Translations under genes and position numbers: made by a program
Shown: positions 1-64,000 of the stretch, one piece after another
How positions within the stretch are numbered: the first letter of the stretch is position 1
Layout of the letters: every line of letters begins with the position of its first letter
The notes under the pieces: generated by a model
Databases searched by the model: none
The model's input: only the letters and a program-made list of their open reading frames with translations
Told to the model about the DNA's origin: nothing
NCBI RefSeq assembly: GCF_004379335.1
Contig: NZ_CP038013.1
Location: 744,001-808,000 of the forward strand
Length of the DNA: 64,000 bases
Origin: Spiroplasma gladiatoris
GTDB taxonomy: Bacteria > Bacillota_I > Bacilli_A > Mycoplasmatales > Mycoplasmataceae
Direction of reading: 5' to 3'

Positions 1-199
1 TTTTTAAATTAATTTCTTTAATAAATCACTGACTATTTGCTTTAATAACTACATCTATATATAATTTATTTTTAATAATATCGAAGTCTTCTATTTCGAT
101 ATTATCTTTATTAAATGAATATTGCTTTTCAGGAGTTTGGAACAAAATTTCTTTTTCATCAAATGAAATGAATTGCCCTTTCATATATTGTTTAATCAT
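1..199 (-). CDS. Hypothetical protein, N-terminal part (runs off left edge)
   Basis: The frame starts with ATG at 199, preceded by a purine-rich ribosome site (AGAAAGGT), and stays open through the left edge of the window, giving at least 66 residues. It uses one TGA as Trp (Q-W near residue 57). The visible part begins MIKQYMKGQF, is rich in Lys, Ile, Asp and Glu and shows no membrane segment or signal peptide. I do not recognise a family. It lies downstream of the MBL-fold gene on the same strand, but a terminator separates them, so it probably has its own promoter in the AT-rich gap at 200-330. Confidence 0.6.
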
Positions 200-331
200 A
201 ATTGTTACCTTTCTTCTTTATTATTTATTATACATTTTTAATTTTTTAAAGTAGTCTATTTTTTATTAATAGTATTTTTTTAAATGTTATTTTTTTAAAT
301 TTTATTTTTTAAAATTATTTATTTAAATAAA

Positions 332-359
332 AAAACTCACACTAAATAATATGAGTTTT
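332..359 (-). terminator. Rho-independent terminator after the MBL-fold gene
   Basis: An 8-bp perfect stem (AAAACTCA / TGAGTTTT) has a 12-nt loop. Read on the minus strand it is followed by a T-rich tract. It lies about 20 nt past the stop codon at 378. Confidence 0.7.
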
Positions 360-377
360 AAAAAATACTATATAAAT

Positions 378-1517
378 CTATAAACTGTGATCATTTAAAT
401 ATGTTTCATAATCTGGTTTTTTTGAGTTAATACTACTTAAAAAATTTGGATTGGAAACTGTTGGTTCAAAATAATACTTATTATATGAACCGTTTTTAAA
501 AAATCGATACTCATATGAAGCGTTTTGGTGATCATAATCACTATTTTTTGCACCTTCTGCATTAACAAAATAATCATTTTTTTGCTTATCACTTGAAGAG
601 TTACTTAATACTTTTCCTGTTAAATATCGATTTTGACAGCTTGAAATATTAGAGTAAGCTTTTGCAGTTGGAAAAATATGATCTCCTCCTCATTCTCTAT
701 AAGATTTTTCATCCCCATTAGTTCCTGAAACATAACATATACTTGGGTTCACTTTTTTTACAAAGTTATTTGATAATGCATTTTTACTACCATGATGAGG
801 TACTTGATAAATATCAACTTTATAAAAGTTTGATTCTTTGTTTTTTAAAAGTCGATTTCCTAACTCTTGTTCTGCATCACCTGTGATTAAAATTGATTTT
901 GAATTAACTTTAAAATAAATTATTGCTGAAGCGTTATTTTCATCTTTTGAAGATAATCCTTTCATATAATTTAGTTCTGAATAACTTCAATTATAAAAAT
1001 CTATGTCTAAAAATCTATAAGTTTTTTCAAAATTATATAATTTTGTATTTGAATTTAAATAAATTTTTTCATTAATACTTGTTGATTTTTCACGATTAGA
1101 TACAAATCTATTTTTTAAACTATTACCATTTAAAGGTAAAACTAGATTATTAATTTTGAAATTTTTTGCAATAGCATCTAAATTTGCATAATGGTCACTG
1201 TGATTATGACTTATAAATACAGTTTCAATTTCTTCTACACCAGTTCACTTTAAAAAATTACTAGCAAATTGGTTAGTTTTATGTTTTCTACCTTTTCAAA
1301 TTGCAAATTGATCTAATCCAATTCCTGCATCAAATAAAATTGCTTTTGATCCAATTTTTAAATATGAAAATAAACCATTTCCAATCGATAAAGTATAGTA
1401 TGAAATTTGATTTTCTTCAATTGTATTTTCTTGAATTGTTTTATTACATGCAAAAGTATTTGAAAAAGTTATTGAAAATAATGAAATTGTTCCTAAAAAT
1501 GCAATTATTTTTTTCAT
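378..1517 (-). CDS. Metallo-beta-lactamase-fold hydrolase, ComEC/Rec2-type domain, lipoprotein
   Basis: The product is 379 residues. It starts with a lipoprotein signal ending in NTFAC (Cys near residue 24), so it is probably anchored outside the membrane. The MBL metal-binding motif HNHSDHY is near residue 100. Later come LITGDAEQE and VPHHGSKN, the arrangement seen in the C-terminal domain of ComEC/Rec2. The ComEC membrane channel is absent, so this is a free-standing secreted domain. In known ComEC proteins this domain is thought to degrade one DNA strand; a nuclease or phosphodiesterase role here is inference. Several TGA codons are read as Trp. The ATG at 1517 follows AGGATAAT, but only 16 bp upstream lies the transposase stop codon of the inserted IS, so the native promoter is now on the far side of the IS. 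Confidence 0.8.
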
Positions 1518-1524
1518 ATTATCC
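1495..1524. repeat. Left target-site duplication of IS copy 1 (30 bp)
   Basis: It is identical to 3004-3033 on the other side of the element. The duplicated segment holds the ribosome site, start codon and first codons of the MBL-fold gene. One further base (t) also matches on the IS side, so the exact edge is uncertain by 1 bp. Confidence 0.9.
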
Positions 1525-3003
1525 TGTCAATAACTAATTAATTTTTCCTAAAACTTTATTTTTTGAGTTTTTATAAAAGATTCAATTAGTATACTTTCAA
1601 GGACTGCTTGTTTTTATTGGCTTATAAATTTTATTTATCTCAGCCGGGTTTTTATTTTCATACACCTCTTTATAAGTAGAATTTTGTAATACTTCTAATA
1701 AAGGCATTCATTCGCTATATGAGTTTGAATATAGTTTTCCGTCAAATGTCTCAACAACCATTATTTTTGTTTTATTTTTATAAAAAACTGGTTCTCCATT
1801 TGAATGTGGAATATAGTACTTATTTTGGTATTTTATAGTTGAACCCTTATTTACGGTTCTTTCAAATCTTCTAGATAAATAAAAATCTATATTTTTAGTT
1901 TCTTCAAAAAATCTAAAAGAATTAGTGATATTCTCTATTTGAAGGGAAAACTGTGAATTATATTTATCTATATATTCATCTAAAAACAAATTAGCTTGGT
2001 TTATAGTTGATATATTATTTTCTTTAAGTTCCTTTGGTAGGCGATCTTGAAGTGTATTTCACAACCTTTCAATACGGCCTTTAGTTTGTGGAACGCTAGA
2101 TGTTGTTAATTTTATTCCTAAGTTGTGACACAAAAATCCGTATTGTGTTAAGGAGTCAGAATGTAGATCTGACTCCTTTTCTTTTGGACTTCAAAATACC
2201 GTTCTTTTGTCTGTCAATATTTCTTTAGGAATCCCATAGTTAAGAAAAACTTTCTTTGTGATATTGTAATAACCCATAAGAGTTTCTTCAGTGTCAAAAT
2301 ATAAAGCCAATATTTTGCCAGTAGCATCATCAATAAAACCATGTAGATATCATTTTTCTTCTTTAATTCAGTAATGTACAGAAGCATCTGTTTGCAACCT
2401 TTCTCCAAACTCAGTTTTTCTATGTTGCATTGGATGACTATTTTCAATACTTAATAAAGTATTTAAATATTCTTTTTTTTCTATATTTTTTATATTTTGA
2501 TTTTTTAAACTGTAAGCTATTTTTTGTTTAATTATTTTTTTAGTTACTTTATGTATTCTTGGAGAATACATGTTATTTTCCTTTAATAAACTAAGTAAAT
2601 ATGTATACGAAACTTTTATATTATAATTTTCTAGCAACTTTTCTTGAAAGTGTTTGTAATTGTAATCACAAAATTCATCTTTATATAATTTAATTATTTT
2701 TTGACTAATATCACTGCTTATTCTTCTGCAAGACAATCTGCCAGTGTTCTTATGAATAAAAGCTATGTAACCATTTTTTTTATATTTATTAATTAATATA
2801 TTTACATTTCTAATTGTTTGACATAACTTTATAGAAGCTGACTCTTTTGTTATTTTTTGATCTATAACGTCTTTGATAATTTCCATTCTCTTTTTTTCAT
2901 TCATTTTTAAATATCTCCTCATTTTAAACCTCCCAATAAAATAATTATAGTTTGGGAAATTTTAATTTGTTATATATAAGGAAAATATCATATGTTATTG
3001 ACA
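1525..3003 (-). mobile_element. Insertion sequence, IS1202-type (ISNCY group), copy 1
   Basis: The element is 1479 bp, bounded by perfect 10-bp outer inverted repeats (TGTCAATAAC at 1525, GTTATTGACA ending at 3003) that extend imperfectly to about 25 bp and share TTTTCCT. It carries one DDE transposase and makes a 30-bp target duplication. It matches the copy at 49651-51129 in length and in all but about four bases that I noticed, so both moved recently. The IS1202 group of pneumococci is known for about 23-bp imperfect ends and an unusually long duplication (27 bp), which fits well. The family assignment rests on the transposase N-terminus and the long duplication, not on a database search. 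Confidence 0.9.
1534..2922 (-). CDS. IS1202-type DDE transposase
   Basis: The product is 462 residues in one uninterrupted frame when TGA is Trp. The N-terminus (EKKRMEIIKDVI, then KYKKNGYIAFIHKNTGR) is a helix-turn-helix region typical of ISNCY/IS1202 transposases. The rve-like catalytic core follows: first Asp in LQTDASVHYW, a second in EILTDKRTVF, and Glu in TKGRIERLWN. The start at 2922 has a strong GGGAGG site 6 nt upstream. A second Met at 2904 also has an AGGAG upstream, giving a product 6 residues shorter. The stop codon lies 16 bp before the MBL-fold start codon on the same strand, so read-through could drive that gene. Confidence 0.9.
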
Positions 3004-3033
3004 AAAAATGCAATTATTTTTTTCATATTATCC
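3004..3033. repeat. Right target-site duplication of IS copy 1 (30 bp)
   Basis: It is a perfect copy of 1495-1524. On the minus strand it still carries AGGATAAT, the ATG and the first codons of the MBL-fold gene, which run into the IS and stop after about 18 codons. The real promoter of the MBL-fold gene should lie beyond it, between 3034 and about 3150. Confidence 0.88.
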
Positions 3034-3225
3034 TTTCTCTCTTACTATTTTTATTTTAATATTCTTATAAAACTTACTTTATAAGTATTTTATTCTAAAA
3101 TAATTCATATTTAAAAATTTATTCATAGAGATTAAAAAATATAATAAATTTAATAATGAAAAAAATATTCAAAGACTTTAATTTAAAATTTTTTTGTAGT
3201 TTAAAAATGATAGAAAGATAAAGAT

Positions 3226-4260
3226 ATGTCAAAAAAAATAAAAAAATATACTTATAACTTATCAAGAATTATTTTGACCATTATTTTATTTCCAATTATT
3301 TATTTTAAGTCAAAAAATTGTTTTAACAGCTTTAAAGATTTTTGTTATACTTATCCTCGATTTGGCAAGTATACAGGAGATAGTAAATATTATCAATTAA
3401 TACCAACCTTAACAAACACTTTAGAATATCATTATTGAGATCTTAAAAAAATGAACTTAAATTTTGAATCTTTTAAAGCAGAAGAAATTGTAGAATATGA
3501 TATTAAAACTAAAAAAGGAAATATTAGTTGTATTAAAGCAACTGTTGATAACTCTAAAAAATGAGTATTTGGATTACACGGTTGAACAGAAGATAAATTT
3601 TTAGGACTAAGATTAGTTAACCATTTTTACAAACAAGGTTATAACATCTTAACATTTGATTCATTTGCTCATGGAAAAAGCTATGGCCAATATACAGATA
3701 TTGGTTATTCATGTGTTGAAATGATAGATGAAATCATAACCGATTTAAAAAAAGAATATATAATTGAATCAATTGGATTAATCGGAAATAGTATGGGTGC
3801 ATCTACTTCAGTTTTATATTCTCAATTTGGACGTTATCAAGATTTAATTAAATGAGTAGTTTCAGATTGTGGATTTAGTAGTATTAAACTACAATATCGC
3901 TACTATATTCAAAATAACTATTTTAAAAAACCTTGATGATTAGTGAGTTTAGGATATACTAAAAAGTTTAGTAAATTAACAAAAACAAATCAAAACAAAT
4001 ATAATTTATTAAAATATATGAATTTAAATAAAGATATTCCAATATTTTTTGTTCATGGCCAAGGTGATACTTTTATTGATTATCAAATGAGTTGAGATAT
4101 GTATAATCAAAAAATTAAATTTGAAACTAATAAAAAAAGTGAAATTTGAACACCAGAAGGCTCAGAACATGTTTATATGATAAGTGATTATTATGATCAA
4201 TATTTATCTAAAACTTTAAACTTTGCAAAAGAAAGTGAGAAAAATATAAATGAAAAATAA
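3226..4260 (+). CDS. Alpha/beta hydrolase, membrane-anchored
   Basis: The product is 344 residues. A single hydrophobic segment near residues 12-28 (IILTIILFPIIYF) suggests an N-terminal anchor. The hydrolase fold follows: oxyanion region VFGLHGWTEDK, nucleophile elbow GNSMGAS, acid in FFVHGQGDTF and catalytic His in GSEHVYM. The family contains esterases, lipases and peptidases; the substrate cannot be read from sequence. Several Trp are TGA. The ATG at 3226 has a weak AGAAAGATAAAG site. The gene overlaps the following permease by 11 nt, so the two are probably co-transcribed. A TATAAT-like box at 3140-3145 could be the promoter. Confidence 0.85.
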
Positions 4261-5644
4261 AAAGATGGGCTTTTGAACAGTTATAGCAATGACTTTAACT
4301 GCAACAATTGGAACTAGTATTATTTTAACTTATGGAAGTGTATTTGCTTTAAGTCAAAACAATCCATTATTAATGATATTTGCATGAATTATTGGAGGAA
4401 TTATAATTTTACCTGAAACTTTTATAATGGTAGAACCAACAATTTCTTTTAAAGAAAATGGAACAGCATATAGTTGATTAAGAAGAGCGAATTGAAAAGT
4501 TATGGCTTTTTGATTAGGATGAGTTTTAATGCTGTTTGTATCAGCTGTTGCAATAGCAACCGCTAGTTTAGCAATTACAAATATTATTAAAGAATTTTCA
4601 GGATATGAAAATGAATATGTTTGAAAATTTGTATCAATTTTAATATTATTTACTATTGGAGGTAGTCAAATATTTATTAGAAACTTTAGTTATAATAGTC
4701 AAATTGTATTTCTTGTTATTAAAAGTTTACCAATTTTATTTATTTTAATATTAGCTTTAGTTTATGGAGTAAATGATGATTTATTAAGTTCTAATGCTAT
4801 GAAACAAAACTTAAAAGATGCTTATATTGGAGGATCGCTATTAATTCCTGCAATTACTATGACTATGTTTTCGTATTCAGGAACTGAAATTCCAACTTAT
4901 GTAGCAGCAGATACAAAAGATCCTGAAAAAACTACTCCAAGAGTTATTTTTGCTGGAGTAATTATAGTTACAGTCGTTTATATAGTTTATGCAGTTGCAA
5001 TTTTATCAATAAGTAATATTGGAGATAATAAAATATTAAATGTTTTTGCCAATACTCCAAAATGAGCAAAAATTGTATTTAACTCAATTGCAATAATTTT
5101 ATTTATAGGAGCAATTAACTCTTATTTAGTTTATCAAACAGTTTTAGTTAAAAAAATGGCAGAAGAAAAAGATTTATCTAAACACTTTTTAAAAAATTCA
5201 AAATTCTCAGATAAACCACTTAATTCAATGTTACTTTTAATGTTATTAGCAACTGTTTATATTATTTTTAATGATATTAGAGATTTATTAGGGTACTTTT
5301 CTCTTGCAGTTAGCGCTTTAAAAACATTAATGACAACAAATGTAATTTATTTAAGAATCAAAGATAAAGAGTATAAAAAAATATATAAAGATTGATTATT
5401 TTATACTTTTGCTGCATTTTCTTATTTAGCTTGTATATTAACATTAGTTGGATCGTTTATGTTATTACTTATGGGAATAAAAACAGAAGATATTTGAAAA
5501 CCAATTGTGATGATTCTAATAGTTATTTTAATTATTCCAGTAGGATTTTTAAAATTTCATATTCAAAAAAAATTAGAAAATAAAAAATTACAACAAGTAG
5601 AAAATGATAATAAAAACCAAAAAGAAGTTACAAATAACAAATAA
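4250..5644 (+). CDS. APC-superfamily amino acid permease
   Basis: The product is 464 residues with about 12 predicted membrane segments. The N-terminus (MGFWTVIAMTLTATIGTSI) is the usual first helix of APC transporters, where small residues line the substrate site. The middle holds SYSGTEIPTYVAADTKDPEKT, typical of the amino acid/polyamine/organocation family (the motif after helix 6), and it has a charged C-terminal tail of about 35 residues. It would import an amino acid by secondary transport, and the specific amino acid is unknown. Its start overlaps the end of the hydrolase gene by 11 nt, and it ends in a strong terminator shared with the convergent FtsX gene. Confidence 0.85.
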
Positions 5645-5675
5645 AAAATCATACCTAGTTAGGTATGATTTTTTA
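5643..5675. terminator. Bidirectional rho-independent terminator
   Basis: A perfect stem (ATCATACCT / AGGTATGAT, extended by A/T pairs) has a 4-nt loop agtt and A/T runs on both sides. It lies between the converging permease and FtsX genes and overlaps both stop codons. Confidence 0.85.
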
Positions 5676-6998
5676 TTTTACAATTTTATTTTTTAAATCT
5701 ATTTTAATTAAAAAGTAAGAAAGACTTAATAAGTTCACTAGAACTAAAATTACAAAATTTAATAATAAAAAAGCTTTTATATCTCCATAAAATTTAAAAG
5801 TACTAAAATTATTAACACTATACATACAAACAAAAAAACTATAAATAATTAAATTAATTATTAATGTAAAAATTGAAATAAAAAGACTTGTATTAAATAA
5901 CAATAAAAATATTTTACTTTTTGTATAACCTACTTTTCTTAAAATTATAAATTCTTTTTTTCTTTCAAAAAAATACAGTATTAAAGAATTGGTAAATATT
6001 AAAAAACTAAAAGAAAATATTACAACTAATAATAAATAAGATATATAAATAGAGTTATAATTTTCTTTATTACTTTCTGGCATAAAAGTTGTTAATGATA
6101 CAACATAAGAACTAAACATCAAACAAGTTAACAGTAAAGTAATTGGAAAAATTAATTTATCACAATTCTTTAAAATAGATCCAAAAATTATTTTACAATT
6201 ATAATTTTTAATCTTTAAATATAAAGTCTTTGTAACAAAACTTAGTAAGTACTTTCCAAAAAAACTAAAACTAATTAAAAAATTAATGATTGCTAAAACT
6301 ATCAAACCAATTCCTAAGTCCCCTTCCATTGTGTATTGATTCCCAACAATTGCAAAACTTATTAATAAAAAAATAATTGCAAATATACTTTTAAAAACTA
6401 GTACTTTTTTATTTTCTTTTGCTTTAAGTTCTTTTTTTAAAGTTATATTTATATTTTTCAAACCTATTGTTGCAAAAAAAGTTATAGCAATGATTACAAA
6501 TATTGTAATTAAAATATAAACTCATTGAAACTGAAACTCTTTAAATATTTTAAAGTTATTTTCAATCACATTTTTTGATTTTAAAAAATCTAACAATTTA
6601 TTTGCAATTGGGTTTGCTAAAAATACAGATATAAAAATAGTTATAAATGAAATTATAAATATTTCTAAAAAAATATACATTTTGATTCTTAACGAACTAA
6701 ATCCAATTATTCTTAATAAAATAAATTCTTTTAATCTTAATTTTATAGAAAGATTAATTATGCTGTACAAAGATAATATTGAAATAAAAAATGTAATTGC
6801 TACTAGTCCATTAAAAAATGTTAAAGGTTGAATAGCATCATTAATATTAAGTTTTTCTTTGTTAAAAATAACATAAATACTATTTGATAATAATAAACTA
6901 AAAGTAGATGAAAAAATTGATGTTAACATTAAAGCAAAAAACACTCCTATAAAAAATTTAAAATTACTTTTAAATTGTTTAAAAAATATATTTAACAT
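5673..6998 (-). CDS. ABC transporter permease, FtsX-like
   Basis: The product is 441 residues, read through one TGA (Trp near residue 159). It has two sets of membrane segments, each followed by the short helix signature of FtsX/MacB permeases (KLRLKEFILLRIIGFS near residue 90, FERKKEFIILRKVGYTKSKI near residue 345). That is the duplicated form of the family. It starts 1 nt after the stop of the ATPase gene, so the two are translated together and should form one transporter. Such pairs export peptides or lipids or work as peptide-sensing systems; no sensor kinase is visible nearby. The large extracellular domain of MacB is missing. Confidence 0.82.
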
Positions 6999-6999
6999 A

Positions 7000-7710
7000 T
7001 TAGTTTTTTAAATAACTTTCTAAAATTTTTTTATCTATATTTTTTTCTAAGAGTTTTAGTTTTTTATCTTTTATAAGAATAATTTGATCTGCTTTAAGTG
7101 CCACATTTGGATCATGTGTTACTATAAATAAAGTTTTTTCAAAAGCTAATGCATTTTCAATTAATAAATCAATAACATTTTCACTACTCTTAATGTCTAA
7201 TGCTCCAGTTGGTTCATCTGCAAAAATTATTTGGTTATTTCCAATTAAAGCTCTTGCTATTGCAACTCTTTGTTGTTCTCCTCCAGATAAACTTGTTATA
7301 TTTTGTTTTTCTAATTTTATTAAATCTAAACTTTTTATTATTTGTTCATACTTTTTATTGTCAATTTTTATTTTATTCAAAGTACTATTTATTAAGATGT
7401 TTTCTTTAATGTTTAAATAATCAATTAGATTATATTCTTGAAAAATATATGCAATATTTAAACTTCTAAACTTTGTTAGTTTAGGTTCTTTTAACTTTGT
7501 AATATCTGTGCCTTCTATTATTACAGAACCAGAACTTGGTTTATCAAGTCCTGACAAAATATTTAAAAAAGTAGTTTTACCAGATCCTGATAAACCCATT
7601 ATTACAATTACTTGCTTTTTTTTAAAGCTAATTGAAGTTTCTTCTAAAATCGGTGTATTATTTATTATTTTTTTTACATTAATTAATGTAAAAGAATTAT
7701 CTTTACTCAT
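7000..7710 (-). CDS. ABC transporter ATP-binding protein (LolD/MacB-type)
   Basis: The product is 236 residues with a complete ATPase set: Walker A GLSGSGKTT near residue 39, Q-loop YIFQEYNL, signature LSGGEQQR, Walker B IIFADEP and H-loop VTHD. The sequence after Walker B (TGALD) is usual for the LolD/MacB group that partners FtsX-like permeases, matching the downstream gene. The ATG at 7710 has a good AAGGAG site. Its stop is 1 nt before the permease start. Confidence 0.9.
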   Translation of the reverse strand: MSKDNSFTLINVKKIINNTPILEETSISFKKKQVIVIMGLSGSGKTTFLNILSGLDKPSSGSVIIEGTDITKLKEPKLTKFRSLNIAYIFQEYNLIDYLNIKENILINSTLNKIKIDNKKYEQIIKSLDLIKLEKQNITSLSGGEQQRVAIARALIGNNQIIFADEPTGALDIKSSENVIDLLIENALAFEKTLFIVTHDPNVALKADQIILIKDKKLKLLEKNIDKKILESYLKN

Positions 7711-7803
7711 ATTATTCTCCTTAATTAAATAAAATTTTTAGAAATTAAATTTTAAACCTTTCATTATTAATAAATTCTTTTTAACTGTATTTAGTAAATT
7801 ATC

Positions 7804-9926
7804 TTATTTAGTATTTACATTTAAACAATTAATCAGATTAAAGCAGTTATTTACAAAATCATTATCACTAATTTGAATATTCTTTTGTGTTTTAAATTTT
7901 ATAACTTTTTTTATTAAACTATTTAATGCCTCGTTGTCTAAATGTAATTCATAAATGTATTTATTTTTTAAGTTAAATAAACAAAATTTATAATCTCTAT
8001 ATATCTCATAATCTGAGTTATTATTGATAATAAAATTATAGGTCAAAAGTTGTAAGTAGTGCTCCATTTCTAACTTATCAACATATTTAAATTCTCATAC
8101 TACTTTTTTTCTATATCAATGCAGTCAATAAATCGACTCAATTCTAATGTATCAGATAAATATGATACGGGAACTTCAAATAAACAATTTTTGCTTAATA
8201 ATTTTTCAAATATTTTATTGGAAGCATATTTTTGTTCTTCACTAATTCAATTCATATCTTTAATTTGATTAATTCTATAAAACTTACCTTCATTTAATGC
8301 GTGTAAAAATACGACTAATTCTAGCAAATTTAATTTTTTATCATCATAAGATTTAATAATATTTTTAATCCTAGTTTTTTGTCTTTTTAATAATTTGATA
8401 ATATTATTTTCTTCTTTTTTAAGTTCAATTTGCTCATAAAGATCTTTAAAGTAGTTTATTATTTCTTTTATATAACCATTATCATTTTGAAAATATAGTG
8501 GGAAAAATATTCCATTAATTGAACTTACATTTTCTAAATATTGAATTTGTTTATCCTTTTTAATTTTTGTAAAATGTACTAAGTTATTTAAACCTTTAAT
8601 AGTATAATCACATTTTAGATTAGATATATTTTTTTTAATATTTGAAAAATCTTCTAATATATTAATTAAATTAAAATTATTAAATAAAGATGTGACATTT
8701 GTTATGATTTTTTCATTGTAGTTTTGAACTAATTGTTTATTAGTTATTTGTTTATTTAATTCAAGTCATAGATTTTTAAAATTTTCATCAACATTAAATT
8801 TTAAGTATGAATTGATTTTAGTTTTACTTAAAAAATTAGCTGCTTTATTCTTATAATGATTTATTATAATTGTTTGATGTGTAGCTCTTGATAAAGCAAC
8901 ATAATGTAGGTTAGTTGGTTTATTGCTGTCTTCATTTTTAGCAAAGTAATCAAAATAATCATTATTAAAATTAAATACGATTACAAGTTTTTTTTCTCTA
9001 CCTTTTGATTTATGAATTGTAGAGACAATTATTTTATTCTTAGATTCTTCTTTGTTAATTTCATTAGACTTAGAATTAGTCATATGAATTAAATGACCTT
9101 TATTTGATAAATATCCAATAAACTGATTTAATGGTGAACTTGGACTATTGTTCAAAGTATTTGATAAAATAAATATTTCATCATCTTTATAATTGGAAAT
9201 ATAATTAATTATTGAACTATAAAGTTTTTCTTGTTCGAATACATTACAAACTAAATAAACAAATGAGTCTTTAGATTTTTTTGTACTTTTAATAAAGTTT
9301 TTTTCTTTAAAGTAAACATCATTTAAAAATTTTGCATTTTGACTTGTAATTCTATAACTTGTTGAAAGTTTTTTTGTTACTCATTGTCTTTTATTTAAGT
9401 TAAATGTCAAGTTTGCAAAACTTAAATATCGATTATCCGATCCTTTATAACCATATATTGCTTGTCGTGAATCTCCTAATATAATTATTTGCGATTCTCT
9501 TAGTTTAAAATAAATTATTCTTATTAATATTTCATATAAAACTTTATCTAAGTCTTGTGCTTCATCTATTATAATACAATCATAATTTTCTATATTTCCT
9601 ACTAACTTATACTCATTATTTATAATTGAATTTAGTTTACTATCATTATTAATTTCTCCAACTTAATTATAGCAATGACCAAAAAAAGAATGAAAAGTGT
9701 ATGATTTAATATTTGTTAATCCTAGTTTTTCGATTTTATGATTATTATCTGATGATAAATCTTTATTAAAAGTTAAAAGTAAAAATTTCTTATTTAAACA
9801 ATTTTTTGCTAAATATAAACACGTTGTAGTCTTTCCACTCCCAGCAACTGCTTCTATTTTTAAGTTTTTACCTTCTTTTAAAGACTTTAAAATACTAACT
9901 TGTTCATCACTTGGTATAAAACTCAT
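7804..9926 (-). pseudogene. Superfamily I helicase-nuclease (UvrD-like), broken by a nonsense codon and a frameshift
   Basis: The ancestral product was about 707 residues. Helicase motifs appear in order: I (AGSGKTTT), II (IIDEAQDLD), III (ILGDSRQAIYGYKGSD), IV-like (LSTSYRIT), V (STIHKSKGREK) and VI (HYVALSRATH). A C-terminal piece reads WEFKYVDKLEMEHYLQLLTY, a RecB/PD-(D/E)XK-type nuclease signature. Two defects are visible. The first is an in-frame TAA at 9663-9665 that cuts the protein after 87 residues. The second is a run of seven T at 8104-8110 where one base is missing, shifting the frame before the nuclease motif. The rest of the frame is open, so decay is recent. Known relatives act in DNA repair or phage defence. 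The ATG at 9926 has a GGAG site. Confidence 0.82.
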
Positions 9927-10092
9927 TTTTTTACTCCATTTTATCTTTAAAATTTAAATATTTACTTAAATATTACTATAAAAGAAAAAATAAACCAAAT
10001 TTATAACTAGATTAAATAGAGCGACATATTAATTATCATTCTGTTTTGTTAAAGTATAAATTTAGTTTATTTTTAACAAAAATATTTTATCA

Positions 10093-10550
10093 TTAACCGG
10101 CATTATAATGTAATTGATAGTTGCTAGTTTTATAATGAAATTCTCTGCCATTATCTCATGAAATATAATAGTCAACAAAACCTTGTAATTTAAAATCATA
10201 AAGATTATTAATTACTAATTTTCATTCTTTATCAATATACTCAAAACTTCATTTTGATTAAAGAAATATACAGTTGAACTATTATTTACTGAGTTTTGGC
10301 TTCTTACAAATTCACATCAATTTTATAGTAATTATTGATTAAGCCTTCATAGTTTTTTGTTTTTAAAATAGAAGCTTGTGTATTATTTTTTGTTATCAAC
10401 GGACTTGATTGAAAGTATAGTTGGCATTTTTTATTTTAAGTGAACTAATAGCTTTATCAGTTTTTGCATGAAATATCCATACCCTAAACCAAGAGTTGCT
10501 AAAAATAATACAAAATAACTTGATACTAAAATAATAATAATTTTATTCAT
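10093..10550 (-). pseudogene. Small secreted or membrane protein gene, scrambled by several frameshifts
   Basis: An ATG at 10550 with a GAGAAAAGAT site begins MNKIIIILVSSYFVLFLATL, a clear hydrophobic N-terminus. The sequence then continues only by changing frame several times: TDKAISSLKIKNANYTF, then ITKNNTQASILKTKNYEG, then EYIDKEWKLVINNLYDFKLQ and FVDYYISWDNGREFHYKTS, ending at a stop at 10093. All pieces are on one strand, in order, with mollicute-like composition, which supports a decayed gene of about 150 residues. Family unknown. It lies beside the broken helicase gene. Confidence 0.5.
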
Positions 10551-10620
10551 ATCTTTTCTCTTTTTTTGATTAACAATACAAAAAATTATAAATATTTTTT
10601 AGATAATACTACTATTAGTG

Positions 10621-10651
10621 TTAAAAAAATAATGAGATTTCTCATTATTTT
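10621..10651 (-). terminator. Rho-independent terminator of the sugar operon
   Basis: The stem AAATAATGAGA / TCTCATTATTT (10627-10637, 10640-10650) is followed on the minus strand by seven T. The stop codon of the kinase gene is inside the hairpin. Confidence 0.8.
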
Positions 10652-11586
10652 AATTTAGTAATTACTATTGAGTCCTTTTTTTTACTTAATTCTTCTATTA
10701 GTTCAATACTAGCAATCTTATTTGTAAAAGCAGTTGCACTTCCACAAATTATAGACATTATTAAGGATTTTTCAAAGTCATTAGTTTTTATGAATGTATT
10801 AACAAACCCCGCTAACATACTATCTCCTGCACCAGCTGCATTAATTAGTTTGTTACTTCAATTACCAATACTTGCCTTAATGATTGTCTCTTCATTTATA
10901 AACATTGCGCCATTTTTTCCTAAAGAAACAATTATGTTTTTTGCTCCCATTTTAATTAATTGTTTTGCTGCATTAATACAATCTAATTCAGAACTAATTT
11001 TTGTTTTTAAAGTTAAAGCTAACTCATTTTGATTAGGTTTTATTAAAAAAGGTTTTTTATCTAAAGTTAGTAATAGTGATTCTCCAAATGAATCGACTAC
11101 AAAATTAGCTTTTAATTTATTTGCCAAGCTACATATTTTAGAATAAATATCTTCATTTACATTTTCAGGAATACTACCTGTTGCAATTATATAATCATCT
11201 TCATTTACATTTTCTTTCAAATATGAAAACATTTTTTCAAGCTCTAAATTACTAATAGATGGGCTTTTAACGCTACACTCAGTTTGGTTTTGATCTATTA
11301 GCTTTAAATTCACTCTTATATTTCCGTTTGATTGAAATTTTTTATAATTAATTTTTAAATCATTTAAACCTTTATAGAAATAATTCTCAAATTCACCACT
11401 TGAAAAAACTATTGACTCATTTTTCATACCTAAATTGTTTAACATCATTGAAACGTGAATCCCTTTACCAGCGGGATACATTTCTACATAAGTTGGTCTA
11501 TTTGTTTGATCTTTTATGAGATTATCGAACTTTAAAATATAATCTATAGAAGGACTAAGAGAAATTACATAAACTTTATTTTTCAT
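10645..11586 (-). CDS. fruK: PfkB-family sugar kinase (1-phosphofructokinase / tagatose-6-phosphate kinase type)
   Basis: The product is 313 residues, the usual length of FruK/LacC kinases. The N-terminal SLSPSIDYIL and PAGKGIHVSMML (family N-P-A-x-D and GGKGxNVA regions) and the C-terminal NAAGAGDSMLAGF (catalytic Asp, anion hole) are present. It would phosphorylate a ketohexose phosphate to a bisphosphate. The divergent aldolase could cleave that product. FruK and LacC cannot be told apart firmly here, so the substrate is tentative. It is the last gene of regulator-EIIBC-kinase, 18 nt after the EIIBC stop, with an AAAGGA site. Confidence 0.8.
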
Positions 11587-11604
11587 ATTTTTCCTTTCAT
11601 TAGT

Positions 11605-13818
11605 TTAAACGATTCTTGGTTTTAAAAGATTTTCTTTTATTTCTAAACAATGTATATCGTTGTAATATAAATTTTTAAAAATAGTTAGGTCTTTATTTTT
11701 AATACTTTCTATTTCTTTAACATATTTTTCAATAACTGAATAATATTTTAAAGTTTCTACAGATAAGTTTTTTCCACTTTCTTGTAAAGCTGTTTGTAAT
11801 GCTGTAATTTTAGAGTTTAAAATTTCAATTCTTTTTAATTTATATTGATTATTTTTAGATGTATCTAATAATTGATTTGCAGTTTGTTTTTTATCTTTAT
11901 TATTTGAGCTTAATAATTTTTGAGCTTTATTAAATAAAGATGCATTTTTATCTTCTCTTAATTGAGTAAATCTATTTAAAGAATATTCTAAATTAGATTT
12001 TTTTACACTTAAGTTATAATGTTTTTTAGTAACTACATTCAAAAGTTTTAACTCTTTTAAAGAGTTTTTCAATTTAATAATTTTATCATTTAAATTGTTT
12101 TGTCTATCTGATGTAATAACTTTTAATTTATTTACAACATTTTTAATTATTTGTTTAGTTAGTTGATCAGATTTAATATATTCAATAACTTTTATAATTT
12201 CATTTTCAATATTTACATTAATTTCTTTTAAATCATTTGTAATTGTTTCAATCGATTTAATCAATCATTGTTTATCAATATTTTTTTTATTTGCTTTTTT
12301 TAATATAGCAATTAATTCTTGTGCAGAATAATCAGTGTTCCCTTTTAAATGTTCTATTTTAATTAATTTATTTGTTGTTTTTAAAGATAAAGTTTTTTCA
12401 GTTTTTTCTTCTTTTCATAAAAAATATGTAATTAAAATTCCTAGTGCTAATGAAGCAATATCAATTAGAATTGCTGCTAGTAAATCATCAGTATAAGCTA
12501 AGAAACCAACAATACCACCAAGACCTGCAAGATTATCTAGAGTGACTTTAAAGATTCCAATTAATCATCCTCCAATCCCACCCGCTAAAACTCCAGTTAA
12601 GAATGGCATACCTTTTGGTAAATTTACACCATAAATACATGATTCTGTAGGTCCAGATATAACTCCTGGTAATGCTGCTAAAAATGCAGCTGATTTATCG
12701 ATAGTTTTTTTTGTTTTTAATCCAACAGCAATTGTTGCACCCATTTGTGCTCAAGCAGCTGCAAATGCAGCTGCTAAAAATATTGATGGGTTATTATTAA
12801 CACTTAAATCAGCAACAGCTGCAAAGAATAAAATGTTGTGTACTCCTAAAACCACCAAAGGTTGTCATGTTAGACCAACTATTAAAGCGCCTAATCCAAA
12901 CGGCATATTCATAAATCAGTTAAATGCAGTTAATAATGCATTTTCTACAATTCCCATTATAGGCCCCATAACAAAGAATGCTAAAAATCCTCCTACCAAA
13001 ATTGTTAAAAATGGATTTAATATGAAGTTTGCAACTGGATTAAAGTATTTTTCCATAGTTCTTTGTGAATATGCAATAATAACACCCATAACAATAAATA
13101 CTAATATTGTTGAATAAAATGGTTTAATTGATATTTGTCAATCTCCTAATTTAAATAAATCTATTCCACTTTCTGGAATAATTGGAGAAATCATTAATAA
13201 TGCTAAAGCTAAAGCTGTAGGTAATTTACCTCCTAAATATCTAACAACAGATCACATTGCAATTACACCCATCATTTTAAATCCGTTAGATGCAATTACA
13301 TTTAATAAGTAATCGAAAATATTATAATCAGTTCCTAATACAGCTCCTTCTATAGTTGGATCAGAACCTATTTTTGTTCTTATTAAAAATTGTTGAAATG
13401 CCATAATAAGACCAACTCCTATTAAAAAAGGAATTAGTGGTCCAAAAAATGCAGAGACAGATTTAATAAATCTTCTTCATATAGATATATTATTTTCAAC
13501 TACATTTTTTTTTGTATTAAAATCATTTTTAACAACTTCATTATTTGATACTAGATTTATATTTAATAAAGATTTTTTTAATAATTCTGTAATTTTAGAA
13601 ACTTCAGCACCAATAATAAGTTGTAATTCACCATTTGATCATAAAGCACCCCTAATATTGGTGATGACTTTCAAATCATTAATTTTTGCTAAATCTGGGT
13701 TGATTAAACTTAATCTCATTCTTGTAGCACAATGGTAAACATCTTTTATATTGTCAACACCACCAACTTTTTCAAGAATATTTTGTACCATCACTTCTTG
13801 TTTTTCAATTTTACTCAT
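11605..13818 (-). CDS. PTS sugar transporter EIIBC (glucose/sucrose superfamily) with a long coiled-coil tail
   Basis: The product is 737 residues. The EIIB domain comes first, with the phosphorylated Cys in DVYHCATRMR near residue 30. EIIC of the Glc superfamily follows: about ten membrane segments, with LGVHNILFFAAV and GPTESCIYGVNLPKG as the sugar-site region. It imports a sugar with phosphorylation at the membrane. The last 240 residues or so are not EIIA. They are Lys/Asn/Leu-rich with helical heptads, an apparent coiled coil. EIIA must be supplied elsewhere. Subfamily resemblance is to sucrose/trehalose/beta-glucoside permeases, although the linked kinase suggests a ketose. The ATG at 13818 has a GAAAGGG site. 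It lies 51 nt after the regulator. Confidence 0.83.
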
Positions 13819-13869
13819 TCATTTAAGCCCTTTCTATCATAAAAGACTTTTTAAAAAAATCTTAAATGA

Positions 13870-14604
13870 CTATGCTAATATTAATTTTCCTTTGTAATTT
13901 GAAGGGCTTTCTTCGCTTATTAATGTAGAATTTTTATCAATATCTACTTTTATTCTGTTTTTAAAATTAAATTTACTTGAATCCATAAGTATAAAAGAGT
14001 TTTGAGAATTCTTTATTACTTTTTCTTTTATCATAGCTTCTTGTACATTAGTTGTATAAAAATTATTATCTTCAAGACTGTTCATACCTATGAAAGACTT
14101 ATCAAAATAAAAACTATCAATAAATTTTAATGAAAGTTCACCAACTGTGGCATGTGTTGAAGGTATTATTGTTCCACCAATCAAACACACTTCAAAATCT
14201 AACTCAATTAGTTCTAAAGCTATTGAATATCCATTTGTCACTATACTTATTTTTTTGTTTTCTAAATGTTTAATCATTTGTTGAGTAGAAGAACCTGTAT
14301 CAATAAATATTAGTTCTCCATCTTCTATAAGTTCTGCTGCTTTTTTTGCAATTTGATTTTTAGAATCAATGTTTATTAACTGTTTTTCTTCATCGAAACG
14401 TTCTTGCATTGGTTTACTATGAACTTTTAAAGATTTTGCTCCCCCATAAACTTTAATGATTTTACCTTCTTCATGAAGTTCATTAACATCTGTAATAATA
14501 GTTGCAATAGTTGAACTAGTTATTTTTGCTAGGGTTATATTTTTTACAAATCCTTTTTCATTTATAATATCTACAATTTTTTGTCTTCTTTCATCCTTAA
14601 GCAA
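13870..14604 (-). CDS. DeoR-family transcriptional regulator of the sugar locus
   Basis: The product is 244 residues. The N-terminal winged helix (RRQKIVDIINEKGFVK, then the VNELHEEGKIIKVYGGAKS region) is typical of DeoR. The C-terminal sugar-phosphate-sensing domain has IFIDTGSSTQQM, IVTNGYSIALEL and LIGGTI. Start codon is TTG at 14604, supported by AGGAGG 7 nt upstream. It is the first gene of the minus-strand operon with EIIBC and the kinase, and divergent from the aldolase. By family behaviour it should repress the locus until a phosphorylated sugar binds; the inverted repeat at 14644-14700 is its likely operator. Confidence 0.88.
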   Translation of the reverse strand: MLKDERRQKIVDIINEKGFVKNITLAKITSSTIATIITDVNELHEEGKIIKVYGGAKSLKVHSKPMQERFDEEKQLINIDSKNQIAKKAAELIEDGELIFIDTGSSTQQMIKHLENKKISIVTNGYSIALELIELDFEVCLIGGTIIPSTHATVGELSLKFIDSFYFDKSFIGMNSLEDNNFYTTNVQEAMIKEKVIKNSQNSFILMDSSKFNFKNRIKVDIDKNSTLISEESPSNYKGKLILA

Positions 14605-14643
14605 AGATATTCCTCCTAACTTGATAATAGCATAACTTTTAAA

Positions 14644-14700
14644 AAAGTTTATAAAAGTTTATAATTTTTTATAATATATTTTTAAACTTTTATAAACTTT
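14644..14700. promoter_or_regulatory. Probable DeoR operator: perfect 18-bp inverted repeat between divergent promoters
   Basis: AAAGTTTATAAAAGTTTA (14644-14661) and its exact reverse complement (14683-14700) are separated by 21 nt. Each arm is itself a near-tandem pair of AAAGTTTAT units, as in DeoR-type operators. The right arm covers the -35 position of a plus-strand promoter whose -10 (TATAAT) is at 14716-14721. The left arm covers the -35 position of a minus-strand promoter whose -10 (TATTAT) is at 14624-14629. Binding would control both directions. Confidence 0.7.
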
Positions 14701-14715
14701 GTTATATTATCTTTA

Positions 14716-14721
14716 TATAAT
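14716..14721 (+). promoter_or_regulatory. -10 box of the aldolase promoter
   Basis: A perfect TATAAT lies 20 nt before the aldolase start codon and just after the right arm of the inverted repeat. The -35 region is poorly conserved, consistent with a regulated promoter. Confidence 0.55.
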
Positions 14722-14741
14722 AAGATTATAAGGAGAAAATT

Positions 14742-15590
14742 ATGAAAGCGAGTTTAAAAAAAGAATTAATTAAAGCAAGAAATGGAAAATATGCAGTTCC
14801 AGCATTTAACTTTGATAATTTAGAAATGATGAAAGGAATTATTGAAGCTGCAGAAGAAGAAAACTCACCAGTTATACTTATGGTAACTGAGAGTGCAGCA
14901 TTATATATGGGATTAGATAATGTTTTTGCATTTTCTTTGTCAGCTACAAATAAAGCAAAAATACCTGTTGTATTACATTGAGATCACGGATTTGACATTG
15001 AACTAATAAAAAAAGCAATTGATGTAGGTTTTTCAAGTGTAATGTTGGATTCATCTTTAAAACCATTTAATCAAAATGTTAAAGAAACTTTAGAAGTTGT
15101 AGAATATGCAAGAAAAAATGGAGTTGAAGTAGAATCAGAAATTGGACACGTTGGAGGTAAAGAAGATGATAGAAACTCTTCTTCCAATGGTTATACAGAT
15201 ATTACAGAAGCATTAGAATTTGAAAAATTGACACAAATTGATGCACTAGCAATAGCAATAGGAACAAGTCATGGTTTATTTAAAGGTGAGATAAAATTGC
15301 AGTTTGACCTTTTAGAAGAATTAAATCAAAAAATTAAAACACCTTTAGTTTTACATGGATCAAGTCAGGTTCCTTTAGAAGATTTAAAAAAAGCAATTAG
15401 TTTAGGAATCACTAAAATAAATATAGGAACCGATTTGAAGATTGCTTGTGCAAATGGAATTAAAGATTGATTTGAAAAAAATGAGAAAGGTTACGATGCT
15501 AGAAAGTATGGTAGAAGTGCAATTGATTTTGTAAAAGCAGAAGCAATAAAAAAAATTAGAGCATTTAATTCAAACAATAAAGGACGTTAA
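14742..15590 (+). CDS. fba: Class II ketose-bisphosphate aldolase
   Basis: The product is 282 residues, the usual size for class II aldolases. Zinc ligands and active-site motifs are present: PAFNFDN near residue 20, LHWDHG near residue 80 (Asp and first His), ESEIGHVGGKEDD, LVLHGSSQVP (third His) and KINIGTDL (phosphate site). It cleaves fructose-1,6- or tagatose-1,6-bisphosphate to dihydroxyacetone phosphate and glyceraldehyde 3-phosphate. The GatY/KbaY and Fba branches are not separable by eye. It is transcribed away from the regulator-EIIBC-kinase operon across the shared operator, so it is probably a locus-specific aldolase rather than the only glycolytic one. RBS is AAGGAG. Confidence 0.87.
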
Positions 15591-15650
15591 ACAAATAACT
15601 TATTTGTTAAAAATTATTATAAAAATAACCATCGAAATATTAATGACTAA

Positions 15651-15691
15651 AAAACAAATACTACACTTTAAATTGGTGTAGTATTTGTTTT
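15651..15691. terminator. Bidirectional rho-independent terminator
   Basis: A perfect 16-bp stem (AAAACAAATACTACAC and its complement) has a 9-nt loop and lies between the converging aldolase and phnD-like genes. A weaker hairpin (AACAAATAA / TTATTTGTT) sits at 15590-15608, next to the aldolase stop. Confidence 0.85.
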
Positions 15692-15710
15692 ACTTATTTA
15701 ATTAAATTTT

Positions 15711-16952
15711 TTAAAACTGAGAAACTAGTTCTTTAATTGATTTTATTTTTTCATAGTTTTTAGTTATAATTTCATCATTTGCAATTTCAAATTGATTTGC
15801 ACTTTGATTTTCTTCTAAACCAATATAATTTGAGTGATTATAAACATCAAACAATTCTTTATTTTCAGATTGTCTTACTAATGAAATAAATGCACTTCTA
15901 ACAACATTTGCAAAAGTTTCATCCATTCTTTTTCTTGAATACATAATTCCATCGTTCGGAATTCCATATGAAGTACCAATCATTACAGAGTTTTTAAATA
16001 CACTAGGATTATCTTGTTTATAAATTATTTCTCTCATATCAGATCATCCAAAAACTATATCAAATTGAGGTTCATCATCTGTAACCCCTTTTGCAGCTGC
16101 TGCAGAACTTAATGCAATTAATTTATCATCATACATTTTTTTTAATTCTGTATCTTTAAACTGCATTGTGTTTTTTAATCACAACATTGGATATAATAAT
16201 CCAGCACTTGAAGTTACATTTTCACTTAAAGAAATTCTTTTATTTGCTTGTGCTTGAGTAATTAATTTTTTTACTTCATCATGTTTAAATTCATGATTTA
16301 AAGGATCAACACTATTTCCTAAAGTATTTTTTACAAAATTTGAGTTTGCATAAACATATGATCGATAATAACTTACATCACTTTCTTTATTTAAAATAGT
16401 ATCACTCAGTGCTTGTGCTGATAATTGTTTATCAACAACACTACTACTTATTACTTTGTTATAAGCATTAGCTAAACTAATTCCTGAATCATCTGATGCA
16501 AAATCATATTTACTTGCTAACTCATTGCTAAACTTATTATCTTTTTGAAACTTTTCAAAAGTACTTTCTGAACGAATTGATGGTCTAGAAGAAACAGTTA
16601 TTATTCCTGCATCTTTATAAGTTCCATCATCTTGTTTTTCACCACGATAATTTTCATAAGTGTTTACAGATAAAAATGCTAAATCAGTAGTTCCTGATCT
16701 TAATGCTTCTCCTGCTGCTTCATAGTCGCTTGCCATAATTATTTCTACTTTTTTATTGAAACTAGAATCTAATTCTTTTAATTTATTTTCTAATTTTGCT
16801 TCTAAAGGTTTAATAGTTGCCATAGTTGCTGTTGGGTCAACTGAAGGTATAAAGTTAATTATTAATTTATTTGAGTTGCTACATGAGCTAACTCCAGATG
16901 CTATAGGCATTATCAATGAAATTGTTCCCATTAACATAAGTAATTTTTTCAT
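15711..16952 (-). CDS. phnD: P37/PhnD-type substrate-binding lipoprotein of an ABC importer
   Basis: The product is 413 residues. The signal is a lipoprotein type ending GVSSC (Cys near residue 24). The mature part has INFIPSVDPTATMATIKPLE, MASDYEAAGEALRSGTTDLAFLS and FGWSDM, typical of the phosphonate-binding/P37 family. The M. hyorhinis P37 protein of this family binds thiamine pyrophosphate in crystal work, so the ligand may be thiamine phosphate rather than phosphonate; this is inference. It is the third gene of the ATPase-permease-binding protein operon, 72 nt after the permease stop, with AGGAG 13 nt before the start. Confidence 0.82.
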
Positions 16953-17024
16953 TCTCTTTTTTATTCTCCTATATGTGAATATTAAATCACACCTTTATTA
17001 TATAACATTAAAAAATAAATGAAC

Positions 17025-19640
17025 TTATTGTTGATTTTGATTAAAAAATCAGTTTAAATTATTAACTTTATACTTATACATTGTTTTTTGATCAATTTTG
17101 CTTCTTTTATATTCTATTTTTAAATCTTTTTGATTCGCTTTTAAGGTTTTGTCTTCTGCATATTTTATATAATTCAAATGATAATTTTTTAAATTATTAG
17201 TATAGTTTTTTTTAAGAGTTTTTAAATAATTTTTAAAATGTAATTTTATTAACTTATAAACTTTTAAATATTCTTTTTTAAAATCAGTTAAATTGCTATA
17301 TTTATTTAAACTAAAAACTTCTTGATACGCTTTTAATAAAGCAGTTTTTTTATTTATTTTATTACTTTTTTTAATAGCAAATAGTTTTTTATTAGTATAT
17401 GAATATAATGCTTTTGATCGATCAAAACTTAAACCGTCTTTATTAAACAATAAAACTTCATTAGTTTTATATAAAATAAAGTTTTTGTTTTTTAGTTTTA
17501 AAATAATTCAATCAATTAAATATGGATTTTTATCATCTTTAATTTTTTGTCTTAAAATATTTGCAAGATACTCAACTAAAAAAGTACATATAATTATTCC
17601 AAACATTAATGCTCCAAATTGTTCAAAATAACCATCATTAAAATAAGCTACTAAAACAAATCCCATGTTTCCAGCACCAACAACTCCAAGAATTGTTACT
17701 TCTTTAAAATTAATATCAAAACGATAAACTATGTAAGAAATTATTCTACTTGATGTTTGAGGAATTATTCCATATCTAAACTTTTGCAAAAAATTAAAAC
17801 CTGTTGCTTCTAATTGTGAAACTAATTTTGTATCAATTTCTTCAAATGCTTCACGACTATATTTTGTTAACATTGAAAATGAACCAATTGCTAAAGCAAT
17901 CGCTCCATTAAATGGTCCTAAACCAATTATTGATACAAAAATTATTGCATATATATAAGTAGGAACAACTCTTATTAAAATTGTAAAACCTTTAAAAACT
18001 TTTGCTATATAAAAATTAACAATAGTTTCTGAACTTAATAATGCAAAAATATAAGCAAAAATAGATCCAATAAAAGTTGCTAACATTGCAATTGAGATTG
18101 TTTCAAATACTAACTTAATTACAGGAATAGAAACAATATTATTAGTTAAAAATAAAGAAGATAGATCCATATTTAGCATTCTTAAAATATTTTTATTAGT
18201 TGAGTTTATAATTGCAAATGGTTCAATATGAAAATCGATTAAAGTCATTGAATATATAAATAATGCTAAAAAAATAATTCCTACAATAACTCTTTTAATA
18301 TATTTTTTTGGTTCTTTTTGTAAATAATTACTAATTGAAAGATTTTTTTGTAAATTATGTTTGATTTGTTTAATCTCTAAATTTAAATTATTAATATGAT
18401 TTTTTTTAAGTTCTTGGACCTGAGCATTAAAATTAGTTACAAAAATCTTGTCTCTTCTAACTTTACATTTAAAATAATCATTATAAACAAATCACTTATT
18501 AATATTTATATTTTTTTCTTTAAATTCTTTAAAGTCATTTATATCTTTTTTAAGATTATATTTATGATCGTTTTTAAATTTTTTAATTTCTTTTTGCATT
18601 GCTAATTTTCGTTCTTTAACTTTAACTTTATTATTTTTATTTTCATTAATTAACTCTAAGTATTTGTTTTTAATGTGACTTTCAATAAAATAACTTTTAT
18701 TTTTTTTCAAGTTAATGTTTTTAATTTGCTTATTTAGTTTTTCAATTTCTTTATTATCCACAAAAAAATCTTTATCTTTAATTACATATTTTTTTAAAAA
18801 ATAAATTAGTGCTTCTAAAAATACTATACACAGCATTAAATTAAATAATATAAACCCTACTCTATCATATTTTTGTAAACTTTGATTTTTGCTAATTAAT
18901 TGTCCAATTCCAATTCTTGAAATCCCTCCAATAATTGCAACATATTTTACATTTGATTCTAAACCATAAAAAAGCAATGACATTATACTTACAGATAATT
19001 GAGGTTTAATTCCAGAATTAAATGCGTTTGGTTTTTTTGAACCTGTTGCTATTAAAGTTGAATAAATTTTATAATTAATTTGTTGAAGTCTTTCTAAAAA
19101 TAATTTACCTGATAAAGCAATACTAAAAATAACAATAGTTAACATAACTGTAAAAGTATTTTGACCAAAATAACCAATTAAGATTAAAACAAATACAAAT
19201 GAAGGAATCGTTCTAAACATACCTAAAATAAATATACAAAGATTATTAATAAATTTATTTTTTGTTAATTTATTACATGCACAAATTGCTAAAAACAAAG
19301 CAATAATTATTCCAATAACAGTACCTGCAAATGACATTAAAAAAGTTTGTAAAAATGAAACAAAAGTTGTATAAATAAAACTTTCTCCAAAAGTGTTTTT
19401 TACAAAATAAGATTTTAAGTCTCATGTTAACATTTGTTTTATTCTTAAAAATAATTTTGGAAAACCATTAATTAATTGTTTTCAATCCCCATCAATAAAA
19501 TAAATACTAAATATTAATAACCCTAAAATTAAACAAAAAAATAAGATTGCAAAATATTTTTTGGGTGATTGAACATAGTCATTATCAATTTTAAAAACAT
19601 CTTTGCTAAATAAAGCGTTCATTCTTCTTCTATAATTCAT
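17025..19640 (-). CDS. phnE: Fused double ABC permease (PhnE-like) with Lys-rich linker and tail
   Basis: The product is 871 residues in one frame with several TGA Trp. It contains two permease units. The first (about residues 95-290) holds ERLQQINYKIYSTLIATG as its ATPase-coupling loop. The second (about residues 450-700) holds EEIDTKLVSQLEATGFN. Normal PhnE proteins are about 270 residues and work as dimers, so this is a tandem fusion. Between the units lie about 150 Lys/Asn-rich, probably helical residues. A similar basic tail of about 150 residues ends the protein. Mycoplasma P69 permeases of the P37 system are also large. It starts 2 nt after the ATPase stop. Confidence 0.82.
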
Positions 19641-19642
19641 TT

Positions 19643-20404
19643 TTACTCACCATCATAATTATCACCATATATATTTTTTAAATCTTCTTTAGTAATTTGA
19701 TTTGCCAAACCATCAAAGACAACTTCTCCGTTTTTTAAACCAATAATTCGCTTTGCATATTTCATTGCAAGATCGATATGATGAATATTTATTAATATTG
19801 TAATTTTATCTTCTTGATTAATTTTTAAAAAATCTTTCATAACTTGATTTGCCAACATTGGATCTAGTGCAGAAACTGGTTCATCTGCAATAATTAACCT
19901 AGGTTCTTGAGCTAAAGTTCTTGCCAAAGCAACTCTTTGTTGTTGTCCACCGCTTAAATTTTCTACTCTTACAAATGCATATTCTAATAAATTAAGCTTT
20001 TTTAAATTTTTTAAAGCAATTTCTTTATCTGCTTTTTTAAAAATTCCAAAAAACGACATAAAAAAATTCATTTTAGAAACTCTTGCATTTAAAACATTTC
20101 TTATAGTAGTTTGAGTTTCAATATTATTGTATTCTTGAGACATTAATCCAACTTTTTTTCGATATGTTCTTAAAACTTTTCCTTTAATTAAATTTAAATC
20201 ATAGTTAATATCATCAAATTTAATTTGTATATCTCCTGAATTAATACTAACCAGTTTGTTAAGTGTTTTTATTAAAGTAGTTTTTCCAGCTCCAGATGAT
20301 CCAACAATTGCAACAAATTCACCTTTATTAATTTTTAAATTAATATCTTTTAAAGCATGATTTCCATTAGATCAGACTTTATTAACATTGTTAAAATTTA
20401 TCAT
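19643..20404 (-). CDS. phnC: ABC transporter ATPase of the P37/phosphonate-type importer
   Basis: The product is 253 residues. It has Walker A GSSGAGKTT near residue 33, Q-loop LMSQEYNN, signature NLSGGQQQR, Walker B LIIADEP, then VSALDP, and H-loop INIHHID. The pattern SALDP plus HHID is characteristic of PhnC-type ATPases. It is the first gene of the operon with the fused permease and the P37-like lipoprotein. ATG at 20404 follows AGGAG at 6 nt. The stop is followed by the permease start after 2 nt. Expression is inferred from one promoter upstream of 20404. Confidence 0.88.
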
Positions 20405-20508
20405 AAAAAGCTCCTATTTATTAAAAATATTAGTATTTTTAACTTATATTTATATTATCTACTATTTTTTAAATACTATTTAATTAATTGTTATTTCTTG
20501 TTTTAAAT

Positions 20509-20541
20509 AAAAATCTACACATTATAATGTGTAGATTTTTA
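20509..20541. terminator. Rho-independent terminator after the lipoprotein gene
   Basis: A perfect palindromic stem (AAAATCTACACATTAT and its complement) has T runs on both sides. It ends the minus-strand lipoprotein gene that stops at 20550. Confidence 0.8.
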
Positions 20542-20549
20542 TTTTTATA

Positions 20550-21932
20550 TTACTTAATTTGATAGTTTAATTTAATTTCTCCTGAAACTTTATAACCTTT
20601 TGCTAAATCTATAATATTATCTTTAACTTTTATATCTATTGTTCCAGTTTTATTGTCAGAATTTTTATTTACAGCAAAATCAAATAAATTTTCTGCATTT
20701 TTTAAAAATTCTGAATAACTAAGTGTTCCTTGTTCGAAATTCCCAAATTCACTTTCTTTAGCTTTTTGCGAGTCAAATAAGAATTTATTATTATTTATAC
20801 CCAATGCTATGTCTTGTTCTCAATAATCAACTAATTCTCCGTCTGTATTTGTTATGTAATCAAATAATTCTTTATAAGTTTCACTACTTAAAATATCTGA
20901 AGTTAAACTAACAAATGAGTCTTCTACTAAATAATCAACTATTGTTGTTAAACTCCATTGTATAGATTCATCTGCCAAATTCATTTTAAAAGTCACTTTA
21001 ATAATTTCTGGAACATAATCTGAATTTATATTAGAAATTATTTCAGCTTCGTAATTTGAATCGTTTTTTTTATATGAATTCACACTAAATTGTTTAAGTT
21101 TATTTTGATCAATACCTACTTTAGTAGCAAATGAATTTAAAATAGCACTTTTAATCATATAATCACTATTATCAACAGGTTTTACTTCTCCTAAGTCACT
21201 ATTTTTTCATCCATCTGGAATGGCGGTTTGTTGTTTTAAAGCAATTTTAGTTGTTCCATAAACATAAACACCTTGAACATCATATCCTTTTCCGTCAATT
21301 GAAGTAAATTGTAAAAAGTTTTTATCATTTTCCTTAATAACTTCAATTTTAATTGTTTTTTCTAAATCACTATAATCAATTACTAAGTTGACTAATTTAG
21401 CTTTATCTAATAAAGGTACTACAAATCGTTTAAACGCACTAGCTGCAGTATCTAAATTATAATTTTCAACCATTAAATAACCATCATTTCATTCAGGTTT
21501 ACCAACAGCAGCTATTCCTTTACCGATTATAGCATCACTAAAGAAAGTTACGTTAAATCTAATTCTAAAGTTATAAGTAATTTCAACACTACCTTTAAAC
21601 TTAGTTGAACTATCTGTAGCTTTTAGTTTTGCTTTTGTATTATTAGAACTTACAAATTGAACATCATCTTCAGTTAATCCATAATCTTTGTTTTTTTCAT
21701 TAATTGCATTAACCAGATCTTCTAAAGTTAAATTTAAACCAATGTCTTCTTTACTTACAACATCTCCTAATTCTCTAACTTTTAAGTCATTTAAATCAAT
21801 TTTGTTTTCATTATTATTGTTTTTATCGTCATTATTATTGTTATTTTCACTATTTTTAGGGCATGCAACAACAGTTGTAGAAGTACTTGCAACCATTCCA
21901 ATCGCTGCTAATAAACTAATTAATTTCTTCAT
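20550..21932 (-). CDS. Lipoprotein, paralogue of the one at 23691-25163
   Basis: The product is 460 residues. The signal MKKLISLLAAIGMVAS ends in VVAC (Cys24), followed by an Asn/Asp-rich low-complexity stretch of about 20 residues. Residues 50-125 repeat the pattern of its paralogue: VRELGDV, AINEKNKDYGL, then STKFKGSVEITY. The body looks like repeated immunoglobulin-like or beta-rich modules of about 100 residues. That pattern is seen in many mollicute surface lipoproteins of unknown function. Four TGA codons are Trp. It is transcribed alone, with a hairpin terminator after the stop. Confidence 0.82.
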
Positions 21933-21971
21933 TTTTCATTTCTCCTATTGTTTTTTAAAACTTGTAAAGGT

Positions 21972-22676
21972 TTATAAAACAATACTAGGAGGAGTTGTTG
22001 CCTTCTTTTTATTAGTTAATAAAAGTGAAAAATAAGAGTTAATTTTTAAGTCATTTAATGGTTTTTGATTTAATAAAAAAATTGCAATATTTTTATTAAA
22101 AGAAATTTGTAATTCTATTAAATATTCTAAAAAGCTTAAATAATATGGACAATTAATTTGCAAATTGGATTGGAATAAACAAAGTTGTTCGTCTAATTTA
22201 TTTTCTAAGTTTTTATAATAATTTCTTTTATATAAAAAATAATAATTTAAAAATAAAATATAACTTATAATTGCAAAAAGTAATGAAAAACTAGCAATAG
22301 CTATTAAAGAAATTAAGAAGTTATTCGAATTAATTTGTCCTTTATATTCTAAAAATACGCGAATAAGATTTTGTATCTCAATTAACATTAAATAAAATAA
22401 AGCTTTTGTTAAATGAATCAAATGAGTTGATTTTATATATCCAACAATTGAAGTGGTTTTTTGATAAGTATTATTATATTTAATAAAATATTTTGAAAAC
22501 TCATATAACAAAATAAAACTAATTGCAAAAATAGTTAATAATATTAATGTTAAAACTACATTATATAGATTTCTTCCTAAAAAATAATCTAAATTAAAGT
22601 TCTTTAATGATAAATAAATCAGAGTTAAAAAGAATGGTAACTTTAAATAATGACTGAACTTAAAGATTAATTTCAT
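21972..22676 (-). CDS. Hypothetical membrane protein, four membrane segments
   Basis: The product is 234 residues. The start ATG at 22676 is chosen because AAAGGAGTTAAT lies directly upstream; a longer frame to 22718 lacks one. Hydrophobic segments lie near residues 10-25, 35-58, 85-105 and 118-145. The C-terminal 80 residues are mixed and end ATTPPSIVL. I do not recognise a family. It sits between two paralogous lipoprotein genes, 66 nt after a hypothetical gene on the same strand. Confidence 0.65.
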   Translation of the reverse strand: MKLIFKFSHYLKLPFFLTLIYLSLKNFNLDYFLGRNLYNVVLTLILLTIFAISFILLYEFSKYFIKYNNTYQKTTSIVGYIKSTHLIHLTKALFYLMLIEIQNLIRVFLEYKGQINSNNFLISLIAIASFSLLFAIISYILFLNYYFLYKRNYYKNLENKLDEQLCLFQSNLQINCPYYLSFLEYLIELQISFNKNIAIFLLNQKPLNDLKINSYFSLLLTNKKKATTPPSIVL

Positions 22677-22742
22677 ATTAACTCCTTTATTCGAAATGAA
22701 TATAGAAATATTATACAAAATTAATCTTAAAATTACTAATTT

Positions 22743-23537
22743 TTAATTTTCTTGGTTTTCTTCTTTTTGTAACTGTAATATATTAACTACTTGATTATCA
22801 TCAAAGTTTGCTAATTGATTAATATAATTTATAAGATCAATGCCCTTTTTTAAATCATTTAAACTGTGCTTTTTAACCAAATCAAAATTTAAATCATCTG
22901 CTGGTTTTCCTTTTACTATTTTTTCAAAGTGTTTCATTCCATCTTTTCCAATTTCAAAGTTTTCATATTCATCACCATAATCATTCATTAAATCTTTTAT
23001 AATATGTTGAGGTTTATATTTATAAGATATTATTTTAAAGTTATTAGCATTAAAAAAATAATCATATAATTCATACCCTTTTAATAGTAAATAATCTTTT
23101 AAATTTGATAAACTACTAAATGTTTCAACAAAAAATTCTAAAGCTTTTATTTCTAAAAACTTAGCCATATATAAAAACTTTTCAATATTATTTTCTTTTA
23201 CATAATTTGCAATAAATATAGCAAATTCTTCAAGTTTTAATAATAACTCATTTTGATTTGATCAATCATCACAAAACTGATAAACAATTTCATTTTCACT
23301 TACAAACATATTTAAATTATTATCATAAATTAAGGTATTTAAACATACTGTATAAGGAATATCATTAATTGTAATTTTATCAAACTTTTCTTTTGTTCAT
23401 TTATGAAATTGAAAAGCTTCAAAATCAATTACACAAAGTCGTTTTGGTTTTAAAAAACCCAATACTTCAATTGCTACTTTTTTGTTAAATGCTAAGTAAT
23501 ACTCATCTTTTTTAATTAAATGCATAAATCTTTCCAT
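22743..23537 (-). CDS. Hypothetical cytoplasmic protein, possible RNase H-fold exonuclease
   Basis: The product is 264 residues, with TGA Trp at two places, no signal and no membrane segment. Near residue 40 it reads RLCVIDFEAF. A hydrophobic strand followed by Asp-x-Glu is the first motif of DEDD-type exonucleases. The later aspartates of that family cannot be placed with confidence, so this is a weak suggestion. The C-terminus is acidic and Gln/Glu-rich. ATG at 23537 has no strong ribosome site (only weak AT-rich sequence). Confidence 0.6.
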
Positions 23538-23690
23538 TTAATAAGATTATAGAATTAAAATAAAAAAAAGCAAAAAAACTAAATAACATAAAGTTAAATT
23601 ATAAAAATTTTTTTATAATTTAAAAAATCGTTTATTATTTTTTAAATTATAATTAACTAGTATTTTAATAAATATAAAGGAGAAATAAAA

Positions 23691-25163
23691 ATGAAAAAAT
23701 TATTAAGTTTATTAGGAGCAATTGGATTAGTTGCTACTGCTTCAAGCACAGTTGTTGCTTGTCCCAAAAAAAGTGAAGAAACTAGTTCATCAATTAAAGA
23801 TTTAAGTGATTTACCAGTAAAAGAATTGGGGGCAATAAAAGGAACTGGAGACACACCTAGTGTAGTTGATCTTGTTAAAGCAATAAATGCTAAAAATAAA
23901 GATTATGGATTAGATGATAAAGATGTAGTTATCGATGGTACTCCAAGCGATAAAACAGCTACCATTAAAGCTAGTGATAAATCAACAAACTTTAAAGGAA
24001 GTGTCACATTAACATACACTTATGAAAAAGACACTTCTAAAAGAGAAAAATTTAATTTATCTTTAGTAGAAGATGTTATTAATAAAACAGGACTTGCTGG
24101 AGCAGTTAGACCGAATGATTTAAATATAGGTTTTTTAACTACACCTGATTTAAGAAATAAAGAAAAAATTGTATCTTCTGTGAGAGATTTTATAGACGTT
24201 GTAGTAGAAGCTGCTAAAGCTTTGTATAATTTAAACACAGAGCAAATAATGGGTATGATTGAAATAGATTATCAAGATAATAATGGTGCTTCAATAGACC
24301 CGAATAATGATAATAAAGATACTTATCAAATTATTGGTAGTGTTAAACAAGGTCATGAAAATGATATTGATGGTTTTACAGCCGAAGGAAAAGCGACAAT
24401 TAAATTAAAACAACAAACTCTAAAATTATCAGATATAGTTAAAACAAAAGCCTTAGGAAAAATAAATATTGATAGCGATGATGCTTATACAATCAAAAAT
24501 ACAATTATGATTGCTGCACAAAATTCAAATTCAGAACTTAAAACATACACTACTTCAATTAATCCTAGTGTTCAAATATTAAATTATGACTTAGATAAGG
24601 GTACAGCACGTATTGCTCCAATTATCAATAGTGATTTTATATCAAATGATATAGTAGAAATATCTTATGAGGTTGTTAGGCCAGAAGCAGGTAATTCTTT
24701 ATTAGATTTCACTGTAATGAGTAATAGTTATGATCCTAATGCAGAATATAATTTGGGTTTACCTTTAGATTTATCTGAAGAACCTAAAGAATCATTAGAT
24801 TCTTGAGAAGATAGTGATATTGCAAATGTAGTTAATTATTTAACAGAATTAGATGGAACATATATTGAATATTGATCACAATTTTATACTACTAATAAAA
24901 GATATTTTTTAGATAGTCAAAAAGATGAAGATAAAACAAAAGCTGAAAACCAATTAGTATCTTATGAACAGTTCAAAAAAGATTTTAAAGATATTTTTGA
25001 ACTTACTTTAGAAGATTACACATCTTCAGAAGAAAGCGATAATGAAATATCTGGTATTATTACTTTAAAAGTTAAAAATGGTAAAGAAAATATTTACGCA
25101 TCTCAAAAATTTAGTTTATCAGGTTCAATAAAAGTTTATTATAGTTTAACAGGAGGTTATTAA
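23691..25163 (+). CDS. Lipoprotein, paralogue of the one at 20550-21932
   Basis: The product is 490 residues. The lipoprotein signal MKKLLSLLGAIGLVAT ends VVAC (Cys24). The segment VKELGAIKGTG, AINAKNKDYGLDDKDV and STNFKGSVTLTY aligns with the same region of the minus-strand paralogue, showing local duplication in inverted orientation. The body is beta-rich with KATIKLKQQTL-like repeats. The C-terminus has SWEDSDIANVV and ends SLTGGY. Function unknown; probably surface-exposed. AAAGGAG precedes the ATG. A palindrome (AAATTATAAAAA and complement, 23597-23621) and a TATAAT at 23648-23653 lie upstream. Confidence 0.85.
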
Positions 25164-25179
25164 TTTTAAATACAAAATT

Positions 25180-25219
25180 AAAAATCACTTTCTTTTTATA
25201 AAGAAAGTGATTTTTTTTT
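25180..25219. terminator. Bidirectional rho-independent terminator
   Basis: A 15-bp stem (AAAAATCACTTTCTT / AAGAAAGTGATTTTT) has a 6-nt loop and T runs on both strands, between converging genes. Confidence 0.85.
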
Positions 25220-28200
25220 ACATAATTAATAATGTTGGTGATTGAGTTCTTATTTTTCTTGTAGTTATTGATATAGCTACAACATAACAAACAACAACTA
25301 ATAAAGATGATACTAATGGAGTTCACCAAACAAATCCCATTGGTATTGAAATTACATATAGCGATATAAAGTGCATTGCTAAATAAACTGTTAAATAACT
25401 TAAAGCTGTAGCTAATGCAAATAAGATTAACGATCAAATTGTTACAAATTTAAATGTATAAGTTATAACTTCACGATTAGAATATCCAAGCGCTTTCATA
25501 ACAACCATAAACCGTTTGTATTGATTTACATATATATCTGAAATTAAAATAATTGATAAAGTTGAAACTATTATCATAAAGACAATAAAGAATGTTCCAA
25601 TTGTAATTACAAGATTCGAAATCTGATTAATCAGATTTTTTTGATCTCCTAAGAATTTATAATCTTTTAATTCTACTGTTGCTAAAAAGTTATTTGGACC
25701 ATTTACAGAGTAATCTCCTATATTTGGGTCCATTGCAAATGAAGCTTGTGTACTTATAAAGTAAGGTTCAATTGCATTTGAAAAACTTCCATTGTATCAC
25801 ATGTTTGGACGAATTGATTTTTCAAAATCATTATCTCCAAATACTCATTTTTCTTTATTAGCTGGATCGATTTGTGATTCAGGTTTATTTAATTTATAAG
25901 TATCAATCATTGTACCATCACCTGCATCATATTGACCACTAGGTTTTGACTTATCTTCATAACTAAATTCAAATGGTATATATCTTGAAACATTATATCC
26001 ATTTACTAAGTTTACTAAACTTTGATCTGCAATTATAACACTTTCACCATATACTCCAACATTTTCATAGTTTAAAAGACTTATTTCGTTTACATTACCT
26101 TTTGAAAGTTTATTTCATTCTATTTCATAATCATTTGTAATTGAAATTGGATTATTTGTTCTTGCAAATGCATATTGAATGAAATTAGTTCTGATTGTTG
26201 TTAAATCTTTTGTTTCAGCACCAGTTAAATTTTCTTTTGGTTTTGAATATGTTTTTACTGGTTCGAAATATAGTGAATAAGGTCTAATTCACATAAATTT
26301 ATTAGAACTATATCCTAAAATACTATTTCAATCTTTTTTAGTATCTTCAGGAACTTTATCACTAGAAACTTCTCCATATCATGCATCACGATTAATTGCA
26401 TTTCCTTGATTGATTATTTCTTTAAATTCTTCGTATCTTTCCATAGGAATAAATAACATCATATTATCATATTGATAATAAGGTCTTATTTCTGCATTTA
26501 GAGTTTCTTGCCCATTAACTACTTTAGATTCTAAATTATAAAATCCATAAGTATTGTCAACCATTTTTTTAGCTGAATTATAACGATCAAATCCTTTTGT
26601 ATAAAATCCATCCCCTACTTCATTTTCGCTATCACCTCTAAATACAGGTGAATAAGTAAATTTAGAATTACTTAAACTTGCAGGATCTAGTCAACTATTT
26701 TCTTTTGTTAATGATTTATTTTTGTATAGTTGATAATCTCTATCATCGTATTTTCAAGCACTATTTGGAATGTTTGCTCCATCTTTTGCTAATGTTAATC
26801 TCGTTTGATCTGTTTTTAAGTTTTTAATTTGATTGTCTTCGAATTTATAAATAATATTTGATTCATTGTTTACTAATGCAGGTATTGATATTTTTTTATT
26901 TTGAGCATCATAAACTTTAATATTATTTATTACTAAGTCTTCATTTTGAACAACATTACCATATAAAATATCTTGAATTTTTTTAATATCTTCATTTGTA
27001 AAGAAAATATTATTTGCTTTTTGAGATATTTTTAAAGCAGTTTGAGTTTTGTCTAAACCTGTAATTGTTGTAGGTTTTAAATTACTTTTCATATTTACTT
27101 TTGTATACATTGAATCAACTGTTGGAATGTAACTATTAAAGTTTCAACCAAAACGATATTGATTAATTCGATTTTGTGATTTATTTACATAGTTTCTAAC
27201 ATAAGCTGGAGTTTGAGCTAAAATTACATCAATAATTTTTTGCTTTCATTGTCCATTTGATGATTCAATATCAATACTTGAAAATAAAGTTTTAATAATT
27301 GCAGGTAATCCATTCGAAAGTAATGAAGAAAATTGTAATATTTTTTCTTTTCTTGCATCTAAATTTTGATATTTTTCATTATCTGAATGAATTATTCAAT
27401 CCAGTAATAATTGAATATCTTCAATACTAATACTTTTTCCAATCATTTGAACTAAGTTATTTCCAAAGAATGAAGCTATATAAGAAATAACGTTTGAATC
27501 TGCAATTGGATTTCCGCTCTCATCTTTTAAACCTTCAGTAACTACATTATATGCTCAATCATAAGATAATGAATTAGTTTTAGATTCTGAAATTAACACT
27601 TTTGGAATGACTGAATGTTCAGAAATTGGTTGTACTGATGAAGTAGTTTTACCAACCATTCCAATATCTGCTTCTAATTTACTTTTTGTATCAATGTATT
27701 GATCTTCATAACTTTCAACACCTTTTCAAGCAGATAAACTAGTTTTTGATAATGGAGCATTACCAACAACCCCAATATTATCCATTGAGTTTTGATAATT
27801 AACATTTTTATAATATTCAGATAAAGTTTTTTTAACAATTCCAGGAATAGCCATAACCCCAGATATTAAAAATGTATTTAAAAAGATAGTTATTGCTGTT
27901 AATAAGGTTTTAGAAAAACCATTAATTGCTAGCTCAGTACTAAATCGACTTGAAAAACTTCTTTTAAACGTTAGTAATTTCTTTAATTTATTTAATATCT
28001 TATGCTCTTTTTCTAAACTTGCATCAACTGCAATTTCTAATACAGGTTTTTTAACCAATCGATAAGCAACATAATATGATACTCCAATTGTTAAAACACC
28101 AAATATACTAAACGAAGCAAGAATCGCTTCTCAGTCAAATGTAGCCTGCCAATAAGCTCCTCCGGTATACGAAATCAATAATGACACAATTGCTTCTTGA

Positions 28201-30677
28201 CAAAATGCAGAGATAACTCATGCAATTGGTACAATTAAAAAACACGAAATAATACCATAAGAAATGTAAGAAACAGCAATACTTGAACTTCTTGCTCCCA
28301 TTGCTTTTAATATTGTAATTTCACCAGCATTTAATTGAATAGTTTTTTTAATACCAATTAAAGTTGCTGCCAAAGCTATTAATGCGATGATTGAAGCGGC
28401 TGAGTAAGAAAATACTTGAAAGATTTGAGTTATTTTCGGAGCAACTGTTCAGTTATAAGAAAGACTTGAGTCATTAAAGGTGCTAAATTTTTCAAAACCA
28501 ATATTAAATGAATCAATATAACTTTGTGCATCTTTAAAATCTTTTTTATTATTAGTTTGTTCTGCAACTTTTTGTTTTGCATTGTATGATTGATATAAAT
28601 AAGATTCATTTGACATCATATTTGAATAATAATTTAACATATCATAACTTGCATTTTTATGCTTTTTATCTTGTTTTGAAGTTACAAACGTATTTAAATA
28701 TTTTGTTGTAAATTTTCCATAATCACTTGTAATTATTTTTGATAATGTCGACTCTGTTCCGAAGGCAATTAATCCTTTTTTGCTATTTGGAATTGGAACA
28801 CTAGCATCGGAAACTGGAAAGAAAGTTAATGGATCAACTCCAAAACCACTAATAATAAATGTAGATCCTCCAATTGAAATTGATGATCCTAATTTGATTT
28901 TATTTGCTTTAGCATATTGAGGGTTTATTAAAATTTCATTGTCAGCTTTTGGATATGATCCAGATACAACTGTAAGTCTAGATTTTCATAAATCGTCTAA
29001 AACAATAAGACGATATTTTTTTTCTTGTTGTGCATCTGAAAAGTTCATTTCTGCACGGTTTTCAACTTTTACATTTGTAGCTTCAGCAGAGATTTGAGAT
29101 TTTAAATAGAATAATTTTATATCATTAATTGAATTTCTATTTAATTCATTACGGTTTGCGAAACTAAAAAAACCTTTTTCAGAAACAAGATTTTCATTTA
29201 AACTTGAACCTCTTTCTTCAAATTTTAATAGTTTTAGTACATCCATTCTACCAACACTACCTGTTGGTTTGTTGTTGTTTAAAGTTACTATAAGTTGGTT
29301 TAAACTACCTCTTAATCCTCTTGTAAATTTATCTGTTTTTGAATAACAATAGTAGTTTTGATAGTTTATTGAGTCTTCTTTATGCATTAAATCATAATCT
29401 AAATCAATTTGTTGTAAATAAGGCACTTGAAAATTTTGTCCTTCTACATTATATTGCATATTATTAATTTTTTGACTTTGCTCAACTTTTGAACTAGTTT
29501 GATTATTATATTTATTTCCAAAAATAAATGTAAATAATGTATTTGCAATTATTTGATTATTTGTTTTATCATAATAATTAAAACCAGAATTATCTTTTTT
29601 ATTATCTACTATATTAAATTGGTTTTTAAGTAGTTCATTATCAATAATTTTGTCAGCATTAACTTTTGAAACTTCAGAAATTGCTTCATCAATATAATAT
29701 TGAACATAATCAATTGCAGAGTTAATAATTTGTCCTAATAATGTTGTAAAGGCTGTTTGTAAATATAAGTCGTATTTACTTACACTATCATTTTTTAAAG
29801 AATTTGTAGATTTATCAAACAGTGTATCGATGTTATTATCATTGATTATACCAATTTCTCATAATTTATCAAAAGTTGTACCTTTTAAGTAAGATGCTCT
29901 GCTCTTTAAATCATTTAAAAAGTTTGATTTTAAAATTTGAATTCCTTTAACAATAAAATTTTCAAAAACTACTTTTTTGAAATTAAAGTTTTCATTATTT
30001 GCGATTGTTGAACCATCAACAAAATCAGCATACTTAGTAGTGCTTGATATTTTTAGTTTTTTAAATTTATCATATGTATCTTTATATTCAATTACTCCTG
30101 AAAATTGTTGATATTCATAGTGAAAAATAGTTTCTAAAAAGTTATCGCTACTTAATAAATTAAATAACTCACTTCTTAAACTGTCATCTTCAAAAGATTT
30201 AGATATAAAAGTTTCTTGATAATTTTTTAAGTATTGTTCTTTTAAACCATCATTAATTTTTTGTAAAGAAAACTTATCTTTTCCTTTTTTAGCTTCTCCT
30301 GTTAAATTTGTTGATTCTTTATCTACAGAAATTAAATTAAAATTATATCCAACCCCACTATTTAAATCACTTGTTGCAGGTTGAGTTGAGTATTTTTTAG
30401 CTAAAAATTGAAAATCTATAAAATCCATTAATGGAACAGTTTTTGAATCTTTATTATTAACTGTTCCTACCTCTCTTGTAGCAACATAATCAAATTTTTC
30501 CATTTTCGGAACAATTTCTTTATAGTTGTTAATTATTCTTGTTGAGGCAGAGAGAGAAATACCTAAAATAAGTGAAGAAATAAAAGTTAATATAACAATT
30601 ACATAAAATTGTATTTTAAACTTGTAAACTCCTTTTAATCCTTGTTTTAGATATAGTCATAAACTAATCTTTTTCAT
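25218..30677 (-). CDS. Giant FtsX-like ABC permease (1819 residues)
   Basis: The frame stays open from 30677 to 25218 if TGA is Trp. It has one N-terminal membrane helix (about residues 19-43) and an external domain of about 690 residues. Three helices follow near residues 745-870, with the FtsX coupling helix ITILKAMGARSSSIAVSYI. A second unit has a helix near residue 930, about 740 external residues and three final helices near 1690-1815 with FMVVMKALGYSNREVITYTF. This is the duplicated FtsX plan with two very large external domains. No ATPase gene is adjacent. Similar giant proteins occur in several mollicutes and are presumed to extract or export lipoproteins or lipids. Divergent from a MOLPALP-like lipoprotein gene. 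Confidence 0.82.
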
Positions 30678-30810
30678 ATAATTCTTCTTCCTATAAACTT
30701 TATATTAAAGATTTTATATATAAATACAAGTAAAATATTTTTATATTGCTAAATTTATTTTTATAAATATTTATATATAATCTTACTAAGAATAAAATAA
30801 GGAGATTTTT

Positions 30811-33399
30811 ATGAAAAAACTAATTACAATACTAAGTGTTGTATCAATTTCTTCAACAATGGCATCTGTTAGTGCATGTTCACTTGTAAATTATGAAAAA
30901 CAATATATTAAAAATAAAGTAAATACAATAATGGATGTGGCAAGTGTTGCTTCTAGAAGTGCAATAATTAATGATGTTGAAGGTATTGATGTTGATTATT
31001 TAAATAAATACATAGGGAATCAAAAAATTAATAAAACTTTGCCAAAATTTTCTGCTTCTCAACAAACTATTACAAAAAGTGTTGTAGAATCTACTTTTGG
31101 TCAACTTTTAGATCGTAAATTCTATGAAGAATTAGATCAAAATAGCGCATATAGTTTAGAAGGTAAAAAAACTGCAGATTCTTATGCAGATTCAATAGTT
31201 ACAAACGGATCTTTAATACTATCAACTATCAAAACTGCTGGAGGAATTAAACCTTCTTTAGGAGGAGTTATTGAAGGATTAATACCACAACTTTCAAGTT
31301 TGCTAAGTAATGTAAGTAATGAGTTTAATATTACAAACAATTATGTAAATAATATAAATAGTTTGGCTCCTTATGGACAATTATTAATAAAAGATTTAGA
31401 CAATACAAAGTTAGTTTCAACTTTATTAAAACTTATATTAAACATTAATTTTATAAATGATAAAGAAATTGATGATTCAGTAATAAACGGACTATTACCT
31501 TTATTAGTAAAAGATAATTCTGGGGATCTTAGTAACACAAAAAATACAACTATTCCTTTAATTTTAGAACATTACATTAATAATGTTATGTTTAAAAATT
31601 TTAAAGGTACATATACTAATTCTAATAAAGCACCTGGAAATATAAGTTTAACCCCAAAAGTAGTTCAACAATCAGCTTTGGTAAAGTTAAATAAATTACT
31701 GATTCGTCTAAATGGTAAAAAAGATGATAACTCTAAAAAGCAACTATTAAGAGATGATTACGAACCAATCGAGAATGCTAAATGAATTAGAGAAAATATT
31801 GGAGAAAATTTAGGTTATTTAATAAATAATTTTAGTAATTTAAACTATGTTGGGATTTTAGAAAGTATTGATGATGTCTTTTATATAATCGGAGCTTTAT
31901 TAATTAACCTAGGAATATTTGATTTTGAAACGGATTTTAATAAAAATCCAACAGCAAATAATTTATTTAATGATAGTTTGGATAATAAAACTTATTTTAA
32001 AAATATGAATAGTCAAGATAGTGACGATAAAATGGTTATAAAGTTTGATTCTCAATTACAACAAAAAAATGGTGTTAAAACAAATGGTGTTAAAAATACA
32101 GTTACTTTTAGTTCTTATAAAATGTTAAAAAATTTAACAAAAGCAACAGATCCAAATAATAAAGACGGAAGAGATATGCAAAGAATATTATTCTTGTTAT
32201 TATATTCAAATTCTCCTCAAAAAGAAGATTATTCTTTAAAAACAGATATGAATATTTTAGACTTACTTCCTTTAGGGAGTTCTAATTCGCAATACGAAGA
32301 AAATGATATAGTTGGTGTTGATAGTTTATTAGGAGGAATTGTTCAAGGCTTAGGTTATAAGTTATTTGATATTTTAAAATCAGTGACTTTACCACCTAGT
32401 CTTAAAGATATTGCAGGATTAGCAGCGTCAAGATTATTAGGAGTAACTGTTGATTCTATTGCTAATGATAAAAACATTCAAGGCTTAGGTAGTTTATTAA
32501 ATTCATTAAGCAGTTCGACAGGTTTAAGTATTAGCAAAAACAATATCAAACTACTAGAACATGGTTATCAAGCTTTGTGAGACGAAAAATCAACACTTTT
32601 AACAGACTTACTTAATATGAAATTAGGAGATAAACCATTAAATTTGAAAAATTTATTCAGTATGAAATTAACTGCCAGCATAACAATTAATACAGTTTTA
32701 AAAATGTTTTCTGAAATATATTCAGATACAAGTAAATTAAGAGCTCAATTTAATAGTAAATTTGAAACTTGAAGTAGTGGTGGTGTAAAAGATGGAATAG
32801 CAACTTTATCTAAAAGTCTTGGAGATAAACTAAAAATATATTATAGTGATAAAATCAACAATGATAATGGAGTAGTTAATTCACAACCAGATAAAAACTT
32901 AAACGATAAAAATGGAGAGTACAATCGTATAACAACTGCTTTATCTTTAATTAAATATCCAGGATTAGCTTTAAGAGATAGTTCTTATTCATTAGATAAT
33001 AAAAAAACATATATTGGCACTAAAGGTGTTATGTACTCATTAGGATATGTAGAAGGTCAAGACAAATTTATCGATGAAACACCTTTAAAAGCATTAGAAC
33101 AAATTTTTGATGATAGTAATTTCAAAAATTTAGAAAATGCTATTATTAATGATTTTAATTATATTGGATCAGTAAAAGAACAATATATTAAAGATAATAT
33201 AGAAATATTTACAGATTATAAAAACTTTAATACAGAATTAGTTTCTTATTCAAACATTGAAGATGAAAGTAATCCTGGAAAAATAGAATTTAAAATTGAA
33301 TATATTTCTCCAAAAGATAAATCAAAACATGTATATAATATTAAATTAAGTGAATATGCAAATTTAAAAAATTGAACAATAGAAAGTATTACAAAATAA
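30811..33399 (+). CDS. MOLPALP-like lipoprotein (862 residues)
   Basis: The signal MKKLITILSVVSISSTMAS ends SVSAC (Cys23). The mature protein has YIKNKVNTIMDVASVASRSA, repeated hydrophobic/Ser-Leu stretches (IEGLIPQLSSLLSN, LGSLLNSLSSSTGL) and a C-terminal beta-rich module ending YNIKLSEYANLKNW. This layout resembles the mollicute paralogous lipoprotein (MOLPALP) family, whose function is unknown. The assignment is by memory of the pattern and is moderate. A second such gene lies at 34446-36563. AAGGAG precedes the ATG. The promoter region is shared divergently with the giant FtsX gene. Confidence 0.78.
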
Positions 33400-33427
33400 A
33401 ATCAGTTTAAGTTAAACTGATTTTTTT
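33398..33427. terminator. Bidirectional rho-independent terminator
   Basis: The stem AAATCAGTTTAA / TTAAACTGATTT is followed by eight T on the plus strand, between the convergent lipoprotein and hydrolase genes. Confidence 0.8.
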
Positions 33428-34370
33428 ATAATTCAATATAATTATTTTTTAATTTTATTTGATTAATAAATTCGATAAAGTCTTTTCAAACCTTTTCTTT
33501 TCCAACTTCATTTAGTATTTCATGACGCATATTAAAATATAAGCGCAGTTTAGAATCTAAACCATTTTTTAAATATATTTTTTGTAATTTTTTTGGATCT
33601 TTTCCAAATTTACCAACACTATCATTTTCTCCAGACATAATAAAAATTGGTAAGTTTTTTGGAATTCTATCAATTGAATCTTGTTTTTGAATATTTATTA
33701 GTCCTGTAAACAAGTCTCTAAATCCAGAACTTGTAAACTTTTGTCCAGTTAAATAATCATCAACAAAATCTTGAACAACTTTACTATCATTACTTAATCA
33801 TTCTGCACCAGTTTTTCCAAACTTTTTAAATTTAGAATTTAAAGGCTTATAACTTAATTTTCAAATAAATTCATCAATGTTTTTGGGTCCAAATTTTTTA
33901 ATATTTTTATTTGCAACTCCAAGTCCAAAGTTTAAAACAATATTAGAATAAAGTGCAGTTCCAATTATAAAAGCCCCTTTTACACTGTCTCCATAACTTG
34001 AAATATAATGTCTAACCATAAAACTACCCATTGAATGTCCTGCAATTATAATATCAAGACTTTTATATGAGCTTGTTATAAAATCATTTATTACTTTTAA
34101 ATCTTTAATTATTATATTTCAGCCATCTTTATCAGCAAAATAACCTAATTCATTTTCTTTTAAATTAGCAGTTTTCCCGTGACCTCGATGATCTGCTCCT
34201 ACAACAATATAATTGTTTTTATTTAAAAATTTTGCAAACTCATTGTATCTTAACATATGCTCTGCACTACCATGAATTAAATGAATAACTCCAATTGGTT
34301 TTTTTACATCATCTCAAATATAAGTGTATAGTTGTTTGTTATCAAAACTTTTTATTTCTATTTCTTTCAT
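33426..34370 (-). CDS. Alpha/beta hydrolase, lysophospholipase/monoacylglycerol lipase type
   Basis: The product is 314 residues with no signal or membrane segment. The serine hydrolase set is complete: oxyanion HLIHGSAEHMLRY near residue 33, VGADHRGHGKT near residue 58, nucleophile AGHSMGSF near residue 115, acid in FIMSGENDSVG and His in FNMRHEILNE. The RGHG box and spacing are typical of the PldB/YtpA group, which removes acyl chains from lysophospholipids or monoacylglycerols. It lies between two MOLPALP-like lipoproteins and close to a GDSL lipase, suggesting lipid scavenging. Confidence 0.85.
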
Positions 34371-34402
34371 AAAATTAATCCTTATCTTTTTTTATTTTAC
34401 AT

Positions 34403-34440
34403 AAAAAAAATACTTTATAAAAATTTATAAAGTATTTTTA
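34403..34440 (-). terminator. Rho-independent terminator after the MOLPALP-like gene
   Basis: A long AT stem (AAAAATACTTTATAAA / TTTATAAAGTATTTTT) is followed on the minus strand by a T run, just past the stop at 34446. Confidence 0.7.
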
Positions 34441-34445
34441 AAAAA

Positions 34446-36563
34446 CTATAACTTATCAATTGAACTAATTAGTAAGTAACTTTGTTCACTTGTTAATTTA
34501 ATTTCAAACTTATTAACTGTATTTGTTTTACTATCAGTAATAGTATAAACAAAGTCATTTGTTTCTTTTAATTCTGTATCAACTTTTAAAGCCTTAAATA
34601 CATCTATGGAAGCATCTTCTGCTACACTTAATTTTGCTTTAAATTGTTTTAGATTTGTATCTAATGTTTTTATCACAGCATTAATTCAATCAACATTTTC
34701 TTGAATAATTACTTGTAGTTGTTCTAAAACAGATCCAGCTTTAATTGTTCCATTGTCTTCTAAACCAAATACTTTCATAAAGTTATTTATATCGCTTGTA
34801 GCATTTTTAAAAGTATCATTAGTATATAGTCTTTTAAATATTTCTGCAAATGAATCAAACTTAATAACTGGTTTTTTATCTCCAAGATTGTCACTAATAC
34901 TATTTACAATATCTTTTAAAGATTTTTCAGTTAAAAATTCCATTCCAAATACTTTTTTATCATCAAAAATATTTGAACTTTCTTTAGTGCTTGATCCAAA
35001 TAAAGGTAAATTAGCTAAATCTTTTAAAGGATTTTGTAAAAGTTTTTTAATAGATAAACCTAACTTTTCATTTTTATTGTCATATAAATAATCAATTCAT
35101 TTACCATAAGTTTTAAAATAAGTATCTCAATCATTTTTACTATTACCTTCAGTTGTATTACCAACTATGTTTTGCACTAAGTCTTTTAAAAATCCTGATA
35201 ATGATTCACTATTATTTGGTATTTGCCCCATAACAATTGTGAATAAAAAATCGTTTTCATATCCGTAATTTATAAAACTTCTTAAAAATGAGTCTATATA
35301 TATTTTTAATAAAGATGTATCAATAGATTCAGAACCTGCTAATTTTATAGCTAACTTAGAAACTATATTTATTAATCCGTTTTTTCTTCCCTCGTATTTT
35401 GAGCTAAAATTTGGATTTTTACCATTTTCATCCTTTGGTGTTACCAATAATAAACCTAAAAGATTTTTAAGAGCTGTGCTTCCTTTTTTATCTGTGTCAT
35501 TGACAATTACACTTAGAACTTTTATAATTTTTTCAAAATCAAAACTATTACTTGTATTTGATATTTTTTCAATTCTTTTTTTGTTAATCTGATTTAAAGT
35601 AAATGTTTTTTCTGTATATTCTTCAAATGAAACTGAGTTTAAATAAACAAGTAAAGTTCTTAAAAAGAATAAAACATCTGGGATACTACTTGCATCAGTA
35701 GTAATGTCGAAACTAAATTTCTTACTTCCATCCATTAAACCACTTAAATTATCAGCTATTCTTGATGCTGCTTCATTAATATTTTTATCAATATCAGCAC
35801 TATTTTTAGCTGATAATTTTTCTTGACTTTCTTCTTTGTTAATGATTTTATCTACTGAATTTGCTAATCCAATAATACTTGCATTCATTGCATCTTCATA
35901 TGATAAAAATTGACTTTGATCATCTTTGTATGCATCAACACTGAATGCATGTTCAAGGTCTTTTAAAACATCATTAGATAAAATAGTTCCTAATGTTTTT
36001 AATAATTCTGGAGAAATAAAGTTTTTAATTTGTCCTTGCAATGCAGCTATAATTGAAGCAAAACTTGCTGGATTTGATAAAGAATTTAAAATACCAGGAA
36101 TTGATCCCATCAATGAACCAATTGAATTTATTGTTGAATTCATTTCTGGAGTTATAACTTCTCCTTTATAAACACTATCTCCAACTTGTAGTTTATCACT
36201 TACAAGTGATTTGTCTTTATTAAAATACTTATTAGAAATGTCACTATATCTACTAAATTCATTTACATCAGCATCTTTAAAGTCTTTTAAACCTAATTCT
36301 GTTAATGTATTATTTCTAACATAATTTTCAATCATATAAGATGAACTGTAATGTATTTTTCCTAATCCATCACTTGTTGTATCAATTTCATTTTGATTTA
36401 AATATAATGATTTTGCATATTGTGATACTAATTTTGAAATATCTTGTTGTTTGTTAGGGTCATTAAAAGTTGTTTCGTCAGCTTTATTTTTACATGATAC
36501 AACAACTGCCATTGAAGAGCTAGCTATCGAAACCACTCCTAATAAACTAATTAATCTTTTCAT
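34446..36563 (-). CDS. MOLPALP-like lipoprotein (705 residues)
   Basis: The signal MKRLISLLGVVSIASSSMA ends VVVSC (Cys24). The early mature part, ISKLVSQYAKSLYLNQ and then HYSSSYMIENYV, is the pattern I associate with MOLPALP proteins. Ser/Leu-rich helical stretches follow (SIGSLMGSIPGILNSL) and the C-terminal module ends FEIKLTSEQSYLLISSIDKL. Function unknown, probably surface-exposed. It follows the GDSL lipase lipoprotein gene by 15 nt, with an AAGGGG site overlapping that gene's end, so the two are one operon. Paralogue of the protein at 30811-33399. Confidence 0.8.
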
Positions 36564-36578
36564 AATAAAATCCCCTTC

Positions 36579-37739
36579 TTATTCACTTATATAGTTTCAA
36601 CTAATAAGTAAATCTCATATTTTTTTTGATACAAATTCGTGTCCTGATTTTGTTGGGTGAACATCGTCTATGAAAAAGTAGTTATTTACATTTTCTTCTG
36701 TTACTCCATTATCAAGTTCTGCTTTAATTTCAATAGTTCCACCAATATTTAAACCACCTAAGTCGAATGCATTTGATTTACATGCATGATCAGTAATATT
36801 GATATTTTTGTTACTACCTTTAAATTCATTTAAAATGTTTTTTAATTCTTGATATAAGTTATAAGTTTTAATAGCGTTATTAAACTTAGAATTTAGTTTT
36901 TCAATAACTTTTGTTACTTTATAATCAAATTCCTTACATAATAAATTTACTTTTGCTAAATAGTTTTTATCTCTCTTATTATATCCAGGAGTTAATGTAA
37001 TGTCAGGAGGACTTGCAAAAACAATTTTTTTTGCTCCATTATTTAGCAAAGTATAAAATGCATTTGAAATATTTTCAATAGCATTATTCATAATTTTTGT
37101 TTGTGCATTGACATTATCAACAACTCCTGCTAATGCAAATAAGTCATTTCCACCAATCTCTAAAAAGAATAAGTCATCTTCTTTAATAACTTGTTGTTGC
37201 ACAAGAGCTTGAGCTTGTTTATAAATTCCTGTGTTTCCCATTAACAGTTTTGCTGCTAATCCATCTGATTCATAAGCAGTTGCTCCACCAACCGAATAAT
37301 TTCGCCCTCAAACTTTTTGATCTTTATAATCAATATCTGCTTTATGAATTAAATTAGAAGATTTAAAAGTACTATCTTTATCACTAATTCCTTTAAAACC
37401 TAATTTTTCGTTAATTATTTCTGCAGTTCTAGGACCGTTAGAAAAACCACCCTTATATTGACCTGTCATTACTACATTAGCATTAAGTTCGTCTTTAGCA
37501 ATTGTTACAAGTCCACCATTATCACTTAAACTATCGCCAAGTGTATAAAAGTTAGAAACTCCATGATAATTTGAAGGATCAACGCTTGTGTCTTTTGCAT
37601 TTGATTTGTCAATGTTTTTTCCAACATCTTCACTAAAATCAGTTTTGATATCAGCTTGAGCAGGCATACACGAAACTGCTGAAACACCTGTTGAAGTTGA
37701 AATTGATAATACAGAAAGTAAAGTAATCAATTTTTTCAT
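36579..37739 (-). CDS. GDSL/SGNH-type lipase lipoprotein
   Basis: The product is 386 residues. The signal MKKLITLLSVLSISTSTGV ends SAVSC (Cys24). SGNH blocks are present: nucleophile YTLGDSLSDNGG near residue 67, then block II WGRNYSVGGATAYE, block III FLEIGGNDLF and block V DDVHPTKSGHEFV with the catalytic Asp and His. This is the secreted phospholipase/lysophospholipase type of GDSL enzyme. It would hydrolyse ester bonds of lipids outside the cell. Its ATG overlaps the stop of the upstream membrane gene by one base (TAATG). It is the second gene of a three-gene operon with the MOLPALP-like lipoprotein. Confidence 0.88.
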
Positions 37740-38665
37740 TATCTATTCCCTTTCTTTTTGTTAATTATTAACATTGTTAAAATATAAGTATAACTAGGTA
37801 ATACTACAATTAAAAATATAAAAAATAATATTACTCCTGCTCTTAAGTTATCTAATGTTTCTGTAAAGTGAGGAGTATAAAGTTCATCAGCTGTAACACT
37901 TGTTTTTGGCATATTACTTGCATTTAAAGATTTATCTTTAAAAATACTATGTCCAAATGTATTTAATCCAGATTTTAAACTTTCAATTTGTTTGTTTAAA
38001 TACCATACTTTATTATTTATAAGTAAAGTACCTAATGAATCATAAACTTCAATTCCACTTATTCCTGATTCTGATGCATTCAATTTAGAATCGTATAATT
38101 CTTGATTGATAATTGTTTGATTTCTTAATAAATCATTTCTAATATCTTTTGAAAATATTTCATTTAAACCATTTGAGTTAAACATTCATTGAATTCCAGC
38201 ATGAACGAATCCATAACTTAAAAATTCAGTTGAAACAGCTTTATCAAACTCGATTAAATCAAGACCTAATTCATATAAGTCTACGTCTTGTTTATTGGTT
38301 TTTACTTCTGATCATTTGTTTTCATATCAACGGTTTGCAAAATCTTGATACTCTTGTTTTTTAGTTTTATAATTACTATCCTCATAAGAATTTAATGTTG
38401 AAATAGCATCTGCTGAATATGATTTTTTGATAACAGATTCCATTACAACATCATATGTTGGATCAGTTCCATCAACAACATAAACTCCTTTGGGCATAAC
38501 TTTAGAAATTTGTTTTTCAATACTGTTAATAAATCTTGAAGATTCGAGACCTACTCCTGGAGTTACCATTAGTAAGCTAAATAAAAAATATACTGAAAAT
38601 ACTACTGAAAAAATTATTAATTTCAAATTAACTTTTTTTGAAAAAAAATCTAAAAATTTATTCAT
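37739..38665 (-). CDS. Hypothetical two-helix membrane protein, first gene of the GDSL operon
   Basis: The product is 308 residues. It has one hydrophobic helix near residues 15-35 and one near 272-295, ending in a short basic cytoplasmic tail KKKGNR. About 230 residues between them should be outside the cell. The external part has three TGA Trp and no recognised motif. Architecture resembles a holder or adaptor protein for an extracellular complex. AGAAGGG precedes the ATG. Stop and next start overlap (TAATG), so it is translationally coupled to the GDSL lipase. Confidence 0.72.
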
Positions 38666-38811
38666 TTATAAAGTACCCTTCTATTAATATATAAAAATTA
38701 AATGCACAATTTAATTAAAAATTGTACTATTATTTTATATAAAAATTAAGGTATTAAAAAAAATATCATTGATAATAAAAAAATTTTTAAAATATAATAA
38801 AATTTTTAAAT

Positions 38812-38842
38812 AAAAAAAATCAACAAATTAATGTTGAAATTT
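38812..38842 (-). terminator. Probable rho-independent terminator
   Basis: A short stem (TCAACA / TGTTGA) with a 6-nt loop, extended by A/T pairs, is followed by eight T on the minus strand. It ends the lipoprotein pseudogene transcript. Confidence 0.55.
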
Positions 38843-38846
38843 ATTG

Positions 38847-40070
38847 TTATTCAAAATTCTTGATGTAAAGTTCGGATAAATTTACAGAGTTATTATAATA
38901 ATTATTATTATATGCACTTATCTTAATACTGAAATAATTTTTTAGTTTATTTTCTTTATAAGCCGCTTTAATAGAAATATATGTGGAATTATTTAATCAT
39001 TGTTCAGACTTATTAGTATCATTCAAATTAAATTCCATAAATTCTTTTGAATCATCAGTTGTAGACTTTCTAAACAATAAACTTACACTTAAATTTTTTA
39101 AATTAAAACTATTTATGTGTTCATCATCAAAATATAAAAAGAATTTTTTATAAAAACTATTTACAATATCGTTTACAAATTTTGAAGAACCATCACTTAA
39201 TTTTTCATAGTCACTTAAATTAACATCTTTTTTATTATTTTCTGGAGTAATTAAATTTCCATTAAGCATAGATAAGTCTTTTTGTTTGTTTAATTTGCTT
39301 GAATCTCTTTGTCAAAAAATCATTAGATTGTTTGTAGATAGCTTGCTTAAGTTTAATTCAAATTCTATTGACTCAGGAATAGCAAATAAATTCCTTCCAG
39401 TTTCTTGTCCAATATCATAAATTCTATAAAAATCATAATTCATTCCATAATCTTGGTAATAACCTTTAGTTGGTTCTGAAGATTTATATGAAAGTGAAAA
39501 GTATTTATCTATATATAGTTCATTTTTTAAAAAATCAGTTAATTCTTTATCACTTTGAGAATCGATAATTTCATAAAAAGATTTTTTAAAAGATTCCTTT
39601 GCTTTATCTCAAAACATATTATCTAAAAAACTTTTTCCATAAAATAAATTATCAAGATTTTTTAAAAAGACTTTTTTATCACTTTGGATAAAATCATATC
39701 TAAGATAAATAGCTTCTTCATTCTTGCTTAAATAATTCTCAGCATTTTCAGGAATATCAGGTAGTTCGAAATAAGCCATCAATTGATCATCAACTAATTT
39801 AAAACTTTTAATAATAATAGCATTAACATCTTTAGAATTTTCATTAGTTACAACCTTAAATTTTGCGTTTTTATTTAATAAATCAGCAATAGATTCTTTG
39901 CTTGGTGTACCCAATTCTCTAATATTATAAATATATTTAAATTGACCTATATAATGACTTGGACCTCTAAATTAATTATTACTAGCAGCATTTGGGTCAC
40001 TACAAGCAATAATAGTACTTATTGGCATAACAAGAGATATAACACTCAATAAACTTAATAATTTTTTCAT
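38847..40070 (-). pseudogene. Lipoprotein gene interrupted by an in-frame TAA
   Basis: ATG at 40070 begins MKKLLSLLSVISLVMPISTI, ending IIAC (Cys23), and continues to residue 32, where TAA occurs at 39972-39974. After that codon the same frame runs open for about 375 more codons to a stop at 38847, reading FRGPSHYIGQFKYIYNIREL and ending LSELYIKNFE. The codon flanks (Asn-Asn-stop-Phe) suggest a single base change, for example from CAA or GAA. The product would have been a 407-residue surface lipoprotein of unknown function. A TTG at 39914 could serve as a restart, but it would lack the export signal. Confidence 0.75.
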
Positions 40071-40118
40071 TATTTACATCCTATCTTTTTCTTTTCGTTA
40101 ATATATTAGCACAAAAAA

Positions 40119-40163
40119 AGAGGTAAAAAAATAGGTTAATCTTATCAATTAACCTATTTTTTA
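40119..40163. terminator. Rho-independent terminator of the ABC exporter operon
   Basis: The stem AAAAAATAGGTTAAT / ATTAACCTATTTTTT has a 7-nt loop and T run on the minus strand. It overlaps the stop codon at 40161. Confidence 0.85.
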
Positions 40164-42185
40164 ATCCATTAATCCAGCTTCATAAAGTTTTTTAAAGTGT
40201 CCATCTTGTTTTTTAAGTTCTTCAAATGTTCCAATTTGAACAACTCCTTGGTCTCTTCCTAAAACAATGATTTGATCACAATTTTTTATTGTACTTAATC
40301 TATGAGCAATACTAATTGAGGTTCTTCCGACCATTAACTTATCTAATTCTTTTTGAATTTCTTTTTCAACAATATTGTCTAAAGCACTTGTTGCTTCATC
40401 AAGAATTAATAGTTCAGGATCTTTTAATATCATTCTTGCTATAACTAATCTTTGTTTTTGGCCACCAGATAACATCATTCCACGTTCTCCTAAAATAGTG
40501 TTATATTTTTCAGGTCATGACATAATTATTTCATCAAGATTAGCTTTTTTACATGCATCAATTACTTCTTCATCAGTTGCATCAAATCTTCCGTATTTTA
40601 CATTGTCAAATACGTTACCATACAAAATTTGGGGTTCTTGTTCAACATAACCAACTTTATCTAGATAACTTGATAAGTTTAAATTTCTTAAATCAGTGTT
40701 TCCATTAATTAAAATTTGTCCATTACTTGGATCATAAAATCTTAAAAGCATTTTTGCAATTGTAGATTTTCCAGCACCAGTTTCTCCAACAAATGCATAA
40801 CTTTTTCCATGTTCAAATTTAAATGAAAATTTAGGTAAGATAACTTTTTCTGGTTTTTCAGGGTAAGCAAATTCAATATCTTTAAAAATAATATCTCCTT
40901 TAATTTCTTTAAGTTTTAATCCTGCTTCTTTTTCATAACTTACATCTAAAATTGATTTAGATTTAATAATCTCATTTATTCTAATCGATCCAGCAGAAGC
41001 TTGTATTAAACCAATTATTAATCTTGTTATTTGCATAATTGGACCAACCATAGTTCCAATTCCACTTATAAATGAAGATAAAGTAATTGCTAAGTAAGCT
41101 GGTGTATCATAATACATAAGTGCAGCTGCAACAACTATAGCAACTTGAATTGAACTAATTCCAACTGTTATTACAGTAATAATACTTGATTGAGTAGCGA
41201 TTAAAGTTCTTGATTTTTTATTATAATCAATATGAATTTTTTTAAAACGTTCAGTTTCATAATTTTCTGTTCCACTTGCTTTAATTAATCTAATTGTAGC
41301 GATTCTATCTGTAACATCACCATTAATATTTGTAATTGATTTTCTTACTCTTAAAGCAATTTTTTTTACAATTCCAAAAGTTGTTATTAAAACTCCAAAA
41401 ATAGAGATCATTAATAAAACTACAACACCAGTTAATTTTAAATCAATAGTTGATAGAGTTGCTATTGATCCACAAAATGTAAATAATGCCCCCATAAATG
41501 TAACTGGCACTTGTTGAGCTTGTTCTCCAATAGTTTGAGTATCAGAAACTATTTTTGTTAAGATTTCTCCTATTTTTTTATCAGAATAATAGCTCATATC
41601 TTGTTTAACAAGTCTTTCTAAAGCTTTATTTCTCAAATCAATTTCAATATTTTTGCCCATTATTCCAGCGATAAATTGAGATAAGTAAGTAGTTATACCT
41701 AATAAAATAAATAAAGCAATTTGTACATATATTCAATCAACTCAACCTAAATCTAAATTACCTAATGAAGTGAAATAATTTTTTGAATTACTAATTAAAC
41801 TTTCATCGTTATTAGAAAGTATATAATTTGGGTCACCTTTTAGTTTTACACCTGAGTTTGATTTATCTAATAAATCATTTAAATCTCCAATACTAAAATT
41901 ACCTTTACTTACATATTGATGAAATAGTAATAATGCACTAGTTGGCACTAATAAGGTTTTCATCATATATTGAATTATTTTTGGTCCTAATACAGAAGTT
42001 GCAGAAGATATTGCAGCAATTAAAATTAAAATAATTGCTGTAAAAATATGAGTTTTTAAGTAATTACCAATTATTGCTAAAAAATTACTTTTTGGTTTTT
42101 TCTTAAAATATTGTTTTTCTGATTCTTTTGTTTCTTTTAAGTTAGGATCATCTAAACTTTTTTCGTTTATTTCTTTATTTTTCAT
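40161..42185 (-). CDS. ABC exporter, fused membrane and ATPase domains (MsbA/LmrA-type half transporter)
   Basis: The product is 674 residues. A charged cytoplasmic N-terminus of about 45 residues precedes six membrane helices (about 45-390), with the EAA-like loop [21 protein letters not shown]. The ATPase domain follows: Walker [11 protein letters not shown]-loop [11 protein letters not shown], signature LSGGQKQR, Walker [14 protein letters not shown]-loop IAHRLST. It must form a dimer with itself or a related protein. An unusual ~80-residue Ser/Asn-rich loop separates the first two helices. It follows two unknown membrane protein genes on the same strand (35 nt gap), and AAGGAGG precedes the start. 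Confidence 0.9.
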
Positions 42186-42220
42186 TTTTCCTCCTTTTTA
42201 TGTTTGATATTTAAAAAAAA

Positions 42221-42865
42221 TTATTTGTAAATATTTCCTAAATTAAATTTCAACATTTTTAAAAATAATGTTTTAAAGTACTTAATTGATAATTCATTTG
42301 TTATTTTATAAAGTTTTATTATATTTTTGATTAAATTTTTAATAACGATTTTAAATAATATTGTTGAGTTAATTGATAATGTAATAAAATTTTTAAAAAT
42401 TAGTTTAAAAATTTTAATGTTAAATTGTATAAAAGAAATAAAGAACTCCACTATGTTTACATAAATAAAAGCTAAAATAAAAGATAATAAAATTTGATTT
42501 AAAACAATCGAATTCAAAAATTGACTTATATTATCATTTGAACTTGTTAAACAAAATATTATTAAAATTGAATACAACAAAACAACATTAATTCTTTTAA
42601 TTTTATTTTTTTTATTAATAATTTTATTTAAACGAATAAGAGTTTTAATATCACATTTTAAATAATAAATTATTAAATTTATTATAGTGTTAATATGCAA
42701 AAATACTGAATTTAAAATAAATAATAAATACATTCAAATTAAAAATAAAATTGCTAAATCATGTTTATAAAAAATAAACAAAATAAATGGTATTATAGAA
42801 AGTAGTAAAAGCAAAATAATAAAAATCAATTTTATTATTTTTTTATTATTTTTGTTCACTTTCAT
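42221..42865 (-). CDS. Hypothetical membrane protein, Ile/Leu/Lys-rich
   Basis: The product is 214 residues. Hydrophobic segments lie near residues 12-30, 36-65, 92-110 and 122-148, followed by a helical Lys/Ile-rich tail. No motif is recognised. ATG at 42865 has AGAGGTG upstream. It lies between a 432-residue membrane protein gene (62 nt upstream) and the ABC exporter gene (35 nt downstream), so all three are probably one operon. A partner or immunity role for the exporter is a guess from position only. Confidence 0.65.
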
Positions 42866-42927
42866 AATTTCACCTCTAGATAAACAAAAAATTATATCTT
42901 TTGGAGAAATAATTTTTTGTTAGATTG

Positions 42928-44226
42928 CTATTGAATAATAATTTCATTAATTTTATCACAAAATATATAATAAGCTTCTGAACCAACATCGACTAACGCA
43001 TCTGTTAATTCATCATCGGTTTTATAACCATTTTTAAAAACTTGTTTAAAGTCAATTACAAATTTTGAAAGACTCTTTTCAAACCCTACTAAAATTTGTT
43101 TTTCAATATTAACATCAACTTTACTATCACCAACTAAATTAAGTTTGTAAACAAATCCATTTAATAATTGTAAACAATAAAACTTATACTTAATAATTGC
43201 AAATAGTTTGGCTAGCATAATAATTTTTTTAGCTTTAATATTTCCATAAAGTTTTATAAAGTCCATTTCATTAAAGTTAAAAAATAAACTTTCGATTTTA
43301 ATCAATTGATCGTTAACAGTTAATAGTAAATCTTTTTTTATAAAATTTCTTTCAAGAGTTTCAAGTCAAACTTTAACTACTTTTTTGTTTTTATCGATTT
43401 GTTTTTGTAAGTACTCAAATCTACTTTTTTGATTTGTTAAAGAATCAAAACTTCAAAAACAAGTGTTTTCTAATATATTTAGTTTTTTGTTTTTTAAATC
43501 AGGAGTAATATTTATAATTGGTTTTAAAGGCACTAAATCATCTTTATTTTTAAAAGTATCATCTGGATTTTGAATTTTTAAATAATCAGTTTTAAATTTT
43601 TTTTGTGCTTCAATATTTACACTTGTAAATGATATTGCCAATATTGAAGATAGTAATATACTTACCAATGAAATAAACACTGATATTACTCAAAATGAAC
43701 TTCAATTTAAACTATGATGATTTCCAATATTATTTCAATAATCTTTTGCAAAACTTATAAGCTCAAAATTTTTTGTAAAGTTATTATATTCAAAAGCTAT
43801 AGTTGAAAAATATATTATCATTGAAAAGTTAGAAATGATTATAAAAAAGTTCAATATTAAAACTATAATACTTAATATAAAAATTGGATAATCTTTTAAT
43901 CTCACTTGATTATCTTTTTGATTTGAATATTTAACAATATTACTTATACAAACATATATCATAAATACTGCAACAGCTATTTTAAAAAAATTAATAACTG
44001 TGTGTTCATTTATTCCGGATTGAAGTGTAATTTGTTTGTTAATCAAATCTTTTATATTTATATCTTCTAACATATTTACAAAAGAATTATAGTTAAACAT
44101 CGCTAAATCTTGATACATACAAAAAAGAATTAGAAGTATACTAAAAACTAAAACAATAATATTTTGAGAGTTTTTAACATTAGTTTTTTTTGCACTACTA
44201 CTTGTTTTTGCAACTAATTTATTCAT
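42928..44226 (-). CDS. Hypothetical membrane protein with cytoplasmic C-terminal half
   Basis: The product is 432 residues. It has four hydrophobic segments (about residues 23-42, 78-98, 112-150 as two helices, and 174-200). A soluble half of about 225 residues follows, with a predicted coiled segment SRFEYLQKQIDKNKKVVKVW. The C-terminus is IFCDKINEIIIQ. Four TGA codons are Trp. I do not recognise the family. It is the first gene of the likely operon with a second membrane protein and the ABC exporter; TAAGGA lies 10 nt before the ATG. Confidence 0.65.
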
Positions 44227-44302
44227 TCCTTTATATTCCTTACATTCTCATACTATTATTCTAATATATTATTTATTTTATTTAGTTGTTTTTTTAATTA
44301 AA

Positions 44303-45040
44303 TTAGTCTTTTTTAGCAATAAAAGTTATTGTTTTTAAGTTTATAAGTTTATTATTGTTGTAATTTTTAATAACATAAACTTCTTTAAAACCAATTTTTT
44401 CAAGCATAGATTTAAATTCTTCAACACCATATCAACTTAATTTAACTAATTGAGTTTCTAACAAAGTTTGTCTATCATAATATTCGATTTTATTAATTGT
44501 ATATTGATAAAATCAATCTATTTCTTGATTGTAATTTTTTACATTTAAATTTAAATTAGGTAAATGATGTTCCATTGAATGAGATGATCCTTTTTTAAAT
44601 TCAATAGGCAAAATTAAATCTATTGCAATACTTCCTTTTGACTTAAGACTTATAAAAAAATTATGTAAAACTTTTAAAGCGATTTGGCGATTTTCTAATA
44701 AGCAAAAACTAGCATTTGGCATAATTATAAATTCATAATATTCAGGTTTAATGAAATGTTCTAAATCTTGATCAATTAAAGTACATTCTAAATCATTAAT
44801 TGCTAAATTTTTATTACAAATTTCTAGCATTGATTTTGATTTATCAATTCCTTCAATATCAATTTTATATTTTAAAAATGGTATTAATAATCTCCCATTC
44901 CCTACTCCAGCTTCTAACACTTTTCCTTCAATAGGCATTAAAAGATTTTTATAAAACTCTAAATCACCATCAATACTTGTTCCTGGTGGTTTTGTAAAAT
45001 CATATAAAACACTACTATAATTTTCATATTTATTATTCAT
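44303..45040 (-). CDS. SAM-dependent methyltransferase (class I)
   Basis: The product is 245 residues. The SAM-binding motif VLEAGVGNGRLLIPFLK is near residue 41, with the acidic turn IEGIDKSKSML after it and motif II FIIMPNASFCLL near residue 102. It is typical of a Methyltransf_11/25-type enzyme; the substrate is not evident. The ATG at 45040 sits right after a T-run of a terminator-like hairpin whose arm carries the GGAG ribosome site. It follows the MTA/SAH nucleosidase gene, whose enzyme would recycle the SAH this protein makes. Confidence 0.78.
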
Positions 45041-45085
45041 AAAAAAATCTCCTATAAGTTGTATTTAAACTTCTATAAGAGATTA
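45041..45085 (-). terminator. Hairpin between mtnN and the methyltransferase, terminator or attenuator
   Basis: On the minus strand AATCTCTTATAGAAGTT pairs with AACTTATAGGAGATT around a short loop and is followed by seven T. The 3' arm contains the GGAG of the methyltransferase ribosome site, and the gene's ATG comes directly after the T run. The hairpin could therefore stop mtnN transcription, hide the ribosome site, or both. Confidence 0.6.
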
Positions 45086-45113
45086 TATTAAATTATTTAA
45101 ATATTTAAAATAT

Positions 45114-45794
45114 TTACATAGTGTATTTTTTATCTTTTACAAATGTTATTAAATCAATTGCTAATTCTTTTTGAGCTCTATTTAAAATTTCACTAAATTG
45201 ATACTCGTTTGATTGATTTGACATTGTATCACTTACAATTTTAAATGAAATGATTGGTTTATTTAAGTTATATGCAGCTTGAAAAAAACCAGTACATTCC
45301 ATATCAACAACATCAATTTTATCTTTTATTTGAAAAATAAATTTTTTAACTTGATCGTTTTTACTAATAAAAATATCACTAGTTGCAATATTTGTGTATT
45401 CTACATTAATTAAACTTTTAAATTCACGATTAGCAATTGAATCGCTAGTAAAATATTCTGGCATTTTTGGAATTTGACCATAAGCGTAACCAAAACCAGT
45501 TGTATCTGCTGCTCCATAATACGCTTTGCTAACTAATAATTTATCTAAACGTTTAAAATCATCACTAATACATCCAACCAAACCAGAATTAATAAATAAA
45601 TCAATATCATACTCACTATTGATAAATGTTAAACAACTTGATGCATTTGCAATACCAATTCCACTAATCGAAATTATAACATTGTCTTTTTTGTAAACTA
45701 AAAATGGGTCTGAATGAATTTGTTCTGCTTCTAACAAACCTATGAAGCTTTCTGCTTCTTCTTCCATAGCAAATAAAACACAAACTTTACTCAC
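45114..45794 (-). CDS. mtnN: 5'-methylthioadenosine/S-adenosylhomocysteine nucleosidase
   Basis: The product is 226 residues, the usual size. It has the N-terminal catalytic region FAMEEEAE (Glu near residue 12), nucleoside/ribose site VVDMECTGFFQ and catalytic Asp in KIVSDTMSNQ. It splits MTA and SAH into adenine and a thioribose product, relieving inhibition of methyltransferases. It starts with GTG at 45794, supported by AGGGAGG upstream, and overlaps the end of nadD by 8 nt. It belongs to the HAD-nadD-mtnN operon. Confidence 0.9.
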   Translation of the reverse strand: MSKVCVLFAMEEEAESFIGLLEAEQIHSDPFLVYKKDNVIISISGIGIANASSCLTFINSEYDIDLFINSGLVGCISDDFKRLDKLLVSKAYYGAADTTGFGYAYGQIPKMPEYFTSDSIANREFKSLINVEYTNIATSDIFISKNDQVKKFIFQIKDKIDVVDMECTGFFQAAYNLNKPIISFKIVSDTMSNQSNEYQFSEILNRAQKELAIDLITFVKDKKYTM

Positions 45795-46899
45795 TTTTTA
45801 ATTCCTCCCTAACTCAAAAATTATATGCATCAATTAATTTTTTACCAATATTTTCAATACCATGAGTTTTTATAGACAAATCGTATTGATTTTTTAATAA
45901 TGCAATAAATCCTAGTTTTAAATCTTTATACACTAATGTACGTAATTTATCAACACCTTGATATGTTCTTTCTGAAGAAACTTTATCTGCACAAAAAACT
46001 ATCATATCTAAAGTTGACATTTCTCTATCACCAACTGTGTGTTTGAAAACTGCATTAATAATTTCTTTATCATTAAATAATCAATCTCTTTTTAAATGAA
46101 ACGCCCCAGCAAATGAATGTCATACTGGTTTTGGTTCACTTAATAAAGTTTTATCATATTGAGATATTATTTCAATTGTTTCTTGTTCGCTTCATCTCTT
46201 TGCAATATCATGTAATGTTCCTGCAATTAAAGCTTTTTGTAAATCATAGTTATTTAAATGCGCGATTTTTAATGCTTCTTGTCCAACATTTAAAGAATGA
46301 AAGTATCTTTCTTCATCCATTTTAGTTTCTAAACGCTCATATAAATATAGCAATGAGTTATTAATATAATCATTTACGGTTTTTATTTGAAGGTTTAGTT
46401 CTTTTAGATTTCTAATTTTAGTAGAACTTAAATAGTTATTGTCAAATTCAAATGTTTCTAGATTGTACTTTTCAATAATTTTATTATTAATGTGATTACA
46501 ATCCCTTATAAAAACTTTAAATTTTATTAATTTAATTAGGTTTTCAAAATGATCTCATTTTTCAAAAGAATCAAGTTGATCAGATCCCATAATAAATGAA
46601 AAATCAAAGTTGGGATAGTTTTTAATATAATGCAAAATAGTATCATAAGTATAACTTCTAACTGTTTTTCTAATTTCAAATTTTTTTACTTTAACATAAT
46701 CTAAATGTTTAACTGCTAAGTCAATCATTTCAAGACGTTGACTTACACTTGAAGTAGAAACTGTTTTAAATGGGTTTACATATGCTGGTAAAACTCAAAT
46801 TTCATCAAAATCAAGATTGTATTTACAAGCTTTTATAATATTTACATGATCTGTATGAATTGGGTCAAAAGTACCTCCAAATATAGCGATTTTCTTCAT
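45787..46899 (-). CDS. nadD: Nicotinate-nucleotide adenylyltransferase fused to a YqeK-type HD domain
   Basis: The product is 370 residues. Residues 1-190 are NadD: IAIFGGTFDPIHTDH, FIMGSDQLDSFEKW and YLSSTKIR. Residues 195-360 are an HD-domain hydrolase like YqeK: RYFHSLNVGQEAL, GTLHDIAKRW, HSFAGAFHLKR and IVFCADKVSSER. NadD makes deamido-NAD. YqeK relatives hydrolyse Ap4A. The fusion is known in mollicutes. Oddity: the nucleotidyltransferase HxGH motif reads HTDH, with Asp for Gly. ATG overlaps the HAD stop (TAATG) and the stop lies inside mtnN, so translation is coupled. Confidence 0.88.
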
Positions 46900-47756
46900 T
46901 AATATATATTAATTAGCTCTTTCAAATATTTTCCAACTCCATTTTGATCAATACTATCTAAAACATGTTTTGCAACTTTTTTTAGTGGTTCAACTGCATT
47001 GCTAACACAACTTCCGTTATCTGATAATTCTACCATTTCTACATCGTTGTTGTTATCGCCAATTGTATGAATATCTTTAACATTTATTTTGTATAACTCA
47101 GCAAATTTTTTTAATCCAAATGCCTTATTAACACCATTATTCATAGCATCAACTAATATTCTATTTTGCATTCTTGTTGTTGGAAATGATAAATTTAATT
47201 GACTTAATAAATTATAGGTTTTATTTACTAAGGTTTCATTTCCATTATCTGGAAAAGAAAATAAAAATTTAACAGGTTTAAATTTTTGCTCAATTATTAC
47301 TTTTTTTAACTCAACTAAGTTTTCAACAAAAACAATATCTGGTTGTAAAGTTTTTTCAAAATTTTTATATAAATTTTGAAAGTATAGTGCTCTTTCTGCG
47401 TTTTTTGGTGCTACTAAGTATTGTGCTGAATAAAATAATAAATCCAAATTATTATCAATTGCAAAATCAATAATTTTTTGACTAATACTTTGATTAATTA
47501 TACTTTCAAATAAAACTTCTTTGGTAATTGGATCTGTAATAGTTGCTCCATTACATCCGATCAAAGGTAAAGTAATGTTTAATTGGGAGATATATACTTT
47601 TGTTGTTGCAAAAGTTCTACCTGTAATAATCATAAATTTAGAATCACTTTTTTCTTGATAATTTAGTATATCTTTAATAGTTTCGTTTAAGATAGTAAAA
47701 TCTTTATGTTGAACAATAGTTCCATCCAAATCACTTGCAACAAAAGGTAATTTCAT
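46899..47756 (-). CDS. Cof-type HAD phosphatase
   Basis: The product is 285 residues. It has HAD motifs SDLDGTIV near residue 8 (nucleophile Asp), MIITGRTFA (motif II) and IHTIGDNNNDVEMVE (motif IV). A Lys in the VNKAFGLKKF stretch is a candidate motif III. The cap between residues 85 and 200 is the Cof/C2B type. Such enzymes dephosphorylate sugar phosphates or flavin and pyridoxal phosphates; specificity is unknown. GGGGGAT precedes the ATG. First gene of the operon with nadD and mtnN, overlapping nadD by one base. Confidence 0.87.
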   Translation of the reverse strand: MKLPFVASDLDGTIVQHKDFTILNETIKDILNYQEKSDSKFMIITGRTFATTKVYISQLNITLPLIGCNGATITDPITKEVLFESIINQSISQKIIDFAIDNNLDLLFYSAQYLVAPKNAERALYFQNLYKNFEKTLQPDIVFVENLVELKKVIIEQKFKPVKFLFSFPDNGNETLVNKTYNLLSQLNLSFPTTRMQNRILVDAMNNGVNKAFGLKKFAELYKINVKDIHTIGDNNNDVEMVELSDNGSCVSNAVEPLKKVAKHVLDSIDQNGVGKYLKELINIY

Positions 47757-47840
47757 TTTATCCCCCTATTCTTTTATTATTAGTATTATACCCCATTATC
47801 ACTTAAAAAATTAATGTTAAAGTCTTTAAGGATAATATCT

Positions 47841-49568
47841 TTATTTTTTATAAATGAAGCTTGTTAAAAAATATTCTAGAGTTGGATAAGCTACAATAAA
47901 TAATTTAATATTATTATCTAAAATTACTCTAGGTTCAACTTGCAATAAATCGTTAACAACAAGTACCATTGCGAAATTTGCATTTTTTGGTATTTTTAAT
48001 TGTTTTATAATTTTTTTATAATCATTAAGTATAATTGATAATTTTGGTTTGACAATTCTATCAATAATATTATTAAGTCCTTTATAAACTTGCAAACCAC
48101 ATTTATAAATATCATACGGTTCAGGAGATTGGTTAAAAAAATTATTTATAAAAAAATAACAAGTATTTATGTTTTTTTCATAAGCAATAGCATCAACATG
48201 ACTAATTGATGCTTTTGATTTTTTATTATTAGATTTAGGTTCGAATAAAGGAATGTCGTTTGGTTTATATAATTCAATTACAGAGAATCTTTTTTTAACA
48301 ACCTTTAATGTTTCATACATTAATTCATTAAGTTTTTTATTCATTTGTTGATTGAAATCAGATAAATAAGGTTCTTCAAAATTCATTCAATTTTTATGTG
48401 CATAAAAATTCATATAAATCATTTCAGCAAAACCTAATATAAATGAGGTTTTTCTAGAGTCTTTAAAATATAATAAACTTTTTTTATAAACACCATTTTG
48501 ATAAAAATCTTTATAAATATTTGATTTTTTAGTTTGATCATTAATATAAATCATTTTTTCAATAATAGTTTGAACAAATTCAAAACTAATTTTGTTATGA
48601 TATTTTTTTAATAAAGTGTCATAAATACCATTAATATAACTTTCATATTCATAAATATTATAGTATTCAAATGAAGACAAAATTATATTTACTATATCTA
48701 AATAATCATTTAAAGATAATTCTTTAGTAAAAGCAACAGAATTATAGATATTTTCACGATTATCAACAACACTTTGCTTTAACTCTTGATCCATTCAAAT
48801 GTTATAATCACTTATAAATTCTGTTTTTTTATAGTTTCTTAGTTCATCTGAACTTCTAAATAAATTACTAAAATCTAAAGGATTTAAAACATTATAATTA
48901 ACTTTTACAAAAGTTTCACTTTTTTGATCTAAATACAGATTGTAACTATTCATTTCTTTTGCTTGCATTGCATAACTTTGCATTCAAATAAGCATAAATA
49001 AGTCTTTATAAGCTTTTAAATCATATATTTTTTGATCAACAAAATTATCCATTTTAGAAAAATATAATAAGTGCTCAAAATCATTCTTAATTATTGCATA
49101 ACTTCATGAACTTAAAGACTCAAAAAATGTTCTTAAACTTTTTAAATATAGACGATAATTATATTTTTCTTCTCCAAATTTAAAGACTTTTAAATCAACA
49201 TTAAATTTACTACGATTAACAGTTGTTAATAATACAAATTCTTGAGCTAGTAGTCTTGAACCTAAATAAATCATTGAGCAAATAAAAGCATTTCCTGATT
49301 GAATCTTTTTTTGTTCACTTAGTTTAATAAAACCAGATTTTGCATCTCTTATATGTGAACTATAAAATGAAATTCTTTGAAATATTTTTTCTTCTAATTC
49401 ATAGTAAAATTCTTTAATTCTATACTCATTTTTTTTTAATAGATCAAACATTATTTTAATATCATTATTATCAATCCCAAAATAATCAAAATAGTTTAAT
49501 TGTGAATTATAATCATAAAAATTTCCTCTTCCAGAAAGTCTTTGATAATATCTTTTTGTTGAGTTCAT
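47841..49568 (-). CDS. Hypothetical protein, 575 residues
   Basis: The frame is open from 49568 to 47841 with TGA as Trp, including Trp-Met junctions that otherwise look like new starts. It has no signal peptide, no clear membrane helix, and a Tyr/Phe/Asn/Lys-rich composition with many short helices. The N-terminus reads MNSTKRYYQRLSGRGNFYDY; the C-terminus ends LTSFIYKK. I do not recognise a family. AGGTGG is 5 nt before the ATG. The second IS copy is inserted 82 bp upstream in the same orientation. A phage-portal-like or structural role can neither be supported nor excluded. Confidence 0.65.
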
Positions 49569-49619
49569 CTAAACCACCTATTTACTTGTTTTTTTAATTA
49601 TACATTATTTGTAAATAAT

Positions 49620-49650
49620 ATATTTATTTAAACTTTTTATTAAAAAATAC
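49620..49650. repeat. Left target-site duplication of IS copy 2 (31 bp)
   Basis: It is identical to 51130-51160 and is AT-rich, ending in AAAAAATAC. The next base also matches, so the edge is uncertain by 1 bp. Confidence 0.9.
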
Positions 49651-51129
49651 TGTCAATAACTAATTAATTTTTCCTAAAACTTTATTTTTTGAGTTTTTAT
49701 AAAAGATTCAATTAGTATACTTTCAAGGACTGCTTGTTTTTATTGGCTTATAAATTTTATTTATCTCAGCCGGGTTTTTATCTTCATACACCTCTTTATA
49801 AGTAGAATTTTGTAATACTTCTAATAAAGGCATTCATTCGCTATATGAGTTTGAATATAGTTTTCCGTCAAATGTCTCAACAACCATTATTTTTGTTTTA
49901 TTTTTATAAAAAACTGGTTCTCCATTTGAATGTGGAATATAGTACTTATTTTGGTATTTTATAGTTGAACCCTTATTTACGGTTCTTTCAAATCTTCTAG
50001 ATAAATAAAAATCTATATTTTTAGTTTCTTCAAAAAATCTAAAAGAATTAGTGATATTCTCTATTTGAAGGGAAAACTGTGAATTATATTTATCTATATA
50101 TTCATCTAAAAACGAATTAGCTTGGTTTATAGTTGATATATTATTTTCTTTAAGTTCCTTTGGTAGGCGATCTTGAAGTGTATTTCACAACCTTTCAATA
50201 CGGCCTTTAGTTTGTGGAACGCTAGATGTTGTTAATTTTATTCCTAAGTTGTGACACAAAAATCCGTATTGTGTTAAGGAGTCAGAATGTAGATCTGACT
50301 CCTTTTCTTTTGGACTTCAAAATACCGTTCTTTTGTCTGTCAATATTTCTTTAGGAATCCCATAGTTAAGAAAAACTTTCTTTGTGATATTGTAATAACC
50401 CATAAGAGTTTCTTCAGTGTCAAAATATAAAGCCAATATTTTGCCAGTAGCATCATCAATAAAACCATGTAGATATCATTTTTCTTCTTTAATTCAGTAA
50501 TGTACAGAAGCATCTGTTTGCAACCTTTCTCCAAACTCAGTTTTTCTATGTTGCATTGGATGACTATTTTCAATACTTAATAAAGTATTTAAATATTCTT
50601 TTTTTTCTATATTTTTTATATTTTGATTTTTTAAACTGTAAGCTATTTTTTGTTTAATTATTTTTTTAGTTACTTTATGTATTCTTGGAGAATACATGTT
50701 ATTTTCCTTTAATAAACTAAGTAAATATGTATACGAAACTTTTATATTATAATTTTCTAGCAACTTTTCTTGAAAGTGTTTGTAATTGTAGTCACAAAAT
50801 TCATCTTTATATAATTTAATTATTTTTTGACTAATATCACTGCTTATTCTTCTGCAAGACAATCTGCCAGTGTTCTTATGAATAAAAGCTATGTAACCAT
50901 TTTTTTTATATTTATTAATTAATATATTTACATTTCTAATTGTTTGACATAACTTTATAGAAGCTGACTCTTTTGTTATTTTTTGATCTATAACGTCTTT
51001 GATAATTTCCATTCTCTTTTTTTCATTCATATTTAAATATCTCCTCATTTTAAACCTCCCAATAAAATAATTATAGTTTGGGAAATTTTAATTTGTTATA
51101 TATAAGGAAAATATCATATGTTATTGACA
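49651..51129 (-). mobile_element. Insertion sequence, IS1202-type, copy 2
   Basis: The element is 1479 bp, the same length as copy 1, with the same terminal repeats (TGTCAATAAC and GTTATTGACA). I noticed four base differences from copy 1: a T/C near 49782, an A/G near 50112, an A/G near 50791 and a T/A near 51029. None breaks the transposase. It is inserted directly upstream of the promoter of a probable small RNA gene, and the duplication ends exactly where that -35 box begins. Confidence 0.9.
49660..51048 (-). CDS. IS1202-type DDE transposase, copy 2
   Basis: The product is 462 residues and the same as copy 1 except for about three substitutions (for example Lys to Asn at residue 6, MRRYLN). 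The helix-turn-helix N-terminus and the three catalytic acids (LQTDASVHYW, EILTDKRTVF, GRIERLW) are intact, as is the GGGAGG ribosome site. With intact ends and near identity between copies, this element is likely still active. It reads toward the 575-residue hypothetical gene. Confidence 0.9.
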
Positions 51130-51160
51130 ATATTTATTTAAACTTTTTATTAAAAAATAC
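51130..51160. repeat. Right target-site duplication of IS copy 2 (31 bp)
   Basis: It is a perfect copy of 49620-49650. It directly touches the TTGCAT -35 box at 51161. Confidence 0.88.
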
Positions 51161-51189
51161 TTGCATATTAAAATAATTAGTGATATATT
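51161..51189 (+). promoter_or_regulatory. Strong sigma-A-type promoter for a plus-strand small RNA
   Basis: TTGCAT (51161-51166), exactly 17 nt of spacer, then TATATT (51184-51189). No protein start with a ribosome site follows within the next 240 nt before a strong terminator. Transcription should begin near 51195-51198. Confidence 0.65.
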
Positions 51190-51195
51190 TATTTT

Positions 51196-51431
51196 GTCCT
51201 TTAGGGCACACTTATGGGGCAAATACTTTAATACATCACTTTCATTTAGTATTTGTTAAACAACATCCTTTCTTTCGACTCGACTTGTATCTCCGTCCAT
51301 AAGTGTATAGTTGATATAAGTCTTATTCATTACTCATTCATATCTTTTTAATTATTAGTAAATCAACATTTATATTATGTGAAAACATACTAAATAATAA
51401 AAAAAAGCGTTCTACTCAAACGCTTTTTTTT
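51196..51431 (+). ncRNA. Candidate orphan structured RNA (about 235 nt), family unknown
   Basis: This stretch holds no open frame with a start signal, yet it is less AT-rich than the surrounding gaps and strongly structured. ACACTTATGG (51208-51217) pairs perfectly with 51297-51306. Inside, CAAATACT (51220-51227) pairs with 51248-51255. The 40-nt segment 51256-51296 includes CGACTCGACTTG and TCTCCGTCC. Further hairpins are GTTGAT/ATCAAC (51310-51315, 51362-51367) and TATGT-GAAA-ACATA (51376-51389). A near-consensus promoter precedes it and a strong terminator ends it. I compared it mentally with tmRNA, SRP RNA, RNase P RNA, T-box and common riboswitches and found no match. 6S-like regulatory RNA is one possibility. 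Confidence 0.55.
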
Positions 51432-51432
51432 T
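51399..51432. terminator. Strong rho-independent terminator of the candidate RNA
   Basis: The stem AAAAAAGCGTT / AACGCTTTTTT has a 7-nt loop and nine T on the plus strand. It is one of the few G+C-containing hairpins in the region. Confidence 0.85.
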
Positions 51433-51451
51433 GCCAGAATTCAAAAAAAAT

Positions 51452-51487
51452 AAATTAAAAACCACTATTTAAAGTGGTTTTTAATTT
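51452..51487 (-). terminator. Rho-independent terminator after the 853-residue lipoprotein gene
   Basis: A 15-bp perfect stem (AAATTAAAAACCACT and its complement) has a 6-nt loop, directly after the stop codon at 51489. Its presence means the hairpin at 51399-51432 is not needed by this gene. Confidence 0.8.
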
Positions 51488-51488
51488 A

Positions 51489-54050
51489 TTAAAGTTTTGG
51501 TTTTTTGGAATTTTCATAAGCTTGTTGGTTAAAATCTTTATTTTTATCATTGTATCTTACTAAATTATCTCAGTATGATGAGATTTTTCCATCATCATTC
51601 ATATATATTTTTAAGTTAAATACAAAATCTGTTTTTTGAATTTTAGGATCTTCACCTTTTCATCAAGTTTTTTTATTTAAATTCTTATAATCTCCATAAA
51701 TTTCGCCATAGTTATTTAAAATTTTTGAGTTAAACTGAATGGTGATATTAGCGTTAACACTATTATTATTAAATCCACTTAAACCGTCACTATAAATCTT
51801 ATCATCAAAGTTTGATGCACCACTTCCAATGCTATTTACTAAAGTTGCATGGAAAGGAAGTTCTAAGTTATTATCTTTTAACCTTTTTAAATGTTCTGCA
51901 AATGCAATATCATCATCATTATGCTCTGAGATTTTATTAAAAATTGCTTTTTGAATAAAAGGGTCATCTGTTGCATTATAATGTTTCATAATTTTATTTC
52001 ATATATAATTTCCTTCGCTATCATAAAAATCTGAAGAAAGGTTATATGATCATAAATTCCTATTAATTATTTTATCTCTGGTTGTATCACTATTTTGCAA
52101 TTGATCGTTTAAACCAACTAATAAAATATTTTCAATTCTATTATCAATTTCATTTGTCATTATATTGTTTAGATGACGTATTCTTAAATTATCACCATTG
52201 TTGTCAACATTTTTATTTTTGTTAGTTAATAACTCTAAAAACTCAGATTCGCTATTTACATCACTTCCATCAGTTTTAACAAAAGGATCTACATAGAAAT
52301 TACCTTCATTTGATGTGTTTTTTGAATCAATTTCTTCTTGATTACTTAGAATAAAATGTTTTAACATAATTGATATCCTTGTATCAATAAATACATTCTT
52401 AAACCCAACATCGCTAATAAACTCATTATCATTGATTCAATTTGCAAATTCATTTATATTACTTGAAGGCATTTGTAAAAGTTTTTTTGTATCAGGGTCA
52501 TATCAATATTTGGCTAGTTGTTCAGTATCATTTAAATCTTCTTTAATAATTGATTTATAGAAGTAATTCATTCTAAATAACGAAGAAAAGTTTAGACCAA
52601 AATATTTTAAGTTAGATTCGCTTGATAAGACATTGTCTTTAAATGTTCAATCCTTAGGATCTTTGTTATTTTCAAAATCATCGAAATTAGTTGAAAAATT
52701 ATGCATAGTAAGTTTGAAGTCAGTTGAAGTGAAGTCTTTTTGCTCTCCACCTTCAGCTTTTAAATCTTTACTTGCTCAAAATACTTCATCCATTTTTTGA
52801 TCAATATCTTTTATTTCTTCGATTTTTACTAATTTATCACTATTTTTTTTACTAATATCATTGAAGTAATTTGCTAAATCTGTAAATTTATTTTTTGAAG
52901 CTTCTTCTGTTTGTTGTCTTGCAATTGATTTTGAGTTTGTTATTAATTGTTCAAAGAAGTAGTTTCACGCTCTTTCGCATTCAATTCTATCTTCATCTAA
53001 AATTTCTTCAAACCCTTCAAATTTATTGTTTCTTTTTATTAATTCAATAAATACAACAGAAAACACTTGATTTCTCATTCGATTATTAATATCAATTATA
53101 TTAGAAGATTCAGACAATATTATTGGTTTATCTTTTAAATTTTGAGAAACTTTATCTTCAATTTCTTGTTTTTTATCTTTTAAAATTTTATTAATTAACA
53201 AAGAATTAATTAAAGTATTATTTACAAAATCGCTAATTGAAGGAGAATAACCAATAATTGAAGCAGGTAAACTATTATCTTCTTTATCAAAGATATCTGC
53301 TAATCTAATTAGTTGTGAGCAATTTGTAAAACCTTGATAAATCGCTCCGCTGTTTTTTGTGTGTGGGTGAGTTGACGCTTTAATTGGTTCAATTGCTGTT
53401 GGTGTTTTTCCAGTTTCTGGATTAGTTCAAATTGCGCCTTTAGTAGATTCACTTTCATCAACACTTGCATCATAGTTAACTGCAATTTTTCGATTAATAT
53501 TAATTCTTGCAAAATAAGGAGCATCTAACGGGTTAACTCAACCTTCTAACTTATCATCTAAAAAGGTTACAGAAATTGATCATTCATCATTTTCTAATCA
53601 ACCAGCTGCATTTCTTCCAAATGCTTGCTTTTCGCTGCTTGCTTTTACTAAGTCCTTAACATTTCAACGAGATGATTGTCATTGCAATTTTGAGTTTAAT
53701 CAATCAAAACCAGGTACTTTTTGAGCAATTTGAGTTAATAGTTGATTTGACATTATGTATGTTCTGATACTTGAAGTCATAATACTTGCTGTAAGTTTAT
53801 TACCATATTTTATAGCATCATATAAGCCAAGTGCTTTTAACATCAATTCTGCTTTTTCAAAATCAACACCAGAACCAATTTTTACTCCATAATCTACTAG
53901 CTTTTGCGTATTTAAAACAGTTAAAGAAAGAATTTTTTGATTATCACTATAATCAAAAGTCATACCAGCTCCACCTTTACATGAAGTTGTTAATGAAACA
54001 AAACTTGTAGTTAGTAAAGAAGACATTAATAAACTTAATATTTTTTTCAA
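51489..54050 (-). CDS. Large lipoprotein of unknown function (853 residues)
   Basis: The start is taken as TTG at 54050, giving KKILSLLMSSLLTTSF after the initiator and a lipobox SLTTSC (Cys near residue 24), preceded by AGG at 11-13 nt. A GTG at 54059 would add three residues. The mature part reads KGGAGMTFDYSDNQKILSLT, WVNPLDAPYFARININRK and NCSQLIRLADIF, and has no known motif. Many TGA Trp occur. It resembles the large substrate-binding-type lipoproteins found in Spiroplasma and Mesoplasma, but I cannot name a family. It is a single gene, ending in its own terminator. Confidence 0.78.
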
Positions 54051-54145
54051 AACCAGCACCTATCCTTTCTTAAATTATAACAAAAACAATTTATTAATTT
54101 TTTTTTAAATTACACTAAAAATGTTATGTTTCAACATATACATTA

Positions 54146-54200
54146 AAACCTTTACTTAATTTAATTAGATAATTACTAATTATTTGTAAAGGTTTTTATT
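54146..54200 (-). terminator. Rho-independent terminator after the membrane protein gene
   Basis: The stem AAAACCTTTAC / GTAAAGGTTTT (54146-54156, 54186-54196) has a long AT loop that can fold further. The stop codon at 54196-54198 lies at its edge. Confidence 0.65.
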
Positions 54201-54915
54201 TATTTTTTACTTTTTTTTCACCCATTTTTGAGATTTTTTCAGCTCTTCTTTGTTCTTTTTTTTCTTGCATTCCTGCCATAACTTTATTTCATCATTTTAT
54301 AAATTGAATGTATAGTCATTTAATTCCCATTCCTATTGCTCAAAAAACAACAATTATAGTATAAAAACATCCAACTCCATAATATAAAAATGCAAAAATA
54401 CCTGCAACGTGTTGAGCATAATTTTCACTAAAAGTTCCGGGAACTGCATAAAATGTTTGATGAGGTAAAATTCCTCCACCACCCATATAGCTCATTAAAC
54501 CAGGAATTATTATAAAAACTGCTGCAAGAATACAATAATGAAAAAATTTAGATCATTTTAAATATTTATCTTTTGGTACATTGATAAATTTGTCACTTAA
54601 TCACTCTTCTATAAATCATCTTGCAAAAGTAAAGTATAAAATCGGGATTAAAATAATCATTGGTATAAGCGAAACTCCTGCTGCAAAAATAAAACCATGT
54701 GCAGAATTTGGTTCTGAAACACTTTTAGCAAACATTCCTGTAAACCCAAAAAAATAGTAAGTAAATCCAGATTCTGTGTGAGCAACAATAATACTAAAAA
54801 TTAACATAATTATTTGAAATAAAAATAAACTTAATAAAGAAAATGATAATCAAAATATTTTATATAATCTTTTATATGGTTTAAGTTTAACTATAAAATT
54901 TGAAATTTTTTTCAT
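54196..54915 (-). CDS. Hypothetical membrane protein, four to five segments
   Basis: The product is 239 residues. Membrane segments lie near residues 20-45, 75-100, 130-147 and 175-202. The loop SYMGGGGILPHQTFYAVPGT is Gly-rich. The C-terminus is highly charged (EKKEQRRAEKISKMGEKKVK). Eight or more Trp are TGA. It is similar in style to conserved hypothetical membrane proteins of Mesoplasma, but I do not recognise a function. AAGGAG precedes the ATG. Divergent from ispH. Confidence 0.68.
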
Positions 54916-55015
54916 ATTTGCTCCTTAACATATTTATTTTAAATTATTTTTGTTAGTTAAAGCAACAAATTATAGATATTTTTAAGTATTATTATCAATA
55001 GAGAGGCTAAATAAG

Positions 55016-55885
55016 ATGAATGTTATAAAAGTTACACCAAGAGGATTTTGTTTAGGAGTTGTAAAGTCAATTAAAATGGCAAAAGATGCTTTAAAAACCT
55101 ATCCAGACAAAAAGATATATATGATTGGATTGTTAGTTCATAATAAAATAATAGTTAAAGAATTAGAAAATATGGGCATAATTGCAATTGACGATTGAAA
55201 GAAATCAAGAATGGAAATTATTAATACCATTCAACCAGGAAGCGTTGTTGTATTTTCAGCTCACGGAACAAATAAAGAAGTTATTAAAGCAGCACAATTA
55301 AGGGGTTTGATTTGTATTGATACAAAATGCGAATGAGTTTTAGAAACAGAAGAACTTATTATTAAATATCTTTCATTAGGCTATAAAGTAATATTTGTTG
55401 GTAAATTAAATCATCCCGAAACTATTGCTTTGTCAACAATTGATACAAAAAATATTACTCTTGTAACTTGTGTTGAAGATGTTGAAAATCTTAATTTAAT
55501 TACAAAAAAAATTTTAGCAACTAACCAAACAACATTATCAATTATTGATACAGAACTAATTTATCAAGCTATTTCAAAAAAATATCCTTTTGCTTTAATT
55601 AAAAATGACATTTGTGAAGCAACTTATATTCGTCAAAAAGCGATAATTGATTTAGACCCAAATTTAATAGATTTATTATATGTTGTTGGTGATCAAAGAA
55701 GTAATAATACTTTAAAACTAGTAGAAATTGCTCAAAATAAAAATATTAAAACATTAAGAATAGATTCAAAAGCAGATATTGATTTAAATGATTTAAAAAA
55801 CGTAAGAAATGTTGCGGTTACAGCTGGAGCTTCAACTAGTAGTATTGTTCAAAATCAGGTTATAAAATTTTTAGAAGAATTTTAA
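55016..55885 (+). CDS. ispH: 4-hydroxy-3-methylbut-2-enyl diphosphate reductase (IspH/LytB), divergent
   Basis: The product is 289 residues. IspH landmarks are present: Cys12 in PRGFCLGVV, LVHNK near residue 41, SAHGTN near 82, Cys105 in IDTKCEWV, LNHPET near 132, Cys200 in DICEATYIRQKA, then VVGDQRSNNT and TAGASTS. The three Cys should hold a 4Fe-4S cluster. The segment after Cys105, normally CPLVTKVH, reads CEWVLETEE, so the usual His of the diphosphate site is missing. IspH makes IPP and DMAPP, the last step of the MEP pathway; no other MEP gene is in the window. GAGAGG precedes the ATG. Confidence 0.85.
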
Positions 55886-55888
55886 AAT

Positions 55889-55947
55889 AAAAAAATGTAA
55901 TTCTAAACTATTGAAAAATTACCCAGTTTAACTAATTACATTTTTTT
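55889..55947. terminator. Bidirectional rho-independent terminator
   Basis: The outer stem AAAAAATGTAATT / AATTACATTTTTT continues into an inner stem TAAACT / AGTTTA, with T runs on both strands. It lies between convergent ispH and the acetyltransferase gene. Confidence 0.8.
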
Positions 55948-55954
55948 AATATTT

Positions 55955-56395
55955 TTATATAAGTGATAAATTCATTTCAATATGTTCTATTTCATCTTCA
56001 ATAAATTTATCTCCACACTCAACAAAACCGATTTTTTTATAAAAATTAGCAGCATAACATTGAGCATGAATATTTACAGTTTTTGCATTCATTTTATTAA
56101 TAGAGAATTCTTTTAAATAATCAAGTAATATTAATCCTAAATTGTTTTTTCTATAATCTATTTTAACAGCAATTCTACCTCAACGTAAAATTTCATCTTT
56201 ATAAAATACTCTAGCACAACAAATAACTTCGTTGTTATTGTAACCAACAATATGATAAGCATAATCATCAATTTCATCTTGATCAGGTACGCTATAACAT
56301 TCTTGTTCAACAACAAAAATATCATATCTTAATTTAATTGCATCATTAAAAACATCATTGTTTTTTCCTTTTTCAATTTTAAAATCTATTTTCAT
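55955..56395 (-). CDS. GNAT N-acetyltransferase, ElaA-like
   Basis: The product is 146 residues, the usual ElaA length. The N-terminal LRYDIFVVEQECYSVPDQDE, followed by DYAYHIVG, matches the ElaA pattern. The acetyl-CoA-binding part is WGRIAVKIDYRKNNLGLILL, then IHAQCYAANFYKKIGFVECG. The substrate is unknown. The start ATG at 56395 is preferred because AAGGAG lies just upstream; a longer frame to 56425 has none. It follows the nif3-era cluster in the same direction but lies past a short tandem repeat. Confidence 0.8.
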
Positions 56396-56450
56396 TATAT
56401 ATCTCCTTAAAGAAAACTTTAACAACTTTATTTGTTAGATAAGATTAATA

Positions 56451-56485
56451 CATTTAAATGTATTTAAATGTATTTAAATGTATTT
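56451..56485. repeat. 10-bp tandem repeat, about 3.5 units
   Basis: The unit TATTTAAATG occurs about 3.5 times. It covers the end of the nif3-like gene, whose last codons and TAA at 56464 are formed by the repeat itself. Slippage would change the C-terminus by a few residues. Confidence 0.85.
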
Positions 56486-57258
56486 TTTATATCATAAGGA
56501 ACAACAACAATACTGTCTCCGTATGTTTTGTTAATTTTGCTTGCTATATCATCAATAAAATGGTTTTCCATATAATGACCTAAACCAAGCATTGTATTAT
56601 CGTTTTGATCTGCATATAGTCATTCATTTCATTTCGCTTCACCAGTGATAAATACTTCGCCGCTTAATTGTTCAAAAATCATGCAACTCGCACCAGCTCC
56701 TGGAGTAATATAAAAACGCTTAATCAACTTATCTAGATTTGCATTTCTAGATAATAAACAATTTGGTTTTCCAAAAATGAATTTCATTTTAGCAACAACA
56801 TCTTCTAAAACCATTTCACTTAATAAAGTAATTTTATAACCTTCATTGACTTCACCAACTTTTTTGTATTTTTCAATGTTAAATTGGCTAAAAATTAAAT
56901 CCATTAAATTGTTATTATTACTACTGTCATAATTAGTATGAATTGAATAAACTTGAATTTCTTTTTCAATCAATAATTCATACATTGCTTTTTTAGCTGG
57001 GTTATTTAATTCTTGTTCTTTTTCATTAAAAATAAAAGGATGTTTTGTAATAATTAAGTTTGCTTTAATTTCAATCGCTTTATTTAAAGCTTCTTTTGTC
57101 AAATCTAGACATACCAATATTTTATCTACTGTATCTTGACTTGCAAGACCATAAACTTCTTCAATTTGAAATCCTACTCTGTCTCATTCTGGGATTTCTT
57201 CAATTGGAAATAAATCTTTTAAATATTTAACTATGTCTGTCGTTTTAATTTTTGACAT
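56464..57258 (-). CDS. Nif3-like dinuclear metal centre protein (YqfO family)
   Basis: The product is 264 residues, the usual length for forms without the central insert. Metal-site motifs are KHPFIF near residue 72, YSIHTNYDSS near residue 103 and GLGHYMEN near residue 229. LVCLDLT and PGAGASC are also typical. Biochemical role is unsettled; relatives bind two metals, and a GTP cyclohydrolase activity has been suggested. Located after trmK with a 14-nt overlap, the same order as in B. subtilis (sigA-trmK-yqfO). The last codons are made by the tandem repeat. Confidence 0.88.
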
Positions 57259-57946
57259 TGCTTAAATTCTCCTTTTTTAGCATTTTTGTGATCATTTTTT
57301 TTCTTTTCATAAATTTTTTATAATTTTTATCATTTTTTGGTACTTGATTTAGTAATGAAATTATTTTTTGTTCTTCATACATTCATTTTTCAATAAATAA
57401 TTTTTTTTCTGTTTGTTTAGAAATAATTGGACCAAACATTATATCTTTTGTAGATTTAATTTTGTGACCTGCAAATTTATTAATTTTAAAAATTTCATAA
57501 ATTATGTCATTATCTTTTATAATATTTTCATTTTCAATAAAATATTTTTTATCTTTAACTCATTGACGAATGTTTTCTGCATTTGTATTAGAAGAAATTA
57601 CATAACAATCAATATTTTCATTATCATCTTGTAAAATGTTTAGAATTGTATTTGAACCCATTCCTGCAATAATGCATGAAGAAATTTTAATTTCTTTGCT
57701 TTTTGTTCAACTTATTCCATTTGCTAAAATGGTTTCAATTTTTTCGCTTACACCAAAACTTGCGATATTATTTTTTGCAACTGATAAAGGTTTTTCTGAA
57801 ATATCAGTTGCGTATATTTTTTTTGCTTTATTATCTTTTGCTAAGTAAATTGCAATATAACCATGGTCTGTACCAATGTCTGCAACAACTTCACCATCAG
57901 AAATCATCTTTGTAATTGCTAATAATCTTGGGGTTAGTATGCTCAT
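57245..57946 (-). CDS. trmK: tRNA (adenine-22-N1)-methyltransferase TrmK
   Basis: The product is 233 residues. The SAM site VADIGTDHGYIAIYLA is near residue 21, followed by the acidic turn IYATDISEKPL. The catalytic-region motif IIAGMGSNTILNIL matches COG2384/TrmK. It methylates N1 of A22 in tRNA. The stop lies inside the nif3 gene (14-nt overlap), and its ATG follows the rpoD stop by 1 nt, so it is translationally linked to both neighbours. Confidence 0.9.
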
Positions 57947-57947
57947 A

Positions 57948-59366
57948 TTAACCTTTAAAGAAGTCTCTTAGTACTTTTGCTTTTGGATTAGAAGCTGATG
58001 GCTTAAATTTTCTAATTGTTTTCGCTTCAATTTGACGAATTCTTTCTCTAGTAACTTTTAATTCTTTTCCTACTTCTTCTAAAGTTTTTGGTGAATCATA
58101 TTTAGATAAATGCGATTGAATCATTTTAGTTTTGTATTTTCTTGTTGCTTGAATTTTTTCTATAGTAGTATCGTAATGAATATCTAGTTCGTTGATGCTT
58201 TCTTTTAATTCTTCAAAACTTTCATCTTCACATTCTTCTGCAAGTCTAACCAAAGTTCTTAATTTAGTTGGTAAAATTCCAAAACGCATTCTTATAACTT
58301 TTTCTTCTCTTGGTTGTAAAATTTCTGCAAAAACATCATCAATAACTTCTCTTAAAGCTTCTTTTTCTGCATACTCATCTGGAGAAGCAATATCTTTGTC
58401 TTCTACAAAATCACCAAAGTGAGTATCATCTTCGTCACCAAATGGTTTTTCTAAACTAACTGGTTCTATTGATAATTTTTTAATTTCTATAACTTTTTGT
58501 GCAGTAAATCCCTTACCAAATTGTTTAGCAACTTCTTTAGGAGTTGGTTCTCTTCCCAATTCTTGTGTTAATTGTCTTTCAATTCTTGTTAGTTTGTTAA
58601 TTGTTTCTACCATATGAACTGGAATACGAATAGTTCTAGCTTGGTCAGCAATCGCTCTTGTTATTGCTTGACGTATTCATCAAGTTGCATAAGTTGAAAA
58701 TTTAAAACCTTTTGTGTAGTCAAATTTATCAACAGCTTTCATTAAACCAATATTTCCTTCTTCAATTAAATCAGCGAAGTCAAGACCTCTATTTAAATGT
58801 TTCCTTGCTACTGAAATAACTAATTTTAAGTTAGAAGTAATTAATTTATCTCTTCCTTCTTTTACAATATCTGGATCTTTATCTTCTAACATTTTTGCAT
58901 ACTCTACTTCTTCATCTTTTGTTAAAATTTTTGAATATCCAATTTGATTAAAATATGATTTAATAATATCTTGAATTTTAGTATCGTTACTAATTCCTCC
59001 AACACGATATTTTAATTGAGAACTAGCTTGATTACCTTCTTTTAATTTTTTAGACACTTTTTTTCTTTTTTCAAATTCCGCTGCAAGTTCATCAGCTGAT
59101 TCATCATCATCGCTTTCTACATCTTCAATTTCAGCAAGTTTTTCTAAGTCCTCTTCATCGATTAGTTCATCTGTAAAGACAACATTATTTTTTGAAAGTT
59201 CCTCAAATATTGATCCCATTTCTTCTTCTTCAATATTTGGAAACTTTTTATTTACAACAGTGTAAATTTCTTCTTGAGAGATTTCGTTGTCATGTTTTTC
59301 TAAATAACTTATTAAGTACTCTTTAAATTCTTCAATTGTTTCAAATTTTTTTGGGTTTAATGCCAT
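57948..59366 (-). CDS. rpoD: RNA polymerase primary sigma factor
   Basis: The product is 472 residues. The acidic region 1.1 starts [19 protein letters not shown], followed by an Asp/Glu-rich stretch. Region 2 reads [40 protein letters not shown] and KFSTYATWWIRQAI with both Trp as TGA. Region 3 has [14 protein letters not shown]. Region 4 has [11 protein letters not shown] and [18 protein letters not shown]. Between those last two blocks there are about 70 extra residues ([20 protein letters not shown] and on) where most bacteria have about 15. The ATG at 59366 has AAGGTGG upstream, and lies 1 nt after the dnaG stop. Confidence 0.95.
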
Positions 59367-59367
59367 T

Positions 59368-61305
59368 TTAATTACCACCTTTATTGTATGTTTTTCTTGA
59401 TAAAATGATTAACTTTTCAATTAATTCAGCTAATCTCTTTTTTGTTTCTAAATCTTTTGAATTATGTAATTCTTTATTCAGATTTGATATATCCCTTAAA
59501 TATTTATATTGTTCAATATTTGAAAACATATCTTTAATTGCTTTTTTAGTTATATTTTTAACTTTATGCAAAAATAATTTATTGTTCATGTTAAATAAAG
59601 ATTCATAATATTTTTTGTTAATAGAAAAAATTTTATTTGCAATTTGATCAAAACTATTTCCATGATAATTATCACTTCGATATTCATCAATAATTGTTTT
59701 TAAAATAGTTTTTACAGCTTGATCATCAATTAAACTAATATCATTTTCAATTTGTTCTAAATGTTCGTCGTTTTTAATTAAACTTAGAACAAGGGAGGCT
59801 TCTGCAAAACTCTTAGAAACTTCTGCTTGTTTTAATAAGCGATCAATATAAAACTTTTCATACTTATTAATGTTTTGTGTTTTAACTTCTTCATAAACAT
59901 TATCTATATAAAAACCATTTTGATTGTTACCATATTGATTATCAAGTGATAAATCTTCGTAGTTTATATTAAAGTTATTATTTTCATACTCTATTGGTAC
60001 ATTTAATTCCCCAAATACTTTTTGAGGTTCTTTAATATATTTTCGAATAACTTCTTTATCTAATTTTGTTAAATCAGATAAAATAGTTAAACTAGATTCT
60101 CTAGTAACTTGGTCGCGTTCGTGATTTATTAAGTCTACTATAATTTCAACAAATTCTTTAACCTGACTTGGATTAGAAAAATCATATTGTTCTTTAAAAT
60201 GATGTATTGCGAATTCTATTGGAGGATAAGCAAGTTTAATCATATCTTTAATTAAATTAACTTCTCCACCAACTACTAGTTCATCTGGATCTTTATTAGT
60301 TTTATTTTCTATAATTTTTACATTAATACTTTTATCCATTAAAAACTTAGCAGCTTTTAATGTTGCACTTAACCCAGCTTTATCTCCGTCTAAAAATAAT
60401 TTAAAGTTTTTTGTATATTTAGACATTAATTTTATGTGATAATCACTAAAACTAGTTCCCATAATTGCAATTGAATTTTCAATACCAATTCTTTCTAGGC
60501 TAATCACATCCATAAAACCTTCTAAAATAATTACTTCATCATTAACTCGGATTTGCTTTTTTGCGTTTGCAAAATTATAAGCAAGTTGAGATTTTTTAAA
60601 TACTAAATTTTCTGAACTATTTTTATATTTTGGTTGGTCTTCTTTTAAATAAGCCCTTCCAGAAAAACCAATAATATTATTATTTTCATCAGCTAATGGA
60701 AATATAATTCTATTTTCAAAAACACATCGATTATTAACGCCCTTTTTATAAAATAAATTAGAATTATCAATATCTTTTTTTTCGTAGCCTTTGTTAATTA
60801 GAACTTCGTAAAGATCAACATCTCTTGGACAATATCCAATTTCAAATTTAGAAAGTTCAGCATTAGTAATGTATCTTTTTTTTAAATATTGTCTTGCCAA
60901 TTTTGCATGTTTTGTAATAAACATTCCCATAAAAAATTCTTGTGCAAACTTATTAATATTAAAAATATTTTGAACTTCAGCTGGATATCTTGGTTTAGAA
61001 TCTCTAATAACAAGACCATCAATTTTAATTTTTAATTTATTTGCTAAAATTGATAGCGCCTTAAAGAAAGTAACATTTTCAAATTCTTGAATAAAACTAA
61101 TTACGTTTCCCCCAGTCCCACAAACAAAGCATTTGAATATTTTTTTGTCTGGAGAAATATTTAACGAAGGATCAGAGTCGTTATGAAAAGGACAAACTGC
61201 TAAATAATTTCTTCCTTTTTTTTGTACAACAATATAGTCATTAATTACATCAACTATGTTTACAGTTTGAATTATATTATCAATTGATTGTTGACTAATA
61301 GCCAT
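59368..61305 (-). CDS. dnaG: DNA primase
   Basis: The product is 645 residues. The zinc-binding domain has Cys38, His41, Cys59 and Cys62 ([17 protein letters not shown]). The catalytic TOPRIM domain has [13 protein letters not shown] and [12 protein letters not shown]. The C-terminal helicase-interacting domain, after residue 440, is Asn-rich and poorly conserved, as usual. It makes RNA primers at the replication fork. Start at ATG 61305 is preferred because GGAGG lies 7 nt upstream, not the upstream codon at 61311. Classic neighbour of rpoD. Confidence 0.95.
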
Positions 61306-61320
61306 ACACACACCTCCAAA

Positions 61321-62694
61321 TTAACTTAATTGGTTTTTTAAGTAGCTATCAATTTTGTTTATACTTATTCTTTCTTGTTCCATTGTGTCACGATTTCTAA
61401 TTGTTACACAATTATCAGAATTTGTTTCAAAATCGATTGTTATACAAAATGGTGTTCCAATTGCATCTTGTCTTCGATATCTTTTTCCAATATTACCTTT
61501 TTCATCAAAAGTTGAAGAATAACCTAATGTTTTATTTATTAATTCATAAACTTCTAAACTTTTATCAATTTGTTGCTTTTGTAAAGGTAAAATCGCTACT
61601 TTATAAGGTGCTAAATTAAAAGGTAATTGCATTAAAATTCTTTCACCATTATCAAGTTTTTCTTCTTTATAACTTTGACAAAAGATTGCTAAAAGTAGTC
61701 TTTCAACCCCAACACTAGGTTCGATTACATTTGCTAAATATTTTTCATTGGTAATTGGATCTAAATAAGTTAAATCTTGGCCACTAGTTTTTTGATGTTG
61801 ACTTAAATCAAAATCACCTCTATTTGCTATTCCTCATAATTCTCCAACTCCAAATGGAAACTTAAATTCAATATCAACTGTTCTTGAAGAGTAATGAGCT
61901 AATTCTTCTTTGTCATGTTCTCTAAGAATGTAATTTTCTTTTTTTATTCCTATTACATTTGTTAAAAAATCTTGTACTTGATCTAACCAATATTCAAATC
62001 AATCTTTTGTATCATTTGGAGCAAAAAAGAATTCTAACTCCATTTGTTCAAACTCTCTTGTTCTAAAGATAAAATTCCCGGGAGTAATTTCATTTCTAAA
62101 TGATTTACCAATTTGTCCGATTCCAAAAGGAAGTTGCTTTCTTAATGTTCTTTGAGCATTTTTATATTGAACAAAAATACCTTGTGCAGTTTCTGGTCTC
62201 AAATATACAGTTGAACTTGCATCTTCAACTACACCTTGATTTGTTTTAAACATTAAAGCAAACTTTCTAATATTTGTAAAGTTTGTTTTATTACATTTAG
62301 GACAAGTTATTTTTTTTTCATTAATAAACTCTTCAAGTTCACTATCTTGTCATCCTCCAACATTTAAATCAATAAATTTTTCTTCAATTAATTTATCAGC
62401 TCTTCAACGTGAATTACATTCTTTACAATCTAACAAAGGATCGTTAAAGTTTCCGATGTGTCCACTTGCTTCTCATACTTTTGGATTCATAATTATTGAA
62501 CTATCAAGTCCGATGTTATAAGGATTTTTTTTAATAAAAAAATCTCATCAAAGTTGTTTTAAATTATTTTTAAGTTCTGCTCCTAAAGGTCCATAATCTC
62601 ATGAATTAGCAAGACCTCCATAAATTTCTGAGCCTTGAAAAACAAAACCCATTGATTTTAGATGTGAAATTAATTTTTCCATTTCGATTTTCAT
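61321..62694 (-). CDS. glyS: Glycyl-tRNA synthetase (single-chain type)
   Basis: The product is 457 residues, the size of the alpha-2 enzyme. Class II motifs are clear: [20 protein letters not shown], zinc site CKEC and [36 protein letters not shown] (motif 2), [13 protein letters not shown] (motif 3) and the C-terminal anticodon-binding domain ending NQLS. It charges tRNA-Gly. ATG at 62694 has AGGAG 7 nt upstream. The leader from recO holds its own likely promoter and a perfect RNA hairpin with a U run, so expression may be attenuated. The stop lies 15 nt before dnaG. Confidence 0.95.
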
Positions 62695-62710
62695 TGAATA
62701 TCTCCTACAT

Positions 62711-62752
62711 AAAAATTTTCTAGCACTGACATAAATAGTCAATACTAGAAAA
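62711..62752 (-). terminator. Terminator or attenuator hairpin in the glyS leader
   Basis: In the minus-strand RNA, TTTTCTAGTATTGAC pairs with GTCAGTGCTAGAAAA over 15 positions, including two G-U pairs, around a 7-nt loop, and is followed by five U. In the plus-strand RNA the same two positions would be A-C mismatches, so the structure belongs to the glyS transcript. It ends 16 nt before the glyS start codon. Confidence 0.7.
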
Positions 62753-62760
62753 GCATTTTT

Positions 62761-62789
62761 ATTTTGTTCTTTTAATGCTTGTTTGTCAA
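62761..62789 (-). promoter_or_regulatory. Possible glyS promoter upstream of the leader hairpin
   Basis: On the minus strand a perfect TTGACA (62784-62789) is followed after 17 nt by CAAAAT (62761-62766). The -10 is weak, but position and spacing fit a promoter whose transcript would begin just before the leader hairpin. No T-box GG(U)ACC signature is seen. Confidence 0.45.
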
Positions 62790-62802
62790 CCCACAATAAG
62801 TG

Positions 62803-63585
62803 TTATTTGTATAGTAAAGCATTTTTGTCACTAATAAAAGTAGTTGCACTACTTTTTAAAAATTTAGCAGCTCCTATAAAAATACCTAAGTCATTTTCTA
62901 AATAATCTAGTAAAATTTTGTGCAAAACAACCAAGTCCATAGAATTATATTTTTTTTCAACTAAATAACTAAAGGTGTGTTTATTAAAATTAAACAAAAT
63001 ATTGACAAAAGAAAGTGGTTGAATTATTTCTCCTGGTCATAAGCATTTTTTACAAACTATTGTTTTATCACTATATTCAAAACGTACCATTAAATTTGTT
63101 GTACTTTTACATCTAGAACAACGATTTAGGTTAAATTTATAACCTGAATTTTGTACAAAAAATAGCAAAAATATTACATAGTTGTTAAAAGCATTTTTAT
63201 TATTGTTTAAGTTGTCTAAAAAAGCTTTAAAAGCACTATATATTTTTTGATTACTAAGTCCTGGACTTAATAATTGATCAATTAAAGCAATTGATACACT
63301 TGCATAAACATAATTATTATAATATTTTGCAATATTATAAAACTCTTTTTTTAAGTTTCCAGTTTTTAATTTGCTAACTTTATTGTCACTGCTACTTTTA
63401 AAAATTTCAAACTCACTTAAACTTAAAGTTTGAACAGAATATTTATTTTTAGATGCTTCTTTATTTACTCCAGGAGCAAAAAATGAAAGTAGACCATATT
63501 GTTTTGAAAACACTTTTATTATTTTGGCAAAATCATCATAGTCTGTGTTTGTTAATACAATAGCTTCAATTCTAATAGCACCCAT
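62803..63585 (-). CDS. recO: DNA repair protein RecO
   Basis: The product is 260 residues. The N-terminal OB-fold reads IRIEAIVLTNTDYDDFAKII, then LLSFFAPGVNK. The C-terminal zinc-like site has RCSRCKSTTN and IVCKKCLWPGE. It mediates RecA loading and strand annealing with RecR. Two TGA Trp. It follows era by 8 nt and is the usual era-recO pair of Firmicutes. GGTGAT precedes the ATG at 63585. Confidence 0.9.
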
Positions 63586-63593
63586 TATATCAC

Positions 63594-64000
63594 CTAATAA
63601 CTGTCTTTATCGTATCCAAGTTGTTTGATTAATGAAGCAGAGTTTCTTCATTTTTCTTTAACTTTTACAAATAATTCTAAATAAACTTTATTTGAAAATA
63701 AATCCTCAATTTTTTCTCTTGATTTAATACCAATTTGTTTAATTTTACTTCCTTTATTACCAATAATAATTCCTTTTTGACTACTTCTTTCACAAACTAT
63801 TGAAGCAATTATTTTAATAATTTCAGGTTTATCTTCTAACTTATCAATTAAAATCGCCACACTATGAGGGATTTCTTGCTCAGTTTGCAATAAAATTTCT
63901 TCTCGAATAATTTCTCGAATAATAAATCTTTCTGGTTGGTCTGTGTATTGATCATCAGGATAAAATTTAATACCAGTTTCAGGTAAAACTTCTTTAATAT
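63594..64000 (-). CDS. era: GTPase Era, C-terminal part (runs off right edge)
   Basis: About 134 residues are visible before the stop at 63594. They contain the KH RNA-binding domain: RFIIREIIREEILLQTEQEI and GIIIGNKGSKIKQIGIKSR, ending KQLGYDKDSY. The GTPase domain lies beyond the window. Era binds the 3' end of 16S rRNA and helps 30S assembly. Its position just before recO is the conserved Firmicute order and supports the call. Confidence 0.92.

Follow-up and report, generated by a model that had tools for sequence, protein, structure and literature searches.

A conserved pseudoknotted RNA gene in Spiroplasma gladiatoris and its relatives carries a segment complementary to Shine-Dalgarno sequences

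Introduction

Several small RNAs of low-G+C Gram-positive bacteria act through pyrimidine-rich sites. In Listeria monocytogenes, LhrC uses a CU-rich loop and CU-rich single-stranded sites to pair with Shine-Dalgarno (SD) sequences, and RsaE and FsrA are named among the RNAs that use a UCCC motif (PMC4132741).

In the Mollicutes, whose genomes are very small, few regulators are known, and comparative evidence backs few of the small RNAs. We describe here a locus in a 64-kb stretch of the Spiroplasma gladiatoris chromosome (hereafter the window), at about 51196-51432 on the plus strand, which is close to certain to be a free-standing non-coding RNA gene. Its predicted transcript is a folded RNA of about 235 nt that would have no protein product. 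We found no description of this RNA in a literature search, although such an absence is weak evidence.

Results

Extent, promoter and terminator of the RNA gene

A reading of the window made from its sequence only had proposed an orphan structured RNA with its own promoter and terminator. This proposal held up: the RNA is present in 20 of 20 genomes of the same genus, as a single copy among the same neighbours and with covarying stems. Its features are as follows.

51161-51189, plus strand: promoter, TTGCAT, 17 nt, TATATT; extended -10 TGATATATT at 51181-51189
51196-51207, plus strand: P1, 5'-terminal hairpin GUCC-UUUA-GGGC, kept in relatives
51208-51217, plus strand: helix A, 5' arm ACACUUAUGG; in the RNAalifold consensus, with two-sided changes at every counted pair
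51220-51255, plus strand: P3 hairpin, CAAAUACU/AGUAUUUG with loop UUAAUACAUCACUUUCAUUU, enclosing the first conserved loop
51262-51278, plus strand: segment 2, AACAUCCUUUCUUUCGA, unpaired in the predicted fold; near-invariant in the genus and complementary to SD sequences
51282-51291, plus strand: helix B, 5' arm GACUUGUAUC; minimum free energy (MFE) helix, covaries
51297-51306, plus strand: helix A, 3' arm CCAUAAGUGU, in the loop of helix B, giving a pseudoknot
51313-51322, plus strand: helix B, 3' arm GAUAUAAGUC; MFE helix, covaries
51328-51366, plus strand: segment 3, CAUUACUCAUUCAUAUCUUUUUAAUUAUUAGUAAAUCAA, 39 nt, unpaired in the predicted fold; near-invariant in 20 of 20 genomes
51376-51389, plus strand: P5, small hairpin UAUGUGAAAACAUA; many relatives have UAUGCGAAAGCAUG in the alignment
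51399-51432, plus strand: intrinsic terminator with nine T, bidirectional; its stem covaries in relatives

The promoter consists of a -35 TTGCAT (51161-51166), a 17-nt spacer and a -10 TATATT (51184-51189), as had been claimed, and the TG preceding the -10 makes it of the extended type. Because 5 kb contain 30 promoter-like matches where 35 are expected, such a match alone is little evidence; the weight of the evidence for this predicted promoter lies in its conservation among relatives, not in the consensus match itself. An oriented alignment of the relatives places a TGnTA-type -10 ahead of the GUCC hairpin. That hairpin, P1, has the form GUCC..GGAC in the majority of relatives and GUCCC..GGGGC in a homologue from another genus (g6, see below), and transcription probably starts at P1 or within a few nucleotides of it.

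At the other end, the nine-T terminator is present (51399-51432). The neighbouring lipoprotein gene does have a separate terminator, as the sequence-only reading had it: a perfect 18-bp inverted repeat at 51449-51490, 17 nt past that of the RNA, serves the lipoprotein gene on the minus strand. The 40-nt segment singled out as unusually G+C-rich (51258-51297) contains 42.5% G+C, compared with 23.7% for the window, and at least 42.5% is reached by just 1.3% of 40-nt windows. The folding energy of 51190-51435 lies at z = -3.6 relative to dinucleotide shuffles.

Directly upstream of the -35, which is left intact, lies an insertion sequence (49651-51129) whose terminal repeats are 10 bp long (TGTCAATAAC); its 462-aa transposase has a weak match to Pfam rve and 34% identity to enterococcal transposases annotated as ISNCY. 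The element is flanked by a direct repeat of 31-32 bp (49620-49651 and 51130-51161), its end has several further occurrences in the genome, and the sister genome G044 appears to be without it (distance difference 1510).

Two interleaved helices form a pseudoknot

A perfect 10-bp closing stem had been proposed from the sequence; it exists and is our helix A (51208-51217 with 51297-51306), but the fold was incomplete, since a second 10-bp helix, B (51282-51291 with 51313-51322), had been missed. Since the 3' arm of helix A lies between the two arms of helix B, the RNA is pseudoknotted. RNAalifold recovered helix A with covariation from 20 sequences, and helix B was recognised by inspecting the sequences one by one. 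Over the 17 pairs of both helices in 21 sequences, 92.3% of the cells are paired, a percentage favoured by our choice of arms and register, which relied on visual inspection and on the best pairing, and two-sided changes occur at 16 of the 17 pairs. The covariation score of the two helices together is 0.695, against 0.251 +- 0.023 for column-shuffled alignments (reached by none of 500) and at most 0.15 for slid versions. The two-sided changes, together with the RNAalifold helix A, whose arms were not hand-picked, are the safer evidence for the predicted fold. The pseudoknot is kept in the g6 homologue despite different stem sequences.

Within helix A, the 8-bp hairpin of the earlier reading was confirmed as P3 (51220-51227 with 51248-51255). 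Its loop, the first of the conserved loops, is hairpin-enclosed in most of the 20 genomes, by stems of unrelated sequence, and the loop motif is lost or altered in three of them (L024, L025, L027).

Conservation in the genus and beyond

Of 60 genomes of the family searched with blastn, 20 belong to the genus of the window, and all 20 gave matches. A sequence model built on the 3' half of the RNA and run against 320 genomes of the order found a single strong copy per genome in the same 20 (E <= 4e-18) and nothing credible elsewhere, with a next best score of 0.0018. When oriented and aligned, the copies of the genus display the near-invariant blocks ACATCACTTTC, AACATCCTTTCTTTCGA and CATTACTCATTCATATCTTTTTAATTATTAGCAAATCAA, with variable stretches between them and a terminator after them.

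Single neighbours of the RNA have been replaced or lost, but the gene families around it remain the same. In many of the genomes that carry the RNA, the neighbouring protein F2 has either fallen to 25-30% identity or is lost or escapes detection, so the blocks of the RNA, near-invariant next to a protein so diverged or gone, must be under strong selection. F2 itself (47841-49568) is a very fast evolving protein of 575 aa with no Pfam match, present in 18 of the 60 family genomes and often divergent from the RNA gene. In several relatives a further gene is transcribed divergently to that of the RNA; it encodes an 81-85-aa zinc-ribbon-like protein with repeated CxxC pairs and no Pfam match over the cut-off, and lies about 150-490 nt upstream of segment 2, on the minus strand, in L080, L074, L076, L079, L082, L083 and L086.

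This gene order also bears on whether the RNA could be a cis-acting element (a riboswitch, leader or 3' UTR) that belongs to a gene beside it. In having a conserved fold that ends in a terminator it does resemble a leader, but no plus-strand gene directly follows it: the next gene in the window is convergent and has its own terminator, the next gene in the relatives examined is convergent too, and the neighbours vary while the RNA stays. We therefore consider a cis-acting element very improbable.

Homologues of F2 are present in two other genera, g5 and g6. In g6 (G006, C75) a diverged copy of the RNA adjoins the F2 homologue, in the same place and on the expected strand. It has a helix A of GUCGUAAUAA/UUAUUACGAC and a helix B of AUUGUUUU/AAAACAAU around the 3' arm of A, and retains AACAUCCUUUCU, UUACUCAUUCAUAU, the GUCCC..GGGGC hairpin and the terminator. 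No copy was seen next to the F2 homologue in g5. With the exception of the g6 copy, which was found via synteny, the weak matches outside the genus fall mostly within coding sequence and were judged to be chance. A two-block pattern run on 317 genomes returned the 20 genomes of the genus, G006 and one further match, also judged chance, and a covariance model detected no credible copy in the family's other ten genera; G006 itself went into building that model, which accounts for its score. A lack of conservation in relatives, which would have refuted the earlier reading, was looked for, and the outcome favours that reading.

No known RNA family and no conserved reading frame

A search with Rfam 15 found no family at gathering score anywhere in the window, in agreement with the earlier claim that the RNA matches no known family, and a lax search of the locus gave just low-scoring A/T-rich or terminator-like matches far below the cut-off. 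Its size, its conservation throughout the genus and its single copy would fit a diverged housekeeping RNA (6S, tmRNA, SRP or RNase P RNA). Three of these identities are already refuted, the same genome having its tmRNA at 113421, its RNase P RNA at 345638 and its SRP RNA at 8372 (the tmRNA, G000 113421-113833, has a predicted 26-aa tag, ANKKSEKFEMPAFMINNASAGAMLMA, with the ARAGORN mark "not identified"). As for 6S RNA, a whole-genome search with the covariance model (RF00013) gave nothing at E <= 10, whereas the controls do score. The two RNAs are alike in length and in being encoded by a single conserved gene, but 6S is a closed rod, a long irregular hairpin with a central bubble that mimics an open promoter, and here helices A and B interleave and covary. 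The idea of a 6S-like RNA is accordingly not supported, and a diverged housekeeping RNA of any of the four kinds is highly unlikely. The accompanying suggestion of a new regulatory RNA stays the best reading, with the regulatory role itself proposed rather than demonstrated.

Equally unlikely is a small-protein mRNA or dual-function RNA. Frames of 40-50 codons occur in some copies, but they differ in length and frame, none is common to the 20 copies, and the best conserved blocks have no common start. No reading frame is conserved, which agrees with the absence of a supported one noted from the single sequence.

Segment 2 is complementary to Shine-Dalgarno sequences

Three segments, all unpaired in the predicted fold, are near-invariant in the genus: the P3 loop, segment 2 and segment 3. 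Within segment 2, AACAUCCUUUCU is complementary to the preferred SD, lies outside the covarying helices and is kept in g6; the fold predicts that the segment is exposed as a single strand. Segment 2 also shares UCCUUUCU (8 nt) with the last eight bases of the genome's 16S 3'-end motif GGAUCACCUCCUUUCU. We scanned the whole sequence of two genomes for targets, with gene starts called by a simple script. Immediately before the predicted starts in the two genomes, the complements of segment 2 are enriched 41-fold (AAGAAAGG) and 46-fold (AGAAAGGA), values somewhat inflated because start codons were picked partly by SD match. An exposed segment 2 can therefore pair with many SD sequences. Against translation-initiation regions, its ten best duplex energies are -16.0, compared with -14.5 +- 0.5 for shuffled segments. 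Part of this signal is generic, as any AGAAAGG-like SD would score.

Outside the locus, the genus contains six perfect 12-nt complements, five of which sit 17-24 nt before a start codon. The five genes, named by eye from their translations, are PTS permease-like, threonine dehydratase-like, two secreted-protein-like and one for a Cys-rich protein. A scan of orthologs in two genomes for conserved pairing with an mRNA did no better than shuffled segments. We rejected a single antisense target, as no 12-nt complement of segment 2 or 3 is common to all genomes of the genus. Regulation of the adjacent lipoprotein gene was also rejected, because the genome of the window alone has an AGAAAGGAU SD that pairs with the RNA.

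Segment 3 and the P3 loop

Neither the P3 loop nor segment 3, whose UUACUCAUUCAUAU is kept in g6, has excess pairing with initiation regions. Pairing with rRNA, tRNA, tmRNA, RNase P or SRP RNA gave nothing convincing; the largest departure was that of segment 3b, which is A/U-rich, with tmRNA (-13.3 against -8.4 +- 1.8).

Discussion

How the RNA may act

Selection on both the sequence and the fold of this RNA is near-certain. It occurs once per genome examined in the genus and also in a second genus, and has no Rfam entry.

The best explanation that we can offer, to which we give an even chance, is an RNA that acts in trans and, by anti-SD pairing, blocks the sites where ribosomes bind. In the predicted fold, a short hairpin stands at the 5' end, the long-range helix A interleaves with helix B to make the pseudoknot, P3 presents its conserved loop, and the terminator lies at the 3' end, with the near-invariant segments unpaired. 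The pseudoknot may serve as a scaffold on which the CU-rich segment 51262-51278 stays exposed, and the P3 loop (ACAUC-ACUUUC), similar to segment 2, is perhaps exposed likewise. These CU-rich sites would pair with the AGAAAGGAU-type SD regions of selected mRNAs and so block ribosome binding, a base-pairing step in trans that we infer. Segment 51328-51366 could be a further contact with mRNA or a binding site for a protein partner.

Because no target is shared across species and neither segment 3 nor the P3 loop gives a signal, we do not place anti-SD pairing higher, and the main rival is a protein-binding or ribonucleoprotein RNA, of housekeeping or sequestering type, which we regard as less probable yet deserving serious weight. 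Here a protein or the ribosome would recognise the pseudoknot and the invariant segments, mainly 51328-51366, and pairing with mRNA would not be the job of the RNA. The 39 nt of segment 3, near-invariant in 20 of 20 genomes and partly so in g6, exceed what an sRNA seed needs and, like the P3 loop, lack excess complementarity to initiation regions; convincing pairing with rRNA, RNase P RNA, SRP RNA or tRNAs is likewise absent, proteins could bind at the two similar CUUUC motifs, and the single copy per genome is kept though neighbours change. However, a protein site has no need of the exact anti-SD in segment 2, there is no known protein partner, and the absence of the RNA from the family's ten other genera means that it is not a universal housekeeping RNA.

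A bolder reading, which we put forward tentatively and consider rather doubtful, is that of a new class of pseudoknotted RNA, core to the gene-expression machinery of this lineage, which would act on the ribosome or a protein and not on a few mRNAs. What the RNA would display on this reading, no less tentatively, is an anti-SD that matches part of the 16S tail exactly, and a second, invariant site of 39 nt. Whichever applies, an RNA this large, with strong conservation and a gene of its own, lends itself to direct tests of its role.

Comparison with known small RNAs

If anti-SD pairing is its mode of action, the RNA would resemble RsaE/RoxS, FsrA and similar C-rich sRNAs of the Firmicutes in pairing a pyrimidine-rich unpaired segment with the SD. 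Unlike them, it has no Rfam match and was found in two genera only; they also differ from it in motif, size and fold.

LhrC is closer. Both RNAs have redundant CU-rich motifs in a loop and in single strand, anti-SD complementarity, few G and a terminator of their own (PMC4132741). LhrC is present in five copies and uses a UCCC motif, whereas the RNA described here is single-copy and carries UCCUUUCU; it differs further in its pseudoknotted core and its second invariant segment of 39 nt, and the two have no relation in sequence or in Rfam. Two of the features by which an LhrC-like class would be recognised are nevertheless seen here, namely a free-standing, predicted transcript with its own promoter and terminator, and a pyrimidine-rich, SD-complementary segment whose exposure is predicted. 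LhrC is the closest working analogue of this RNA, in proposed mode of action rather than by descent.
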